DNA from: an uncultured Clostridia bacterium
GTDB taxonomy: Bacteria > Bacillota > Clostridia > Christensenellales > Borkfalkiaceae
Direction: 5' to 3'
Assembly (NCBI GenBank): GCA_904374385.1
Contig: CAJFGA010000001.1
Span: 1-64,000 of the forward strand
DNA: 64,000 bases
Part shown: positions 1 to 64,000 of the stretch, piece after piece
How positions within the stretch are numbered: position 1 is the stretch's first letter
Layout of the letters: the number at the start of each line of letters is the position of its first letter
Notes under the pieces: model-generated
The model's database searches: none
What the model saw: only the letters and a program-made list of their open reading frames with translations
Told to the model about the DNA's origin: nothing
Translations under genes and position numbers: made by a program

Positions 1-1431
1 CCGTACCGTCAACAAACGAACGGATGATGCCGCCCGCATCCGACCCCGACCTTCTGAAAGAGGCGGCAAGATCTTCGGGTTCGGCGATTTTGCCCGCAAA
101 GTCGCGATAATACTTTTCCAAACCGGTAAAAAACTTCTTCTCGCCCAGCGCCGTGCGCAGTGTGTCAAAGAGGAGCATGCCCTTGTTATACACGAGGACG
201 ACATACTGATACTCGCTCAAATACTCGCCGAGCTTTTTATCCATCGCCGTATCCGCCTCGCCGAAAATCTGCGCCTGCACGGTATAGAGCGCCTTATATG
301 CGGTGCCTGCGGCGGAAACGAGCCGTTCACGCGTCAATCCGTATTCCCCGTGCGCATCGAAAAAGAGCGCCGAAGCATATTCCGCAAGCCCCTCGTCCAG
401 CCAGGCGTCTTCCAATTGATTGTTGCCCACTGCCGCATACCACCACTGATGCGCCGTTTCATGTACGGCGGTATAATCGCGGTCTATGCCGGACAGGTGA
501 TCGCCGACCATCACGAGGGCGGGGTATTCCATGCCGCCGATCGCAAAGCCCGTCTGCACCACGCTGTAGGTTTGGTATAAATAAACGCCGAACGTTTCCG
601 AAAAATATGTCAGGCTCTTTTCGATGAGTTCGAGGCATTCCGCAGGCGATTGGTCGTCGTAATAATAGTACATGATTTGCACGCCGCACGCTTCCCCCTG
701 CGCAACGGAAAAATCTTCCCCGAGCACGAGGGCAAAGTCGCGCGCGTTTTCCAGCGACATTTCATAAATTTTTTCCGCCCCGTCTGCCGTTGCGGACGAA
801 ATTTGCCCGCTCGATGCGACGGTATAGCCGGCGGGCGCACGAAGCGTGACAAAGTAATCGGCGCATTCGCTGTAAAAGGGATCGCCGTCCGCATAATATT
901 CGCATTCGTAAAAACCGCTCTCTTCGTATACACAGAGAACGGGATAAAAATTGCCGAGATTGACAGCCCGTTCGGCGATGCCCGTTCTATGATTGACACG
1001 GGCGAGCGACAGCACCCAAGAAAGGGACACCGTCGCTGTATCGCCGGGCGAAAGGGGCTCTGTGAGCTCGACGCGCAGAATATTTTCGTCTTGACCGCAC
1101 ACCTGCCAAGAAGCACAGGAGGATACGGAGAGGATCTCCATATCTCCGTAGCTTTCCCCCGCATAATATGCGCCCGCCGCAAAGGCGGAGGAAACGGGCC
1201 GGTAGGCAGAATCTTCCCGATAGGCGTTGCCGAACAAATTGAACGCAAGGAAATCTATCGTTTCTCCCGTGTCGTTGTGATAGGTAAAATCCATTTCGGC
1301 ACGGAGCGTTCCCTCCTTATACGATGCGGAAATGCGATAAATATCCCTATCTTCCCCTTTGGAACATCCCGACAAGGGCAGAAGGATGAGCGCGAACGCC
1401 GCGGTAAGCAGCAGACAAAGAGATCTTTTCA
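1..1431 (-). CDS. M1 family metallopeptidase, predicted lipoprotein (C-terminus truncated by window edge)
   Basis: Reverse-strand reading frame MKRSLCLLLTAAFALILLPLSGCSKGED (lipobox LSGC) continuing through HETAHQWW...WLDEGLAEY (HExxH-x18-E, M1/gluzincin); no stop before window start. Confidence 0.85.
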
Positions 1432-1829
1432 TAACAGCCTCCCGCACTATGGTATGCGAAAAATTTTTCGGTTATGAAAAAAAGCGGATATCCGAGGCGT
1501 ATTTATGATCGCGCGCGTCCATTTACGGCATCCGCGCTTCCGGCGCCGATATTTGCAAGCAAGTTTTGCCTTTCTTAAAAAAAATGCAAAAGCAGACTTG
1601 TGCCCCCTGACGGATGGCAGATTGATTTTACATCCTCTCTCTGCATGATCGCTCTCTTTTCATGGTATCCCCTCATCAGTCACCTGCGGCGACAGCTTTT
1701 CCCCCCCTCAGGGGGAAGCCTTTTTTATTTACTTTGCCGCTTTTTGTGACAGCCCAAGGGGATGGCCTTTATTTTTGCGCATCGTTATTTCTTTCTGTTT
1801 TCAGCGCACTGCCCATCGGGATACGACAC

Positions 1830-1867
1830 AAAAAATCCCGCGCGGGCAATGCCCGCGCGGGAAAAAA
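1830..1867. terminator. Intrinsic terminator, GC-rich hairpin TCCCGCGCGGGC-AAT-GCCCGCGCGGGA flanked by A/T runs
   Basis: Perfect inverted repeat 1836-1847/1850-1861 just downstream of the minus-strand M23 gene. Confidence 0.8.
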
Positions 1868-1892
1868 GGAAGGGAGAAATGATGAGAATGTT

Positions 1893-2570
1893 TTACTTTT
1901 CGTCGAGGTCGAGATAGGCGGCGGGGTCGATGGCCTTGCCGTCTTCACGCACCTCAAAATGAAGGTGTGCGCCCTCGTTATATTCCTTGCCCATGACGTC
2001 CGCGGCAGCCGAAACGGTGGCAATAATATCGCCGGCGGCAACCGTGTCGCCCACTTTGAGATCGGATGCCGCATCGACAGACGCGTAGACCGTCTGCAGA
2101 CCGTCGCCGTGGTCGATGACGATACAGCCGCCCTCCAGCAGCGTGTCGCTGATTTGGGTGACCGTGCCGGCGTACGCCGCCGCAACGTTCGTACCCGCAT
2201 CCGCCTTGAAATCGATGCCTTCATGCAGATTATAGCGATTCAGCGTCGCATTATACCAGAAGGTATAGGACGTGGAAACCGTTGCATCGCTTACGGGAAG
2301 AGAGAATACGATCTCACCGCTACTGGGCGTATCGTCTTCATCGCCGTCCGTATCGTCATCCGGATCCCCGTCGTCCGGGTTTTCGTCATCCGGCGTTTCA
2401 TCGTCCGGGGTCGGATTTTCCAGCGTGACGCCGTCGTCACGGGTGACCATGATCACCGTAAACGTGATCGCCGCCGCGAGAACGAGCGCGCATGCCGCAA
2501 TGATAATGTAGTACAGCTTTTTATTCCTTGCTTTTTCGGGAGTGCCCTGTTGGGTATTTTTGTCTTTCAT
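1893..2570 (-). CDS. M23 (LytM) family metallopeptidase with N-terminal TM segment, SpoIIQ-like architecture
   Basis: TM followed by acidic/Pro linker and LHEGIDFKADAGTNVAAAYAGTV...HLHFEVREDGKAIDPAAYL (peptidase M23 motifs). Confidence 0.85.
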   Translation of the reverse strand: MKDKNTQQGTPEKARNKKLYYIIIAACALVLAAAITFTVIMVTRDDGVTLENPTPDDETPDDENPDDGDPDDDTDGDEDDTPSSGEIVFSLPVSDATVSTSYTFWYNATLNRYNLHEGIDFKADAGTNVAAAYAGTVTQISDTLLEGGCIVIDHGDGLQTVYASVDAASDLKVGDTVAAGDIIATVSAAADVMGKEYNEGAHLHFEVREDGKAIDPAAYLDLDEK

Positions 2571-2646
2571 GATAAATCCTCCGAAATGATTGTGGTCTAA
2601 TTGTTGACGGATTTCTGCGTTTTATACACGCCGCCGAAAAAAATTT

Positions 2647-3093
2647 TTAATACCCTCCGAAGATGAGCGGACTGCCGACGGCCGCGCTGTCCGCGCGCAC
2701 CGCTATATGCAGATTGACGGCCGCGCCGCCGATCAAAACAGTACCGCCGAGGCGCGCCGAATAATAATAATAGTTATCGACCCCGCCCGCACGCTCTGTA
2801 AAGACGAGTTTTGCACCGTACTTCTCCGCCTGTGCGAAGGCAGCGGCGCTGTCCCGATACGAAGTGCTCTCCCCCGCGAGCGATCGTACAGAATATTTAG
2901 CCGCGGCGGCATTTTTTCCGTTTACGAGTACGATCTGCGCATTCGAACTGGCACTCTGCGTGTAGAATATGTACACCTCGCCCGCATCGAAGAGAAGCCC
3001 TTTGTCGAGGATCTGCGGCAAGATGAGCAATGCCATGCACATCAAAAAAGTGAAGAGCGCCGCCATACATTTTTTTAAGAGAGTAAACCGCAT
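2647..3093 (-). CDS. Hypothetical protein with N-terminal membrane anchor
   Basis: ORF with internal start MRFTLLKKCMAALFTFLMCMALLILPQ; hydrophobic N-terminus; no family recognised. Confidence 0.6.
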   Translation of the reverse strand: MRFTLLKKCMAALFTFLMCMALLILPQILDKGLLFDAGEVYIFYTQSASSNAQIVLVNGKNAAAAKYSVRSLAGESTSYRDSAAAFAQAEKYGAKLVFTERAGGVDNYYYYSARLGGTVLIGGAAVNLHIAVRADSAAVGSPLIFGGY

Positions 3094-3207
3094 AAAAATA
3101 ACCGCTCCGAAATCATGTCGTGAGCGGTTATTGCCAAATTTTTTAATTTTAATCAAATTCTTTTCTATATTGATAAAAATAAACCCGGGACGCTTTTCGG
3201 GCACCAT

Positions 3208-4263
3208 TCATTGTTTCCCCTTTTTGCCCAAGGGAATATGCGCGCATGCATTTAAAGAAAGGTCGGCAAAATGACCCGCGCGATATTGGATCAATCCTTC
3301 CGCGGCGATCATGGCTGCGTTGTCGGTGCAATACTTTTTTTCGGGAAGCACGAGCCTGAGCCCTGCACCCGCGCACTTTTCCGCCAACAGATCGCGCAGG
3401 AATCCGTTCGCGATGACGCCGCCGCCCGCGGCGATCGTATCTGCCCCCTTTGCCTTTGCCGCCGCGACCGCTCGCTCTGCCAGCACACTGCACGCCGCAT
3501 TTTGAAAAGAGGCCGCGACATCCGCCCGGGAATAACTTTCCCCCGACTGCGCCTTATTATGGCAGTAATTGATGACGGCGGTCTTTAAGCCGCTGTAAGA
3601 AAAGTCATACCCGCCGCCCGCAAACATTTTGGGAAAGGGAATCACGGCGCGCCCTTCCTTTGCAAGTTTTTCAATGTTCGGCCCGCCTGGATACGGAAGG
3701 CCCAATACGCGCGCCGCTTTATCGAATGCTTCCCCCGCGGCATCGTCGCGGGTGGATCCCATGATCTCAAACTCAGTATAGTTTTTTGTATAAATGACCG
3801 CGGTATGCCCGCCGCTGGCGAGCAGCGTGACAAAGGGCGGTTCGAGCGACGCGTCCGTAAGATATGCCGCCGCCATATGCCCGCGGATATGATCTACCCC
3901 GATGAGCGGGATCCCGAGTGCAAAGGCATACGCTTTGGCAAAAGACAGCCCGACGAGCAGTGCCCCCAACAGCCCCGCGCCGTATGTGACGGCGACCGCA
4001 TCGAGCTGACAGGGCGCGATATCCGCCTCCCGCAGGGCACGTTCCACCGCTTCGCCGATCGCCTCGGTGTGGGCGCGGGAAGCGATTTCCGGGACGACGC
4101 CGCCGTATTTTGCCTGTTCTGCTGCCGAAGAGAGGATGACGCTCGATAAGAGCGTTCTGCCCCGTATGACGGCGGCGGCCGTTTCGTCGCACGAGCTTTC
4201 GATCCCTAAAATGACCGGATCCTCTTTGATCGGTGCGCGCTGCACCCTTTCCGCATAAGTCAC
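3208..4263 (-). CDS. tsaD: tRNA N6-adenosine threonylcarbamoyltransferase TsaD
   Basis: ILGIESSCDETAAAVI, GGHTAVIY, and length 351 aa typical of TsaD/Kae1. Confidence 0.97.
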   Translation of the reverse strand: MTYAERVQRAPIKEDPVILGIESSCDETAAAVIRGRTLLSSVILSSAAEQAKYGGVVPEIASRAHTEAIGEAVERALREADIAPCQLDAVAVTYGAGLLGALLVGLSFAKAYAFALGIPLIGVDHIRGHMAAAYLTDASLEPPFVTLLASGGHTAVIYTKNYTEFEIMGSTRDDAAGEAFDKAARVLGLPYPGGPNIEKLAKEGRAVIPFPKMFAGGGYDFSYSGLKTAVINYCHNKAQSGESYSRADVAASFQNAACSVLAERAVAAAKAKGADTIAAGGGVIANGFLRDLLAEKCAGAGLRLVLPEKKYCTDNAAMIAAEGLIQYRAGHFADLSLNACAHIPLGKKGKQ

Positions 4264-4379
4264 GTTCTTCTCCTTTATTTGCGTATGCGCCGCAACACAT
4301 TTGTGTTCCGGCGCATACGGGGCACCTGCATGCCCCTAAAAGCATATGTTTGCATCGATTTTACGGCAACGCATATGCA

Positions 4380-5024
4380 TCAATCTGCATTTTTACGAAA
4401 TTTTGCCAAATTTTTGGGAAGGCGGTCAAACACTTCGACCTTCGGTTCTCCCCTGCCGAATACCTTTTCGATCGCCTCACCGTATTGGGCATAGATGCGT
4501 TCGGAAACGTACACCCTGCCCGCATATCCGGCATCCGCGAAGGCGCGCAGAAAGTCAAAATCGAGCGCGGCATCGAAGATCATCTGCTTTTTATAAGTGA
4601 TGCGCGTATAAGTGCGCGTATCGCACAGATCCAATTCTTTGCCGTCGCACTCCCGCAAAAATGTGATGGACGGAATATTGTAAATGTCCCCCGAGGAACT
4701 TTTGAACGTTTCCGCCTGAAAACCTTTCCAACGGCGGTAGGAATCGTAAGCGGTGATGACGATCGCGCCGATTTCCGGCAGAGGTATCTTTTTGGGGAAA
4801 AGCACCCGCATGCGCAACCGGCTGCCGTCTACGCCGTATGTCGCATGCACGACAAACAGGGGCACCGTCAGAAGGAGCACCGCAGCCGCATAGCAGACGG
4901 CCGCCCAGACGATCGGATCCATAAAAAAGACAGCCAAAGTGCCCAAGCCCGCAAAGAGGATGCCCATCACGACAAAGAAGATCGTGTTGCCGCGGCGGCG
5001 GTAATTTCTGTAAAACTTTTTCAT
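4380..5024 (-). CDS. Hypothetical membrane protein, two TM segments plus soluble domain
   Basis: 214-aa ORF, MKKFYRNYRRRGNTIFFVVMGILFAGLGTLAVFF...; good RBS context; no named family. Confidence 0.6.
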   Translation of the reverse strand: MKKFYRNYRRRGNTIFFVVMGILFAGLGTLAVFFMDPIVWAAVCYAAAVLLLTVPLFVVHATYGVDGSRLRMRVLFPKKIPLPEIGAIVITAYDSYRRWKGFQAETFKSSSGDIYNIPSITFLRECDGKELDLCDTRTYTRITYKKQMIFDAALDFDFLRAFADAGYAGRVYVSERIYAQYGEAIEKVFGRGEPKVEVFDRLPKNLAKFRKNAD

Positions 5025-5057
5025 TTTTCACCTATGTGCAGGGAAATGCCGGAAAAC

Positions 5058-6170
5058 TCATGATTTTTTCAGATAATCGATGATAAACGGCTGAATATCG
5101 CCGTCCATCACCGCCTGAATGTTGCCCGTTTCATACCCCGTGCGGTGATCTTTGACAAGGGTATACGGGCAAAATACATAGCTGCGTATTTGGCTGCCCC
5201 ACTCGATCTTTTTGATTTCGCCCTTGATGTTCTGTTCTTTTTCCAGCCTCTCGCTCTCGCGGAGTTCAATGAGCTTGCTGCGCAGCATCTTCATCGCCAT
5301 TTCACGGTTTTGTATCTGCGAGCGTTCGTTTTGGCAGGAAACGACGATGCCCGTGGGGATATGCTGGATGCGGATCGCCGACTCCGTCTTGTTGATGTGC
5401 TGGCCGCCCGCACCCGAAGAACGGAAAGTAGTCACTTTCAAATCCTCGCTGCGGATCTCCACATCCCCTTCGTCCTCGATCTCCGGCATGACCTCTAACG
5501 AGGCAAAGGAAGTATGGCGGCGCTTGTTTGCGTCGAAAGGAGAAATGCGCACCAAACGATGCACCCCCTTTTCCGCTTTCAGATAGCCGTAAGCGTTCTC
5601 TCCCTCGATTTTGAAGTCGACGCTCTTGATGCCGGCTTCGTCGCCGTCCAGGCGGTCGAGCTCGATCACCCTGAAGCCGTTCTTTTCCGCATAGCGGGTA
5701 TACATGCGGTACAGCATGGACACCCAATCGCAGCTTTCCGTACCTCCCGCGCCGGAATGGAGGGTCAAAAGCGCATTGTAACCGTCATATTTTCCGCGCA
5801 GCAGGGCGCGGATACGCATATCGTCGATATCCGTTTCGGCCGCGGAGATCAGTTCTCCCAGTTCGCGGATCTCGGCGGAAAGTTCCTCTTCATCCCCGCC
5901 CATCTCCTCGATGAGGTCGATGAGCGCGTTGACCTCGTCGATCGCCTTTTTGCTCTTTTCGTAAGCGTGCAGCTTCCCTTCGATCGCGGATACTTCGCGC
6001 GCAAGCTTTTGCGACTTTTCAAGATCTTGCCAGACTTCCGGTTTTTCCTGCTCGGCTTTCAGATCCGCCAATTTGCCGCCGAGTTCCTTGATATCGAGGG
6101 CTTCCGCCGTTTCGGCAAGGCTGTCGAAGAGCGCCTTAGCCTTTAATCTGTAATCGTCTGCTTTGAACAT
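5058..6170 (-). CDS. prfB: Peptide chain release factor 2
   Basis: GAGGQHINKTESAIRIQHIPTGIVVSCQNERSQIQN (GGQ motif) and LHSGAGGTESCDWVSML. Confidence 0.97.
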   Translation of the reverse strand: MFKADDYRLKAKALFDSLAETAEALDIKELGGKLADLKAEQEKPEVWQDLEKSQKLAREVSAIEGKLHAYEKSKKAIDEVNALIDLIEEMGGDEEELSAEIRELGELISAAETDIDDMRIRALLRGKYDGYNALLTLHSGAGGTESCDWVSMLYRMYTRYAEKNGFRVIELDRLDGDEAGIKSVDFKIEGENAYGYLKAEKGVHRLVRISPFDANKRRHTSFASLEVMPEIEDEGDVEIRSEDLKVTTFRSSGAGGQHINKTESAIRIQHIPTGIVVSCQNERSQIQNREMAMKMLRSKLIELRESERLEKEQNIKGEIKKIEWGSQIRSYVFCPYTLVKDHRTGYETGNIQAVMDGDIQPFIIDYLKKS

Positions 6171-6202
6171 AATTTCTTTCCCGTACTTTTAATGCGAAAC
6201 CG

Positions 6203-6231
6203 ATTATAACACAATCGACTTTTCTTGTCAA
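6203..6231 (-). promoter_or_regulatory. Predicted sigma-A promoter of prfB (TTGACA-17-TATAAT)
   Basis: Minus strand TTGACA AGAAAAGTCGATTGTGT TATAAT. Confidence 0.75.
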
Positions 6232-6291
6232 CAAACATTGAGGGAAGCGGCCCGCCGCCGGGCGGCTATTCTGCAAACAGCATCAAAAAAG

Positions 6292-6319
6292 TTGCCGTTT
6301 TTCATTTTTTTGCTATAAT
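6292..6319 (+). promoter_or_regulatory. Predicted promoter of sigma/anti-sigma operon (TTGCCG-16-TATAAT)
   Basis: ttgccg tttttcatttttttgc tataat upstream of the ECF sigma gene. Confidence 0.45.
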
Positions 6320-6404
6320 ATTTTTATCATAGCTCAATAAAAGGCGATACAAAGTTGTTTAATAGACGGACATGTAAGACGGGTATCGCTTGCAGGAGAG
6401 AAAT

Positions 6405-6923
6405 ATGAACCGAAAAAAGATGGACGAATGCCTCGTACGGACGCAAGCGGGCGATAAGACGGCGTATTCGCTTTTCTATGCGGAAACCGCGAAGGGTGTG
6501 TTCGCTTTTCTTTATGGGTATTATAACAACTATGCACGCACGGAAGAGGCGGTGCAGGAGACGTACTATAAGGCGCTCAAAAACATCGCGCAATACCGGG
6601 CAGGGTCGGATGCACGCGCATGGCTCTTACAGATCGCGAAAAATATCGCGCGCAACGATTTAAAACAGGCAAAGCGCGAAAGTACACTGTCCGACGAAGA
6701 GCTCGCGCCGCTGTTGACAGAACAAATTTCCGACGGATGCGTATTCGATGCGATAAACCGCGCGCTCGACCAAACGGAAAAGCAGATCGTGATCCTGCAC
6801 GTTCTTTGGGGATATAAACACCGTGAAATTGCAGTAAAGCTGCAAATGCCGTTGGGCACGGTGACTAGTAAATACAAGGTTTCCGTAGCGAAGCTGAAAA
6901 AATATTGGAAGGAGGATAACTGA
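6405..6923 (+). CDS. RNA polymerase sigma factor, ECF-type (sigma-70 family)
   Basis: sigma2-like YYNNYARTEEAVQETYYKALKNIAQYR and sigma4-like LDQTEKQIVILHVLWGYKHREIAVKLQMPLGTVTSKYKVSVAKLKKYWK; SD AGGAG before ATG. Confidence 0.88.
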   Translation: MNRKKMDECLVRTQAGDKTAYSLFYAETAKGVFAFLYGYYNNYARTEEAVQETYYKALKNIAQYRAGSDARAWLLQIAKNIARNDLKQAKRESTLSDEELAPLLTEQISDGCVFDAINRALDQTEKQIVILHVLWGYKHREIAVKLQMPLGTVTSKYKVSVAKLKKYWKEDN

Positions 6924-6925
6924 GC

Positions 6926-8287
6926 ATGGCGAACTGGAAGAAAAAACTCAACAGAGAACTCGACGGCATCGTGCGCGCCATGCCCTCCGAATTTGCGCCC
7001 GCCGCAGCAACGGTGCGCGCCGAAGCGACCCGCAGGAAAAGGCGTATTTTCCGCTTTACCGCAGTAGCCTCGGCGTGCGCGTTGCTTTTGGGTATACTGC
7101 TGCCCATCTTGATCGTTCTCGCGCCGTTTGACCCTAATACGGGCGGCGTGATCCTTATGCAGATCAATCCCGCCGTACGCCTCTATACAGACGAGGAAGG
7201 CGACGTAACGGCTGTATACAGTGAAAACGCAGAGGGCGACATGATGCTCGCCGACAGCAATTTTACCTCTTCTTTGCAGGGAGTGCCCGCTTCGGAAGCC
7301 GTAAAAAAACTTGCCGAACGCGCGCTCGCCATGGGCTTTGTATCGGAAGGCGAAGATGCCGTGCGCCTGACCGTCGCGGCAGATCGATCCTCTTATGCCG
7401 AACAGCTGCAATCGACGGCGGAAACTTCCGCAGCTGAATATTTTTGCGGCAAAGGATTGTTTGTGCCCGTTCTCAGCCGCACCGTTCCCCTCTCCTTCTT
7501 CGGGGAAGGCAAAAACGTGCAGCAATTGACGCAGCAAGCACTGGAAGCGCCTGTAACGGAAACGGAGCGGGGAGCGGCCGCGACGTCGCCGGAACAGGTG
7601 GAGGAAAATTATCGCTCTTCGCTTTACGATTATGCAAGAGAAGTGACCGACTATGTGTACCGCACCGCACGCATGAAAAAGGAAATGCTCGCGCAGATCG
7701 AGGCGCTCAACGAGCAAATCATGGCGCATGCAGACAACCCGAGGCCGCTGGGCATTCCGCTCTCGTATTGGACTTTAAAATACTCGTCCGGCTATGAACT
7801 GACGGAGGCACTCTCCGCGCTGATACGGCAGACGGACGCTGTCCTTTCCGAATACAACGCCCGCTTCGGGCAGGATCTGCAGAGCACGGATGGTTATCTG
7901 TTGTTCCTCGCCCTGAACTCCTTTTACATCGCGCTCGATTTGCAGCTGCTCGAAGAAAATGTGAACGCCCTGCTTTCCCTCGCCGAAAACTTTGCGGAAA
8001 TTTTCGATCCGAGCGCCTTTCTCCGTTTTATTGCCGGCGACAGCACGATGGAACAGACGGTCGCCGATCTGTTCAGCGGCATCGGCGAAATCCCGAAAAC
8101 GGTGGAAGAATATATAACGAGCAGCATGGAAATGCTGCAGCGCCAAGCCGACCTTGCTCTGCAAGAGAACAAAACCGACTTTACGGCCGTCCTCCCCCCC
8201 CTCTCTTACGAAGAGTATGGTGCGAAATTGCAGGAACTTCGGGAACAATTCAAAAATTTCGAAGATTTTTGGAATTCTTTTCAATAA
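6926..8287 (+). CDS. Putative transmembrane anti-sigma factor with RsgI-like extracytoplasmic domain
   Basis: Short basic N-terminus, one TM (FTAVASACALLLGILLPILIVL), then QINPAVRLYTDEEGDVTAVYSENAEGD resembling RsgI DINPSVEL region; immediately follows sigma gene. Confidence 0.7.
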   Translation: MANWKKKLNRELDGIVRAMPSEFAPAAATVRAEATRRKRRIFRFTAVASACALLLGILLPILIVLAPFDPNTGGVILMQINPAVRLYTDEEGDVTAVYSENAEGDMMLADSNFTSSLQGVPASEAVKKLAERALAMGFVSEGEDAVRLTVAADRSSYAEQLQSTAETSAAEYFCGKGLFVPVLSRTVPLSFFGEGKNVQQLTQQALEAPVTETERGAAATSPEQVEENYRSSLYDYAREVTDYVYRTARMKKEMLAQIEALNEQIMAHADNPRPLGIPLSYWTLKYSSGYELTEALSALIRQTDAVLSEYNARFGQDLQSTDGYLLFLALNSFYIALDLQLLEENVNALLSLAENFAEIFDPSAFLRFIAGDSTMEQTVADLFSGIGEIPKTVEEYITSSMEMLQRQADLALQENKTDFTAVLPPLSYEEYGAKLQELREQFKNFEDFWNSFQ

Positions 8288-8342
8288 AATGCGTTCCCCG
8301 TTTGTTTAATAAGCGATGAAAGCTGAAGGAGGTTAATTGGCT

Positions 8343-9566
8343 ATGAAATTTTGGAAACAATGTACGGCAGGCGTATTGTGTCTTGCCCTTGCGATCGGTA
8401 TGGGCGCTGCGTTGAGCGGATGCAGTCAAAGCAGTTCCGATACTGCTGCGGCGCGCATGCAGGTAGACATCAATCCGAGCGTTGAATTTATCCTCGATTC
8501 CGAAAACAAAGTGCTCAGCGTAACGGCGCTCAACGACGACGGTGCTTTGATCGTCGCGGGAGAGGCGTTCATCGGCAAGACCGCAGAGGATGCTGTGGCG
8601 CTCATGGTAAATGTTTCGACAGAAACCGGCTATCTGCTCAAAGGGGACGCAACCGCTGACGGAGAGACGATCACCATCAGCATCACGGGGGACGCAGACG
8701 CCGCGCAGGCATTGTATGAAAGCATATATACAGACATACAAGGCATTTTAGACGAGAGCGGTATAAATGCGGCCATCGAGCGGGGCGAAGCGCTGCGGCT
8801 CGAGGCGTTGAAGGCGATGGTACTTGCCGCCGATCCCACCCTTTCGGAAGAGGATGCCGACAAGATGACCGAAGCGCAGTTGCTCAACGCGCTCAAAGTT
8901 TCGCGCATCGAAACGGCGCAGCTGCTTACCGAAGAATTGCGCGAAGCGTACAATACGGCAAAGGAATATTCTTTCAACTTCGCCGAACGGCAGGCGACCA
9001 AAGACATTATTGACGGATTGGGTTCTGCCTATCAAGTGCTTTTGAGCGGATATTCGGCGGCGCTCGACGCCTATCGCGAAGCGATCCAATCGCTCGAACA
9101 GGCGCGCTATGACTATCTCGTCGATCCGGAATCGGATTATCAGGCAAAACTTGCGGAAGTGCGTGAACAAAAAGATCTCGTTTTGGCACAGCGCAAAGAA
9201 ATCGCCGCCCTTTCCGAAGGGCCCGCCAAAGAGGCCGCCAAAGCGGTGCTCGCCGCGCAGGAAACCGCGCTTACCGCAAAGGAAGCCGCCCTTACCGCCG
9301 CGGGCAACGCGGCAAACGCTGCTTTCGACATGGCCAGCAGCGCCATGAAGGCGGTAGAAAAAACGCTGACCGACCTGGAAAGCTCCTTCCCCGAAGAGAT
9401 CACCTCTGCCCTCACCGAAAACGCACAGAAAGTGCAGGATGCGATGAACCGGGCGAAGGACGAAGCCTTTGCGGCTTTCGAAGATGCGCACAAAGCAGAC
9501 ATCGAAAAAGCCCTCGCCGACCTTGAAGCGCGCAAACAGGCTCTGATCGACGCCAACGCGGCATAA
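8343..9566 (+). CDS. Lipoprotein with RsgI-like domain and Ala-rich coiled-coil C-terminus
   Basis: Lipobox LSGCSQ; MQVDINPSVEFILDSENKVLSVTALNDDGALIVAGEAFIGKTAEDAVALMV (RsgI-type); long A/E/K-rich helical region. Confidence 0.75.
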   Translation: MKFWKQCTAGVLCLALAIGMGAALSGCSQSSSDTAAARMQVDINPSVEFILDSENKVLSVTALNDDGALIVAGEAFIGKTAEDAVALMVNVSTETGYLLKGDATADGETITISITGDADAAQALYESIYTDIQGILDESGINAAIERGEALRLEALKAMVLAADPTLSEEDADKMTEAQLLNALKVSRIETAQLLTEELREAYNTAKEYSFNFAERQATKDIIDGLGSAYQVLLSGYSAALDAYREAIQSLEQARYDYLVDPESDYQAKLAEVREQKDLVLAQRKEIAALSEGPAKEAAKAVLAAQETALTAKEAALTAAGNAANAAFDMASSAMKAVEKTLTDLESSFPEEITSALTENAQKVQDAMNRAKDEAFAAFEDAHKADIEKALADLEARKQALIDANAA

Positions 9567-9620
9567 AGCGTTTAAGGTAAAACGACATTCCCATCTTATT
9601 ATCTCGATCTTATAAAAAAC

Positions 9621-9653
9621 CTCCCGAAGCGACCCGTTTCGGGAGAGTTTTTT
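9621..9653 (+). terminator. Intrinsic terminator CTCCCGAA-gcgacccg-TTCGGGAG-agTTTTTT
   Basis: Inverted repeat followed by T run downstream of the RsgI-like lipoprotein gene. Confidence 0.8.
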
Positions 9654-9727
9654 GCCGTTTTTTATTTTCCTGTTTGTCTTTTCGTTAGATTTTCGATGCG
9701 CCGCGGCAAAAAATTGCGCGCCGGGTC

Positions 9728-9756
9728 TGGACAAATCCGATTCTGTGCGCTATAAT
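9728..9756 (+). promoter_or_regulatory. Predicted promoter of AraC-family gene (TGGACA-17-TATAAT)
   Basis: tggaca aatccgattctgtgcgc tataat, only 11 nt before the ATG. Confidence 0.6.
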
Positions 9757-9767
9757 AGAAACTGACA

Positions 9768-10556
9768 ATGATAAAGAATGAATATTACGAACCTAAGGCG
9801 GACAGCCCCGGATATATCTATTTTCATTACAGCTGCAACAACAGCACGCCGGCGCACTTTCATGACAGCGTAGAGTTGGTATTCGTCGAGGAGGGCGAAT
9901 TTATTGCGGTCGGCGGCGGGCAGGAAAGGACGCTCGGCAAAGGCGATGTATTTTTTGCCGACGCGTATACCCCTCATCTGTATCGAACCCCGACAGAAAG
10001 CCGCGCGTTTGTGGTCGTCCTTTCCGCGCGGTATCTGCGCGATTTTCGGGAATTTTATAGGGGGAGCCTGCCCATGTTCATGCCCGCCGGAAACGACGAA
10101 AATGCCGCTCTGTTTGATTTTTTGAGGGTCAATTTTGTCTGTTGGGAGAATTATACCCCGCTCATGCGGGCGGGCTTTGCCGACTGGATCCTCGGATACC
10201 TCGCCGCACACTATCCGCCGATCAGCCAAGCGCAGAGCCGCGAAAACCGCTTTATGATAGACGCGCTCACCTATATCGACGCACACTTTGCCGACCCCCT
10301 TTCGGCGGCGGGCATCGCCGCACAGTTCGGGTATTCCCCCAACTATTTTTCCGCACTGTTCAACAGGTGCATGCGGATTAATTTTCGCGACTATCTCAAC
10401 GGCGTTCGGCTGAATAAGACGGAAGAATACCTGCGCCGCGACCCGGAAGCGGGCATCGGCGCGGCGGCACGTTCCTGCGGTTTCGAAAGCCCGAATACAT
10501 ATTACCGCGCCAAAAAGCGCGCGGACGAAATGAAAGACAATCAAGGAAAATCGTAA
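9768..10556 (+). CDS. AraC family transcriptional regulator (cupin sensor + HTH)
   Basis: N-terminal HFHDSVELVFVEEGEFIAVGGGQERTLGKGDVFF cupin; C-terminal AGIAAQFGYSPNYFSALFNRCMRINFRDYLNGVRLNKTEEYL AraC HTH. Confidence 0.9.
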   Translation: MIKNEYYEPKADSPGYIYFHYSCNNSTPAHFHDSVELVFVEEGEFIAVGGGQERTLGKGDVFFADAYTPHLYRTPTESRAFVVVLSARYLRDFREFYRGSLPMFMPAGNDENAALFDFLRVNFVCWENYTPLMRAGFADWILGYLAAHYPPISQAQSRENRFMIDALTYIDAHFADPLSAAGIAAQFGYSPNYFSALFNRCMRINFRDYLNGVRLNKTEEYLRRDPEAGIGAAARSCGFESPNTYYRAKKRADEMKDNQGKS

Positions 10557-10586
10557 TTTTTGACAATAAATACATAACCGGCGGGA

Positions 10587-10615
10587 TTGATTTCTTCCGG
10601 TTTTCCCTTTATAAT
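10587..10615 (+). promoter_or_regulatory. Predicted promoter of sugar isomerase-like operon (TTGATT-17-TATAAT)
   Basis: ttgatt tcttccggttttccctt tataat. Confidence 0.55.
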
Positions 10616-10637
10616 GGATGCGCAAGGAGGAATGCTT

Positions 10638-11480
10638 ATGAAAATCGGAGCAATCTTAGAAAGTTTCAGAAAACCTTTTGCGGAAGCGGTAAAGCTGGCG
10701 CGCGCAGCGGGCGCTGACGGCATGCAGATGTATGCAAACACACAGACCGTCCACAGCGGCATGCGCGCAAAGGATATCGCGGAAGTTAAAAAAGTGCTTT
10801 CGGGAGAGGGGCTGGAGATCAGTGCGCTCTGCGGAGATTTCGGCTGCGCGATGTATTACACCCAAAACCGCGAAGAGATCGACCGCGAAAAGCGGATCAT
10901 GGAAATCGCCAAAGAATTGGGGACGGACATCGTGACCACGCATATCGGCGTAGTGCCCGAAGAGGAGAACTGCCCGCAATACGAAAGCATGCACAACGTC
11001 TGCCGCGAATTGGCGGAATTTGCAGATCAAGCAGGCGGACATTTCGCCGTAGAGACGGGGCCGGAATCGGCAGAAAGGCTGAAACACTTTTTGGACGGTT
11101 TGGGGAGCCGCGGCGTCGCCGTCAACCTTGACCCGGCAAACCTCGTAATGTGCGCGGGCGACGATCCCGTGCGCGCCGTTTATACCCTTAAAGATTACAT
11201 CGTACATACCCATGCGAAGGACGGACTGCAGCTGAGAAAAACGGATACGCGCAGGCTGTATGCCGCCCAATGGTACGGTCTTGAACAGGAAAGCTGGGAC
11301 GCCATCCGCGAAGTACCCCTCGGGGAGGGCGGCGTAGACTGGAATAATTATATCGCCGCACTCAGGGAGATCGGCTACGACGGTTACCTGACCATCGAAC
11401 GCGAATGCGGCGACGATCCCGTAGCGGACATCACTGCGGCCGTGAAATTTTTGCAAAAGCAACTTGGGAGGACAAAATAA
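10638..11480 (+). CDS. Sugar phosphate isomerase/epimerase family (xylose isomerase-like TIM barrel)
   Basis: [33 protein letters not shown]...HTHAKDG...[10 protein letters not shown]-type motifs; SD AGGAGG. Confidence 0.85.
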
Positions 11481-12532
11481 TGAAAAAACTTAAGATCGGC
11501 ATCATCGGCACCGGCAATATCTCGCAGCAGCACGCCGCCGCATATTTGGATGACGAGCGCTGCGAATTGTACGCACTGTGCGATATCGATGAAGAAATTC
11601 TCGCCGCCAAAGGCAAACTCTATCACATCGACAGGCTTTATACCGACTGCAACAAAATGCTGGCGGAGCTTCCTGAACTTGACGCCGTAAGCGTATGTAC
11701 CTGGAACGCGGCGCACGCCCCCTGCACCATCGCGGCGCTCGATGCGGGCAAACATGTGTTCTGCGAAAAGCCGATGGCGATGAGCACGGCGGAAGCCGAA
11801 GAAATGCGCGCCCATGCCAAAAAGGCGGGCAAGCTGCTCGGATTGGGATTCGTGCGCAGATTCGGCAAAGACGCCGATTTGGCGCGCGCCCTCATACAGG
11901 AAGGAAAACTCGGCAAAATTTATTATGCGAAGGCCGCCTATAATCGGCGCAACGGAAGCCCCGGCGGCTGGTTTGAAAACAAAGCCCGTGCGGGCGGCGG
12001 GCCGCTCATCGACCTCGGCGTGCACATCATCGATTTGGTACGCTATATTGCCGGGAATCCCCGCCCCGTTTCCGTATACGGCGCGACCTATTCGCTGTTG
12101 CGCGACAGGGAGATCGTCGACCTGCCCGCCTACCTTGCTTCCCGCCCCGATGCGCCCGTAAGCGATGTGGAAGACCTCGCGACTGCGATGATCCGCTTTT
12201 CGGACGGCATGATTTTACAGGCGGAAACGAGCTATAAACTATATACGGGAGATGACTGCAACCGCGTGGAACTGTTCGGCACGAAGGGCGGCATCAGCAT
12301 CGACCCCGACCTCAGTCTGCACACCTCCGCCGCGGGAAAACTGGCAGAAATGTCTTTTCCCTTCCCCGCCGCCTATGGCCCGGAATCATATGCGCAAGAA
12401 GTCAAATCGTTTATTTCCGCGATCGTCGACGGCACACCTCTGCGCGCCGACGCGGACGACGGCGTAGAGATGATGAAGATCCTCGACGCGATCTATCTCT
12501 CCGCCGAGACGGGGCACGAAGTTATCCTGTAA
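11480..12532 (+). CDS. Gfo/Idh/MocA family oxidoreductase
   Basis: KIGIIGTGNISQQHAAAYL Rossmann, FCEKPMAMSTAEAEEM; TAATG overlap with upstream gene. Confidence 0.92.
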   Translation: MKKLKIGIIGTGNISQQHAAAYLDDERCELYALCDIDEEILAAKGKLYHIDRLYTDCNKMLAELPELDAVSVCTWNAAHAPCTIAALDAGKHVFCEKPMAMSTAEAEEMRAHAKKAGKLLGLGFVRRFGKDADLARALIQEGKLGKIYYAKAAYNRRNGSPGGWFENKARAGGGPLIDLGVHIIDLVRYIAGNPRPVSVYGATYSLLRDREIVDLPAYLASRPDAPVSDVEDLATAMIRFSDGMILQAETSYKLYTGDDCNRVELFGTKGGISIDPDLSLHTSAAGKLAEMSFPFPAAYGPESYAQEVKSFISAIVDGTPLRADADDGVEMMKILDAIYLSAETGHEVIL

Positions 12533-12555
12533 CTTATATTCCTCCTTTTCAATAC

Positions 12556-12596
12556 AAAAAGTCTCCGAAGGGAAATTCCCCTTCGGAGACTTTTTA
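12556..12596 (+). terminator. Bidirectional terminator GTCTCCGAAGGG-n6-CCCTTCGGAGAC with flanking A/T runs
   Basis: Inverted repeat 12561-12572/12579-12590 between convergent genes. Confidence 0.85.
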
Positions 12597-12600
12597 CTGA

Positions 12601-15471
12601 TCAAAGATTTTTGCCGCAGCAATTTTTATACTTCTTGCCGCTTCCGCAGGGGCAAGGGTCGTTTCTGCCCGGCTGCTTGCCCGCCTTTACGGTGGGCTTG
12701 GCGCTCCCCTCTGCCGAACGGTTGGTCGTAAGCTCGGTATGGCTTTCGCTGACCAATTCCGTCTGTACGGGGGCGGGCGCCTGCGCAGGTGCGGGGCGAT
12801 TGACCTCGATGCGCACTTTGAGGAGCATTGCGATCGTATTGTTCTGGATGCGTTCGATCATCTCGTCGAACATTTCAAAGCCTTCCTGCTTGTACGAGAT
12901 GACGGGATCTACGTTGCCGTACGCGCGCAGGCCGATCCCCTTGCGGAGCTGATCCATCGCATCGATCTGATCGATCCAGTTGCGGTCGACGTTCATCAAA
13001 AGGAAGCGCCTCTCCACATCCGCATAATCGATATTGAACTGTTCTTTGACGTCGGCGATCTTCTCTTCGTATGCCTTTTCCGTCGCCTTAGTAATTTTAT
13101 CGAGCGCGTAATCGGTATCCCATTTGGCGAGTTTATCCTGCGTGATAAAGTGCGTGCCTTCCGGCAAAAGCCGCTGTTCGAGCGCCTTATTGAGGGCGTC
13201 CTCGTCCCACTTTTCGGGCATCTCGTCGATGTTGACCGCTTCGGATACGACCTTGCGGACAAAGTCCGGAATAAATTTGACGACCTGTTCGTGCACGTTT
13301 TCGCCCTTTAAGACTTTCATGCGCTCGGCATAGATGACCTCGCGCTGCTTATTCATGACGTCGTCGTACTGCAGGATATTTTTACGGATACCGAAGTTGC
13401 GGCCCTCGATCGCCTTCTGCGCGTTTTCAATGCCGTGCGAGAGTATTTTGGATTGCAGGCAGGTGTCTTCGTCCTTGCTGAATACGCCGTAGATCTTTTT
13501 CAGCCGCTCGCCGCCGAAACGCTTGATGAGGTCGTCTTCGAGCGAGATAAAGAAGATGGAAACGCCCGGATCGCCCTGACGGCCGCTTCGGCCGCGGAGC
13601 TGGTTGTCGATACGGCGCGATTCGTGCCGTTCGGTGCCGAGAATGCACAGGCCGCCTGCCTTGACGACCTCTACTTTTTCCGCATCCGTTTCCGCCTTGT
13701 AAGCGTCATATAATTCGCGGTAATGCTTGCGCATCTCCTCCGCTTCGCCTTCCAACTCTGCATACGAGGTGGCAAGCTCGATCATTTCATGTTCGACGCC
13801 CTCTTCGCGCATGCGTTTTTTGGCAAGATATTCGGGGTTGCCGCCGAGCAGGATGTCGGTGCCGCGGCCCGCCATGTTCGTCGCGATGGTGACCGCGCCG
13901 AGGCGGCCCGCCTGGGCCACGATCTCCGCTTCGCGCTCGTGATTCTTCGCGTTGAGAATGTTGTGCTTGATGCCGTTTTTGCGCAGCATGCGGGCGATCT
14001 CTTCCGATTTTTCGACGGTGACCGTACCGATCAGGATAGGCTGGCCATTTTCGTGCCGCTCGGAAATTTCCTTCAAAAGGGCGCGCTTTTTGCCGTCCTC
14101 TGTGGGATAGACCACGTCGGGCATGTCGTTGCGGATGACCGGCTTATTGGTCGGGATCTCCAAAACGTCGAGGGAATAGATAGTACGGAACTCTCCTTCC
14201 TCCGTCTTGGCGGTACCCGTCATGCCGGACAGTTTTTTGTAGAGTCTGAAAAAGTTTTGGAAGGTGATGGTCGCATACGTCTTGTTCTCGTTGCGTACCT
14301 TCACGCCTTCTTTTGCCTCGATCGCCTGGTGCAGGCCGTCCGAATATCTGCGGCCGATCATGAGGCGCCCGGTAAACTCGTCGACGATGATGACTTCGCC
14401 GTCGTTGACGATATAATCCTCGTCGCGATGGAACAGCTTATGCGCTTTGAGCGCCTGCTGAATGTGATGGTTCAAAGAGGCGTTGTCGATATCGCCGAGG
14501 TTTTCGATATTGAAGAAGCGTTCCGCCTTTGCCGCGCCGCGCTCGGTGATCTGTACGCTGCGCGCCTTGCGGTCGATGACGTAATCCCAATCGCCGTACT
14601 TATCGCCCATGGCGATGCCGTCATACTCGGTGTATTTGGAATCTTCGGCGGGCTCTTCCTCCTCTTCCGCCTTCTTCTTTTTCTTCTTTTTGCCCTCGTC
14701 CGCCTCCGCTTTGACGCCGTCGTCCTCAAAGCCGCCGTTCAACGTGCGCACAAAACGGTCGACGCGTTCGTAAAGCTCGCTCGATTTATCTCCCCTGCCC
14801 GAGATGATGAGAGGGGTCCTCGCCTCGTCGATGAGGATCGAGTCAACTTCGTCGACGATGGCAAAGTCGAGATCGCGCTGCACCATCTTTTTGAGGTCGG
14901 TCTTCAAATTGTCGCGCAAATAGTCGAAGCCGAGTTCGTTGTTGGTCGCATAAGTGATGTCGCAGTTATATGCCTTCTGCTTGTCGGCATCTTCCATGCC
15001 GGGCACGACCACGCCCACGCTAAGGCCGAGGAAACGATGTACTTTGCCCATCCATTCGGCGTCGCGCTTGGCGAGGTAGTCGTTGACGGTGACGATATGC
15101 ACCCCCTTGCCCGCAAGCGCGTTGAGATAGGCGGGAAGGGTCGCCACGAGCGTCTTGCCTTCGCCCGTCTTCATTTCGGCGATGCGCCCCTGATGCAGGG
15201 CGATGCCGCCGATGATCTGTACATGATAATGTTTGAGTTTCAGCACGCGCCAAGCCGCCTCGCGCACGAGTGCGAACGCATCATACAGGATCTCGTCGAG
15301 CGTTTCCCCCTTGGCAAGGCGCTCTTTCAATACATCCGTCTGTTTGCGGAGATCTGCATCGCTCATCGCGGCATATTTCGGCTCGAGGGCCTCGACCTGA
15401 TAAGCCATCTTATCCAGCTTACGCAGGCTCCTTCTGCCGTCGCTGTTGAGCATATAATTGATCAATCCCAT
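12601..15471 (-). CDS. secA: Preprotein translocase ATPase SecA
   Basis: GEGKTLVATLPAYLNAL, TNMAGRGTDILLGGNPEYLAKK, C-terminal SEC-C GRNDPCPCGSGKKYKNCC. Confidence 0.98.
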   Translation of the reverse strand: MGLINYMLNSDGRRSLRKLDKMAYQVEALEPKYAAMSDADLRKQTDVLKERLAKGETLDEILYDAFALVREAAWRVLKLKHYHVQIIGGIALHQGRIAEMKTGEGKTLVATLPAYLNALAGKGVHIVTVNDYLAKRDAEWMGKVHRFLGLSVGVVVPGMEDADKQKAYNCDITYATNNELGFDYLRDNLKTDLKKMVQRDLDFAIVDEVDSILIDEARTPLIISGRGDKSSELYERVDRFVRTLNGGFEDDGVKAEADEGKKKKKKKAEEEEEPAEDSKYTEYDGIAMGDKYGDWDYVIDRKARSVQITERGAAKAERFFNIENLGDIDNASLNHHIQQALKAHKLFHRDEDYIVNDGEVIIVDEFTGRLMIGRRYSDGLHQAIEAKEGVKVRNENKTYATITFQNFFRLYKKLSGMTGTAKTEEGEFRTIYSLDVLEIPTNKPVIRNDMPDVVYPTEDGKKRALLKEISERHENGQPILIGTVTVEKSEEIARMLRKNGIKHNILNAKNHEREAEIVAQAGRLGAVTIATNMAGRGTDILLGGNPEYLAKKRMREEGVEHEMIELATSYAELEGEAEEMRKHYRELYDAYKAETDAEKVEVVKAGGLCILGTERHESRRIDNQLRGRSGRQGDPGVSIFFISLEDDLIKRFGGERLKKIYGVFSKDEDTCLQSKILSHGIENAQKAIEGRNFGIRKNILQYDDVMNKQREVIYAERMKVLKGENVHEQVVKFIPDFVRKVVSEAVNIDEMPEKWDEDALNKALEQRLLPEGTHFITQDKLAKWDTDYALDKITKATEKAYEEKIADVKEQFNIDYADVERRFLLMNVDRNWIDQIDAMDQLRKGIGLRAYGNVDPVISYKQEGFEMFDEMIERIQNNTIAMLLKVRIEVNRPAPAQAPAPVQTELVSESHTELTTNRSAEGSAKPTVKAGKQPGRNDPCPCGSGKKYKNCCGKNL

Positions 15472-15594
15472 TCTTATACCTCTCTATCGCGCGCAAAAAA
15501 GCGCGCTTCCCTTTAAAATCGCATATCGCATTTATTTTACAATATTTTGATGGAAATGTAAAAGATTTTTTAAGGTAAATTGACAAATTGGCGA

Positions 15595-16338
15595 TTATTT
15601 AACCTTATTTTCATCTTTAGCGGGAACGCTCGCCGCCGTAAGCAGATAGACGGCCGCGGCGCCCGCGCCGAACAGCGGCGCCGCAAGCGCATCGGCGGTG
15701 GCGCCCGTCGTCATGACGTCGTCGACGATCAAGATCTTTTTTCCCGCACACTTTTTGCGCTCGCGCACATGAAAGCTCCCCTTCAGGTTTTCCGCCCGTT
15801 CTTTGCGGGAAAGCTCCTTTTGCTCGCCCGTTTCGCGCGTTTTAGAGATCACGCCCCGTTCGAGGGGAACGCCCGCTTCCCCGCATACCCTTTCCGCAAG
15901 CAGTTCAGACTGGTTATACCCGCGCTTCTTCTGCGCGGCGGCCGTCATGGGTACGAACACGGCGAAGTCGGCATCGGCAAAATTTTTTTGCAGCACGGGT
16001 ATCATCGCCTCCGCAAACGCCCCCGCGAGATAAGGTTTCCCGCTTTTAAAGTTTTTGACGAGGCGGACGATCTCCCCTTCATAACAAAAGGCGGAACGCG
16101 CCCTCGTATATGCGGGCATGACAGCCTTGCATTCAAGGCAAACCGGATAATCGTCCGCGATGCGCCTGCCGCACTTAGAGCAGACAGACCCGCCATTGAA
16201 CGGCAGCGTTTTGAGGCAGTGCCCGCAGAAATAGCTGTCAGCAAATACATCTGCCCCGCACGCCGCGCATGTCAGTTTTTCGTTATAAAACGCCCTGCGC
16301 AAAAAATTTTTCAGGGCGGACGTCAATTTATCGGACAT
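15595..16338 (-). CDS. comF: ComF family protein (zinc finger + phosphoribosyltransferase)
   Basis: CAACGADVFADSYFCGHC...VCSKCGRRI and ILIVDDVMTTGATADA PRPP motif. Confidence 0.88.
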   Translation of the reverse strand: MSDKLTSALKNFLRRAFYNEKLTCAACGADVFADSYFCGHCLKTLPFNGGSVCSKCGRRIADDYPVCLECKAVMPAYTRARSAFCYEGEIVRLVKNFKSGKPYLAGAFAEAMIPVLQKNFADADFAVFVPMTAAAQKKRGYNQSELLAERVCGEAGVPLERGVISKTRETGEQKELSRKERAENLKGSFHVRERKKCAGKKILIVDDVMTTGATADALAAPLFGAGAAAVYLLTAASVPAKDENKVK

Positions 16339-16859
16339 GCGCCCTCCCCTGCGGCGAGGGCGCGCTTTTCCAAGGCGCGGACAAACGCCTCCTTTCCGTC
16401 GCAGTATCCTTCTATATCGTATGGATAGCGTCCGGCGAGCGCCCTTTTCAGCGCGCCGTATGCCGCGGCCTCACCGGGATGGGAACGCAGATAGTCGCGC
16501 ACCGCGAGGTGACGGGCGACATTGACCCGATCGTCCTGCGCAAAAATATGCACCTGATGCGTCCGCTCGTCTCCTCCCTTTCTGAGATACCGCCTGCCAG
16601 CGATCCCGAACTCCCCCATCCACTCGTAGCCGAGCCGCTCAAAACGGGAGCGGCATGCGTCCGCCCGCGCAAGGTCAGTTACGACGGGCATGATGTCGAT
16701 GATCGGCTTTGCGGCAAGCCCTTCGACCGCCGTGCTGCCGATATGGTGCACGGCAACGCAGTTTTTTCCCAAAATTTCTTTAATTTTTGCCGCTTCCGCA
16801 CGGAACATTTCTGCCCATTGCGGATCGTAATCGACGACGACTATATGCTGCATTTTCAT
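16323..16859 (-). CDS. GrpB/UPF0157 family nucleotidyltransferase-like protein
   Basis: VVVDYDPQWAEMFRAEAAKIKEILG...VHHIGSTAVEGLAAKPIIDIMPVV. Confidence 0.88.
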   Translation of the reverse strand: MKMQHIVVVDYDPQWAEMFRAEAAKIKEILGKNCVAVHHIGSTAVEGLAAKPIIDIMPVVTDLARADACRSRFERLGYEWMGEFGIAGRRYLRKGGDERTHQVHIFAQDDRVNVARHLAVRDYLRSHPGEAAAYGALKRALAGRYPYDIEGYCDGKEAFVRALEKRALAAGEGACPIN

Positions 16860-16904
16860 CCTCCGCACCGCAAAATAGGGCGGCAACGCCGCCCTCCCTT
16901 ACGT

Positions 16905-18068
16905 TTACAGATATTTGGCAAGAAGCTGCGCCATATCCGTCCTTTCCCACGGAAATTCTTCCCGCCCGAAATGGCCGTATGCCGCCGTCCTTTTATAGAT
17001 GGGCTTGCGCAGCCCCAGCTTTTCGATGATCGCCGCAGGGCGCAGATCAAAATTTTCCCGGATGATTTGTGCCAATTTTTCATCGGAAATTCTGCCCGTT
17101 CCATAAGTATTGACAAAAACGGAAACGGGGTTTGCCACGCCGATCGCATAGGCAAGTTCGATCTCGCACTCGTCGGCAAGATGCGCCGCCACGATATTTT
17201 TGCAGATATAGCGCGCCATATATGCCGCGCTCCGGTCCACTTTTGTCGGGTCTTTCCCGGAGAAAGAGCCGCCGCCGTGCGCACATCTGCCGCCGTAAGT
17301 ATCGACGATGATCTTTCTGCCCGTCAGACCGCTGTCCCCCTCGGGGCCGCCCACTTCGAACCTGCCCGTGGGGTTGATAAAATATTTGGTGTTTTCGTCG
17401 AGCAGATGCGCGGGCACGACTTCGGCGATCACATATCTTTTGATATCTTCGCGCAGCCTCTCTTGGCTGACGCGCTCGTCGTGCTGTGCGGAAACCACGA
17501 CGGCATCCACGCGCACGGGCGTTTTCCCATCGTATTCGACGGTGACCTGCGTCTTTCCGTCCGGGCGCAGGTAGGGCAAAAGCCCGCTCTTGCGCACGTC
17601 GGCCAGCCGTTTTGCGAGCTTGTGCGAGAGCACGACGGTGAGCGGCAGAAGTTCCTTGGTTTCGTTCACGGCATACCCGAACATCATGCCTTGATCGCCC
17701 GCGCCGATAAGGTCGAGCGCACCGCCGCCTGATTTTCTTTCCACCGAAGCGTCTACCCCCATTGCGATATCGGGGCTCTGCCCGTGAATGGCGGTAATAA
17801 CCGCGAGGGAATTGTACGAAAAGCCCTGCCCGCCGGTATATCCGATCTCTTTGACGGTATTTTTGACGATTTTAGAAATATCGACATAGCAGCTTGTGGA
17901 CAGTTCGCCCATGACGAGCACCATGCCCGTCGTCGCGCAGCATTCGATGGCGACGCGCGCATCCTTATCTCTTTCGAGGACGGCGTCCAAAACGGCATCG
18001 GATATTTGATCGCACACTTTATCGGGATGACCCTCGGTGACGCTTTCGCTCGTAAAATATTTTTTCAT
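16905..18068 (-). CDS. metK: S-adenosylmethionine synthetase
   Basis: [61 protein letters not shown]-type motif. Confidence 0.98.
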
Positions 18069-18112
18069 TGTATTTCCTCCTGCGTTTTCTCACCATTTCG
18101 GAAAGCAATTTC

Positions 18113-18141
18113 ATTATATATTTTTTCCCTATAAAAGTCAA
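18113..18141 (-). promoter_or_regulatory. Predicted metK promoter (TTGACT-17-TATAAT)
   Basis: Minus strand TTGACT TTTATAGGGAAAAAATA TATAAT. Confidence 0.7.
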
Positions 18142-18152
18142 TGTGTTATCGC

Positions 18153-18182
18153 TTTACAAAGGCGGAAAAAATATGCTAAAAT
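18153..18182 (+). promoter_or_regulatory. Predicted promoter of radical SAM gene (TTTACA-18-TAAAAT), very close to ATG
   Basis: tttaca aaggcggaaaaaatatgc taaaat; ATG at 18189. Confidence 0.5.
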
Positions 18183-18188
18183 CAGCAT

Positions 18189-19064
18189 ATGGCGGAAAAA
18201 TGTACGCTCTGCCCCGTACAATGCGGGGCAGACAGAAAAGACGGCCGAGGCTACTGCGGCGCAAACGACAAAATACAGGTGGCAAAATACGGGCTGCATC
18301 CCTATGAAGAGCCGTGCATCTCATTTAAAAACGGTTCCGGGACAATATTTTTTTCGGGCTGTGCGCTCCGCTGCGTCTTTTGCCAAAATTACGAAATTTC
18401 ACACGGCCGCGCGGGAGAAGAGATAGACGAAAAGCGGCTCGCCGCCATTTTCGCCGAACTAGAGGAGCTCGGCGCGGAAAACATCAACCTTGTAACGGCT
18501 GCACACTATGTGCCGCAGCTGCTCCGCGCATTTCGGTTGCACCGCCCCAAGATCCCCGTGGTATGGAACACCCATTCTTACGAAAAAACGGAAACATTGC
18601 GGGCGATCGATCCCTATATCGACATATATTTGCCCGACCTCAAATACTTTTCGCCCAAAATTTCGGCGCGCTACACGGGGCGTGCCGACTATTTTGAAAT
18701 TGCGAGCGCTGCCGTCGCCTTTATGGCAAAGCGCCCGTGCGATGTGCGGGGCGGCAAAATGTTTACGGGCTGCATCGTTAGGCACCTCGTACTCCCTCTG
18801 TGCGTAAACGACAGCATCGCCCTCATGCGGTGGTTTATATCTCTCGCTTCGGGCGCCTATTTCTCCCTGATGGGGCAATATACACCCTGCGGGAATATCG
18901 GGCAATACCCCGAACTCAATCGGCGCGTCACGCCGCGCGAGTACAAAAAGGCAGAGGACTTTTTACTCTCCTCCGGCTACGAACACATTTTTTTGCAGGC
19001 ACTGAACGCTGCGGACGAACGGTACATCCCCGATTTTTCGGACAAGACGGATACGCTGTTTTGA
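18189..19064 (+). CDS. Radical SAM protein, PflA/AmmeMemoRadiSam-like
   Basis: CTLCPVQCGADRKDGRGYCGA N-terminal Cys-rich segment and FFSGCALRCVFCQNYEIS (CxxxCxxC). Confidence 0.88.
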   Translation: MAEKCTLCPVQCGADRKDGRGYCGANDKIQVAKYGLHPYEEPCISFKNGSGTIFFSGCALRCVFCQNYEISHGRAGEEIDEKRLAAIFAELEELGAENINLVTAAHYVPQLLRAFRLHRPKIPVVWNTHSYEKTETLRAIDPYIDIYLPDLKYFSPKISARYTGRADYFEIASAAVAFMAKRPCDVRGGKMFTGCIVRHLVLPLCVNDSIALMRWFISLASGAYFSLMGQYTPCGNIGQYPELNRRVTPREYKKAEDFLLSSGYEHIFLQALNAADERYIPDFSDKTDTLF

Positions 19065-19106
19065 AAAATCTTCGATGTTTTGGCGGGGAGGATCCGCCCA
19101 TCGCGT

Positions 19107-19238
19107 TTATTCGCTCCGGGCGAGTTTGCGTTTGAGCTTGTTGAGCTTTTTGACGAGCGCGGCCGTTTCGGAAGGAGAAGCCGCCGCAAAAGCGCGCTCT
19201 ACTTCTTCGATATAAGCGGCATCGATCTTTTTTTTCAT
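19107..19238 (-). CDS. Possible small protein (43 aa): MKKKIDAAYIEEVERAFAAASPSETAALVKKLNKLKRKLARSE
   Basis: Short open frame on minus strand in the gap between the radical SAM and ABC-F genes; no strong SD. Confidence 0.35.
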   Translation of the reverse strand: MKKKIDAAYIEEVERAFAAASPSETAALVKKLNKLKRKLARSE

Positions 19239-19268
19239 ACGGGAAGTATCGGCAAAACAAGGGTATTT

Positions 19269-21152
19269 ATGCTTTTAGACTTGGAAAACGTAGCGTTCGG
19301 CTACGATGACAAAAAAATATTCGAAAAGGTGACCTTTACCATCCATGAGGGGGAGCGCATCGGCTTTATCGGCCCGAACGGCGAGGGAAAAACGACCCTG
19401 ATCCGCATCATGACGGGCGAACTTGTGCCCGACGAAGGAAAAATCTTTAAAAAAGGCGGCTTAAAACTCGGTTATCTCGCCCAAACGGGCGGCTATGAGA
19501 GTGAAAACACCGTCTATGCGGAGATGCGCGGCGTTTTCGCGGACGTATTCGGCGCGATGGAAAAACTGCGCGATACGGAAAGGCAGCTCGCCGCGGCAGA
19601 ATACGGCAGCGCCGAATTTGCCGCGCTGTCTGCAAAATACGAGCAATTGGACAGGCGGATCGCCGCCGCAGACGGCTACAATGCCGACGTGAAGATCAAG
19701 ACCGTGCTCAACGGCATGGGATTTGAGCGGGCGTACGATCAAGTTATTTCCACCATGAGCGGGGGAGAAAAGACGCGCCTCAAGCTGTGCCGCCTCCTTT
19801 TGGAAGAACCGGAGATCCTTTTTTTAGACGAGCCCACCAACCACCTCGACGTTTCCACGCTGTTTTGGCTGGAAAGCTATCTCGCCTCTTATAAGGGCGC
19901 GATCTTCGCCGTATCGCACGACCGGTATTTTCTCGACCGGGTGGTGCAGAAGATCTTTGAACTGGAAAACAGGCGGGTACAGGTTTACCGCGGCAATTAT
20001 TCCAAATACAAGATATTAAAGGCGGAAAAGGTGCTTACCCAGCAGCGCGAATATGACAAACAGCAGGAAGAGATCGCCGCGCTCAAAGATTATGTGGCAC
20101 GCAACATCGTGCGGGCGACGACGGCAAAGAGCGCGCTTTCGCGCGTAAAAAAGCTGGAAAACATGGAAGTGCTTGAAAAGCCCCTGCCCCCGCCCCAACC
20201 GCCGCGGTTTCGCTTTACGTTCGACGAAAAGAGCGAAGAATCGGCACTGCGCGTTGACGGGCTTTCGCTGGCGGCGGGCGGCAAGCCCCTGTTCGCAGAC
20301 GCCTCTTTTGAAGTGCGCCGCGGCGATAAAGTGGCGATCGTCGGCGAAAACGGTACGGGAAAATCCACCCTGATCCGCGCGCTCGTCAAACATATCGACC
20401 CCGCCGTGCACTGGGGGCGCTTCGTCAAAACAGGGTATTACGATCAGGAAAATGCCGACCTCGACCCCGACGAGACGGTTTTGGGCGCGCTGTGGCACAA
20501 GCACACGGGTTGGACGCAGACGGAGGCGCGCGCGGCGCTCGCGCGGGCAAAACTGACCGCCGAAGACATCGAAAAAAAGGTCAAAAGCCTTTCGGGCGGG
20601 GAGCGGGCAAAACTGTCACTCGTTCTGCTGGAGGCGGAGCGGGCTAACTTCCTCGTACTGGATGAGCCGACCAACCACCTCGACCTTTTGGCGCGGGAAG
20701 CGCTCGAAGAGGCGCTGCGCGCCTATGAAGGCACCCTGCTGTTCGTTTCGCACGACCGCTATTTTATTCAAAACCTCGCTTCGAAGGTCATAGAGATCGC
20801 AGGGCAAACGCTTACCCTCTATCCCTGCGGATACGAGGAATTCAACGAGCGGAAAAGGGCGGCATCGGAGAGGGTGCAGGCGCAGGCAAAGGAAGGCAGA
20901 GAGAGCAGGCAAAACGCTTCTTACCGTTCCAAGGCAGATCGCGCGGAGGATGCCCAAAAAAAACAGCGCATCAAACAGGCAGAAAGCGATATTGCGGAAA
21001 CGGAGGCGGAGATCGCCTCCCTGCATGAGGAAATCGCCCGCCCCGAGATTGCCGCCGACTATAAATTGATGAATGAAAAATGTGCGCGCCTCGATGCGCT
21101 GAACGAGCGCCTCGACGCGCTGTATAAAACGTATGAACAGCTGATCTCTTGA
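19269..21152 (+). CDS. ABC-F family ATP-binding cassette protein
   Basis: Two ABC domains: GPNGEGKTTLIRIM, MSGGEKTRLKLCRLLLEEPEILFLDEPTNHLD and GENGTGKSTLIRAL, LSGGERAKLSLVLLEAERANFLVLDEPTNHLD. Confidence 0.93.
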   Translation: MLLDLENVAFGYDDKKIFEKVTFTIHEGERIGFIGPNGEGKTTLIRIMTGELVPDEGKIFKKGGLKLGYLAQTGGYESENTVYAEMRGVFADVFGAMEKLRDTERQLAAAEYGSAEFAALSAKYEQLDRRIAAADGYNADVKIKTVLNGMGFERAYDQVISTMSGGEKTRLKLCRLLLEEPEILFLDEPTNHLDVSTLFWLESYLASYKGAIFAVSHDRYFLDRVVQKIFELENRRVQVYRGNYSKYKILKAEKVLTQQREYDKQQEEIAALKDYVARNIVRATTAKSALSRVKKLENMEVLEKPLPPPQPPRFRFTFDEKSEESALRVDGLSLAAGGKPLFADASFEVRRGDKVAIVGENGTGKSTLIRALVKHIDPAVHWGRFVKTGYYDQENADLDPDETVLGALWHKHTGWTQTEARAALARAKLTAEDIEKKVKSLSGGERAKLSLVLLEAERANFLVLDEPTNHLDLLAREALEEALRAYEGTLLFVSHDRYFIQNLASKVIEIAGQTLTLYPCGYEEFNERKRAASERVQAQAKEGRESRQNASYRSKADRAEDAQKKQRIKQAESDIAETEAEIASLHEEIARPEIAADYKLMNEKCARLDALNERLDALYKTYEQLIS

Positions 21153-21156
21153 CGGC

Positions 21157-21190
21157 ACAAAGCCCTTCCCCGAACGGGGAAGGGCTTTGT
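21157..21190. terminator. Bidirectional intrinsic terminator ACAAAGCCCTTCCCC-GAAC-GGGGAAGGGCTTTGT
   Basis: Perfect 15-bp inverted repeat between convergent abc-F and icd. Confidence 0.9.
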
Positions 21191-21211
21191 AAATTGGTTT
21201 ATATAAAACTT

Positions 21212-22420
21212 TTATAATTTTTCCGCGATCGCCTTCAAAAAGCCTTCCGAATCGAGCTTGACGGGAGTGATCCCCTCCGACTTGAACAGGGGCACGAGGT
21301 CGCCCGTCATTTTTCCCTCTTCGATCGTCTGAACGGTCGCTTTTTCCAGCTTCTTCGCAAAAGCCGTGAGCGCGGGGATGCCGTCCAGTTCTCCCCTCTT
21401 TGCGAGCGCGCCAGTCCATGCAAAAATGGTCGCCACGGAGTTGGTAGAGGTGGATTCCCCCTTCAGATACTTGTAATAGTGGCGGGTCACCGTGCCGTGC
21501 GCCGCTTCAAATTCGTAATTGCCGTCGGGCGAAACGAGCACGGATGTCATCATGCCGAGCGAACCGTAAGCGGTCGCCACCATGTCGCTCATCACGTCGC
21601 CGTCGTAATTTTTGCAGGCCCACAGTACCCCGCCCTCCGAGCGGACGATGCGCGCGACCGCGTCGTCGATAAGAGTATACATATATTCGATGCCCGCGGC
21701 TTCGAACTTTTCTCTGTATTCCTTTTCGTAAAGATCGTTGAAAATATCTTTGAAATGGTGGTCGTACTTTTTGGAAATGGTGTCCTTCGTGGCGAACCAG
21801 AGGGGCATTTTCACATCGAGCGCGTAATTGAAGCAGGAGCGCGCGAAACTTTCGATCGACTTATCGGTATTGTGCACCGACTGCACGATGCCGCCCCCGT
21901 TTTTAAAGTCCTGCACGAGCAGTTTTTCCTTCACTTCGCCGTTCTCCCCTTCCACGAGAAGATACGCCCTGTCCCCCTGCGCCGTACGCGTTTCCACGCC
22001 CGAATACACGTCGCCGTAGGCATGACGGGCGAGCACGATCGGTTTTTTCCAGCCGGGGATGTAGGGCGTGATGCCCTTGGCGAGGATGGGCGCGCGGAAC
22101 ACCGTTCCGTCCAGAATGCGGCGGATGGTGCCGTTCGGGCTCTTCCACATCTGTTTGAGTTTGTACTCCTCCACCCGCTGCGCGTTGGGGGTGATGGTCG
22201 CGCACTTGACGCCCACCTTATATTTTTTATTGGCGTTTGCCGCATCCACGGTGACCTGGTCGTCCGTCCTGTCGCGGTTGACAAGCCCGAGGTCATAATA
22301 CTCGGTTTTCAGGTCGACATAGGGGCAGATCAGGATATCTTTGATCCACTGCCACAAAACGCGGGTCATTTCGTCGCCGTCCATCTCGACGATCGGGTTT
22401 ATCATTTTAATCTTTGCCAT
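21212..22420 (-). CDS. icd: NADP-dependent isocitrate dehydrogenase
   Basis: [37 protein letters not shown]; type found in eukaryotes and some bacteria. Confidence 0.95.
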
Positions 22421-22533
22421 ATCCGTACTCCTTGCAGAGATGTTTCTTCCTATATTTTACCAAAAAACAAAGAAAATCACAAGCGTTTACCCTGCCGCCA
22501 AACAAAAACGGCGGGATAACTCCCGCCGCATTT

Positions 22534-22722
22534 TTATCGTTTCGGCAATAAAGCCGTCAGCATATTTCCTTCGCCGATCCGCCTGCCGCTCGTATCGCAA
22601 GTATATCTGCCGTCAAAATAGCCGAGTCTTCTCCCCGAAGGATCGGTGATGTACTGCCTATTCCCCACATCTACGATCTTGCCGATCACACGGCCCTGCT
22701 TATCTTTCAATACTTGATTCAT
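22534..22722 (-). CDS. Small conserved-looking protein with internal short repeats (GRxxG units)
   Basis: MNQVLKDKQGRVIGKIVDVGNRQYITDPSGRRLGYFDGRYTCDTSGRRIGEGN; SD upstream; 31 nt after preceding gene. Confidence 0.6.
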   Translation of the reverse strand: MNQVLKDKQGRVIGKIVDVGNRQYITDPSGRRLGYFDGRYTCDTSGRRIGEGNMLTALLPKR

Positions 22723-22753
22723 AAAAATACTCCTTTTATTTATTGAATAATGA

Positions 22754-23467
22754 TCAAATCGTTTGGTGATAATTGAGAAAATCTCTCACATCGGCTTCGG
22801 TTTCGATCGGCAGAAGGTCTTCGGGCGTAATATATTCCGATGTCACGTTCCCGTTTTCGTCTTTTTTGTACAGGCCGAACTCCTCGGCTCCATGGTTTTC
22901 AAAAAATTTCGTACACGCTTTGATTTTATATATGATCGTATCTTTATCGCCCTTATACAGTAGCGGCGAAACCAACCAACTATCCTCTTCGACCAAACGA
23001 TCGACCGGCAATTTTCCCTGTTCGACCAGCGGTGCGATCGTTCCGTCAAAAATCCAAATAAAGTCGCCTGTCGTACATGCGATTTTAGCTTCGCCGAGAA
23101 GCCTCGCAAACTCGATCCAATGATTCCGGATCATTCCCGCGGTATATTTGCCGAAACTTTTATATGAACCCAACTCCGTCAATTTATAACGTAACACCCT
23201 GTGCACATTGCTTTCCAATGTCCCTGAAATTTCCCCCTTTACCCAACCGAAGCCGCCCTCCGCTTCGGGGCTGTATAAAAGTTTATCAAAATATGCAAAT
23301 TGGATTTCTATCGAATGCTTGTTCAGTATCTTTTCTTCATCGGTCAACTTGACCGAACTATCAAACTGCGTCTTCCACAATTCGGCTATTTTGTCTACCG
23401 ATTTTGCGAGTTCCTCCAATGAAAGTGCTGTGTAATCGATTTTTGATTTCTTTTTGAAAAGTCCCAT
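22754..23467 (-). CDS. Hypothetical protein, 237 aa
   Basis: Continuous ORF with SD CGGAGGG and a consensus promoter upstream; no family recognised. Confidence 0.7.
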   Translation of the reverse strand: MGLFKKKSKIDYTALSLEELAKSVDKIAELWKTQFDSSVKLTDEEKILNKHSIEIQFAYFDKLLYSPEAEGGFGWVKGEISGTLESNVHRVLRYKLTELGSYKSFGKYTAGMIRNHWIEFARLLGEAKIACTTGDFIWIFDGTIAPLVEQGKLPVDRLVEEDSWLVSPLLYKGDKDTIIYKIKACTKFFENHGAEEFGLYKKDENGNVTSEYITPEDLLPIETEADVRDFLNYHQTI

Positions 23468-23493
23468 TTTTCCCTCCGAGTGATTTTATTTAT

Positions 23494-23522
23494 ATTATAG
23501 TAACAATTCTTGTTACTGTCAA
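23494..23522 (-). promoter_or_regulatory. Consensus promoter with palindromic 17-bp spacer (TTGACA-GTAACAAGAATTGTTAC-TATAAT)
   Basis: Direct reading of minus strand; inverted repeat GTAACAA-gaa-TTGTTAC occupies the whole spacer. Confidence 0.85.
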
Positions 23523-23529
23523 GCGATTT

Positions 23530-23546
23530 GTAACAAAAAATGATAC
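23530..23546. promoter_or_regulatory. Second, degenerate operator-like site GTAACAA-aaa-ATGATAC near the XRE gene start
   Basis: One exact half-site and a 5/7 match to the other half with the same 3-nt spacing. Confidence 0.5.
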
Positions 23547-23555
23547 ACTTTTGTC

Positions 23556-23765
23556 ATGAATTTTTTCAAAGAACGTTTAAAAGAACTGCGTCTTGAACGT
23601 AACCTGACCCAACAGGATCTCGGTAAAATACTGCATACTACCAAAATGGCAGTTTCGCATTGGGAAAAGGGGCACAGCGAACCAAGCATTGCGCAGTTGA
23701 TCGTTTTATCCGATTATTTTGATGTTTCGATCGACTATCTTGTCGGAAAAAGTAATTTCCCCTAA
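23556..23765 (+). CDS. XRE family transcriptional regulator (69 aa HTH)
   Basis: LKELRLERNLTQQDLGKILHTTKMAVSHWEKGHSEPSIAQLIVLSDYFDVSIDYLVGKS. Confidence 0.93.
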   Translation: MNFFKERLKELRLERNLTQQDLGKILHTTKMAVSHWEKGHSEPSIAQLIVLSDYFDVSIDYLVGKSNFP

Positions 23766-23774
23766 ATATGGAAA

Positions 23775-23804
23775 GCAGCGGGCCGCCCAAAGGCGGCCCG
23801 CTGC
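23775..23804. terminator. Hairpin terminator GCAGCGGGCCGCC-caaa-GGCGGCCCGCTGC
   Basis: Perfect 13-bp inverted repeat between convergent XRE gene and ddl. Confidence 0.7.
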
Positions 23805-23828
23805 TTCATCTGTTCTATAAAAAATATG

Positions 23829-24965
23829 TCATCTCCCCCGTTTTCCGCCCTTGGCGGGCAGCGAAGTGAGCACGCCGCAGTTTTTCAGCATTTTTTTGCC
23901 GCCGGCGGCCTTTGCTTCGAGTATGCCCTGTTCGATCAGATCGCTCAGCAGGCGCGAAAAGCCCGCCATGCTTTCGGCGAACAGGTAGTAAGCGAGCGAA
24001 CCGGGCACGGTGTTCATCTCGTTAAAGTATACCTCCTCTCCCGCAAGGAGAAAATCTGCGCGCACGACGCCGCAAAGATTTAAGCGGCGGTAGAGCAGTT
24101 TGGTATACCCCTTAATGCGCGCGGCGCTCTGTTCGGGCAGCGCCGCAGGAAAGTTGCGCACGCGCTCTTTGCCGCCCGCCATGTATTTGTCGCGGAAGGT
24201 CAAAATTTTATGTGCGGTGAGCGGTTCTTCACATTCGGAAACGACGATCTCGCTCCCCTTTTTATAGGCGGCGCAATTGATCTCCCGACAGCCGGCGAGA
24301 TATTTTTCGGCAATGACGACGGCGTCGTACTCCAAAGCGGACTGCACGGCGCGGACGAGCTCCGCCCTGTTTTCGGCGACGAGCACGCCGATGCTCGAGC
24401 CCTGCCGCGCCGGCTTTACAATGACGGGATAGCCGATGCGCTCTTCCACACACCGCAGCGCCATTGCCGCGCGCTTTTTGTACTCCGCCTCGCCGATGCG
24501 GAACCAGGGCGCGCTCTTGATGCCGAGCGCCTTCGCCACGAGCTTGGTTAACCCCTTATCCATAAAGACGGCGGATCCCGCCATTCCCGGAGATGCGCAG
24601 GGAATGCGGTTGAGCGCAAAGAGGGCGGATACCGTGCCGTCCTCCCCTCCCAATCCGTGACAGCCGTTGATGCCGCAGTCGATCCGGGCGACTTCTTTGA
24701 TCTTTTTTCCCTTTACGGTACACAATTTTCCGTCTAAAAAGAGCGCTTCTTCCGCCTTGGATTCGATGCCGCTGCGGAAGTTCGCCACGTCAAAGAGCGC
24801 TTTGCCCGTATAAAATTTGCCGCTTTGGGCAAGGTACACGGGGTGCGACACATACCGTTCGCGGTCGAGAACATTCGCCGCCATCGTGCCCGTGATGACG
24901 GAAATTTCATTTTCGCAGGACATGCCGCCGAACACGACGGCGATATTTTTCAAACAATTCTGCAT
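23829..24965 (-). CDS. ddl: D-alanine--D-alanine ligase
   Basis: NIAVVFGGMSCENEISVITG; INGCHGLGGEDG; VRADFLLAGEEVYFNEMNTVPG. Confidence 0.94.
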   Translation of the reverse strand: MQNCLKNIAVVFGGMSCENEISVITGTMAANVLDRERYVSHPVYLAQSGKFYTGKALFDVANFRSGIESKAEEALFLDGKLCTVKGKKIKEVARIDCGINGCHGLGGEDGTVSALFALNRIPCASPGMAGSAVFMDKGLTKLVAKALGIKSAPWFRIGEAEYKKRAAMALRCVEERIGYPVIVKPARQGSSIGVLVAENRAELVRAVQSALEYDAVVIAEKYLAGCREINCAAYKKGSEIVVSECEEPLTAHKILTFRDKYMAGGKERVRNFPAALPEQSAARIKGYTKLLYRRLNLCGVVRADFLLAGEEVYFNEMNTVPGSLAYYLFAESMAGFSRLLSDLIEQGILEAKAAGGKKMLKNCGVLTSLPAKGGKRGR

Positions 24966-25063
24966 CAATAAAAAACACCTCCGCAAAAATTTTTTTGCTT
25001 TGGTGTTTCCCGAAAAATTGAAATTTTCTTCCGGACGCGCAAAGAAGGCGCCGGCAAAGCTCT

Positions 25064-26683
25064 CTATTGATAGATATCAGGCAAATCGTTGAGGAACAAC
25101 ACGGTGTCACCGGGCTGCAATGTTTCCGACAATATTTTTTGTGCGGCGGCCAGGTCGGGCACGACGGTGAGTTTTTCCGCTTCTCCGCCTGCGGCCAAAT
25201 AACCGCGTTTGACGGCGGTGACGAGGGTTGCCCCCACCAAGATGACAAGATCCAACCCGACGAGCTTTCCGCCGAGGGCGGCGTTTTCTCCCTCTTCCAA
25301 GATACCCAATTCCACGATGCCGGGCGTGACGACAAACTTCCTGCCCGAAAAGGCTTTGAGCGCTTTGACCGCCTCTTCCGCCCCCACTACGTTGGCGTTG
25401 TAGGCGTCATCCAAAATATTGACCCCTCCCGCCGCATAAAGCTGCAGCCTGTGGGGCACATAGTCTAATTTTTCGATGCCTGCGACGATCTCTTCGCGGG
25501 TCAGCCCCAACTTATAGGCGACTGCCGCGGCGAGCGCGATATTGCGCGCATTGTGTTCGCCCAAAAGTTTGCTGTGTACTTTGCTCTCCGCCACGCCGAG
25601 TGCGAGCGTAAAATCGATGCCCCTTTCGGAAAGCACGATTTTATGTGCGCCGCATTCCCCGTGCTCCCCCATGAGCACTTTTTTCAGCTTTGCGGCGGCT
25701 ATATCCAGCTTCTGCGTATTTTCGTCTGCGGCGATAAAGGCATATCCGCCTTCCTTCGTTCCCGCCAAGATCTCTCCCTTTGCGGCGATAACGTTTTCCA
25801 ACGAGCCGAACGTTTCCACATGCTGCGGGCAGATGCCCGTAATGACGCAGTGATCGGGCACGACCATATCGCACAGCGCGGCGATATCGCCCGCGCGACG
25901 CGCGCCAATTTCCGCGATAAAGACGTCATACTCGTTCAAATCGACGTTCTCGATCGCCTTGGCGATGCCGAGAGGCGTATTGTACGACGCAGGCGTAGCG
26001 AAAACCCTGTATTTTTGCGAGAGGAGCGCGGCTATAAAATTTTTGACGCTCGTCTTGCCAAAGCTGCCCGTAATGCCGATCTTAACGCACTCGGCGGCAT
26101 GCAGCTTTTCGCGCGCGGGAATGAGAAATTTTTCATTCTTTGCTTCCGAAAAGGGCGCGTCGACCGCATTGGCGAGGCGCAGCAGAGAGGGCAATAAAAT
26201 GGGCAGAACGGCGAGCGGCAGGTAACGGAGATGGGTCACCAGGTCGATTTTTATCGCATAGGCGAGTGCATTGACGGCCACCACAAGGATTGCCGAGGCA
26301 ATAAAAACACAGATGCATTCGAGCGCATAGATCCGTTTGGCGCGCGCTGTCGAGTCAAGGGGAACTTTGAGCGCCCTTTTATCCGCGTGGCAGTATACGG
26401 CGACAAAGACGGGGAAGGGCAGCAGCGCGATATATGCCGCCCAGCTTTGCGTAAAGGAAAAGACGACGGCAAGCACCGCCGACGCGAGCGCGATGAGAAA
26501 GGCAAGCAGGATAAAGCGGGAATATACCATATTCCCCTTTCGTTTCGTCCATGCGGCGAAGCGCTTTCCGTCATAGCCGGACTGCTGCAGCGCGCCCAGC
26601 ATTTTAAAGGTGCACAGGGGCAAGAGAAGCGCGAGCGCGACGGATATGAGCGCGTATTCCGCGATCGATGCGAGTGTAAACAT
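25064..26683 (-). CDS. murF: MurF-like Mur ligase with N-terminal multi-TM domain
   Basis: N-terminal hydrophobic segments to about residue 180, then IGITGSFGKTSVKNFIAALL, NTPLGIAKAI, GEHNARNIALAAAVA, ILDDAYNANVVGAEEAVKAL. Confidence 0.85.
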   Translation of the reverse strand: MFTLASIAEYALISVALALLLPLCTFKMLGALQQSGYDGKRFAAWTKRKGNMVYSRFILLAFLIALASAVLAVVFSFTQSWAAYIALLPFPVFVAVYCHADKRALKVPLDSTARAKRIYALECICVFIASAILVVAVNALAYAIKIDLVTHLRYLPLAVLPILLPSLLRLANAVDAPFSEAKNEKFLIPAREKLHAAECVKIGITGSFGKTSVKNFIAALLSQKYRVFATPASYNTPLGIAKAIENVDLNEYDVFIAEIGARRAGDIAALCDMVVPDHCVITGICPQHVETFGSLENVIAAKGEILAGTKEGGYAFIAADENTQKLDIAAAKLKKVLMGEHGECGAHKIVLSERGIDFTLALGVAESKVHSKLLGEHNARNIALAAAVAYKLGLTREEIVAGIEKLDYVPHRLQLYAAGGVNILDDAYNANVVGAEEAVKALKAFSGRKFVVTPGIVELGILEEGENAALGGKLVGLDLVILVGATLVTAVKRGYLAAGGEAEKLTVVPDLAAAQKILSETLQPGDTVLFLNDLPDIYQ

Positions 26684-26709
26684 ATGTCTTTTCCCTCATA
26701 AAGGAAGAT

Positions 26710-27444
26710 TTATCGGAAAAATTCGCGCGCGATCGCATTGAACCGCGCGGGATCTTCGCAAAAACAGAAATGCCCGCATCCGGGCATGACGACGAGCGCC
26801 GAGCCGCGCGTGCCTTGCACGAGTTTTTCCGCCATGCAGAGCGGCGTCGCCGTGTCCTTTTCGCCGAACACATACAGCGTACGGGCACAAATTTTTTCAA
26901 GACACGGCGTAAGATCTTCATTGACGATCTTTTTATAACTTTCGCGCATGACGGGCGAAAGGGTGCGGTATTCTGGCGAACCGAAATTTTTTTCGGCAAA
27001 GCGGGGCGCCAGCTTTTTTGCGATGCGATAGGCGCGCACCCTGCACCGATACGAGAAACCGCGCTGGGGCGGAATGCCCGCGCAGCCGACCAACAGCGCC
27101 CGCGCAAATTGTTTCGGCCGTTCGGACAGCAGTTTGAGCGCAACTCTGCCGCCGAAGGAATGGGCGATGAGCCGCGCGCCTTCGCGGACGCCGAGCTGGG
27201 GCAAAAGGCGTTCGGTAAAGGCGGCATAGTCGCCCACCGACCACGCCTCGGTAAGAGGCGCGCTCTTGCCGAAGCCGATAAAATCGAATGCGGTCACGCG
27301 GTAATATTTTGCAAAATATTTTATCTGGCAGGTAAAACTTTCCTTTGAAGAGAGGTAACCGTGCAGGAAGACGAGGTCTTCCCCTGCCCCCTCTTGCAGG
27401 ACGGATATTTCTTTTCCCTCCGATAAAATGGCGCACCTCCGCAA
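26710..27444 (-). CDS. Alpha/beta hydrolase
   Basis: DLVFLHGYLSSKESF, LIAHSFGGRVALKLL (GxSxGG), late PGCGHFCF. Confidence 0.9.
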   Translation of the reverse strand: MRRCAILSEGKEISVLQEGAGEDLVFLHGYLSSKESFTCQIKYFAKYYRVTAFDFIGFGKSAPLTEAWSVGDYAAFTERLLPQLGVREGARLIAHSFGGRVALKLLSERPKQFARALLVGCAGIPPQRGFSYRCRVRAYRIAKKLAPRFAEKNFGSPEYRTLSPVMRESYKKIVNEDLTPCLEKICARTLYVFGEKDTATPLCMAEKLVQGTRGSALVVMPGCGHFCFCEDPARFNAIAREFFR

Positions 27445-27473
27445 AGATCCGTGCCCGCGCGCCCAATCGCGCG

Positions 27474-27911
27474 CTATAAAACTTTTTCCATCACGAGCGC
27501 GTCCTCCCCGTCGCCGTAATAGCGGGGGCGGGCATACCTTCCGACGTAACCCGCCTTCAAATACAGCCGCATAGCCGCCGCATTGGAGACGCGCACTTCG
27601 AGAAACATCCTTTTTGCGCCCGCCGAACGGGCACCCTCTTCCAATTGTCGCAGCAGCGCCGCCGCGATTCCGCGCCGGCGGAAACCGCTTTCGACGGCGA
27701 GATCGGCGAGATCTGCCTCTTCTCCCGCTACCATGCAGAAGCCGTAACCGACGACGCTACCCTCCTCTTCCGCTGCCAGCGTCAGGGCACGGTCGTTAAA
27801 AAAGGTATCGGCAAGCATCTGAAAAGTCCAAGGATCGGAAAAACATTTTTTTTCTATTGCGGCGATCGAAAAGATATCTTCGTATACCCATTTGCGATAG
27901 AGCATGCTCAT
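27474..27911 (-). CDS. rimI: Ribosomal protein alanine N-acetyltransferase RimI
   Basis: GNAT motifs LAVESGFRRRGIAAALLRQLEE; adjacent to tsaB with ATGA overlap. Confidence 0.88.
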   Translation of the reverse strand: MSMLYRKWVYEDIFSIAAIEKKCFSDPWTFQMLADTFFNDRALTLAAEEEGSVVGYGFCMVAGEEADLADLAVESGFRRRGIAAALLRQLEEGARSAGAKRMFLEVRVSNAAAMRLYLKAGYVGRYARPRYYGDGEDALVMEKVL

Positions 27912-28519
27912 TGCCTCCTGCCTTCCCGCTCCTCTTCCGCCTGACTCTTTTTCAGGTAGAATGCGGAAAGTTCGCCGAAATCGCTTTTCCCCGCCGCGCG
28001 GACCGCCGCCAAAAGCCCCGCCGCGGGATCGGCCTTGCGGTATGGAACGGGCAGAGGAAAATAAGAGCATACCGTATACTCCCGCGCCAGATCGGCGAGC
28101 GCGCCGCCGTCTATGCGCGCGGGTTCACCCAAGATCCGCTTGTCTGCCGCAAAGGTACACACATAATAAAATCCCCTTCCGGCAGGGACCGCCGCCGCCA
28201 GCTTGCCTTCTGCATTATATGCAAGGGTCTGAAAAGATGTTATGCCCAAGGCGGGCTTTTGCACCGCCGCGCAAAAGCCTTTCGCCGCGGAAACGCCGAT
28301 GCGGATGCCCGTAAACGACCCCGGGCCGGTGACTGCGGCAAAAAAATCGCACTCCCTCGGCGCAAGGCCCGCCTTTGCGAGCGTTTCCTCGACGGCGCCC
28401 ATCAGACGCACCGAATGCTGCATGCCGCACTGCGGTTCAAAACAAATCTCCGCCCTGCCGTTCTTCGCGGCGATGACGGTGAGATATTCGTTGGACGTAT
28501 CGATGGCGAGAAAATTCAT
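27908..28519 (-). CDS. tsaB: tRNA threonylcarbamoyladenosine biosynthesis protein TsaB
   Basis: MNFLAIDTSNEYLTVIAAKNG...VTGPGSFTGIRIGVSAAKGF. Confidence 0.95.
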   Translation of the reverse strand: MNFLAIDTSNEYLTVIAAKNGRAEICFEPQCGMQHSVRLMGAVEETLAKAGLAPRECDFFAAVTGPGSFTGIRIGVSAAKGFCAAVQKPALGITSFQTLAYNAEGKLAAAVPAGRGFYYVCTFAADKRILGEPARIDGGALADLAREYTVCSYFPLPVPYRKADPAAGLLAAVRAAGKSDFGELSAFYLKKSQAEEEREGRRQ

Positions 28520-28911
28520 GGCGCTACGATCTCCCTTTCCTTTTCTCCGCGCTTCAAAATGCGCACGACTTTGCAGCGCTCCGGCAGAACGTCGGCAATG
28601 TTCTGCGGCCATTCGACCACGCAGACGCCGCCCGCATAAAAGTAATCGCACAGGCCGAGCGCCTCCGCCTGCGCGCCGTTTTTAAGGCGATAACAGTCAT
28701 AATGGTATAAAACGCCGCCATAGTCGTTCATATAGGCGTAAGTGGGGCTTGTGATCTCGTCCTCTATGCCCAAGCCTTGGGCGAGCCCCTTGACAAATAT
28801 CGTCTTGCCCGCACCCATTTCGCCCTCTAACAGGACGACGTCGCCTGGCACGAGCGTCTTGGCATATTCTTTTGCAAAATCGATCGTTTCGCGTTCGCTA
28901 TTCGAGATCAT
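28516..28911 (-). CDS. tsaE: tRNA threonylcarbamoyladenosine biosynthesis ATPase TsaE
   Basis: LVPGDVVLLEGEMGAGKTIFVKGLAQGLG; SPTYAYMNDYGG; ATGA overlap with tsaB. Confidence 0.95.
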   Translation of the reverse strand: MISNSERETIDFAKEYAKTLVPGDVVLLEGEMGAGKTIFVKGLAQGLGIEDEITSPTYAYMNDYGGVLYHYDCYRLKNGAQAEALGLCDYFYAGGVCVVEWPQNIADVLPERCKVVRILKRGEKEREIVAP

Positions 28912-28985
28912 GACAGCCTTCCCAAAAATAAAAGAGGCGCTTTGAACACCTCTTTCATTATAATATAACCGCCGCAATTTTGCAA

Positions 28986-29696
28986 TTAAAACTTATCCAA
29001 AAGGCGCGAAATTCTCTTATAAGCGAGCAAAGTGATGCCCGAAGCGAGCAGACACCGCAGCAGATTAAAGGGCAAAACGGACAGCGGCAGGTAATACGAA
29101 TAGAAATTTTCCGCCGTGCATGCGGGGAACAGCCCCGTGAGCATGCCCGCGATCGCATCGATACCGCCGAACATCTCCGCATAGGCGGGAATGATGATGA
29201 AGCGGTTCGTCAGCAGAGAGATGCCCGTAGAACAGAGCGTTCCCACTGCGAGCGCGACCAGCGCCCCCTTAAACGAGCGATGATATTTGTAGATCAGCCC
29301 GGCGGGTACGACGAGCGTCAGACCGCAAAAGAGATCGGAAAGATCCCCCACAAACCCGGACGAGGTCCCCTGAATGAGCAGCTTTAAGAGCAGTTTTACG
29401 ACGACGATGACACTGCCCGCCACCGGCCCGAGCGCAAACGTACCGATCAGAGCCGGAATGTCCGCCAAGTTCAGCTCTAAAAAGGAAGGAAAAATAAAGG
29501 GAAGCGGAATGCGGATAAGCTGCAATACCGTTGCGAGCGCGGCAAACATGGCGATCTTTGCCAAGTTAGAAGCGGAAAAAAACTTCTTTTTTTTCCCCGC
29601 TTTGAGCATCTGATCATGCGGCTCTGCCGCACCGCCCTGCGCGGTTACGGCGGTCTGTTTTTGTTCCGCCGAGGCGGAAACGCCCTCTTCTTTCAT
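28986..29696 (-). CDS. ribU: ECF transporter S component, riboflavin type (RibU)
   Basis: Multi-TM protein with ALATVLQLIRIPLPFIFPSFLELNLADIPALIGTFALGP; directly downstream of FMN riboswitch. Confidence 0.9.
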   Translation of the reverse strand: MKEEGVSASAEQKQTAVTAQGGAAEPHDQMLKAGKKKKFFSASNLAKIAMFAALATVLQLIRIPLPFIFPSFLELNLADIPALIGTFALGPVAGSVIVVVKLLLKLLIQGTSSGFVGDLSDLFCGLTLVVPAGLIYKYHRSFKGALVALAVGTLCSTGISLLTNRFIIIPAYAEMFGGIDAIAGMLTGLFPACTAENFYSYYLPLSVLPFNLLRCLLASGITLLAYKRISRLLDKF

Positions 29697-29731
29697 ACTA
29701 AAACACCTCGAAAAATATTTTCCAAGGGGTG

Positions 29732-29760
29732 AAAGAAAACCCCGCAATCGACTTGCGGGG
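29732..29760 (-). terminator. Riboswitch expression-platform terminator CCCCGCAA-gtcga-TTGCGGGG-TTTTCTTT
   Basis: Minus-strand hairpin plus T-rich tract between FMN aptamer and ribU start. Confidence 0.8.
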
Positions 29761-29814
29761 CATATTTTTGAATATTTTTGCACGCATTCCTGCGCGCGCG
29801 AATTTTCAAAAACA

Positions 29815-29930
29815 TTCTTTTCTCATCCGGACTATACCGTCGGTACGGGATTTGCACCCGTTCAGAGGCCTTGCAGGCCTGTCGCAGACTGTCACTGCCG
29901 GTGGGGAATCGCACCCCGCCCCAAAGAATC
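29815..29930 (-). promoter_or_regulatory. FMN riboswitch (RFN element)
   Basis: Minus strand ATTCTTTGGGGCGGGGTGCGATTCCCCACCGGCAGTGACAGTCTGCGAC...GACGGTATAGTCCGGATGAGAAAAGAAT. Confidence 0.97.
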
Positions 29931-29993
29931 GTTTGAAATTAGCTGTATTATAATATATGCGCGGCAAAATGTCAAATAAATCGGACAGATATT

Positions 29994-30527
29994 TTACACT
30001 GCGCGCGGAGATCCCGCAGGAACCGCAACGCGCAACGAATTTTTCAGGCGGGATGCCGCGATCCCTTTGAGCGCGATGGAGGCGATCAAAAGGAAAAACA
30101 CCAGCGCCGCCAGGCACAGGCAGATCATGATGCCATACGCGGAAGACGCCGCCAATGCGGTGAAAAAGCCCATGGCGCTGAACAATATCAAATAAATGAT
30201 CGGGCAGATCATCGAGGAATGGATACGGCTGACGGTAAGAACGTCGGTACCGCCATTACGGACGATTTTGCGCATACGCAGGCCGACGATCAGCTCAAGA
30301 ATGCTAAAAACGACGACGCCCGCCAACACGAAAATCGCCATCAGCAACGCGAGAAGCAGAAGAAACCCGACCCCCACGGCTATGGCATAATCGTCGATCG
30401 GTTCGGGATCATATCCGAACACAAAAAAGACAAGTACGCAGACTGTAAAAAGGATACCTGCCATAAAGGCGATTATATCCACCCAGCCGCTGCTGCGCAG
30501 CGGTCGGCGAAAATCTTTATCCATCAT
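29994..30527 (-). CDS. Hypothetical multi-TM membrane protein
   Basis: MMDKDFRRPLRSSGWVDIIAFMAGILFTVCVLVFFVFG... with several TM segments; SD GGAGGG. Confidence 0.65.
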   Translation of the reverse strand: MMDKDFRRPLRSSGWVDIIAFMAGILFTVCVLVFFVFGYDPEPIDDYAIAVGVGFLLLLALLMAIFVLAGVVVFSILELIVGLRMRKIVRNGGTDVLTVSRIHSSMICPIIYLILFSAMGFFTALAASSAYGIMICLCLAALVFFLLIASIALKGIAASRLKNSLRVAVPAGSPRAV

Positions 30528-30709
30528 TCCCTCCACCGTAAAATTCACATATATTATAACAAATGCAAAAAGAAATGTCAATATTCTTCTTTTTGCCGGC
30601 AATGTACGCACAATCATTCGAAAGAAACGGCGGGCTCTCTCCTTGCCTTCCCCGTTGGGGGAAAAACTCCCATATTTATCCTTTTGCCCCGTCGGGGGGG
30701 ACTAGATAC

Positions 30710-30745
30710 AAAAGCCCTCCCCGGACTTGCGGGGAGGGCAAAAGC
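30710..30745. terminator. Intrinsic terminator GCCCTCCCC-ggacttgc-GGGGAGGGC with A/T flanks
   Basis: Inverted repeat 30714-30722/30731-30739 downstream of DUF2188 gene. Confidence 0.8.
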
Positions 30746-31186
30746 TCAATACCTTTGTTTACGGATGCTGCCGTCTTTTTTATGGATGGTGATGCTGCCG
30801 TTTTGATTGGCGGCGAGCTTTTTCGCATACGCGATGGCCTCTTCCTGCGTATCGAACAACTTGATCGCCTTTTCGCCCTTGGCAAATTTTACCTGCCATT
30901 TGCCATCCTGCCGATGCACGATATGGTAGTTTTTGGATGCGGGCTTCGCCTTCTGCTCTGCAACTGCAGGGCCGGCTGTTTCTGCAGGCTTTGCCTTGCT
31001 TTCGTTCGCCTGCGCCTGTACTTTTGCGGGCTGCGCGGCAGGCTTATCCGTCTCCACAGCCGAAGCCGTTTTTCCCTTCTTTTTCGCCTCTTTTGCAGCT
31101 ATTTTTGCCTGCTTGGCGGCAAGTTTTTCCTCTTTCTTTTTGGCCTTAGCTTCCGCTTTTGCCTTTTTTGCTTCTTCTTTCGTCAT
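30746..31186 (-). CDS. DUF2188-like protein with long Lys/Ala-rich N-terminal tail
   Basis: C-terminal YHIVHRQDGKWQVKFAKGEKAIKLFDTQEEAIAYAKKLAANQNGSITIHKKDGSIRKQRY; N-terminal KKAKAEAKAKKKEEKLAAKQAKIAAKEAKKK. Confidence 0.8.
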   Translation of the reverse strand: MTKEEAKKAKAEAKAKKKEEKLAAKQAKIAAKEAKKKGKTASAVETDKPAAQPAKVQAQANESKAKPAETAGPAVAEQKAKPASKNYHIVHRQDGKWQVKFAKGEKAIKLFDTQEEAIAYAKKLAANQNGSITIHKKDGSIRKQRY

Positions 31187-31198
31187 GACAGCACCTCC

Positions 31199-32449
31199 TT
31201 ACATGACATCGTTCGCATAGAGAGGATATTTTTCGCACAGCTTTTTGACCTCTGCGCGCACGGCATCGAAAGCATCCTCCCTTTCGGCAATAATTTTGGA
31301 AATGAGGCGGGCGATCAGGCGGGCATCCTCCTCCTTAAACCCGCGCGAGGTGATGCTCGGCGTACCGATGCGTATGCCGCTGGTGACAAAGGGGCTGGTC
31401 GTTTCAAAGGGGATGGTATTTTTGTTGACGGTGATATTTACCTCGTCGAGCATCTTTTCCAACTCTTTGCCCGTCATATTTTTGTCGCGCAGATCCACGA
31501 GCATAAGGTGATTGTCGGTACCGCCCGATACGAGACGCACACCGCACTTGGTAAATTCATCTGCCATCGCCGCCGCATTTTTCACCACCTGCCGCTGGTA
31601 TTCCTTAAACGCGGGGGAAAGCGCCTCTTTGAAGGCGACCGCCTTGCCCGCAATGACGTGCATGAGCGGCCCGCCCTGCATGCCGGGGAAAACAGCCTTG
31701 TCGATCGCCTTGGCATACTGCTCTTTGCACATGATCACGCCGCCGCGGGGCCCCCTAAGCGTCTTGTGCGTGGTGGTGGTCACGATGTCGGCATACGGCA
31801 CGGGGGAAGGATGCAGCCCCGCCGCGACGAGGCCGGCGATATGCGCGATGTCGACCATAAGGTAAGCGCCGACTTTATCCGCAATTTCTCGCAATTTTGC
31901 AAAATCTATGATGCGCGGATATGCCGAAGCGCCCGCAACGATCATTTTAGGCTTGTTTTCGAGGGCAATTTTTTCGAGTTCCGCATAGTCGATGCGCTCA
32001 TCCGTTTCGGAGACGCCGTACGGCACGATCTTAAAATATTTGCCCGAAATATTGACGGGCGATCCGTGCGTCAAATGTCCGCCGTGCGAAAGGTTCATTC
32101 CCAAAATAGTGTCGCCGGGGGTCAACAGCGCGAAATATACGGCGGTATTCGCCTGCGCGCCGCTGTGCGGCTGAACGTTGGCGTGATCGCACCCGAAAAG
32201 CTGCTTGCAGCGTTCGATGGCAAGATTCTCGACGATATCTACATACTGGCAGCCGCCATAATAGCGCTTGCCGGGCAAACCCTCCGCATATTTGTTGGTC
32301 AGGTGCGAACCGACCGCCGCCATCACTGCGGGGGACACGAAATTTTCGCTCGCGATCAGCTCTATGTTGTTCCTCTGGCGGGACAGTTCGAGGTTCATTG
32401 CCTCGAACACTTCGGGATCGGCGTTCTTGATTGTGGTAAGATCGATCAT
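31199..32449 (-). CDS. glyA: Serine hydroxymethyltransferase
   Basis: [47 protein letters not shown]. Confidence 0.98.
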
Positions 32450-32525
32450 GGCATTTTCTCCGTTGTGTTTTTATTTTACCCGTCTATTATAGCGCAATTT
32501 TACTTTTTTTACAAGAAAAATGAAA

Positions 32526-32554
32526 GCGGCCCGCAAGATTTTCTTGCGGGCCGC
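32526..32554. terminator. Intrinsic terminator GCGGCCCGCAAGA-ttt-TCTTGCGGGCCGC
   Basis: Perfect inverted repeat between the downstream end of the 32568 gene and glyA. Confidence 0.8.
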
Positions 32555-32567
32555 CCATTTACACTCT

Positions 32568-33101
32568 TTACTGCTGCGGCAACGCCTGTTCCGCCGATGC
32601 CTGTGCAGCTGCGGGCTTTTGCCCGTCGCTGTGTTCCTTCAGTTCAGTCAGCTTTTTCAGTGCATCTTCCGTATCGGTAATATCCTGCACGAGCAGGGTC
32701 TGATTGCCGACGTGAAGCTGCAAAGTTTTGTTGCGCTGCAATGTGATCGAACGCGCATGGCTGAAACCTTTTTTGTTTTCCAAAAGGCTGACCTCGCCCA
32801 ATTCGTTGACGGGAGCATCTACATACTGCCACTTATAATAAACATAAAGTTTGCCGTCTTCCGCATAGATGAACTCCTGCGGGGAATTGTTGAGGCGGGC
32901 ACCGTAAATAAACACATAAATATCCAGCTCTAAGCATGCGACCGCCAAAACCGTGAACACGATGGCGGGCACATTCGCCTGCCCCACGGCAAACTGCCAA
33001 ATGCTTAAACCCAAAATGACCGCGATCAGCGCAGCCACGATCGCCCCGCCGATAAAATAGGGCTTAGCGCTCCGCCTGACGGCGATAACCTGTTTTGCCA
33101 T
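32568..33101 (-). CDS. Hypothetical membrane protein, two TM plus PH-like/soluble domain (paralog of next gene)
   Basis: MAKQVIAVRRSAKPYFIGGAIVAALIAVILG...YAEDGKLYVYYKWQYVDAPVNELGEVSL. Confidence 0.65.
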   Translation of the reverse strand: MAKQVIAVRRSAKPYFIGGAIVAALIAVILGLSIWQFAVGQANVPAIVFTVLAVACLELDIYVFIYGARLNNSPQEFIYAEDGKLYVYYKWQYVDAPVNELGEVSLLENKKGFSHARSITLQRNKTLQLHVGNQTLLVQDITDTEDALKKLTELKEHSDGQKPAAAQASAEQALPQQ

Positions 33102-33256
33102 ACATCTTTCTCCTTCCCTGTTTTATTTATCTGTATTATATCATATTTGACAACAAAAGAAAACCGTTACAAGGCAAAAAATGTAAATTTTCTTTAATTT
33201 TATTTAAAAATTAAGCCAAACGGAGCAACGCACGGCCGCGCCGTGGCTTTCCTTTC

Positions 33257-33742
33257 TCAAAGATCACTGTCTGTCTGCGCAGCGACCTTCATGCGCAAGA
33301 TCTTTTCACAGGCGGCGAAGGCATCCGCGACCTCGACGGCTTCGATGCACCCGTTTGCCGTACGGATGCGCAGCGACCCGGCGCGCACGTCGCGCGGATG
33401 CGCGCCCCCTTCCGCCGATACGATTTCCGCCAGCGGGATGCGCACATATTCCTTTTTCTTGTACTGATAGCAAAAGACAGCGTCCCCTTCGCGGTAAATA
33501 AGCGCCTGCGGCAGTTTTTTCAGTGCGGCATAGCGCACGAAACAATAGGCGCCGAAAAAGGCCGCGATGGCGCAGGCCGCAGTGCCGAGCACTATAAAAC
33601 CGACCCCCTGCGAAGCATTGACCGCCGCCGAAACCGCCGCGGCCGCCGCCAGGGCGAACAGCACGACGCCGCAGATGATATCCTGTTTAGCCGCGCCGCG
33701 TTTGACCGCGATGACTTCGCGCGATTCTGCCGATCCTGTCAT
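33257..33742 (-). CDS. Hypothetical membrane protein, paralogous architecture to 32568-33101
   Basis: EVIAVKRGAAKQDIICGVVLFALAAAAAVSA...YREGDAVFCYQYKKKEYVRIPLAEIVSAEGG. Confidence 0.65.
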   Translation of the reverse strand: MTGSAESREVIAVKRGAAKQDIICGVVLFALAAAAAVSAAVNASQGVGFIVLGTAACAIAAFFGAYCFVRYAALKKLPQALIYREGDAVFCYQYKKKEYVRIPLAEIVSAEGGAHPRDVRAGSLRIRTANGCIEAVEVADAFAACEKILRMKVAAQTDSDL

Positions 33743-33796
33743 GGCAATCCCCTCTTTAAAGTTCTGTAACGTTATTATAGCAGACGCCGCGGCAAA

Positions 33797-33832
33797 AAGC
33801 AAGCGCCGCAATTTTGCGGCGCTTGCTTTTTA
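33797..33832 (-). terminator. Intrinsic terminator after trxA (GCAAGCGCCGCAA/TTGCGGCGCTTGC)
   Basis: Perfect inverted repeat followed by T run on the minus strand. Confidence 0.8.
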
Positions 33833-33841
33833 TTCAGATGT

Positions 33842-34156
33842 TCAGATGTTCTTGTCGATAAATTCTTTCATCGCTTCTTTGGGCGCAAAACCGACGTTTT
33901 TGCCCGCCACGGCGCCCTCTTTGAAGACCATGACGCACGGAATGCTCATTATGGAATATTCGCGCGCTAGGTCGGGGTTGTCGTCTACATTGATCTTGAC
34001 GAATTCTGCCTTCCCGTCGTACTCTTCCGACAGCTGATCCATTACGGGGCCGAGCATGCGGCAGGGGCCGCACCAATCCGCATAAAAGTCGACGACGAGC
34101 GTCTGTTTTGCCTCCATCGCGGCGCGGAAATCCGCGCCCTTAAACGTTTTGACCAT
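33842..34156 (-). CDS. trxA: Thioredoxin
   Basis: LVVDFYADWCGPCRMLGPVMDQL. Confidence 0.97.
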   Translation of the reverse strand: MVKTFKGADFRAAMEAKQTLVVDFYADWCGPCRMLGPVMDQLSEEYDGKAEFVKINVDDNPDLAREYSIMSIPCVMVFKEGAVAGKNVGFAPKEAMKEFIDKNI

Positions 34157-34592
34157 CTTGTTCTCCCTCCTCGGTAATTATATTTTCAGTATCGCATATT
34201 TTGACGACTTCCATACCGAAGCCGCGTGATCTTGCCAACAGTTTGTCTGCGGCGACTACGGCGGCAAAGCCGAGCAGCAGCCCCGCAAGGCACAATAGGA
34301 CGATCCAAATTTCCCGATCAAAACACAGTGCGCCGACCAGCACGCCTGCGCCCGCCAACAGCACGGGAATGATATAGACGATAAACGACGCGAGCGCGCG
34401 GTTGTCCTTTTCCGCCTTGACGATCACTTCGTCGCCCGCGCGCGCCCCGGCCGTATTGAGCGCTTTGACCTTCACGCGGCTCTTGCCCGCCTTAAAGGCG
34501 CATACTTTGCAGCTGTCGCATTCCGGCTTCTTTTCGATCTGCAGCACGGCGATCCTGCCCGCCGTTTTGACGACGACAGCGCGCTCCGTCAT
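34140..34592 (-). CDS. RseC/MucC-family (SoxR-reducing system) protein
   Basis: CDSCKVCAFKAGK Cys-rich segment, two TM segments. Confidence 0.75.
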   Translation of the reverse strand: MTERAVVVKTAGRIAVLQIEKKPECDSCKVCAFKAGKSRVKVKALNTAGARAGDEVIVKAEKDNRALASFIVYIIPVLLAGAGVLVGALCFDREIWIVLLCLAGLLLGFAAVVAADKLLARSRGFGMEVVKICDTENIITEEGEQDGQNV

Positions 34593-35848
34593 AACAATTT
34601 TTCCTTCAAAAAGGAGACGACGTCCCCCACCTTTACGGTCAAAGAGGAAGAATCCGCCATATCTTTTATCGTATAGGCGCCGCTCTGCAGTTCGTTGGAA
34701 CCGATGACGACAACGTAACGCGCCCCCGTTTTGCCCGCATATTTGAACTGTGCCTTGACCGAACGCGATGCGTGGTCAAAATCGGCGGAGATACCCTCTC
34801 TGCGCAGCCGATCGCAGAGCAGGAAAGCGGCGTTCCGCCCCTCTTCGTCCAACCCGGCGATGTAGGCGCCGAGCGGCGCTTCTTCGGGGATGGTCTTACC
34901 CGTATTTTCGAGCACCAACAGCATCCTTTCGATGCCGCTGCCGAAGCCCACCGCGGGAACGGAGGGGCCGCCCAAATTTTCGATGAGCGTATCATAGCGG
35001 CCGCCGCCGAGCACCGTGCCCTGCGCGCCGATATCGGTGGATACAAATTCGAACACCGTTTTGGAATAATAGTCCAACCCGCGCACCAACTTGGGATTGA
35101 GCCGATACGTCACGCCGCATCCGTCGAGGATGCCCTTGAGCCGTTCAAAGTGTTCGCGGCACTCATCGCACAAAAAGTCGACCGTTTTCGGCGCGCCCGC
35201 ATTGATTTTCGAGCACGCCTCCTCTTTGCAGTCGAGAATGCGCAGAGGATTTTTATCGAAACGGGAACGGCAGGTTTCGCACATTTCGCTTAAATGCGGG
35301 CGAAAGTATTCGCGCAGCGCCTCATTGTACCGCGGACGGCAGTGTTTGCAGCCGATGCTGTTGAGGTTCAGTTCGACGTTTTCCACGCCGAGCGCCGCGA
35401 TATAGTCGCGCGCGAGCAGGATGACCTCCGCATCCGTTTCGGGCCCCTTTCCGCCGAAGATCTCCACACCGAACTGGTGATGTTCGCGCAGCCTGCCTGC
35501 CTGCGGGCGTTCATAGCGGAACACGGGCGTCAGATAATACATTTTTAAAGGCAGAACGCCGCCCGCCAATCCGTTTTCGATAAATGAACGGACGACGCCC
35601 GCCGTACCCTCGGGCTTTAAAGTGATGCTGCGCTCCCCTTTATCGAGGAAGGTATACATCTCTTTATTGACGATGTCGGTCGTATCGCCCACGCCGCGCA
35701 AAAAGAGTTCAGTATGCTCGAATACGGGCGTACGGATCTCTTTGAGGTTGTACAGCGCGGCGATGCGCCTTGCGGTGTTCTCGACGAAGTGCCATTTGTA
35801 CGCTTCGGCGGGCAATACGTCTTTCGTTCCCTTAGGGATGTTGATCAT
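34589..35848 (-). CDS. hisS: Histidyl-tRNA synthetase
   Basis: PKGTKDVLPAEAYKWHFVENTAR; LKPEGTAGVVRSFIENG; VPAVGFGSGIERMLL. Confidence 0.97.
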   Translation of the reverse strand: MINIPKGTKDVLPAEAYKWHFVENTARRIAALYNLKEIRTPVFEHTELFLRGVGDTTDIVNKEMYTFLDKGERSITLKPEGTAGVVRSFIENGLAGGVLPLKMYYLTPVFRYERPQAGRLREHHQFGVEIFGGKGPETDAEVILLARDYIAALGVENVELNLNSIGCKHCRPRYNEALREYFRPHLSEMCETCRSRFDKNPLRILDCKEEACSKINAGAPKTVDFLCDECREHFERLKGILDGCGVTYRLNPKLVRGLDYYSKTVFEFVSTDIGAQGTVLGGGRYDTLIENLGGPSVPAVGFGSGIERMLLVLENTGKTIPEEAPLGAYIAGLDEEGRNAAFLLCDRLRREGISADFDHASRSVKAQFKYAGKTGARYVVVIGSNELQSGAYTIKDMADSSSLTVKVGDVVSFLKEKLL

Positions 35849-35909
35849 AAAAACTCCTTACATGCACACGCAATTTTTCCAAGGGCGCCGCCGTTTCTGC
35901 GGCTCCGTG

Positions 35910-37220
35910 TCACAAAACATATTTTTTGAGGTCTCTGTTCCTGATCATCTTTTCAAGATGCTCGTCGACATATTTTTTGTCGATGGTCACTTCCACCGTC
36001 GGATAGTCGCCGCCGGCATTGAAAGATATATCCTCCAAAAGATATTCCATGACCGTGTGCAGACGGCGCGCGCCGATATCTTCGCTGGTCGCGTTCATGT
36101 CGGCAGAGATCTGCGCGATCTCTTCAATGGCATCGTCTGTAAATTTCAGGTCGATATTATCAACGCTCAAAAGTTTGCCGTACTGCGAGGTGATCGCATT
36201 CTGCGGCTGGGTCAAAATTTTCACAAAATCTTCCTTGGTCAGGCTTTCCAGCTCTACGTTGATGGGGAAGCGCCCCTGCAATTCGGGGATCAGATCTTCC
36301 ACTTTGGAAATATGGAAAGCGCCCGCCGCAATAAACAGAATAAAGTCTGTTTTGACCGCGCCGTATTTGGTCATGACCGTGCATCCTTCGACGATGGGCA
36401 AAATATCCCGCTGCACGCCCTCGCGCGACACGTCTGCGCCGCCCTGATTGGCCTTGCCGGCGATTTTGTCGATCTCGTCGATAAAGATGATGCCCTGCTC
36501 TTCCGCGCGGGAAAGGGCTTCCGTCGTCACGCTGTCGTCGTCGATGAGTTTTTCCGATTCTTCATTAATAATCTGCTGCATCGCCTGGCGGACGGACATC
36601 TTGCGGCGCTTTTTCTTTTTGGGAAGCATATCGCCGAAGATGGAACCGATGTTGATCTCCGCGCCGCCCGGCACGATCTCCATGCTCTTGGGCGCGTCTA
36701 TGACCTCTATTTCTATCTGCGTATCGTTGAATTTGCCCGCGCGCAGATCTTCGAGCAGTTTTGCGTCGAAAACTTCCTTCGCCAATTCGCCCCGCTCCGA
36801 TTTTTTCATTTCGGAAAGGATAGAAACGATCTTCTTTTCGGCGACGCCTTCCGCCTTAACGGCGACCTCCTTCATCTTTTCCTCTTTGACGAGGCGGATC
36901 GAGCATTCGACGAGGTCGCGGATCATGCTCTCCACGTCGCGCCCCACATAACCGACCTCGGTATACTTGGTCGCCTCCACTTTGATGAAGGGCGCTTTTA
37001 CGAGCTTGGCGAGCCGCCTTGCGATCTCCGTTTTGCCGACGCCCGTAGGCCCCTTCATGATGATGTTTTTGGGCGTGATCTCTTCGCGGTCTGCCTCGGA
37101 AAGCCTGCTCCTCCTGTAACGGTTGCGCAGGGCGATCGCGACGGCGCGCTTCGCCTTATCCTGCCCGATGATGTATTTATCCAATTCATTCACGATCTGT
37201 TTGGGTGAAAGCTGATTCAT
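35910..37220 (-). CDS. hslU: ATP-dependent protease ATPase subunit HslU
   Basis: PKQIVNELDKYIIGQDKAKRAVAIALRNRYRR; GPTGVGKTEIARRLA; GYVGRDVESMIRDL. Confidence 0.97.
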   Translation of the reverse strand: MNQLSPKQIVNELDKYIIGQDKAKRAVAIALRNRYRRSRLSEADREEITPKNIIMKGPTGVGKTEIARRLAKLVKAPFIKVEATKYTEVGYVGRDVESMIRDLVECSIRLVKEEKMKEVAVKAEGVAEKKIVSILSEMKKSERGELAKEVFDAKLLEDLRAGKFNDTQIEIEVIDAPKSMEIVPGGAEINIGSIFGDMLPKKKKRRKMSVRQAMQQIINEESEKLIDDDSVTTEALSRAEEQGIIFIDEIDKIAGKANQGGADVSREGVQRDILPIVEGCTVMTKYGAVKTDFILFIAAGAFHISKVEDLIPELQGRFPINVELESLTKEDFVKILTQPQNAITSQYGKLLSVDNIDLKFTDDAIEEIAQISADMNATSEDIGARRLHTVMEYLLEDISFNAGGDYPTVEVTIDKKYVDEHLEKMIRNRDLKKYVL

Positions 37221-37240
37221 ATATTGCACCTCCCGCGCGT

Positions 37241-37774
37241 TTACACGACCTCGACCGTGATATGGTCGTTCGTATATACGCAGATCTCGCTCGCTATTTT
37301 GAGCGCTTTATAAGCGATCTCCTCGGCGGAGTCGTTCGTTTCCTTTGCGAGGGCGCGCGCAGCCGCAAGCGCATAGTTGCCGCCGCTGCCGATCGCGCAG
37401 ACGCCGCCGTCCGGCTCGATGACCTCGCCGCCGCCGTTGATGACCAAAAGCAGATCTTTGTCCGCCACGATCATCATCGCCTCCAGTTTCCTCGCACGGT
37501 CTGTGCGCCAAAGTTCGGCAAGCTCCACAGCGGAACGCATGAGATTCCCCGAAAATTTGTTCAGCATTCCCTCAAACCTTTCGGAGAGAGAGAACGCGTC
37601 GGAAACGCTTCCCGCAAAGCCCAAAATAACTTTTCCGTCGTAAATGCGGCGCACCTTGACCGCATTGCTCTTGAACACGACCGATTCGCCCATAGTGACC
37701 TGTCCGTCGCCGGCGATCGCCGTTTTGCCGTCCTTTTTGACGGCACATATCGTTGTACCCCTGAATTCAGGCAT
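37241..37774 (-). CDS. hslV: ATP-dependent protease proteolytic subunit HslV
   Basis: [53 protein letters not shown]. Confidence 0.97.
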
Positions 37775-37789
37775 GATCTTTTCTCCTTT

Positions 37790-39121
37790 TTATATTTCTT
37801 GCTCCGCAAAAGCGCTCGCCGCATATTCTTTGAGCTCTTCCGCGACCTGTAAAGCCCGCTCCGCGAGCATGCGCTTTTTGAGCGCCTTGTCGCGCACTTC
37901 CTGCCCGAGCGGGCGCAGAATGCCGTAATTGGCGTTCATCGGCTGAAAATCTTCGTTCGGCGAAGAAACATGCAGCGCCAACGCTCCGATGACCGTGCGC
38001 GCATCCGCGGGCAGAGGATCTTTTCCGCACAATTTCAGCGCACAGTTCGCCGCCGCCCAAATGCCGCTCGCGGCGCTCTCCACATACCCCTCGACGCCCG
38101 TCATCTGCCCCGCAAAAAAAACATGCCCGTTCTCACGCCACGAAAGATCCGCCCGCAAAATACGGGGGGAATGGAGAAAGGTATTGCGGTGCATGACGCC
38201 GTAGCGCAGAAATTCAGCGTTTTTCAGCGCCGGGATCATGGAAAACACTCTTTTTTGTTCGGGGAATTTCAGGTTGGTTTGGCATCCTACGAGGTTGTAT
38301 GCCGTGCCCTCGCAATTTTCCTTGCGAAGCTGCAACACCGCATACGGGCGTTTGCCGTTCTCGTCGTACAGTCCGACAGGCTTGAACGTGCCGAATCGGA
38401 GGGTATCACGCCCCCGCGACGCCATGATTTCGACGGGCATACAGCCTTCAAACACGTCGCGCTTTTCAAAATCCCGGGCAATGACCCGTTCCGCCGAAAG
38501 GAGAGCGTCTACGAACGCCTCATATTCTTCCCTGTTCATCGGGCAATTGACATAATCGCCGCTCCCCTTGCCGTAGCGGTCGGCGGTGAACGTCTTTGCA
38601 TAGTCGATGCTCGACGCGGATACGATAGGCGCAGCCGCATCATAAAAAAACAGGTTGCCGCCGAAACGTTCGGCAAGTTTTGCAGCGAACCTTTCCCCGG
38701 TCAACGGGCCGGTGGCCACGATGCAGGGAGATTCGGGAATTTCCTCTTCCTCCGCGGAAACGAACGAGATGTTCGGCATGCCGCGCAGCTTTTGCGTGAC
38801 ATATGCGGCAAAGGCGTGCCGGTCTACGGCGAGAGCGCCCCCCGCCGGGACGCGGGTCGCCGCCGCCGCTTCCATCGTCACGGAGCCCAAAATCCGCATT
38901 TCTTCCTTTAAAAGCCCGCATGCGTTGCCGTATACGTCGTCACTCTTCAAGGAATTGCTGCACACGAGTTCGCAGAAATTTTGATCTGCATGGGCGGGTG
39001 TAAACCGTTGGGGCTTCATGTCGACGAGGGTGACCGCAAAGCCGTGCGATGCCAAATAGTGCGCCGCCTCGCAGCCCGCGAGCCCCGCGCCGATCACTTT
39101 AACGCCTTGTTGCCCCTTCAA
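37790..39121 (-). CDS. trmFO: Methylenetetrahydrofolate--tRNA-(uracil-5-)-methyltransferase TrmFO (TTG start)
   Basis: VKVIGAGLAGCEAAHYLASHGFAVTLVDMKPQRFTPAHADQNFCELVCSNSLKSD. Confidence 0.96.
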   Translation of the reverse strand: MKGQQGVKVIGAGLAGCEAAHYLASHGFAVTLVDMKPQRFTPAHADQNFCELVCSNSLKSDDVYGNACGLLKEEMRILGSVTMEAAAATRVPAGGALAVDRHAFAAYVTQKLRGMPNISFVSAEEEEIPESPCIVATGPLTGERFAAKLAERFGGNLFFYDAAAPIVSASSIDYAKTFTADRYGKGSGDYVNCPMNREEYEAFVDALLSAERVIARDFEKRDVFEGCMPVEIMASRGRDTLRFGTFKPVGLYDENGKRPYAVLQLRKENCEGTAYNLVGCQTNLKFPEQKRVFSMIPALKNAEFLRYGVMHRNTFLHSPRILRADLSWRENGHVFFAGQMTGVEGYVESAASGIWAAANCALKLCGKDPLPADARTVIGALALHVSSPNEDFQPMNANYGILRPLGQEVRDKALKKRMLAERALQVAEELKEYAASAFAEQEI

Positions 39122-39165
39122 GCTCCCTTCCTCCAAAAAAAGTTGGCACTGTCATTTGCCGATTG

Positions 39166-39192
39166 TCAGCACTCTTTAATTATGAGTGCTAA
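39166..39192. promoter_or_regulatory. CIRCE element (HrcA operator) TTAGCACTC-N9-GAGTGCTGA
   Basis: Minus strand TTAGCACTC ATAATTAAA GAGTGCTGA; consensus TTAGCACTC-N9-GAGTGCTAA with a single mismatch. Confidence 0.93.
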
Positions 39193-39196
39193 ATTT

Positions 39197-39225
39197 ATTA
39201 TATCCCTTCTTTTTGCACCTGTCAA
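39197..39225 (-). promoter_or_regulatory. Consensus sigma-A promoter of trmFO-hslVU (TTGACA-17-TATAAT)
   Basis: Minus strand TTGACA GGTGCAAAAAGAAGGGA TATAAT, 4 nt before CIRCE. Confidence 0.92.
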
Positions 39226-39292
39226 GGGATTTATAAACATTTTTTGCGCACAAACACAAAAAGCTTGTGAAAACCTCTTTCACAGAATGGCG

Positions 39293-41617
39293 TTACTGCC
39301 CGTCTGCGGCGCCTTCCTGCGGCTTTTGCGGGGCGGAAGGCTCTTCTTTTTCGATATAATCGCAGGAAGAGCATTTGATCTGCTTTCCCTTTTTGACGAG
39401 ATATTTGCCGCATTGGGGGCACTTGCCGCCCGTGGGCAGATCCCAGCTCATGAACTTGCAGGCAGGATACCTCGAACAGCTGTAATAAACTTTGCCCGCC
39501 TTGCTCTTCAGCCTTTCGGTAGGCGCGCCGCATACGGGGCAGGTGCCTGCCAATTCAGAAATGCGTTTGTTGGTGCCGCACTTGATGCAATTGAGATATT
39601 TGCCGTATTTGCCCGTGCGATAAATCATTTTTTCCCCGCACTTGGGGCAGGGAATATCCGATACTTCGCTTTCATAAGGAAGAATGGTCGAACATTCCGG
39701 ATAATTGGGACATGCGAGGAATTTACCGTATTTGCCGCTTTTGACCACCATGTTGGCGCCGCACTTGGGGCATTTGGTTTCGGATATTTCCGCCCCCTCG
39801 CTCTTGATGTTGGAACAGGCGGGATAGTTGGAACAGGCGAGATAGCTGCCGTAGCGGCCCGTCTTTCTGACCATCGGATGCCCGCACTTTTCGCAGAGGA
39901 TATCGGTCGGTTCGGCGCCGTCATTGGCCGCAAAAACGAGTTTTTCTGCAAAAGGCGGATAGAAATCGGCGATGATCTTGTGCCAATCTTCCCCGCCGTC
40001 CTCGATGTGGTCGAGCTGATCCTCCATTTTCGCCGTGAATCCGACATCCATGATGTCGGTAAAATATTTCATCAATAGATCGGTGATTTGATAGGCGACC
40101 TCGGTAGGGACCATATATTTGCCGTCTTTGGTCACATATTTGCGGCGGTTCAGCACGGAAATGATGGATGCATATGTGGAGGGACGGCCGATGCCCTTAT
40201 CTTCCATCGCTTTGACGAGGGATGCATCCGTGTAGCGGAGCGGCGGCTTTGTGAATTTCTGCTCGGGCAGCAGGCGCACGAGGTCGACCTCTTCCCCTTC
40301 CTTTAAATCGGGCAAAAGTTTGCTCGTTTCCGCTTCGTCGTCCTCCTTTTTGGAAACTTCCTGGTAGACGGCGGTAAAGCCGGCAAATTGCAGCGTTTTG
40401 CCGCTCGCTTTAAAGGTATAGCCGCTGTTGTCGATTTTGATCTGCACGCTGTTGTAGATCGCTTCGCTCATCTGCGAGGCGATAAAGCGCTCATAAATGA
40501 TTTTATATACGTTATAATGCTTTTTATCCAAAACACCCTTCATGCTTTCGGGAGTGCGGGTGATATCGATCGGGCGGATACATTCGTGCGCATCCTGCGC
40601 ATCCTTCTTGGATTTATAAAAATTGGGCTTTGCCGGTACATATTCCTTGCCGTACTTTTCCGCAATGTACCCGCGCGCGCGTTCCTGCGCCTCGGCGGAA
40701 ACGCGCACCGAATCGGTACGGATATAGGTGACGAGTGCGATATGCCCTTCCTGTTCGGTATCGACGCCCTCATAGAGATGCTGCGCGACGAGCATGACCT
40801 CGGGCGAGGTCATGCCGAATTTATTGGACGCATCCTGCTGGAGGGTAGACGTGGTAAAGGGAGCGGGAGCATGCGACTTCGTGACGCTTTTTTTGACTTC
40901 TTTGACGGTATACGGCTTGCCGTCTATGGCGGCAAGGAGGGCGTCCGTCTCCTCTTTATTGGAGGGCTTATATTTTTTCCCGCCCTTTTCGGAGAGAAGT
41001 GCCTTAAACGGCGCATACGCCTTGGGACGATCCTGCAGTTCCGCATTGACGTTCCAATACTCTTCGGGTACGAACGCCTGAATTTCGCGCTCGCGGTCTA
41101 CGATGAGGCGAAGCGCCACCGACTGCACGCGGCCTGCCGACAGCCCCGAACGGATGCGTTTACAGAGCAAGGGCGACAGCTTATAGCCCACCAACCGATC
41201 CAAAACGCGGCGCGCCTGCTGCGCGTCGACGAGGTTGTAATCGATCTCGCGCGGGTGCTGCAACGCGTTCGTGACGGCGGCGGGGGAAATTTCGTTGAAC
41301 TCGATGCGATTTTTGCCGTCTTTGAGCTTCAATACATTTTTCAAATGCCAAGAAATCGCCTCCCCTTCCCGATCGGGGTCGGTCGCAAGATAGACATTGT
41401 CCGCTTTCGTAGCCTCGTCAGTGAGCCGCTTGATGACCGCCTTCTTATCAGGAGTGATGACGTAAGTCGGCTCGAAGTTATTGGCGATATCGACCCCCAA
41501 ACGTTTTTCGGGAAGGTCGCGCACATGCCCGCCGGAAGCATCCACTTTATACTTCCCTTTTAAATATTTTGAAATCGTTTTCGCCTTGGAAGGCGATTCG
41601 ACAATGATCAAATCCAT
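39293..41617 (-). CDS. topA: DNA topoisomerase I with C-terminal zinc-finger repeats
   Basis: DLIIVESPSKAKTISKYLKGKYKVDASGGHVRDLP; several CxxC zinc-ribbon units at C-terminus. Confidence 0.97.
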   Translation of the reverse strand: MDLIIVESPSKAKTISKYLKGKYKVDASGGHVRDLPEKRLGVDIANNFEPTYVITPDKKAVIKRLTDEATKADNVYLATDPDREGEAISWHLKNVLKLKDGKNRIEFNEISPAAVTNALQHPREIDYNLVDAQQARRVLDRLVGYKLSPLLCKRIRSGLSAGRVQSVALRLIVDREREIQAFVPEEYWNVNAELQDRPKAYAPFKALLSEKGGKKYKPSNKEETDALLAAIDGKPYTVKEVKKSVTKSHAPAPFTTSTLQQDASNKFGMTSPEVMLVAQHLYEGVDTEQEGHIALVTYIRTDSVRVSAEAQERARGYIAEKYGKEYVPAKPNFYKSKKDAQDAHECIRPIDITRTPESMKGVLDKKHYNVYKIIYERFIASQMSEAIYNSVQIKIDNSGYTFKASGKTLQFAGFTAVYQEVSKKEDDEAETSKLLPDLKEGEEVDLVRLLPEQKFTKPPLRYTDASLVKAMEDKGIGRPSTYASIISVLNRRKYVTKDGKYMVPTEVAYQITDLLMKYFTDIMDVGFTAKMEDQLDHIEDGGEDWHKIIADFYPPFAEKLVFAANDGAEPTDILCEKCGHPMVRKTGRYGSYLACSNYPACSNIKSEGAEISETKCPKCGANMVVKSGKYGKFLACPNYPECSTILPYESEVSDIPCPKCGEKMIYRTGKYGKYLNCIKCGTNKRISELAGTCPVCGAPTERLKSKAGKVYYSCSRYPACKFMSWDLPTGGKCPQCGKYLVKKGKQIKCSSCDYIEKEEPSAPQKPQEGAADGQ

Positions 41618-41759
41618 AGAATAAAATTCTCCTTCGCGCCGACCGTACATTCCCTGCCGGCTTGATTTTGGGAGGCTTGCGCGGCAACCCGCTGCATGAT
41701 ACGCGATCTGCCGCCCTTCCTGTTTTCGGATTTCCCCTGCAGCAAAAACTTTGCGGTCC

Positions 41760-42833
41760 CTACGTTTTTGCCCAGCGGTTTCCGCCGCAGGAAACCAATT
41801 TCTTTTTCATCGCCAGCATGATCAGTACGGGGGAAAGTTCGTGTTCCTTTTTGCCCGTTTTTGCCGCAATTTCGGAAATGTGCAGCGGCGCGCCGCCGAA
41901 GCAGTCGTATACCTGCTGCTCCGCCGAAGAGAGGGTTTCCGATTCCTTTTCGGTCAAGTTTATACCAAAAACCGAAGTGATGTCAACTAAATCTTCGGTC
42001 AATTTTGCATAATCTTTGATGAGTTGATTGCATCCGGCGCCCATCGGATCGCCGATCGCATACGGAAAAGCGAACACGTCCCGCCCGAAATCATACGCAT
42101 ACCGCGCCGTGATGCGCGTGCCGCTCTTTTCTCCGCCAGACACGACGAGCACGCCCTCCGCAAGCCCCGCAATGATGCGGTTGCGCGCGGGAAAAGTATA
42201 TTTGCGCGCCGATTGAGCGGGCGCATATTCCGTGACGAGAAGCCCGCGCTCGGCGACCCGTTCCAGCAGTTTGCCGTTCTCCGCGGAGGAAAGATGCGAA
42301 AAACCGAAAGCCAGCACGCAGATGATCCTTCCGCTTTCGAGCGCCCCCGCGATCGCCGCGGTGTCGCCGCCGTCGGCATGCCCCGTAACGATGACGAAGG
42401 CACGGCTCAGCCCCTGCGCGATGCGTTCCGCCCGCTTTGCCGCCTGCGGCGGCGTACGGCGGGAGCCGACGATCGCAAATTTGCGCTCATGCAGGAGCGC
42501 GAGATTCCCCTTGCAGTACAGGATAAAGGGCGGCTCATCGGCGGCGCGCAGCGCTTCGGGATAATCCTCGGAAAAACAGGTCACGCAGGCGATGCCCGCC
42601 CTTTCGTAAGCGCTTAAAACGCCCTGTAAATACGCCGCATCGTACAGCGAAGCGCGCATCTTTTCGAGCATTTCTTCCCCGACGACGGCGCCGATCTCCC
42701 GCTCTTTTTCGAAAAAGCGTGAAACCGCCGCATAGGGGTCGCGAAACATCTTTAAAACGGCAGCCTTTTTTGCATAGTCGAGCAAAAAGCTGTCCAGCCA
42801 GATCATCGCCTTTTCCTCTTTCGTGTAGCCCAT
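41760..42833 (-). CDS. dprA: DNA-processing protein DprA
   Basis: FAIVGSRRTPPQAAKRAERIAQGLSRAFVIVTGHADGGDTAA; SARKYTFPARNRIIAGLAEGVLVV. Confidence 0.93.
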   Translation of the reverse strand: MGYTKEEKAMIWLDSFLLDYAKKAAVLKMFRDPYAAVSRFFEKEREIGAVVGEEMLEKMRASLYDAAYLQGVLSAYERAGIACVTCFSEDYPEALRAADEPPFILYCKGNLALLHERKFAIVGSRRTPPQAAKRAERIAQGLSRAFVIVTGHADGGDTAAIAGALESGRIICVLAFGFSHLSSAENGKLLERVAERGLLVTEYAPAQSARKYTFPARNRIIAGLAEGVLVVSGGEKSGTRITARYAYDFGRDVFAFPYAIGDPMGAGCNQLIKDYAKLTEDLVDITSVFGINLTEKESETLSSAEQQVYDCFGGAPLHISEIAAKTGKKEHELSPVLIMLAMKKKLVSCGGNRWAKT

Positions 42834-42855
42834 ATCCTCCCTCCCCCTCGCGTCA

Positions 42856-44370
42856 TCAAGACATGTTGTCATATTTGCGATAGGAAACGGCCTCCAAAAT
42901 ATGTTCGGGGCAGATCCGCTCGCTTTCCGCCATATCCGCGATTGTGCGCGCCACCTTGATAATGCGCGAGCGCGCCCGCGCCGAAAGTTTGAGACTTTCA
43001 AACGACATGCGCAGAATTTCCTCGCACTCCCTGCTCAATAAACAAAATTTTTTCAGCTCACGCTCGCCCATATCCGAATTGGTCAGCGGGCCGCTGAATC
43101 GCGCGCGCTGTACTTCGCGCGCACGCTCTACCCGTTTTTTGACTGCCGCGCTGTTCTCTTCAAGTGCGGCGCCGGCGAGATCTTCGTATTTGACGGTATC
43201 CACTTCTACCTGGATATCGATGCGGTCGAGCAGCGGCCCGCTGACGCGGGCGCGATATTTGCGGATCGCCGCAGGGGTGCAAGTGCATACCCTGTCCGCC
43301 GAGCCGTAATTTCCGCACGGGCATGGATTCATACTGGCGCACAGCATGAAATTGGCGGGAAACGTGACCGCCCCGCCCGAACGGGTCACGGTGATGACGC
43401 CGTCTTCCAAGGGCTGACGGAGCGCTTCGAGTGTAGAGCGGTGATATTCCGGCATTTCGTCGAGGAACAGAACGCCGTGATGCGCCAAACTGATTTCGCC
43501 GGGCTTCACCGTACGCGTACCGCCGCCGCACATGGAAACGGTGGTCGCCGTGTGGTGCGGAGAACGGAAAGGACGGATATCGACGATGCCGCCCGCGCCG
43601 AGGATGCCCGCCACCGAATGAATTTTCGTGACTTCGAGCGCTTCTTCAAAGGTCATATCGGGCATGATGCCGGGGATGCACCGCGCCAGCATCGTCTTAC
43701 CTGTGCCGGGCGGTCCGATCAGCAGGATATTGTGCCCGCCCGCCACGGCCACTTCCAGCGCGCGCTTTGCCGTCGCCTGTCCCTTGACATACGCCATGTC
43801 GAATTTATATTCCCCTTTTACGCCCCGTTCATAAGCGCGTACGGGCACGGGCGAGAGGGGCTTAAGCCCGCTGAGATGATCCATGACGGCCGAAAGGTTT
43901 TCCGCGGCGATCGCTTCGATCCCCTCAATGTATGCCGCTTCCGCCGCGTTGCCCGCGGGAATGATAAACGTTTTATAGCCCGCCGCCTTCGCCGAAATGA
44001 GCAGGGGCAGGATACCTGTCGCGGGGCGCAGCGCTCCGTCAAGAGCGAGTTCGCCCAAAAAAACGATCCCTTCGCAATCCGCTTTGAGCTGACCGGTCGC
44101 TTTTAATATGCCGACGGCGATGGCGAGGTCAAAGGCGGAGCCCTCCTTTTTGATATCCGCGGGGGCGAGGTTGACGGTGATCTTTTGCAGCGGGAATTTT
44201 CTGCCGCTGTTTTTGAGAGCGGAGCGCACCCGCTCGCGGCTCTCTTTGACGGCGGCATCGGGCAGCCCGACCAATTCGTAAGCGGGGATGCCGTTGTTGA
44301 TGTCCGTTTCTGCCGTGACGGGCACGCCGTCAAGCCCCACGAGGGCAAAACTTGTGACCTTGGATAACAT
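42856..44370 (-). CDS. comM: YifB/ComM family Mg chelatase-like AAA+ ATPase
   Basis: GPPGTGKTMLARCIPGIMP; GVLFLDEMPEYHRSTLEALRQPLEDG; AMNPCPCGNYG-type motif. Confidence 0.95.
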   Translation of the reverse strand: MLSKVTSFALVGLDGVPVTAETDINNGIPAYELVGLPDAAVKESRERVRSALKNSGRKFPLQKITVNLAPADIKKEGSAFDLAIAVGILKATGQLKADCEGIVFLGELALDGALRPATGILPLLISAKAAGYKTFIIPAGNAAEAAYIEGIEAIAAENLSAVMDHLSGLKPLSPVPVRAYERGVKGEYKFDMAYVKGQATAKRALEVAVAGGHNILLIGPPGTGKTMLARCIPGIMPDMTFEEALEVTKIHSVAGILGAGGIVDIRPFRSPHHTATTVSMCGGGTRTVKPGEISLAHHGVLFLDEMPEYHRSTLEALRQPLEDGVITVTRSGGAVTFPANFMLCASMNPCPCGNYGSADRVCTCTPAAIRKYRARVSGPLLDRIDIQVEVDTVKYEDLAGAALEENSAAVKKRVERAREVQRARFSGPLTNSDMGERELKKFCLLSRECEEILRMSFESLKLSARARSRIIKVARTIADMAESERICPEHILEAVSYRKYDNMS

Positions 44371-44429
44371 GATTTTCTCCTTTCCCGAAGAAAAGAAAAA
44401 CTCCGCGCGAGGCGGAATTTTTCTCACAG

Positions 44430-46589
44430 TCAGATCCTGTAAAAGCCGTTATTGATAAAGGTCGTCCAACCGAAACAGTAACGCGCCGCCGACGCAAACG
44501 TCGGGAAGCAGAACGTCATCGGCAGCATCAAAATAAAGACGACCGCGTAGACGATGAGAAGGGCGAAAAGCACCTTCACCGATTTATTCATCTGTATCCC
44601 GAGGACGCTCGTCCGTGCGCTTTTGTCGTGAACGTATGCCGTATAAAAGGTCAGCGGGATAAAGCCGATATAGAACACGCTGAACAGCAAACTATGCGCC
44701 GCGCTCGCATTCGGCGAAAAGGCATAGCTCAATAGCGAAGTGAGAAGGCCGAGCAGGAACACGAGATAGACCCGCAGGATGCGCCCCGAATACTTGGAAG
44801 CGTACGCGCCCTTTCTTCCGCCCGTGGCAAGGTACAGGATGGCATATACCGTCATGAAGATAAATCCGACCAGTGCCGTCAGCATGATCGCGGGATTGAG
44901 CTGCGCGTTCAGTGCAAGGTATCGGCTGCCTTCGGATGCGGACAGGAGAGTCGCCCCTTTCAGACCGATCAGCCAGCCGAAGGCATTGGAGGCGTTCGCC
45001 GCCGTATAGGAGGTCACGTTGCCGACCGTAAAGCTGTCGCCCAATGCGTGCAAGAGAAGATTGAAGATCCCCAAAACGGGATGTTCGGGATCCGCTTCGT
45101 AAAACCGCACATAGCTGAAATAGGAAGCGAGCGAAGAGAGCAGCGTCACCAAAACGGTGCCCACGATAAAGGAAATGAAGAAGAACAGATAGATCAGCTT
45201 ATTTTTATAACTGCCCTCGCTTGCGAGCGACGCAGACTGTTCTTCATACTCTTCGATATTGGCGCGCATCTCATCGTCAGAGATATCGGCCGCATTCTTT
45301 TCGGACATTTCCCTGCGCAGGCGGCGCTGGTTATACGCATACGCCCTGTGATGGCGGACGGCGCCGAGCACGAACAGAGCGATAGTGCCGATGCCCAAGA
45401 TCACCGACTTCGGATCGACCGCAAAGGCAAAGGCAAACGCCAGCCCCGAAAAGAGGACCGAAAGCGCCGTATAGACGGGCCGTTCGGAAGAGATCCCCCT
45501 CGCATAAAATTTATACATGAGGAAGTAGGACAGAACGACAAAGAATGCCGTGATCGGGAAGGACAGCCCGAGCCGCCCCACCGTGAGCGCCAGCCCGCCG
45601 ACGGCAAACAATCCGGCAAACAGAAGACCGAAACCGTCGCTTTTAAACAGATCTTTGCCGAAGAAATACGCCAGGGCAATGAGCGCCGCCGTAAACAAAA
45701 GGGGCATCAGGCGCAGGCCGAACGGGCTTTTGCCGAAGATAAGCGTGCCGAGCGACATAAAGAGCGCCGAGAGGGGCCCGGAATCGGAATCGATATTGTA
45801 CACGCTCCCCTCATATACCTGCCCGCCGAGGAAGATGTTGTCGATCTGCATGAGAGAATACATCTCATCTTCGGTAAAGTTCGTCCAGGCGGCATCTCCG
45901 CGGCGCAGGCTGTCCTGCGCGTCGAGCATGCGGACGGCATCCGCCGGGTTGATGCGGAAGGCATCTCCCAATGCGGGGCGGCTGCTCCAGCCAGAACCGT
46001 ATGCGGCGGATGCTTCCGCCGCCGTGACATAGGCGGGGATCACGTCGCCCGTTTCATCGATAAAGACGATCTCGTTAATCAGCATTTCCGCCTCAACTTG
46101 CAGACGGATCAGGCGGTAAGAAGTGCTGAGGGCGTTCGTATTCGCATCTTCGTCGGCGAGGTTAGCGACGCGCACCCAGTTGTAGTTGGCGCCGGCGATC
46201 CCTTTCCCGCTTTCGGAATAGATACTGCCGAACGCCGTGGTACCCAGGCGCGACCTCGACCAAGTGATGGAAGACGCCGTGGAAGAAGGCACGGTCGCAT
46301 AATTGAGCGTCACGTCGACATCCGCGCCGAGTTCATCATACACGGAGCCGATATTCAGCCAAATCTCGTCCAGCCCGGTGCCGTTCTGATAATTCAAATA
46401 AAAGACGACGTCGTTGTCGGGTATAGCGCGGTACGCCTTGCCGGGGGACGCCGCACTGCCGATCGTGCACAGTCCCACGACGAGGAATGCAAGCACCAGG
46501 AAAAATGCGGCGCGCGCAAACTTCGATGTGCGCCCGATCGCCTCCTTCAGCTTGCTCGGTTTTTTGACTTTGTTTACAATGTTTGCCAT
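44430..46589 (-). CDS. Polytopic membrane protein, GT-C glycosyltransferase-like, with large N-terminal extracytoplasmic insert
   Basis: TM1 then about 200-aa soluble region, then LGTLIFGKSPFGLRLMPLLFTAALIALAYFFGKDLF... multi-TM region typical of PMT/ArnT-like proteins. Confidence 0.65.
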   Translation of the reverse strand: MANIVNKVKKPSKLKEAIGRTSKFARAAFFLVLAFLVVGLCTIGSAASPGKAYRAIPDNDVVFYLNYQNGTGLDEIWLNIGSVYDELGADVDVTLNYATVPSSTASSITWSRSRLGTTAFGSIYSESGKGIAGANYNWVRVANLADEDANTNALSTSYRLIRLQVEAEMLINEIVFIDETGDVIPAYVTAAEASAAYGSGWSSRPALGDAFRINPADAVRMLDAQDSLRRGDAAWTNFTEDEMYSLMQIDNIFLGGQVYEGSVYNIDSDSGPLSALFMSLGTLIFGKSPFGLRLMPLLFTAALIALAYFFGKDLFKSDGFGLLFAGLFAVGGLALTVGRLGLSFPITAFFVVLSYFLMYKFYARGISSERPVYTALSVLFSGLAFAFAFAVDPKSVILGIGTIALFVLGAVRHHRAYAYNQRRLRREMSEKNAADISDDEMRANIEEYEEQSASLASEGSYKNKLIYLFFFISFIVGTVLVTLLSSLASYFSYVRFYEADPEHPVLGIFNLLLHALGDSFTVGNVTSYTAANASNAFGWLIGLKGATLLSASEGSRYLALNAQLNPAIMLTALVGFIFMTVYAILYLATGGRKGAYASKYSGRILRVYLVFLLGLLTSLLSYAFSPNASAAHSLLFSVFYIGFIPLTFYTAYVHDKSARTSVLGIQMNKSVKVLFALLIVYAVVFILMLPMTFCFPTFASAARYCFGWTTFINNGFYRI

Positions 46590-46689
46590 GTTTTTGCTCT
46601 TCCGTATTGGATTCGTATATTTTATTATAGCGTAAAATGTGCGAGATGTAAATTGTTTTTCCGCCAAAGAAAAAAACTTCGCGGCAAAA

Positions 46690-46716
46690 AAAAGGCACCC
46701 CTGCCGGGGTGCGCCC
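46690..46716 (-). terminator. Intrinsic terminator after rplS (GCACCCC-ggca-GGGGTGC-CTTTTTTTT)
   Basis: Minus-strand hairpin followed by T8. Confidence 0.85.
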
Positions 46717-46740
46717 TTTTTTGCCTTGTGTTCTGCCAAA

Positions 46741-47085
46741 TTATCTGACTTCCTTGATCTTGGCAGCTTTGCCCGTACGGCCCCTAAGGTAGTACAGCTT
46801 TGCGCGGCGGACTTTACCCTTTCTGACCACAGTGATGTCTGCGATCTTCGGGGAATGGACGGGGAACGTCCTTTCAACGCCTACACCGTAGGAGAGCCTT
46901 CTTACGGTGAACGTCTCTCTGATCCCGCCGTTCTTTTTCGCTATCACGACGCCTTCGAACGCCTGCAATCTCTCGCGCGTGCCCTCGACGACTTTTACGC
47001 TCACTTTAACCGTGTCGCCTACGTTGAAAGCGGGAACGCTGTCTTTGAGATTTTCTTTCTCGATCGCTTCGATCAATCCTTTCAT
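46741..47085 (-). CDS. rplS: 50S ribosomal protein L19
   Basis: [75 protein letters not shown]. Confidence 0.98.
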
Positions 47086-47240
47086 CGACTTTACCTCCAT
47101 TGTTACTAAGCGTTCGTGGCCGCAAATGCCAGAGGACCGCCCGAAGTCTTTTGCTATTTTATCATATTTTGCGGCGCAAAGCAACCGTTTTTTGATACGA
47201 TTTGCGCCTTTTTTATCATTTTTGCGCCGATTTTTATTCT

Positions 47241-47606
47241 TTATGCCGTAAATGCGCCGATAATGTGGCGGACTGTCTTTTGAAACACCTCTAAAACGTC
47301 GAAGCGTACGGGAACATCGTCCCGCCCCGCTTTCATCAAAAAATATTGCGCGATGCGGATGTAGCGCCGCTCTTTGACAACGCCGACCGCTTCGGCGGGG
47401 GCGCCGAACGCATCCGACAAGCGGGTTTTGACTTCGCAGAACACGATCGTTTCACCGTCTTTGGCGACGATGTCTGCCTCTCCGAAGGGCGTTTTATAAT
47501 TGACGGCGAGGATCTGATAGCCGCATTTTTTGAGAAATTTTACTCCTCGCTTTTCTCCTGCCCTGCCCAGAACTTTTTTGTGAACGTCCTGCGGTGAATT
47601 TTGCAT
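47241..47606 (-). CDS. YraN/UPF0102 family protein
   Basis: [49 protein letters not shown]. Confidence 0.92.
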
Positions 47607-48187
47607 AAGCCGTACTCCCTGATCGCCTCTTCGTGCGCTTTGGTCCCGTATCCCTTGTGCGCAGCAAAGCCGTATTGCGGATAAATTTCGTCATATTCGC
47701 GCATCAACCCGTCGCGGTAAACCTTGGCAAGGATGCTCGCCGCGCCGATGCTGTATGAGAGAGCATCCCCCTTGACGATGTTTTGCTGGGGAATGCCGAT
47801 ATCCAGCGCAAAATTGCCGTCCGTAAACACGATATCCGGCTCAACGGACAGTCCTTCGACCGCCCGTTTCATGCACAGGCGGGTCGCCTCCAATATATTG
47901 ATGGCGTCAATCTCCTCGTTGCCGATCGCACAGACGTTATAGGCGACGGCACGCTCCCGAATGAACGCCGCGAGCCGCTCGCGCTCCCCTTCTTTGATCT
48001 TTTTGCTGTCGTCGACCCCTTCCAAAAGCGCCCCCGCGCCGAGGGGCATGATGACCGCCGCACATACGACCGGCCCTGCCAACGGCCCTCTGCCCGCCTC
48101 GTCGACGCCCGCAATATATTCGGCGCCGAGGGAAAACATCTCCCGTTCGAAGGCGAGCTTGTCCGGCTGCTCTTTTTTCTTTCGCAT
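47540..48187 (-). CDS. rnhB: Ribonuclease HII
   Basis: YIAGVDEAGRGPLAGPVVCAAVIMP; ASILAKVYRDGLMREYDEIYPQYGFAAHKGYGT. Confidence 0.97.
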   Translation of the reverse strand: MRKKKEQPDKLAFEREMFSLGAEYIAGVDEAGRGPLAGPVVCAAVIMPLGAGALLEGVDDSKKIKEGERERLAAFIRERAVAYNVCAIGNEEIDAINILEATRLCMKRAVEGLSVEPDIVFTDGNFALDIGIPQQNIVKGDALSYSIGAASILAKVYRDGLMREYDEIYPQYGFAAHKGYGTKAHEEAIREYGLCKIHRRTFTKKFWAGQEKSEE

Positions 48188-48197
48188 AGTTCTCCTT

Positions 48198-49061
48198 TTA
48201 AGCAAAAAATCCGGAATAATCCGCGGCGCTTTCCAGAGTGATCTTGCCGATGCGCCCTTTGCGGAAGTCGTCTATAAGCGCCCGCGCGCCGCGTTCAAAG
48301 TCATATTCGCCCCCACGTACGATAAAACCCCGCCTTTTGCACACGCCGCCGAGCATCGCGGCGGGAGAGGACAGATCTTCCAGCGCATAACGCTCTTTGA
48401 GAAGGGAAGGATACCCTGCGGCGAGTTCGCGCAAAAGTTCGAGGGAAAGCCCGTAAAAATCGAGAATATCGTCGTTGATGCTGCCGATGTACGCGAGATG
48501 CTGCGCGAGCGTCTGATTTTCAAAGGAAGGCGGCATGGTGCCGGGGGTATCCAAAAGCTCGAAACCTGCACAGCGTATCCATTGCTTGCCGCGCGTGACG
48601 CCCGCCCGATCCCCCGTAATCGCGCGCTTTTGCCCAGAAAGGGCGTTGATGATCGTGCTCTTGCCCGTGTTGGGAATGCCCGCGACCATGAATTTGAGGG
48701 GACGGACGATGCCTTTTGCGGCGTCACGTTCCCGCTTTTCCCGCAGAAGCTCGAGTGCCTTTGCGCCGATCTGCTTGGCTGCCGAGGACGCCTGCGCCGC
48801 CGCGCATTTGACGGCGAGCGCGCCGCTTTGGTTGATTTCGGTTACAAACGTATCCGTCTTGCCGCCGTCGGCGAGGTCCGCTTTATTCAATATATATAAT
48901 GCGGGCTTCGCGCCGAATAACTTTTTGAGCTTTTTATTGAAGGTCGCAGCGGGCGCACGCGCGTCTAAAACGACCATCACCCCGTCGACGAGCGGCACGC
49001 ACTCTTCCATCATGCGCATCGCCTTGGTCATATGGCCGGGAAACCATTGGATATGTTTCAT
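48198..49061 (-). CDS. rbgA: Ribosome biogenesis GTPase RbgA (YlqF)
   Basis: MKHIQWFPGHMTKAMRMMEECVPLVDGVMVVLDARAP; NKADLAD; GIPNTGKSTIINAL (circularly permuted GTPase). Confidence 0.96.
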   Translation of the reverse strand: MKHIQWFPGHMTKAMRMMEECVPLVDGVMVVLDARAPAATFNKKLKKLFGAKPALYILNKADLADGGKTDTFVTEINQSGALAVKCAAAQASSAAKQIGAKALELLREKRERDAAKGIVRPLKFMVAGIPNTGKSTIINALSGQKRAITGDRAGVTRGKQWIRCAGFELLDTPGTMPPSFENQTLAQHLAYIGSINDDILDFYGLSLELLRELAAGYPSLLKERYALEDLSSPAAMLGGVCKRRGFIVRGGEYDFERGARALIDDFRKGRIGKITLESAADYSGFFA

Positions 49062-49154
49062 ACACCACCTCTGCATTTCTAAAACGCGCGGCGAAAAACA
49101 AACCGCAGCCCGATTCCGAAAAACATGCGCCGTAAGACATATATCTTCGGCCGT

Positions 49155-49835
49155 CTATATTTCTTTCTGCGCGGCAAACAGATCCGGCCGTTTTGCGCGC
49201 GTGAGATTTTCCGACTGTTCACGCCGCCACTTGTCTATCTCCGCATGATTGCCGCTGCGCAAAACTTCGGGTACGGTCAGCCCCCTGTATTCCACGGGAC
49301 GGGTATACTGCGGGTATTCGAGCCTGTTTTCCGAAAAGCTTTCCTGCACCAAAGACGAAGTATTGATGACCCCGTCGACATATCGGCTGATACAGTCGGT
49401 TATGACCATGGCGGGAAGCTCCCCGCCCGTCAAAACGTAATCGCCAATGCTGATCTCTTCGTCGAAAAAGAGATCGAGGGCGCGCTGATCCACCCCTTCG
49501 TAATGCCCGCACAGCAAAATGAGGTGCTCATACGCCAAAAGTTCGAACACCTTCTGTTGACGGAAAGTTTCTCCCTTGGGAGACATATAAATGCGCCGAG
49601 CCCGATGCGCGGAATCGAGCGCCTCTACCGCGGAGCCGATTGGCTGCGCCGTCATCACCATGCCCGCACCGCCGCCGAAGGGATAATCGTCGCACTTCAA
49701 GTGCTTGTCTTCGGTATAGTCGCGGATGTTGACGATATTGATCTCTATTTTGTTTTCTTTTCTCGCCCGCCCCAAAATACTCGCCGAAAGGGGCGCAAAC
49801 ATTTCGGGAAAAAGCGTAAGTATATCGATGCGCAT
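49155..49835 (-). CDS. trmD: tRNA (guanine-N1)-methyltransferase TrmD
   Basis: MRIDILTLFPEMFAPLSASILGRA; DDYPFGGGAGMVM; LLCGHYEGVDQRALDLFFDEEISIGDYVLTGGELPAMVI. Confidence 0.97.
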   Translation of the reverse strand: MRIDILTLFPEMFAPLSASILGRARKENKIEINIVNIRDYTEDKHLKCDDYPFGGGAGMVMTAQPIGSAVEALDSAHRARRIYMSPKGETFRQQKVFELLAYEHLILLCGHYEGVDQRALDLFFDEEISIGDYVLTGGELPAMVITDCISRYVDGVINTSSLVQESFSENRLEYPQYTRPVEYRGLTVPEVLRSGNHAEIDKWRREQSENLTRAKRPDLFAAQKEI

Positions 49836-49838
49836 AAT

Positions 49839-50342
49839 TTACTGCTCCGCAAAAACTTCAAAAAAGCGCTTTTCGTTTACGGTCAACTTTTTATTTTCAA
49901 TATCCACGTCCAATATAACGCCGTCGGCAGCGGGGAACATGCCCTCTTTATCGCCGTCTTTCAGCACATATATATCCGTATGCGCGGGCAGGATATCCGC
50001 GATCTCGCCGAGATGCACGCCCTTTTCCGTGACGACGGTACAGCCGATCAGATCGACGATATAATACCGCCCCTCTTCCAACGCGGGCGCGTCGGCGCGG
50101 AGCGCCGCGACCTCTTTTCCGCGCAGAAGTTCCGCCGCGTCCCTGTCCGCCACCCCCGAAAGGGCGAGGAATGCCGCCTGCGCGTCCGTGCGGCAGGCGA
50201 GCACTTTATATTCCTTTCCGCCGATATATACCCTTTTAAAATGGTGCATATCCGCCGCGTCGTCCAATAAGGGTTTGACCTTTACTTCGCCGCGGATGCC
50301 CTGCGGTTTTAAAATTTCGCCTATGACGATGGTTTCGGGCAT
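49839..50342 (-). CDS. rimM: Ribosome maturation factor RimM
   Basis: IVIGEILKPQGIRGEVKVKPLLDD; YYIVDLIGCTVVTEKGVHLGEIADIL. Confidence 0.94.
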   Translation of the reverse strand: MPETIVIGEILKPQGIRGEVKVKPLLDDAADMHHFKRVYIGGKEYKVLACRTDAQAAFLALSGVADRDAAELLRGKEVAALRADAPALEEGRYYIVDLIGCTVVTEKGVHLGEIADILPAHTDIYVLKDGDKEGMFPAADGVILDVDIENKKLTVNEKRFFEVFAEQ

Positions 50343-50376
50343 AGTTATTCTCCCTATAAGAAAAGAAGCGGAAATA

Positions 50377-50622
50377 TTATTCCGCTTTTGCCTTTTCCTT
50401 GATCTCGATATTGTATTTTTTTCCTTCCTTCGCGGATGCGCAGCGCACGAGCGTACGCAGAGCCTTCGCGATCTTGCCCTGTTTGCCGATGACCTTTCCC
50501 ATATCCGACTCTTCGAGAAGGACGACGATTTCAGTCGCCTTTTCCGTCTCGTTCACCTGATATTCGATCTCGTCCTTATGTTCGGCAAACTGCTCGACGA
50601 CGTATTTTACCAAATCCAGCAT
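50377..50622 (-). CDS. khpA: KH-domain RNA-binding protein KhpA
   Basis: MLDLVKYVVEQFAEHKDEIEYQV...DMGKVIGKQGKIAKALRTLVRCAS. Confidence 0.93.
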   Translation of the reverse strand: MLDLVKYVVEQFAEHKDEIEYQVNETEKATEIVVLLEESDMGKVIGKQGKIAKALRTLVRCASAKEGKKYNIEIKEKAKAE

Positions 50623-50640
50623 TTTCCGCACCCCTCAGAA

Positions 50641-50934
50641 TTACTTTTTCTTTCTCGTTTTGGTTCTCGGGGCGGAAAGCTTTTCGCTCTTTTCGATGAC
50701 ACCCTGGCGGATCAAGAGAGTTTTGACCGTTTCGGTCGGCTGCACGCCCTTGGAGAGCCAATCTTTTGCCTTTGCTTCGTCAATGACGATCTCTTCGGGC
50801 TGGCTGGTGGGGTTGTAGTGACCGACTTTGTCGATATATTCCCCGTCGCGCGCCTTTCTGGAATCGACCACAACGATACGATAGAAGGGAGATTTTTTGT
50901 CGCCCAGCCTCGTAAGTCTCATTTTAACTGCCAT
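50641..50934 (-). CDS. rpsP: 30S ribosomal protein S16
   Basis: MAVKMRLTRLGDKKSPFYRIVVVDSRKARDGEYIDKVGHYNP. Confidence 0.98.
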   Translation of the reverse strand: MAVKMRLTRLGDKKSPFYRIVVVDSRKARDGEYIDKVGHYNPTSQPEEIVIDEAKAKDWLSKGVQPTETVKTLLIRQGVIEKSEKLSAPRTKTRKKK

Positions 50935-51010
50935 GATAATAACTCCTTTTTAATAAAAACAAAATTTTTGCGCGAGGGAACAAACGCTCCCGCGCCCTTT
51001 TACCTTTGCT

Positions 51011-51039
51011 ATTATATCGAATAAAACAGCACCTGTCAA
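51011..51039 (-). promoter_or_regulatory. Consensus promoter of rpsP operon (TTGACA-17-TATAAT); -35 lies inside hairpin arm
   Basis: Minus strand TTGACA GGTGCTGTTTTATTCGA TATAAT. Confidence 0.88.
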
Positions 51040-51060
51040 GCATTTTTGCTTGACAGGTGC
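51029..51060. terminator. Terminator-like hairpin GCACCTGTCAAGCA-aaaa-TGCTTGACAGGTGC
   Basis: Perfect 14-bp inverted repeat, followed on the minus strand by TGTTTTATT, directly after the 51068-51430 gene. Confidence 0.75.
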
Positions 51061-51067
51061 GTAAAAT

Positions 51068-51430
51068 TTACCATTCGCGCCACTCTTCGGTTATATCCCC
51101 GTCGTGTTCCTGCAATCCGAACGCTACCGCGACAGTTTGGATAAACTCGGCAATCACTTCCCGCTCGTCCGTTTCGATGAGCGCATAATCCGTCTTTTTG
51201 TTCAACCGATTCAGTGCCAGAACAGCCTTTTCGACTTCCGCCATAATAGCCCCGTCGGTCGGCGCGGTAATTTTACTCAAATGACTCAGATAAGTTTGCA
51301 GTATCTTTTTGCATCTGCGTATATGCCTCGGTGAATAGCCGCAATCGTCGCCGTCACTTTTACATTCCCGCGCATAAGAATACATCGACTCCTCGATATC
51401 GTCGATTTGTTTTCGGAAATCCTTTTCCAT
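51068..51430 (-). CDS. Hypothetical protein, 120 aa
   Basis: MEKDFRKQIDDIEESMYSYARECKSDGDDCGYSPRHIRRCKKIL...; no family recognised. Confidence 0.6.
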   Translation of the reverse strand: MEKDFRKQIDDIEESMYSYARECKSDGDDCGYSPRHIRRCKKILQTYLSHLSKITAPTDGAIMAEVEKAVLALNRLNKKTDYALIETDEREVIAEFIQTVAVAFGLQEHDGDITEEWREW

Positions 51431-51504
51431 AATCCCCCTCTTTCGTATAAACTTTATTCCCAATAAAAATATTGGTCGACATCGATACTATTCTTCCATT
51501 CGCA

Positions 51505-52821
51505 TTACCGCATAAACGGCAAACGCTTTCCGTTTTTGAGCTGCTTCATCATGAGTTTTGTCTGTTCAAACTGTTTTAAGAGCTGATTTACGTCCTGCAC
51601 GCTCGTACCCGAACCTGCCGCGATGCGCTTTTTGCGGGAAGAGTTGATGATTTCCGGCTTGTCGCGCTCCTTTTTCGTCATAGAAAGGATGATGGCCTTG
51701 ATCCGCTCCATCTTCTTTTCGTCAAAGTCGCTCTCCTTGATTTTAAGTTTGCTCATGCCGGGCATCATGCCGAGCACCTGCGACGCGCCGCCCATCTTTT
51801 TGAGGGATTCAAACTGATCGAGATAATCTTCTAAGGTGAAAGATGCGTCGCGCATCTTTTTTTCCAGCTTTTTCGCCTGTTCTTCGGTGACGGCTTCCTG
51901 CGCCTTTTCGATGAGGGAAAGAACGTCGCCCATGCCCAAAATGCGCGAAGCCATGCGGTCCGGATAGAAGGGTTCAAGGTCGGTCAGCTTTTCTCCCACG
52001 CCGATGAATTTGATGGGTTTGCCCGTGACCGCCTTGATGGAAAGGCAGGCGCCGCCGCGGGTGTCGCCGTCCAGCTTGGTAAGGATCACACCCGTAACGT
52101 CCAGCCGCTTATTGAAGGTTTCGGCCACGTTTACCGCGTCCTGCCCCGTCATGGAGTCGACGGTGAGCAGTATCTCGTTCGGGTGCACCTCGTTTTTGAT
52201 GTTTTCCAGCTCCTGCATGAGCGCATCGTCGATATGCAGTCGCCCCGCCGTGTCGATGATGACGGTGTCGTACCCCATCGAACGGGCGTACTCGATGCCC
52301 TGCTTCGCCGTTTTGACAGGATTTTGGGTGCCCTTTTCGAACACTTCCGCCCCCGCCTTGCCGCCCACGACCTGCAGCTGGTTGATCGACGCGGGGCGGT
52401 AAATGTCGCCCGCGACCAAAAGCGGTTTTTTGCCCTGTTTTTTGAGGAGCACGGCGAGCTTGCCGCACAGCGTCGTCTTGCCAGCGCCCTGCAAACCGCA
52501 CATCATGATGACCGTCGGCGGCTTATCCGCAACTTCCAGTTTGGCGTTCGTAGAGCCCATGAGCGCGCACAGTTCTTCATTGACGATTTTGATGACCTGT
52601 TGGGTGGGATTCAGGCTCTTTAATATTTCCTGTCCCACCGCCTTTTCGGACACGTCGGCGATAAATTTTTTGGCGACGAAGATATTTACGTCCGCTTCCA
52701 GCAGGGCAATGCGCACCTCGCGCATTGCGCCCTTGATTTCAAGCTCGGTCAGTTTTCCGTGCTTGGTCAATTTTGAAAAGATATGATTCAGCCTCTCGGA
52801 GAGGGAAGAAAATAATGCCAC
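51505..52821 (-). CDS. ffh: Signal recognition particle protein Ffh
   Basis: MCGLQGAGKTTLCGKLAVLLKKQGKKPLLVAGDIYRPASINQLQVV; VILTKLDGDTRGGACLSI; C-terminal M domain. Confidence 0.98.
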   Translation of the reverse strand: MALFSSLSERLNHIFSKLTKHGKLTELEIKGAMREVRIALLEADVNIFVAKKFIADVSEKAVGQEILKSLNPTQQVIKIVNEELCALMGSTNAKLEVADKPPTVIMMCGLQGAGKTTLCGKLAVLLKKQGKKPLLVAGDIYRPASINQLQVVGGKAGAEVFEKGTQNPVKTAKQGIEYARSMGYDTVIIDTAGRLHIDDALMQELENIKNEVHPNEILLTVDSMTGQDAVNVAETFNKRLDVTGVILTKLDGDTRGGACLSIKAVTGKPIKFIGVGEKLTDLEPFYPDRMASRILGMGDVLSLIEKAQEAVTEEQAKKLEKKMRDASFTLEDYLDQFESLKKMGGASQVLGMMPGMSKLKIKESDFDEKKMERIKAIILSMTKKERDKPEIINSSRKKRIAAGSGTSVQDVNQLLKQFEQTKLMMKQLKNGKRLPFMR

Positions 52822-52841
52822 CTTGTTACCCCTTTTTTATT

Positions 52842-53177
52842 TTAGCGCGCCGCCCCGTTTCCTTGCAGCGCCGCCGCTATTTTTTCCGTTTCGGCGGCAA
52901 GATCCGGATGCCGCGCCGAAAATTCCGCCAACCGCCTGCCCGCCTCTTCCGCCGCCGACGCCATGCGCTGCACATGCAGTTTTTCCTCATATTCGTCCAA
53001 CAGCGCGCGGGTTTTGGCGAGCGTATCGGATACGCTCTGTTTGGAAATGCCCTTCTGTTCGGCAATTTCCGTGAGCGAAAGATCGCACATGTAATACAAT
53101 TCGCACACTTCGCGCTGATGCGCCGTCAAAAGCGCGCCGTACGCGTCGAAGAGCTGCAAATACTTCAAATCTTTCAT
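52842..53177 (-). CDS. ylxM: YlxM/UPF0122 family SRP-associated HTH protein
   Basis: YLQLFDAYGALLTAHQREVCELYYMCDLSLTEIAEQKGISKQSVSDTLAKTRALLDEYEEKL; upstream of ffh. Confidence 0.9.
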   Translation of the reverse strand: MKDLKYLQLFDAYGALLTAHQREVCELYYMCDLSLTEIAEQKGISKQSVSDTLAKTRALLDEYEEKLHVQRMASAAEEAGRRLAEFSARHPDLAAETEKIAAALQGNGAAR

Positions 53178-53232
53178 GGCAATATTATATCGGAATCGAA
53201 GGTTCCTGTCGAGCGTTTTTGCGCGGTCTGTA

Positions 53233-53988
53233 TTAAATATCGTCTGCGGCGCTCTCGATCTTTTGTACGAGTTTTCCGTTCTTTTTCCCTTCAAAGGAGC
53301 GCAACGCTTCCAGCTCTTCGCCGGAAAGATCGACCGTGAACATCCTTTCGTGCGAAACCGTATCCAAAATGCAGCGCTCTCCTTTAAACACGGCGAAGTC
53401 CTCGTAAAAGAGCGCGATGATCGAATCGAAAAAGACATAGCCGAAATCGTGCGAAAAGTCCTCTTTATAAGCGGGCAGCTCCGCCAAGGAAGAATTTAAA
53501 AACGCCTGCCGCACTTCATCGGTCAGCGCAAAATCGCACTCTTCGTGCAAAACGCTGGTATACCCGAACGTGACGCGCGGGGAGAGCGACTGATGAAAGC
53601 GCAATAGTTTTTTCGGCGTATATTGAAAATCTACAGCGACATGATACCCTCTGCGCACATGGCGCAACATTTCCCGTTCCTGTTTTATGATATCGTTGCA
53701 GTAGGAAACAAAGTCCTCTTTGGTCGGCACGCCCCCGAAAAATTTGATCGCTCTTTCGGAGAGGGGCGTGACGCCCTCCTCGTACTCTTCCGCCTTCTTG
53801 CGGTATTCCTCGATGGTTTTGCGGTGCCCTTCCTCTCTCTCGCGAAACGCCGCCTGCAAGTCGCTCATTTTCAGCGGCCGCAACAGAGAACGGGTAGAAC
53901 ACTTTGCACGGTCTCCGACCGTGATAGCAAAGCGCATGACGGCATTCCTTTCGGCGGGCGTAAAACCCTGCTCCATGTCAAGCTGCAA
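53233..53988 (-). CDS. Hypothetical protein, 251 aa
   Basis: Continuous ORF with no recognised family; within ftsY-ffh interval. Confidence 0.65.
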   Translation of the reverse strand: MQLDMEQGFTPAERNAVMRFAITVGDRAKCSTRSLLRPLKMSDLQAAFREREEGHRKTIEEYRKKAEEYEEGVTPLSERAIKFFGGVPTKEDFVSYCNDIIKQEREMLRHVRRGYHVAVDFQYTPKKLLRFHQSLSPRVTFGYTSVLHEECDFALTDEVRQAFLNSSLAELPAYKEDFSHDFGYVFFDSIIALFYEDFAVFKGERCILDTVSHERMFTVDLSGEELEALRSFEGKKNGKLVQKIESAADDI

Positions 53989-54002
53989 TTTCCTTTTCCC
54001 CC

Positions 54003-54749
54003 TTATTTCTCATCTTCTTCCTGCTGCCCGTCGGCGCCGCGGCCGCCCTTTCGGCGCGTGCGCAAAGCCTGCAGGCGCGCTTTGCCCTTTTCCGAAAGCC
54101 CGCGGAGCATATCCATCACGGAAGCGCCCGCAAACGGAAACAAAAATTTGCGCTTTTGCCTGCGCTCCGCGCGCATTTCATTGAGAGCTGCTTTGAGTTC
54201 TTCGTAATGCACCGCCGCCTTGATCTGCTGTGCCGCCTTGCGGATTTTGAGCGATACCTCAAAGCTGATACATAAGTCGACAAAAAAGATGCCGAAAAAT
54301 GCGCCGATCGCAAAGATCATCCAAACATTGCCCGCCGCCCATACCGCCGCCGTATGAAAGGGTTCAAACAGTAAATAGACGAATACCGCCGCAATGACGC
54401 CCCAAAATACGGAAAAGAGCGGACAAATGATGCCCTTTATGTTGCCCCAGCGCGCGGAATAGTCCCACAATTTGATCTTCATGCACTTGATAAAGATCAA
54501 GCCCGTGACATATTCAAGCAGCGTCAGCGCGACAAACAAAAGCAGTACGAGCGCCCATCGCGGCAGCGGTATCAAACATGCGCCGTACAAAAGCAGGGTG
54601 CCGCACCCGTACATCGGCAGATAAGGGCCGTTCAAAAAGCCCGGGTTGATCCACTTTTTCGTGCTGAAAAAGCGGCGGAAAAACAGTTCGATGACCCAGC
54701 CCCCGACGGAACCGAGCATAAAGAGAAACGCGAGCCGAAAAAAGATCAT
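54003..54749 (-). CDS. Putative ABC-transporter type IV (CmpB-like) membrane protein
   Basis: MLGSVGGWVIELFFRRFFSTKKWINPGFLNGPYLPMYGCGTLLLY...KLWDYSARWGNIKGIICPLFSVFWG. Confidence 0.82.
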   Translation of the reverse strand: MIFFRLAFLFMLGSVGGWVIELFFRRFFSTKKWINPGFLNGPYLPMYGCGTLLLYGACLIPLPRWALVLLLFVALTLLEYVTGLIFIKCMKIKLWDYSARWGNIKGIICPLFSVFWGVIAAVFVYLLFEPFHTAAVWAAGNVWMIFAIGAFFGIFFVDLCISFEVSLKIRKAAQQIKAAVHYEELKAALNEMRAERRQKRKFLFPFAGASVMDMLRGLSEKGKARLQALRTRRKGGRGADGQQEEDEK

Positions 54750-54768
54750 ACCCGTTGCCCCCTGCGCT

Positions 54769-55665
54769 TTATATGATCCCTTCGGTAAATTCTTCCGCGT
54801 CGAAAAGCTGCAGATCGTCTATCTTTTCCCCGGTGCCGACAAACACGACGGGGATCTTCAGCTCGCCGCACAGAGAAACGACAAAGCCTCCTTTTGCCGT
54901 GCCGTCCAGCTTGGTCAGCACGATGCCGTCCAACTCGACCGCCTCGTCGAAAAGGCGCGCCTGCGACATCGCGTTTTGCCCCGTCGTCGCATCCAAAACC
55001 AAAAACTTATAAAAGTGCGCTTCGGGATAATCGCGCTCGACCACGCGGTTCATCTTTTTCAGCTCTTCCATCAAATTCGCCTTGACGTGCAGGCGGCCCG
55101 CCGTGTCGACGATGACGACGTCCGTCTTTTTCGCCTTTGCGGAAGAGATGGCGTCAAATACGACCGCGGAGGGATCGCTCCCCTCCTCGTGCTTGACGAT
55201 TCGCACTTTTGCCCTGTCTGCCCAAACGGAGAGCTGGTCCGCCGCCGCCGCGCGGAAGGTATCCGCCGCCGCTACGGTGACGCTCTTTTTTTCTTTTACG
55301 AAATAATTGGCGAGTTTGCCGATGGTCGTCGTTTTGCCCACGCCGTTTACGCCGACGAGCATAATGACGGCGGGATACTCGATTTCTGGCACTTCCGCCT
55401 CGCAGAGGGTATCTTCGATGACATCCTTTAAAAGGTTGACGACAAATTCTTTGTCTTTCAGTTTTTCCGCCTTTGCCTCGGCGCGGATCTGATCGATAAT
55501 ATCCTCAGCCGTCGCGACGGAGATATCCGCGGAAATCAGGATCTCCTCCAACTCGTCGTAAAATTCCTCTCCCAGTTTATTTTTCGCAAACAGTGCGGAG
55601 AGTTTAGACGAGATATTGTCCTTCGTCTTTTTGAGTGCACCGATGATCTTTCCGAAAATTCCCAT
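54769..55665 (-). CDS. ftsY: Signal recognition particle receptor FtsY
   Basis: MLVGVNGVGKTTTIGKLANYFVKEKKSVTVAAADTFRAAAADQL; VLTKLDGTAKGGFVVSL. Confidence 0.98.
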   Translation of the reverse strand: MGIFGKIIGALKKTKDNISSKLSALFAKNKLGEEFYDELEEILISADISVATAEDIIDQIRAEAKAEKLKDKEFVVNLLKDVIEDTLCEAEVPEIEYPAVIMLVGVNGVGKTTTIGKLANYFVKEKKSVTVAAADTFRAAAADQLSVWADRAKVRIVKHEEGSDPSAVVFDAISSAKAKKTDVVIVDTAGRLHVKANLMEELKKMNRVVERDYPEAHFYKFLVLDATTGQNAMSQARLFDEAVELDGIVLTKLDGTAKGGFVVSLCGELKIPVVFVGTGEKIDDLQLFDAEEFTEGII

Positions 55666-55745
55666 AAAAACTCCTTTCAAACGCTTTTTTCCGACAGAAC
55701 AGAGTGCCCGCCGTTCTTGCCCGCCGCGGCCGCGGACGGAAAAAC

Positions 55746-56684
55746 TTATGATTTTTGCGGGGGCGTGTTGCGCTCGTAAAACACTTTGCCGTCAAACCCC
55801 TGTATGCGCCGGTCCGTATCCGCCCGTTCCAGGCGCAGCTGCGCCCAGGCGCAATAGCGCTCGTTCGACTCGACGCCGAAATATCGTCTCCCCAATTTTT
55901 TGGCGGCGACCGCCGCCGTGCCCGAACCCAAAAAGGGATCGAACACGAGTTCGCCCCCGTTCGAGCTTGCCAAAATCAGTTTGGCGTACAGCTTTTCCGG
56001 CTTTTGCGCGGGGTGCTCCGTATTTTCGGGCATCGACCAAAAGGGAATGGTGATGTCATCCCAAAAATTAGAGGGGCAGGTATCGCGGTATTTTCCGCTT
56101 TCCCCTTCCTGCCAGTCTTTCGGCACGCCGTCTACCCGATAGGGCGCGACGACCCGCCTGCGCATTTTGACGGCGTCGAGATGAAAGGTGTATCCTTCGC
56201 CATTGACGGCAAACCAAATATCCTCCATCCCGTTTTTCCAATTGCGCATCGCGCCCCTGCCTTTTTCTCTCTGCCAGGTGATGCGGCTTTTGATCGTAAA
56301 AAATTCGGCGAGCACCCTGCCGATGATCAATCCGGAGCGCCAGTCGCAGCAGACATAAATGCTGCCGTTCTCCTTCAAGAGAGGCGCCGCAAGGGAGAGC
56401 CAGCGGCGGGTATACGCCTCGTACTCTCCTTCGTTCTTCCGCGTAAAAATGTCTCCGCCGTAGTTTTTGGTCAGGTTGTACGGGGGATCGGCGATGATCA
56501 GATCGGCAAAGCCGCGGGGCAGACGGGACATGACGGCAAACGAATCGCCGCAGGCGACGGTGTTTTCGATCTGCGCGATGCCGGACACAGGCGCGTCGAC
56601 GCGGATGCACCGCCCGAAGTACGCCGCCTCCTCTCGAGCAGAAATGCCGAGCGTTCTGTTTTTTGCCCCTTTTTCCCTTTCCAT
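55746..56684 (-). CDS. Site-specific DNA methyltransferase (beta-class motif order, DPPY)
   Basis: GDSFAVMSRLPRGFADLIIADPPYNLTKNYGG ... HPAQKPEKLYAKLILASSNGGELVFDPFLGSGTAAVAAKKLGRRYFGVE. Confidence 0.92.
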   Translation of the reverse strand: MEREKGAKNRTLGISAREEAAYFGRCIRVDAPVSGIAQIENTVACGDSFAVMSRLPRGFADLIIADPPYNLTKNYGGDIFTRKNEGEYEAYTRRWLSLAAPLLKENGSIYVCCDWRSGLIIGRVLAEFFTIKSRITWQREKGRGAMRNWKNGMEDIWFAVNGEGYTFHLDAVKMRRRVVAPYRVDGVPKDWQEGESGKYRDTCPSNFWDDITIPFWSMPENTEHPAQKPEKLYAKLILASSNGGELVFDPFLGSGTAAVAAKKLGRRYFGVESNERYCAWAQLRLERADTDRRIQGFDGKVFYERNTPPQKS

Positions 56685-56734
56685 AATGAACACCGTGCCG
56701 CCCGTGTATACGCGGGCGGCATTTCCTCTTTGCG

Positions 56735-59700
56735 TTATGCGACCGTATCGCCGCCGAGCTTGCTTTCCACTTCGGAAAGTTTGACGGACACGATCTTCGA
56801 GACGCCCTTTTCCTCCATCGTGACGCCGAACAGGCAGTCCGCCTTTTCCATGGTGGGCTTTCTGTGGGTGATGACGATGAACTGCGTCTCTTTGGCGAAT
56901 TTTTTCAAAAATTGGGCAAATTTGTCGACGTTCGCTTCGTCGAGCGCCGCCTCGATTTCGTCGAGCACACAGAAGGGCATGGGACGGAGCATCAGGATGG
57001 CGAACAGGATGGCGATCGCCGTCAGCGCGCGTTCGCCGCCCGAAAGAAGGGAAATCTTGGTCAGTTTTTTCCCCGGAGGGCAGGCGACGATCTCGACGCC
57101 CGCGGAGAGGGGATCGTCCGTTTCGGAATAGTCCATCTGCAATTCCGCTTTGCCGCCGCCGAACAGTTCTCTGAATAGTTTTTTGAAATTCTCGTTGATC
57201 TGGTCAAAGCCCGCGTCGAACTGCTTCTGCATCTCCCCTTTCAGTTCTTCGAGAGCGGCGCTCGTGTCGTCGATGCCCTTCTGCACGTCGTCGCGCTGGG
57301 TGCACATCTCCTCGTACTGCGCGGCGAGCGCCTCGTATTCTTCGAGGGCGTTGTGATTGATCGCGCCGAGGGCGTTGATCTCGCGCTTCAGGCGGTTGAC
57401 GAGCGTCTGTCCCTCTTTGGGGTCAAAGTTTTCGTCTTTATATTGCAGGCACGTTTCGTATGTTTCTTGATATTCCTCATCGATGCGCGCCTGTAAATTT
57501 TCCAATTCCGAATCAATCTTGGTCAATTCGATCTCCTGGCGGTGGCGCTGCTCGGAAAGTGCGTCGATTTTCTCCTGTGCAGCGCGGCTCTTCGCCATAA
57601 CGCTTTCCAGTGCGCCGTTCAATCTCTCTTTATCGCGCAGGAGAGCGTCCTTCCTTTCGCGCAGGGCATTCAGTTCGCTGCGCTGCTGCGGGGTGAGCGC
57701 CGTTTTTTCCGCCATTGCTTCGAGGTCTTCCACAGTCGCTGCGATGCTTTGAATATTGGCGGCGCTGTCTGCGATCTTAGCCGTCAGTTCTTCCCGCTCG
57801 CGCACGAGGCGCTCGCAAGTTCCGTTTTCTCCTTCCATCGCGGCGCGGTACTGCGCGATGTACACATGCAGCACATTGAGGCGCAGATTGCGTTCGCCCA
57901 GCTCGGATTTCAGCTTGTCGTATTCCGCCTTGCGCTTTTCCGACTCTTCATCGGCGGCGCTCTTCATCTTGGCGATCTTTTCCTCCCCTTCGGAAGAGGT
58001 GGAAAAGGCGGTATCGATGCCCTTCATGCGCTCGTACAGCATGGCGAGCGAGCCTTCCTGCGTTTTGAGAGAGTTTTCGTCTTCGGCCAGTTTCTGCGAA
58101 AGGGACTGCCTTTTTTCTTCGAGCGCGGCGATCTTGGCGCGCGCTTCCTGAAAGCTCTCGCGCAGCGTTTCCATCTCGCCGGCCGCTTTCGCCTTTTTTT
58201 CTTCGAGCGCGGCGCGGGCGGCCGTCAATTTTTTGACTTCCGCCTCGGCGGCAGATATTTCTTTAGAAGTCTCTTCGATCTTGCGCTCGTTGGCGAGCAA
58301 ATTGCCGCTGTCTGCGCGGCGGGATCCGCCCGTCATCGAGCCGGAGGTAGAGATGACGTCTCCGTCCAGCGTAACGATGCGGAAGGCATGCGGATATTTT
58401 TTTGCGATTTCGTTCGCGTTTGCAATGTTGTCCGCGATCAGCGTGTTGCCGATAAGGTTGTAAATGACGTTGTCGTAATACGGATCGTAACGGACAAGTT
58501 CGTTGGCGAGGCCGACGGCGCCCTTTTCTTTGAGGGCGCGGCGGGTATACTCCGTTTCGTAGCGCGGCTTCAGCGAAGGGACAGGCAAAAAAGTGACCGA
58601 TCCGCCGCGCGTCTTTTTCAGATATTCGATGAGCCAGCGCGCGTCGTCGCTCGATCCGGTGACGATGTTCTGCATGGCGCCGCCGAACGCCGTTTCAATG
58701 GCGACTTCGTACTTTTCGTCGCATTTGACGATGTCGGCGATGACCCCTTTGATACGTTTGGCGATCTCGGGATTGTTCCGGCTGTCGCCCATCAGTTTTT
58801 TGACCGAAAATTTATAGCCTTCAAAATCTTCCTTAATATTCAGATAGAAGCGCCTGCGATCTTGCAGGGCGGAAATGCGCGCATTCGCCTGAAAGATCTT
58901 TTCCGAAAGAGCGTCCGACTCGGCATTGACCGCAGCGATCTCCCCTTCCTTGGCAGCCTTGGTATCCTTTTCCCGCGCGACGTAATCGATCAGCTCGTTA
59001 TACCAATCTTCGCACTCGGCGAGAGATTTTTTGCCCGCGCCGATCTCTTCCTTCAATTTTTCCGCCGCCGCCGCGATCTCGGCGATGCGCTCTTCGACCG
59101 CCTCTTTCTTTGCGGACAGCGTGCCGATGTTCTGCCGGATCTCGGAAAGGTTTTCGATCGTATCGATGACGCTCTTCTGCGAGCGGTCGGAAAGTTCTTC
59201 GTATTCGGAAAGTTTCGCATTGTACTCGGCGACTTCTCCGTCGAGCACGGAAATTTCCTTTTCCGCATCGGCGATCTTGGCGCGAAGCCCCGCCGCAGCC
59301 TGCTCCGCCGCCGAAGATTCTCGCTCGATCTCCTGTAAGCGAAGGGTGCCGTCCTCGATAAATTTTTCGCTGTTTTCGCGCTGCTCCCGGAAAAAGCCGA
59401 TGCGCTCGCGCAAAACTTTGACGTCGCCCTCCTTCTTTTCGAGGTCTACGGTATATTTCAGAATGCTTTCATTGAGCTGCTGTAAGAGGGCGTCGCTTTC
59501 AGACACCTTGCGCCGATCTTCCTCGTACTGCGTTTCCAGCCGCTCGACCTCCTCCCTGCCCGCGTCGATGGCGGCTTGCAGCGAGTCGAGCATGGCATGG
59601 ATGGACGCGCGCGCCGATGCGGCGTTATCGTGCTTATATATGTAGAGGTTGATCTCGGCATTTTTCAGCAGGCCGTATAATTCGTTGTAGCGCTTGGTCT

Positions 59701-60334
59701 TTTCCGCCTGTTTGGCGAGCGGATGGAGCATGCGCTCCACTTCGCTGATGCGCTGCAAAAAAATGTTGAGATTATTATAAGAATTGGAAAGCCTGCGCTC
59801 GATGTCCTGCCGCCGCGATTTGAAGACGATGATGCCCGTCGCCTCTTCGAAGATCGCGCGCCTGTCCTCCGGCTTGGCATTCATGATCTGTTCGATCTTA
59901 CCCTGCCCGATGATGGAATATCCCTCCTTGCCGAGGCCGACGTTGTGCAGCCTGTCCACGATATCCTTCATGCGGCAGGGCTGCTTGTTGATCAGATACT
60001 CGCTCTCGCCGCTGCGGAAAAGCCGCCTCGTCATGGCGACTTCGTCGTAGTCGAGATCGGCAAACATGCGGGTAGAATTGTCGAATGTGAGCGTCACTTC
60101 GCAAAAAGACTGGCTCTTGCGCGTTTGCGTGCCGCCGAAAATGACGTCTTGCATGCTCGAACCGCGCATCGTCTTGGCCGACTGCTCGCCGAACACCCAG
60201 CGGATGGCATCCGCCACGTTGCTCTTGCCGCAGCCGTTCGGCCCCACAATGCAGGTGACGCCGTTATCGAATTTTATTTCGGTTTTATCCGCAAAAGATT
60301 TGAAACCGTTGAGTTCGACTTTTTTGAAATTCAA
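56735..60334 (-). CDS. smc: Chromosome segregation protein SMC (TTG start)
   Basis: LNFKKVELNGFKSFADKTEIKFDNGVTCIVGPNGCGKSNVADAIRWVFGEQSAKTMRGSSMQDVIFGG; coiled coils; LLSGGERALTAIAILFAIL. Confidence 0.98.
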   Translation of the reverse strand: MNFKKVELNGFKSFADKTEIKFDNGVTCIVGPNGCGKSNVADAIRWVFGEQSAKTMRGSSMQDVIFGGTQTRKSQSFCEVTLTFDNSTRMFADLDYDEVAMTRRLFRSGESEYLINKQPCRMKDIVDRLHNVGLGKEGYSIIGQGKIEQIMNAKPEDRRAIFEEATGIIVFKSRRQDIERRLSNSYNNLNIFLQRISEVERMLHPLAKQAEKTKRYNELYGLLKNAEINLYIYKHDNAASARASIHAMLDSLQAAIDAGREEVERLETQYEEDRRKVSESDALLQQLNESILKYTVDLEKKEGDVKVLRERIGFFREQRENSEKFIEDGTLRLQEIERESSAAEQAAAGLRAKIADAEKEISVLDGEVAEYNAKLSEYEELSDRSQKSVIDTIENLSEIRQNIGTLSAKKEAVEERIAEIAAAAEKLKEEIGAGKKSLAECEDWYNELIDYVAREKDTKAAKEGEIAAVNAESDALSEKIFQANARISALQDRRRFYLNIKEDFEGYKFSVKKLMGDSRNNPEIAKRIKGVIADIVKCDEKYEVAIETAFGGAMQNIVTGSSDDARWLIEYLKKTRGGSVTFLPVPSLKPRYETEYTRRALKEKGAVGLANELVRYDPYYDNVIYNLIGNTLIADNIANANEIAKKYPHAFRIVTLDGDVISTSGSMTGGSRRADSGNLLANERKIEETSKEISAAEAEVKKLTAARAALEEKKAKAAGEMETLRESFQEARAKIAALEEKRQSLSQKLAEDENSLKTQEGSLAMLYERMKGIDTAFSTSSEGEEKIAKMKSAADEESEKRKAEYDKLKSELGERNLRLNVLHVYIAQYRAAMEGENGTCERLVREREELTAKIADSAANIQSIAATVEDLEAMAEKTALTPQQRSELNALRERKDALLRDKERLNGALESVMAKSRAAQEKIDALSEQRHRQEIELTKIDSELENLQARIDEEYQETYETCLQYKDENFDPKEGQTLVNRLKREINALGAINHNALEEYEALAAQYEEMCTQRDDVQKGIDDTSAALEELKGEMQKQFDAGFDQINENFKKLFRELFGGGKAELQMDYSETDDPLSAGVEIVACPPGKKLTKISLLSGGERALTAIAILFAILMLRPMPFCVLDEIEAALDEANVDKFAQFLKKFAKETQFIVITHRKPTMEKADCLFGVTMEEKGVSKIVSVKLSEVESKLGGDTVA

Positions 60335-60335
60335 A

Positions 60336-61007
60336 TCAGTTCTCCCCCGATGGATTTTGTAATTGAAAGAGAAGGGCGCGGGCGGCAGCCTTTTCCGCCT
60401 CTGCCTTGCTGTGCCCTTTGCCGAAAGCAGCCCTGCCGGCGCCCTCGGCGCATACGGTAAACAGGGGCGCATGGGGCGCGCCCTCCGTTTTGACGACGGT
60501 GTAAACCGTCTTTTCCTGCCCGCGCGCCTGCAAAAATTCCTGCAATTCGCCCTTGAAATTGCGCGATTCGCCCTCTTTTAAGAGGAGCGGCGCGAGAAAG
60601 CGTCTGACAACTTTTTCCGCCTCCTCCATGCCGCCGTCGAGATAGATGCCCGCGACGATCGCCTCGAACAGGCTGGAAATCGCCTTTGCGTTCGGTGCGG
60701 AGCCGGAAAACAACAAAAACCGATCCAGGCCGGCGTGCACGATACAATCTTTCAGCGGGGCTTCCGAAACGAGCTTCTGCCGCCGTTCGGTCATCCGGCC
60801 CTCGCTTTCGCCTTCGGACGCATACAACGCTTTCGCGACGAGAAAGCCGAGTACGGCATCGCCCAAAAACTCCAGGCGCTCGTTGCTTTCCGTCTTGTGG
60901 ACGTTGGCATAAGAGGCGTGGGTAAAGCACGCACTGAGCAGCGCCTTATCGGCAAAGGTATACCCTATGATTTTTTCGATTTCGGCCGCGTCACGATTCG
61001 GAAGCAC
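60336..61007 (-). CDS. rnc: Ribonuclease III
   Basis: THASYANVHKTESNERLEFLGDAVLGFLVAKALY; C-terminal dsRBD. Confidence 0.97.
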   Translation of the reverse strand: MLPNRDAAEIEKIIGYTFADKALLSACFTHASYANVHKTESNERLEFLGDAVLGFLVAKALYASEGESEGRMTERRQKLVSEAPLKDCIVHAGLDRFLLFSGSAPNAKAISSLFEAIVAGIYLDGGMEEAEKVVRRFLAPLLLKEGESRNFKGELQEFLQARGQEKTVYTVVKTEGAPHAPLFTVCAEGAGRAAFGKGHSKAEAEKAAARALLFQLQNPSGEN

Positions 61008-62025
61008 CGATCGCCTCCAGATCTACGCCGGCGAGCATCTCTTTGATGCTGCCGATGATGTTATTGTCCGCCGCCTCTTTCGCCTGCAAAAGGGATGCGC
61101 AGATGGAATCCGCCTTGCTCGACCCGTGCGACTTGACGACGACCTTATCGATGCCCAAAAGCACCGCCCCTCCGTATTTGTTGTAGTCCATGACCTTTTT
61201 GATCTTTTTGAAGGTCGGGCGCATAAACAGCGCATAGCCGAGCTTTGCCATAAAGGAGGAGGAAATATACTTTTTAATGATCTTCATGACGGCGGCGGCT
61301 GTACCCTCCGTCGTTTTGAGGGCAATGTTGCCCGAAAACCCGTCGCATACGGCGACGTCAATATCGCCGCTCATGATATCGCGCCCCTCCACGTTGCCCA
61401 CAAAGCGGATGCCGGGCAGCGTTTTGAGAAGCTCGTGCGCTTCTTGATGGAGAGGATCCCCCTTATGATCTTCCGTGCCGTTGGTCACCAACCCCACGCG
61501 CGGCTCTTTCACGCCGAATGCGCGCGCATACGCCGTGCCCATGATGGCAAAATGGCAAAGATTGACGGGCTTGCATTCCGCATTCGCGCCCGCATCGATG
61601 ATATAGACCTTCCCCTCCTGGGCGGTGGGGAGCGCGGGGCAGACGGCGGGGCGGGAAATGCCGCGGATGCGGCCCACGCGCAGGAGCGCACCGGTAAGCA
61701 CGGCACCCGTAGATCCGGCCGAAACGAACCCTTTCGCATCGTCGTCCTCTTTGAGCATTTTGAGCGCGACTACGAGAGAGGAATCCTTCTTTTGCCGGAT
61801 GGCTGCCGTAGGTACGTCGTCGTTGGTGATGACTTCGGAACAATTTACGACTTCCAAGCGCGCCTTATCGTAAGTAAGCCCCGCAAGAACGGCGGAAATT
61901 TTTCCTTCGTCGCCCGTGAGAACAACTTTCAGTTCCTTTTCAGCCTGCAGCGCCGCGACGGCGCCCTTTACGATCTCCTCGGGGGCGTTGTCTCCGCCCA
62001 TCGCGTCCAATATGATTTTCGTCAT
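60991..62025 (-). CDS. plsX: Phosphate acyltransferase PlsX
   Basis: MTKIILDAMGGDNAPEEIVKGAVAAL; GFVSAGSTGAVLTGALLRVGRI. Confidence 0.97.
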   Translation of the reverse strand: MTKIILDAMGGDNAPEEIVKGAVAALQAEKELKVVLTGDEGKISAVLAGLTYDKARLEVVNCSEVITNDDVPTAAIRQKKDSSLVVALKMLKEDDDAKGFVSAGSTGAVLTGALLRVGRIRGISRPAVCPALPTAQEGKVYIIDAGANAECKPVNLCHFAIMGTAYARAFGVKEPRVGLVTNGTEDHKGDPLHQEAHELLKTLPGIRFVGNVEGRDIMSGDIDVAVCDGFSGNIALKTTEGTAAAVMKIIKKYISSSFMAKLGYALFMRPTFKKIKKVMDYNKYGGAVLLGIDKVVVKSHGSSKADSICASLLQAKEAADNNIIGSIKEMLAGVDLEAIGASES

Positions 62026-62355
62026 AAAAAACTTCTCCTCGCTCTGTTCATGCATTTCTCTCGCAAAGGCGCTGCGAAACGCCGTGATTTGATAGACAAC
62101 CTTTGTTCGCCGACATAAAGTCGGCTCTGCAATGTTTTTCTCTCTGCGAAAATTTTGAAGGGCTTTCATATTAAAACTATTTTCGCATCCACTCTTTTTC
62201 GGCAACCCACTGCCTCACAGAAGGGGTGAATGTCCGCGGTTCAATATTATGTGTGCCCTTAAAAATCGCGGACAGAGGGGGAAAGCCGCACGGGTTTCCC
62301 CTCAAATCACGAAAATCCGCAGGCGTCAGCACGCCGAGAATTTTGTGAAAATTTT

Positions 62356-63738
62356 TTAATACTCCAAATTTCCCACTGTTCTCGGGAAGGGCAGAACGTC
62401 GCGGATGTTGGCAATGCCCGTGAGGTACATGATCATCCTCTCAAAGCCCAAGCCAAAGCCCGAATGCACGGTGCCGCCGTATTTGCGGAGATTTAAATAC
62501 CAATCGTAATCCGCGGGGTTCAAGTTCATTTCCTTCATACGAGCGAGCAACACATCTTCCCGCTCTTCCCTCTGCGAACCGCCGATCAATTCCCCGATGC
62601 CCGGCACGAGCAAATCGGCAGCGGCCACCGTCTTCCCGTCGTCGTTAAGGCGCATGTAAAACGCCTTGATCTCCTTCGGGTAATCGGTGAGAAAGACCGG
62701 TTTTTTATATACCTGCTCGGTCAGATACCGCTCATGCTCGCTCTGCAGGTCGCATCCCCAATACACGGGAAATTCGAATTTTTCTTTGACTTTTTCCAAA
62801 ATTTTGATCGCCTCGGTATACGTAAGGCGGACAAATTCGTTTTCCGACACGTTTTTCAGACGTTCTACCAGCCCTTTATCCACAAAGCTGTTCAAAAATT
62901 CGATCTCTGCGGGGCATGTTTCCATGACGTGGCGGATGATCGCTTTGACCATCGCTTCCGCGACGTCCATATCCCCTTCGAGGTCGCAAAAAGACATTTC
63001 CGGCTCGATCATCCAAAACTCCGCCGCGTGGCGGGTCGTGTTGGAACGCTCTGCGCGGAAGGTCGGGCCGAAAGTATACACGTCGGAAAACGCCATGGCG
63101 AACGTTTCCGCATTGAGCTGCCCGGATACGGTCAGAGCAGCCCTTTTGCCGAAAAAGTCCTTTTTATAATCGACATCGCCCTTTATCTGATCCAATTCGA
63201 GCGTGGTCACTTGAAACATCGCGCCGGCGCCCTCGCAGTCGCTGCCCGTGATGATGGGCGTATGCACATACACGAAGCCCCTTTCGTTAAAAAATTTATG
63301 GATGGCAAACGCTGCCTCGCTGCGGATGCGGAACACGGCGTTGAAAGTATTCGTGCGCGGACGGAGATAGGCGATCTCGCGCAAAAATTCGAGGGAATGC
63401 CTCTTTTTTTGCAGCGGATAGTCGGGCGAAGAAGCGCCCATGACGGAGATCTTTTCCGCCTTGATCTCGAAGGGCTGTTTGTTTTCGGGCGTCAGAACGA
63501 CCTTCCCTTCGACGACGAGGCTCGCCCCCACGTTTTGGCGGGCGATCTCATCATAATTGGCGAGGAATTCCCGCTCGAAAACGACCTGCACGTTTTTAAA
63601 GCAGCTGCCGTCGTTCAGCTCGATAAAGCCGAAAGACTTGCCGTCTCGCAGCGTTCTGACCCAGCCGCAGACGATGACGCTCTTGCCGCCGAAATCGGAC
63701 GGCGCGCCGTAGATTTGCTTGATGGTTGTCCGTTTCAT
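62356..63738 (-). CDS. asnS: Asparaginyl-tRNA synthetase
   Basis: [32 protein letters not shown]; class II motifs FMIEPEMSF-like and [28 protein letters not shown]. Confidence 0.96.
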
Positions 63739-63879
63739 CCTACACCTCCGAAAACAGAAGGATCGTTTTTGCTTTTAATTTCCTTTTATTCTATCAAATT
63801 CGGGGGAAAATATCAAGTATATTTTGTCGGAAAACAAAAATCGCAAAAGACGCCCTTTTGCCGTGAAACATTGTAAAAA

Positions 63880-63910
63880 CATCCGCCGCGCAAAATTGCG
63901 CGGCGGATGC
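63880..63910 (-). terminator. Intrinsic terminator CATCCGCCGCGCAA/TTGCGCGGCGGATG followed by T run on minus strand
   Basis: Perfect inverted repeat, then TTTTTAC on the minus strand. Confidence 0.8.
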
Positions 63911-63941
63911 TCGATTTCGTATCTATTTTGCGGCAGGCGCT

Positions 63942-64000
63942 TTATTTTGTGGCGTCCGCCGCCGCGGCTTCCTGCCGGACGGCGCTTTCGGCAAGGCTCT
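63942..64000 (-). CDS. C-terminal end of an unidentified minus-strand CDS (truncated at window end)
   Basis: Minus frame ...SLAESAVRQEAAAADATK-stop just upstream of a terminator; too short to identify. Confidence 0.35.
   Translation of the reverse strand, partial: SLAESAVRQEAAAADATK

Follow-up and report, generated by a model that had tools for sequence, protein, structure and literature searches.

SEAL domains are self-cleaving, force-type switches in the RsgI anti-sigma factors, and the RsiV/SigV and RsiW/SigW systems join an ECF sigma factor to an anti-sigma factor with a short cytoplasmic segment, a transmembrane (TM) helix, and regulated intramembrane proteolysis. Sigma24C of Clostridium thermocellum is an ECF-type factor. 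Sigma factors of the SigI type contain region 2 and a sigma-I-C domain and have no region 4 (PMC6056542). During SigI/RsgI signaling, the anti-sigma factor cleaves itself, the resulting pieces are retained, a signal separates them, and intramembrane cleavage follows (PMC12203970). The sigma24C-Rsi24C pair (Cthe_1470-1471) has been listed beside the SigI-RsgI pairs of C. thermocellum (PMC3990059).

The module considered here occupies positions 6405 to 9566 of a 64,000-nucleotide (nt) stretch of an uncultured Clostridia genome (the window), where genes for an ECF sigma factor, a single-TM protein, and a lipoprotein follow one another on the plus strand, at the positions given in a preliminary description of the window. 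The 172-aa sigma factor (6405..6923, plus strand) matches the Pfam domains Sigma70_r2 (E = 2.4e-11) and Sigma70_r4_2 (8.7e-7, over the cut-off), passes the NCBIfam cut-off for the sigma70-ECF superfamily (3.2e-14), and is a small protein with regions 2 and 4 only, as is characteristic of ECF factors. The same domain search, which had been proposed as a check, was run on all three proteins and placed RsgI_M in the other two. The ATG of the second gene begins 3 nt after the sigma stop codon ends, as had been noted, leaving a 2-nt gap, and the module ends in an intrinsic terminator-like hairpin on the plus strand (9621..9645; 11-bp stem, AGTTTTTT tail). Nearly every genome of the genus encodes an ECF paralogue that shares about 36% identity with the module sigma factor, one copy lying at G000:C25:3569-4060. 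A perfect sigma-A consensus promoter (TTGACA-17-TATAAT) on the minus strand at 6203-6231 apparently drives the divergent prfB, and positions 9768-12532 hold a gene for an AraC-type regulator and then sugar-phosphate isomerase-like and oxidoreductase-like genes, likely a sugar operon unrelated to the module.

The second gene (6926..8287, plus strand) encodes a predicted membrane anti-sigma factor of 453 aa that matches PF23750 (RsgI_M; E = 9e-9, above the curated cut-off). It comprises a cytoplasmic segment (aa 1-41), a TM helix (about 42-65) followed by the stretch MQINPAVRLYTDEEGDVTAVYSENAEGD, a SEAL/RsgI_M domain (about 72-187), and a helical C-terminal domain. An AlphaFold2 model based on an alignment of relatives is confident (mean pLDDT, 86.8) and places N81-P82 in the turn between strands beta1 (74-79) and beta2 (83-88); besides the start, the invariant residues of the alignment are N81, P82, and N101. 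The five best PDB matches to this model in Foldseek are RsgI periplasmic domains, including 8t9n (B. subtilis) and 8hdj. A phmmer search of the protein against PDB sequences returned unrelated chains only, so the assignment depended on the Pfam profile and on the fold search. Because the cytoplasmic segment is devoid of Cys and His (there is no HxxxCxxC-type motif in residues 1-45), a ZAS anti-sigma factor is excluded, and this partner of an ECF-type sigma uses the central, or SEAL, domain of RsgI in its place, as originally proposed. No Pfam anti-sigma domain matches the cytoplasmic segment; those of relatives share a short pattern, L..ELD...P.(M/L)S..L...PI, and a single-TM protein adjoins the sigma factor in the surveyed loci. 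From its position, and by analogy, we infer that the cytoplasmic segment binds the sigma factor.

The third gene (8343..9566, plus strand; ATG at 8343, with TTG at 8337 as an alternative start) encodes a 407-aa protein that again matches PF23750 above the curated cut-off (E = 5e-20). A signal peptide and a lipobox Cys (LSGC, Cys27) identify it as a bacterial lipoprotein; these are followed by DINPSVEFILDSENKVLSVTALNDDG, a SEAL domain with N44-P45, and a long helical C-terminal domain. In an alignment of 31 lipoproteins, C27, N44, P45, and G78 are invariant. The AlphaFold2 model, again from an alignment of relatives, is fair (mean pLDDT, 78.3), with the NP in the turn that joins strands one and two (35-42 and 46-52) and long helices at the end, and its five best PDB matches are all RsgI periplasmic domains (including 8t9n, 8her, 8hdj, and 8heq). 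Outside the SEAL domain, the models of both proteins are helical. Both downstream proteins were originally held to resemble RsgI, with a lack of detectable similarity as the named refutation, and the profile matches above cut-off and the fold matches bear out the resemblance. The NP dipeptide is present in 183 of the 183 SEAL domains of unique loci, and, by analogy with RsgI, the SEAL domains of both module proteins are expected to self-cleave between Asn and Pro. One anti-sigma factor of a triad outside this set (L270:1828-3111) seems to lack Asn-Pro (YAVEISQTQAK) and offers a natural test case for the loss of self-cleavage.

These two proteins are the only RsgI_M matches in the 1.96-Mb genome (an assembly roughly 90% complete), and therefore no separate RsgI system is detected in it. 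The genome also encodes a full-length site-2 protease of the M50 family (E = 3.6e-60). A search of phages returned no similar DNA.

ECF promoters are autoregulated and have a conserved -35 element containing AAC. An unbiased paired-word search upstream of 102 sigma genes returned, de novo, the motif CAAYAAA-N15-GTTTAAT, whose exact pairs are spaced exclusively by 15 (50 cases) or 16 bp (10 cases) when spacings of 5 to 25 are scanned, and which mostly lies 10 to 50 nt ahead of a start codon. Its first block before the sigma gene reads CAAC in some loci and CAAT here. The window contains two exact matches on the plus strand with identical spacing (CAATAAA-N15-GTTTAAT), one before the sigma gene (6335..6363) and the other before the lipoprotein gene (8282..8310), and we regard both as predicted ECF promoters. 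A sigma-A-type promoter-like site upstream of the sigma gene (TTGCCG-16-TATAAT; 6292..6319, plus strand), which matches 10 of 12 consensus positions and has a TG before the second hexamer in a consensus scan, would provide basal expression. With up to two mismatches, two matches in the window alone are unremarkable (11 of 100 shuffles), and the weight of the motif comes from its exactness, position, and recurrence, not from window-alone statistics.

In 1.05 Mb of sequence from 97 unique loci, the exact motif occurs 53 times before the sigma gene, 57 times before the lipoprotein gene, and never on the opposite strand; ten further copies on the same strand lie elsewhere and look like the products of over-long predicted starts or unrecognized lipoprotein genes. 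Allowing two mismatches, the motif precedes both the sigma and the lipoprotein genes in 57 of the 75 loci with the order sigma-anti-lipoprotein. The 1.96-Mb genome itself contains only the two exact copies of the window. Four triad genomes of the genus have exactly two exact copies each, both within the module, and the exact motif is absent from three of the seven (G009, G020, and G042); the 33 genomes of the genus without the module hold three copies in total.

In the 301 genomes of the family, 76 of 119 motif copies fall in modules, and the 43 outside compare with about 31 for a reversed control pattern. For the 14 such outside sites that lie in module genomes, the only convincing targets downstream were two further sigma genes of this kind. 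With outside copies near chance and convincing targets wanting, the strict regulon is therefore the module itself. In searches for a wider regulon, a shortened motif added no site to the two in any of the four genomes, and allowing one mismatch added four sites in the genome of the window (versus two for the reversed control); the regulon may still be wider, as a strict motif may miss weaker targets. Because the promoter motif of the sigma gene also stands, as a separate copy, before the lipoprotein gene, the lipoprotein is a predicted target and output of the sigma factor. The original suggestion that the second SEAL-domain protein is a sensor or competitor is thus correct as to the presence of such a protein but incomplete as to its role. 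Modules with other sigma types have different two-block motifs before the lipoprotein gene (read by eye); in L090-L096, the sigma genes mostly have sigma-A-like sites and the lipoprotein gene has an ECF-like CAACC...TTGTCTATAT (also by eye).

The preliminary description named no described system with this layout. The gene set is not unique to this genome: it occurs in many of the family's genera and, within the order, in several further families. RsgI_M is encoded in 109 of 301 family genomes, representing 16 of 18 genera, in many cases as adjacent pairs. The module is patchy within the genus (7 of 40 genomes, with two RsgI_M matches in each), and the closest loci are syntenic with prfB and secA. 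Among 40 family loci picked for having RsgI_M pairs, an ECF sigma gene adjoins the pair in 39, and the fortieth (L076) begins at a contig end. An independent scan of named contigs, with a sigma alignment as the sole seed, yielded 80 loci, of which 65 have two SEAL genes beside the sigma gene and 11 have one (several at contig ends); the four most distant have none. Named matches belong to uncultured Clostridia, Candidatus Scatosoma, Fimimonas, and Ornithoclostridium among them. Recurrence in 65 of 80 and 39 of 40 loci is far beyond chance, and chance was rejected as the origin of the layout.

Conservation of the three-gene set in relatives, which had been anticipated, holds, but the order sigma-anti-lipoprotein is not universal, since the 40 family loci show either this order or lipoprotein-sigma-anti. 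The preliminary description was also correct in viewing the system as rewired to an ECF sigma factor. ECF sigma factors paired with a SEAL anti-sigma factor but with no lipoprotein occur commonly across the order and class, and the ECF-type sigma24C-Rsi24C pair is listed beside SigI-RsgI pairs, so the rewiring is not locus specific. Several other arrangements were observed. L258 and L260, from other families, are triads whose sigma factors are divergent; in L260, two TM-type SEAL proteins flank the sigma factor, and there is no lipoprotein. The ECF-linked SEAL anti-sigma factor of L199 has five PepSY stretches, and a SEAL lipoprotein in L267 has four, with no sigma factor detected in the fetched stretch. 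L257:2886-5982 encodes an anti-sigma factor with an RsgI_N-like match (E = 0.0012, below the curated cut-off), an upstream 242-aa protein that is possibly of the SigI type, and then a SEAL lipoprotein, and the lipoprotein partner may therefore extend beyond ECF systems.

The lipoproteins make up a single clade whose sigma and anti-sigma partners have changed. In a SEAL tree built from few columns and rooted at its midpoint, all lipoprotein domains form one branch (support, 95/81), and the anti-sigma domains occur in several places. One lipoprotein clade (100/100) is paired with anti-sigma factors of three separate lineages. Outside the genus, the lipoprotein nearest to that of the window is from L095 (41% identity over the C-terminal part), a locus whose sigma and anti-sigma factors are distant; the promoter of its lipoprotein gene, TGCAATAAAA...TTATTAATAT, is similar to the one found in the L080-L087 group and not to that of the window, and the anti-sigma factors of L080-L087 are the nearest to its own. 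These sequence relationships indicate that operons have swapped the lipoprotein, its promoter following the local sigma factor. Such exchange with a locally matched promoter favors an output over an obligatory receptor subunit, and the lipoprotein is best read as the principal output of the sigma factor, not as an accessory sensor only, that probably also feeds back.

Taken as a whole, the module is likely to be a compact envelope-signaling circuit with the lipoprotein as its main sigma-dependent product. The short cytoplasmic tail of the anti-sigma factor would hold the ECF sigma inactive, and its SEAL domain would cut itself at N81-P82, with the pieces presumably staying joined through the beta sheet. 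A signal acting on the helical ectodomain would pull the two pieces apart, whereupon, as inferred from SigI/RsgI, a site-2 protease would cut the TM helix and free the sigma factor. Transcription from CAAYAAA-N15-GTTTAAT would then proceed at the sigma factor's own operon with the anti-sigma gene and at the separate lipoprotein promoter, and the motif evidence suggests that the lipoprotein would be the main product. The envelope is the most likely place of action of this lipid-anchored protein, which has a long helical rod and a SEAL domain predicted to cut itself, and which possibly closes a feedback loop on the anti-sigma factor. A more specific joint reading is tentative and less likely than not: the module would be a widespread ECF switch whose essentially sole output is a lipoprotein bearing the anti-sigma factor's own self-cleaving SEAL domain, and the induced lipoprotein would absorb, or compete for, the force or ligand that separates the anti-sigma pieces, providing mechanical negative feedback.

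Two alternatives concern what the lipoprotein does. It could be a pure effector without feedback, for instance an envelope spacer or protective coat, in which the SEAL domain is a fuse that shears off and sheds the rod. Its own promoter copy, as apparently the sole strong output, its long helical rod, and its lipid anchor together with an invariant NP are all compatible with this role, which would, however, make the domain in common with the anti-sigma factor a coincidence, unless domain duplication explains it; we hold the pure effector to be possible but on the unlikely side. A role mainly as a co-sensor, in which a heterocomplex with the anti-sigma ectodomain (SEAL-SEAL or helix-helix) relays the envelope signal and the sigma-dependent promoter merely maintains stoichiometry, is the less probable of the two. 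The two proteins do have the same domain and helical C-terminal domains, and the lipoprotein is always found within the same small gene set, conserved across families. Against a co-sensor stand the lipoproteins that have switched anti-sigma partners (the clade with 100/100 support), L095, which has the related lipoprotein but neither the sigma nor the anti-sigma factor, and the many ECF/SEAL pairs that appear functional without an adjacent lipoprotein.

That CAAYAAA-N15-GTTTAAT is bound by a different regulator or has a structural role, and that the sigma factor has unrelated targets, is improbable: although the tie between motif and sigma factor is one of sequence, and the motif might be where a repressor or an activator binds instead of the promoter proper, it has two blocks at a fixed 15- to 16-bp spacing before start codons, it differs in modules with different sigma types, and it is absent from most genomes without the module. 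It is scarcely credible that the module belongs, as a divergent case, to the SigI/RsgI family. The SEAL domain and DINPS motif are common to RsgI, but the sigma factor has region 4, and RsgI_N (PF12791) has no match in the module at E values of up to 1, whereas the canonical RsgI proteins of L229 and L230, which come from this class of bacteria, match it at about 7e-10. The preliminary description's RsgI likeness therefore extends to the middle domain but not to RsgI_N, and membership in the SigI/RsgI family was rejected on account of the missing RsgI_N and the presence of region 4, which make the module an ECF/SEAL system. RsgI_N is also absent from both of the ECF/SEAL pairs without a lipoprotein that were examined (L199 and L224).

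A SEAL anti-sigma factor is already known from SigI/RsgI, and the promoter motif is the main new result. In many uncultured gut Clostridia, the SEAL domain is coupled to ECF sigma factors and duplicated into the apparent main sigma target. If our preferred reading of a lipoprotein-producing circuit is true, the module is a very small and easily rebuilt circuit (two promoters and three genes) for testing how force or wall damage is sensed, suggests a promoter consensus for an uncharacterized ECF group, and poses the question of the part played at the cell surface by a lipoprotein that can be shed. The literature searched, with the main papers on SEAL and on ECF classification lying outside it, contained no account of a SEAL lipoprotein or of the promoter motif, and ECF/SEAL pairs or SEAL lipoproteins may have been described earlier.

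Compared with described systems, the module resembles the RsiV and RsiW types in its ECF sigma factor, short cytoplasmic segment, TM helix, and expected regulated proteolysis, and differs from them in its ectodomain and in the site-1 step, which a protease performs in those systems and self-cleavage is expected to perform here. Like the module, sigma24C-Rsi24C consists of a sigma factor and an adjacent membrane anti-sigma factor, but Rsi24C has a GH5-like ectodomain and no SEAL lipoprotein partner is mentioned for it. In the ECF/SEAL singletons (for example L004, L199, and L204; some with PepSY repeats), an ECF sigma gene is followed immediately by that of a single-TM SEAL protein, as in the module; these have other C-terminal domains and no SEAL lipoprotein within their 1.5-kb flanks. 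With the SigI/RsgI systems of Bacillus subtilis and the C. thermocellum sets, the module shares a single-TM anti-sigma factor, an extracytoplasmic SEAL domain with an Asn-Pro site, and a sigma gene directly upstream of the anti-sigma gene. It differs from them in its ECF sigma factor with region 4, its lack of RsgI_N, and its extra SEAL lipoprotein with a promoter copy of its own.
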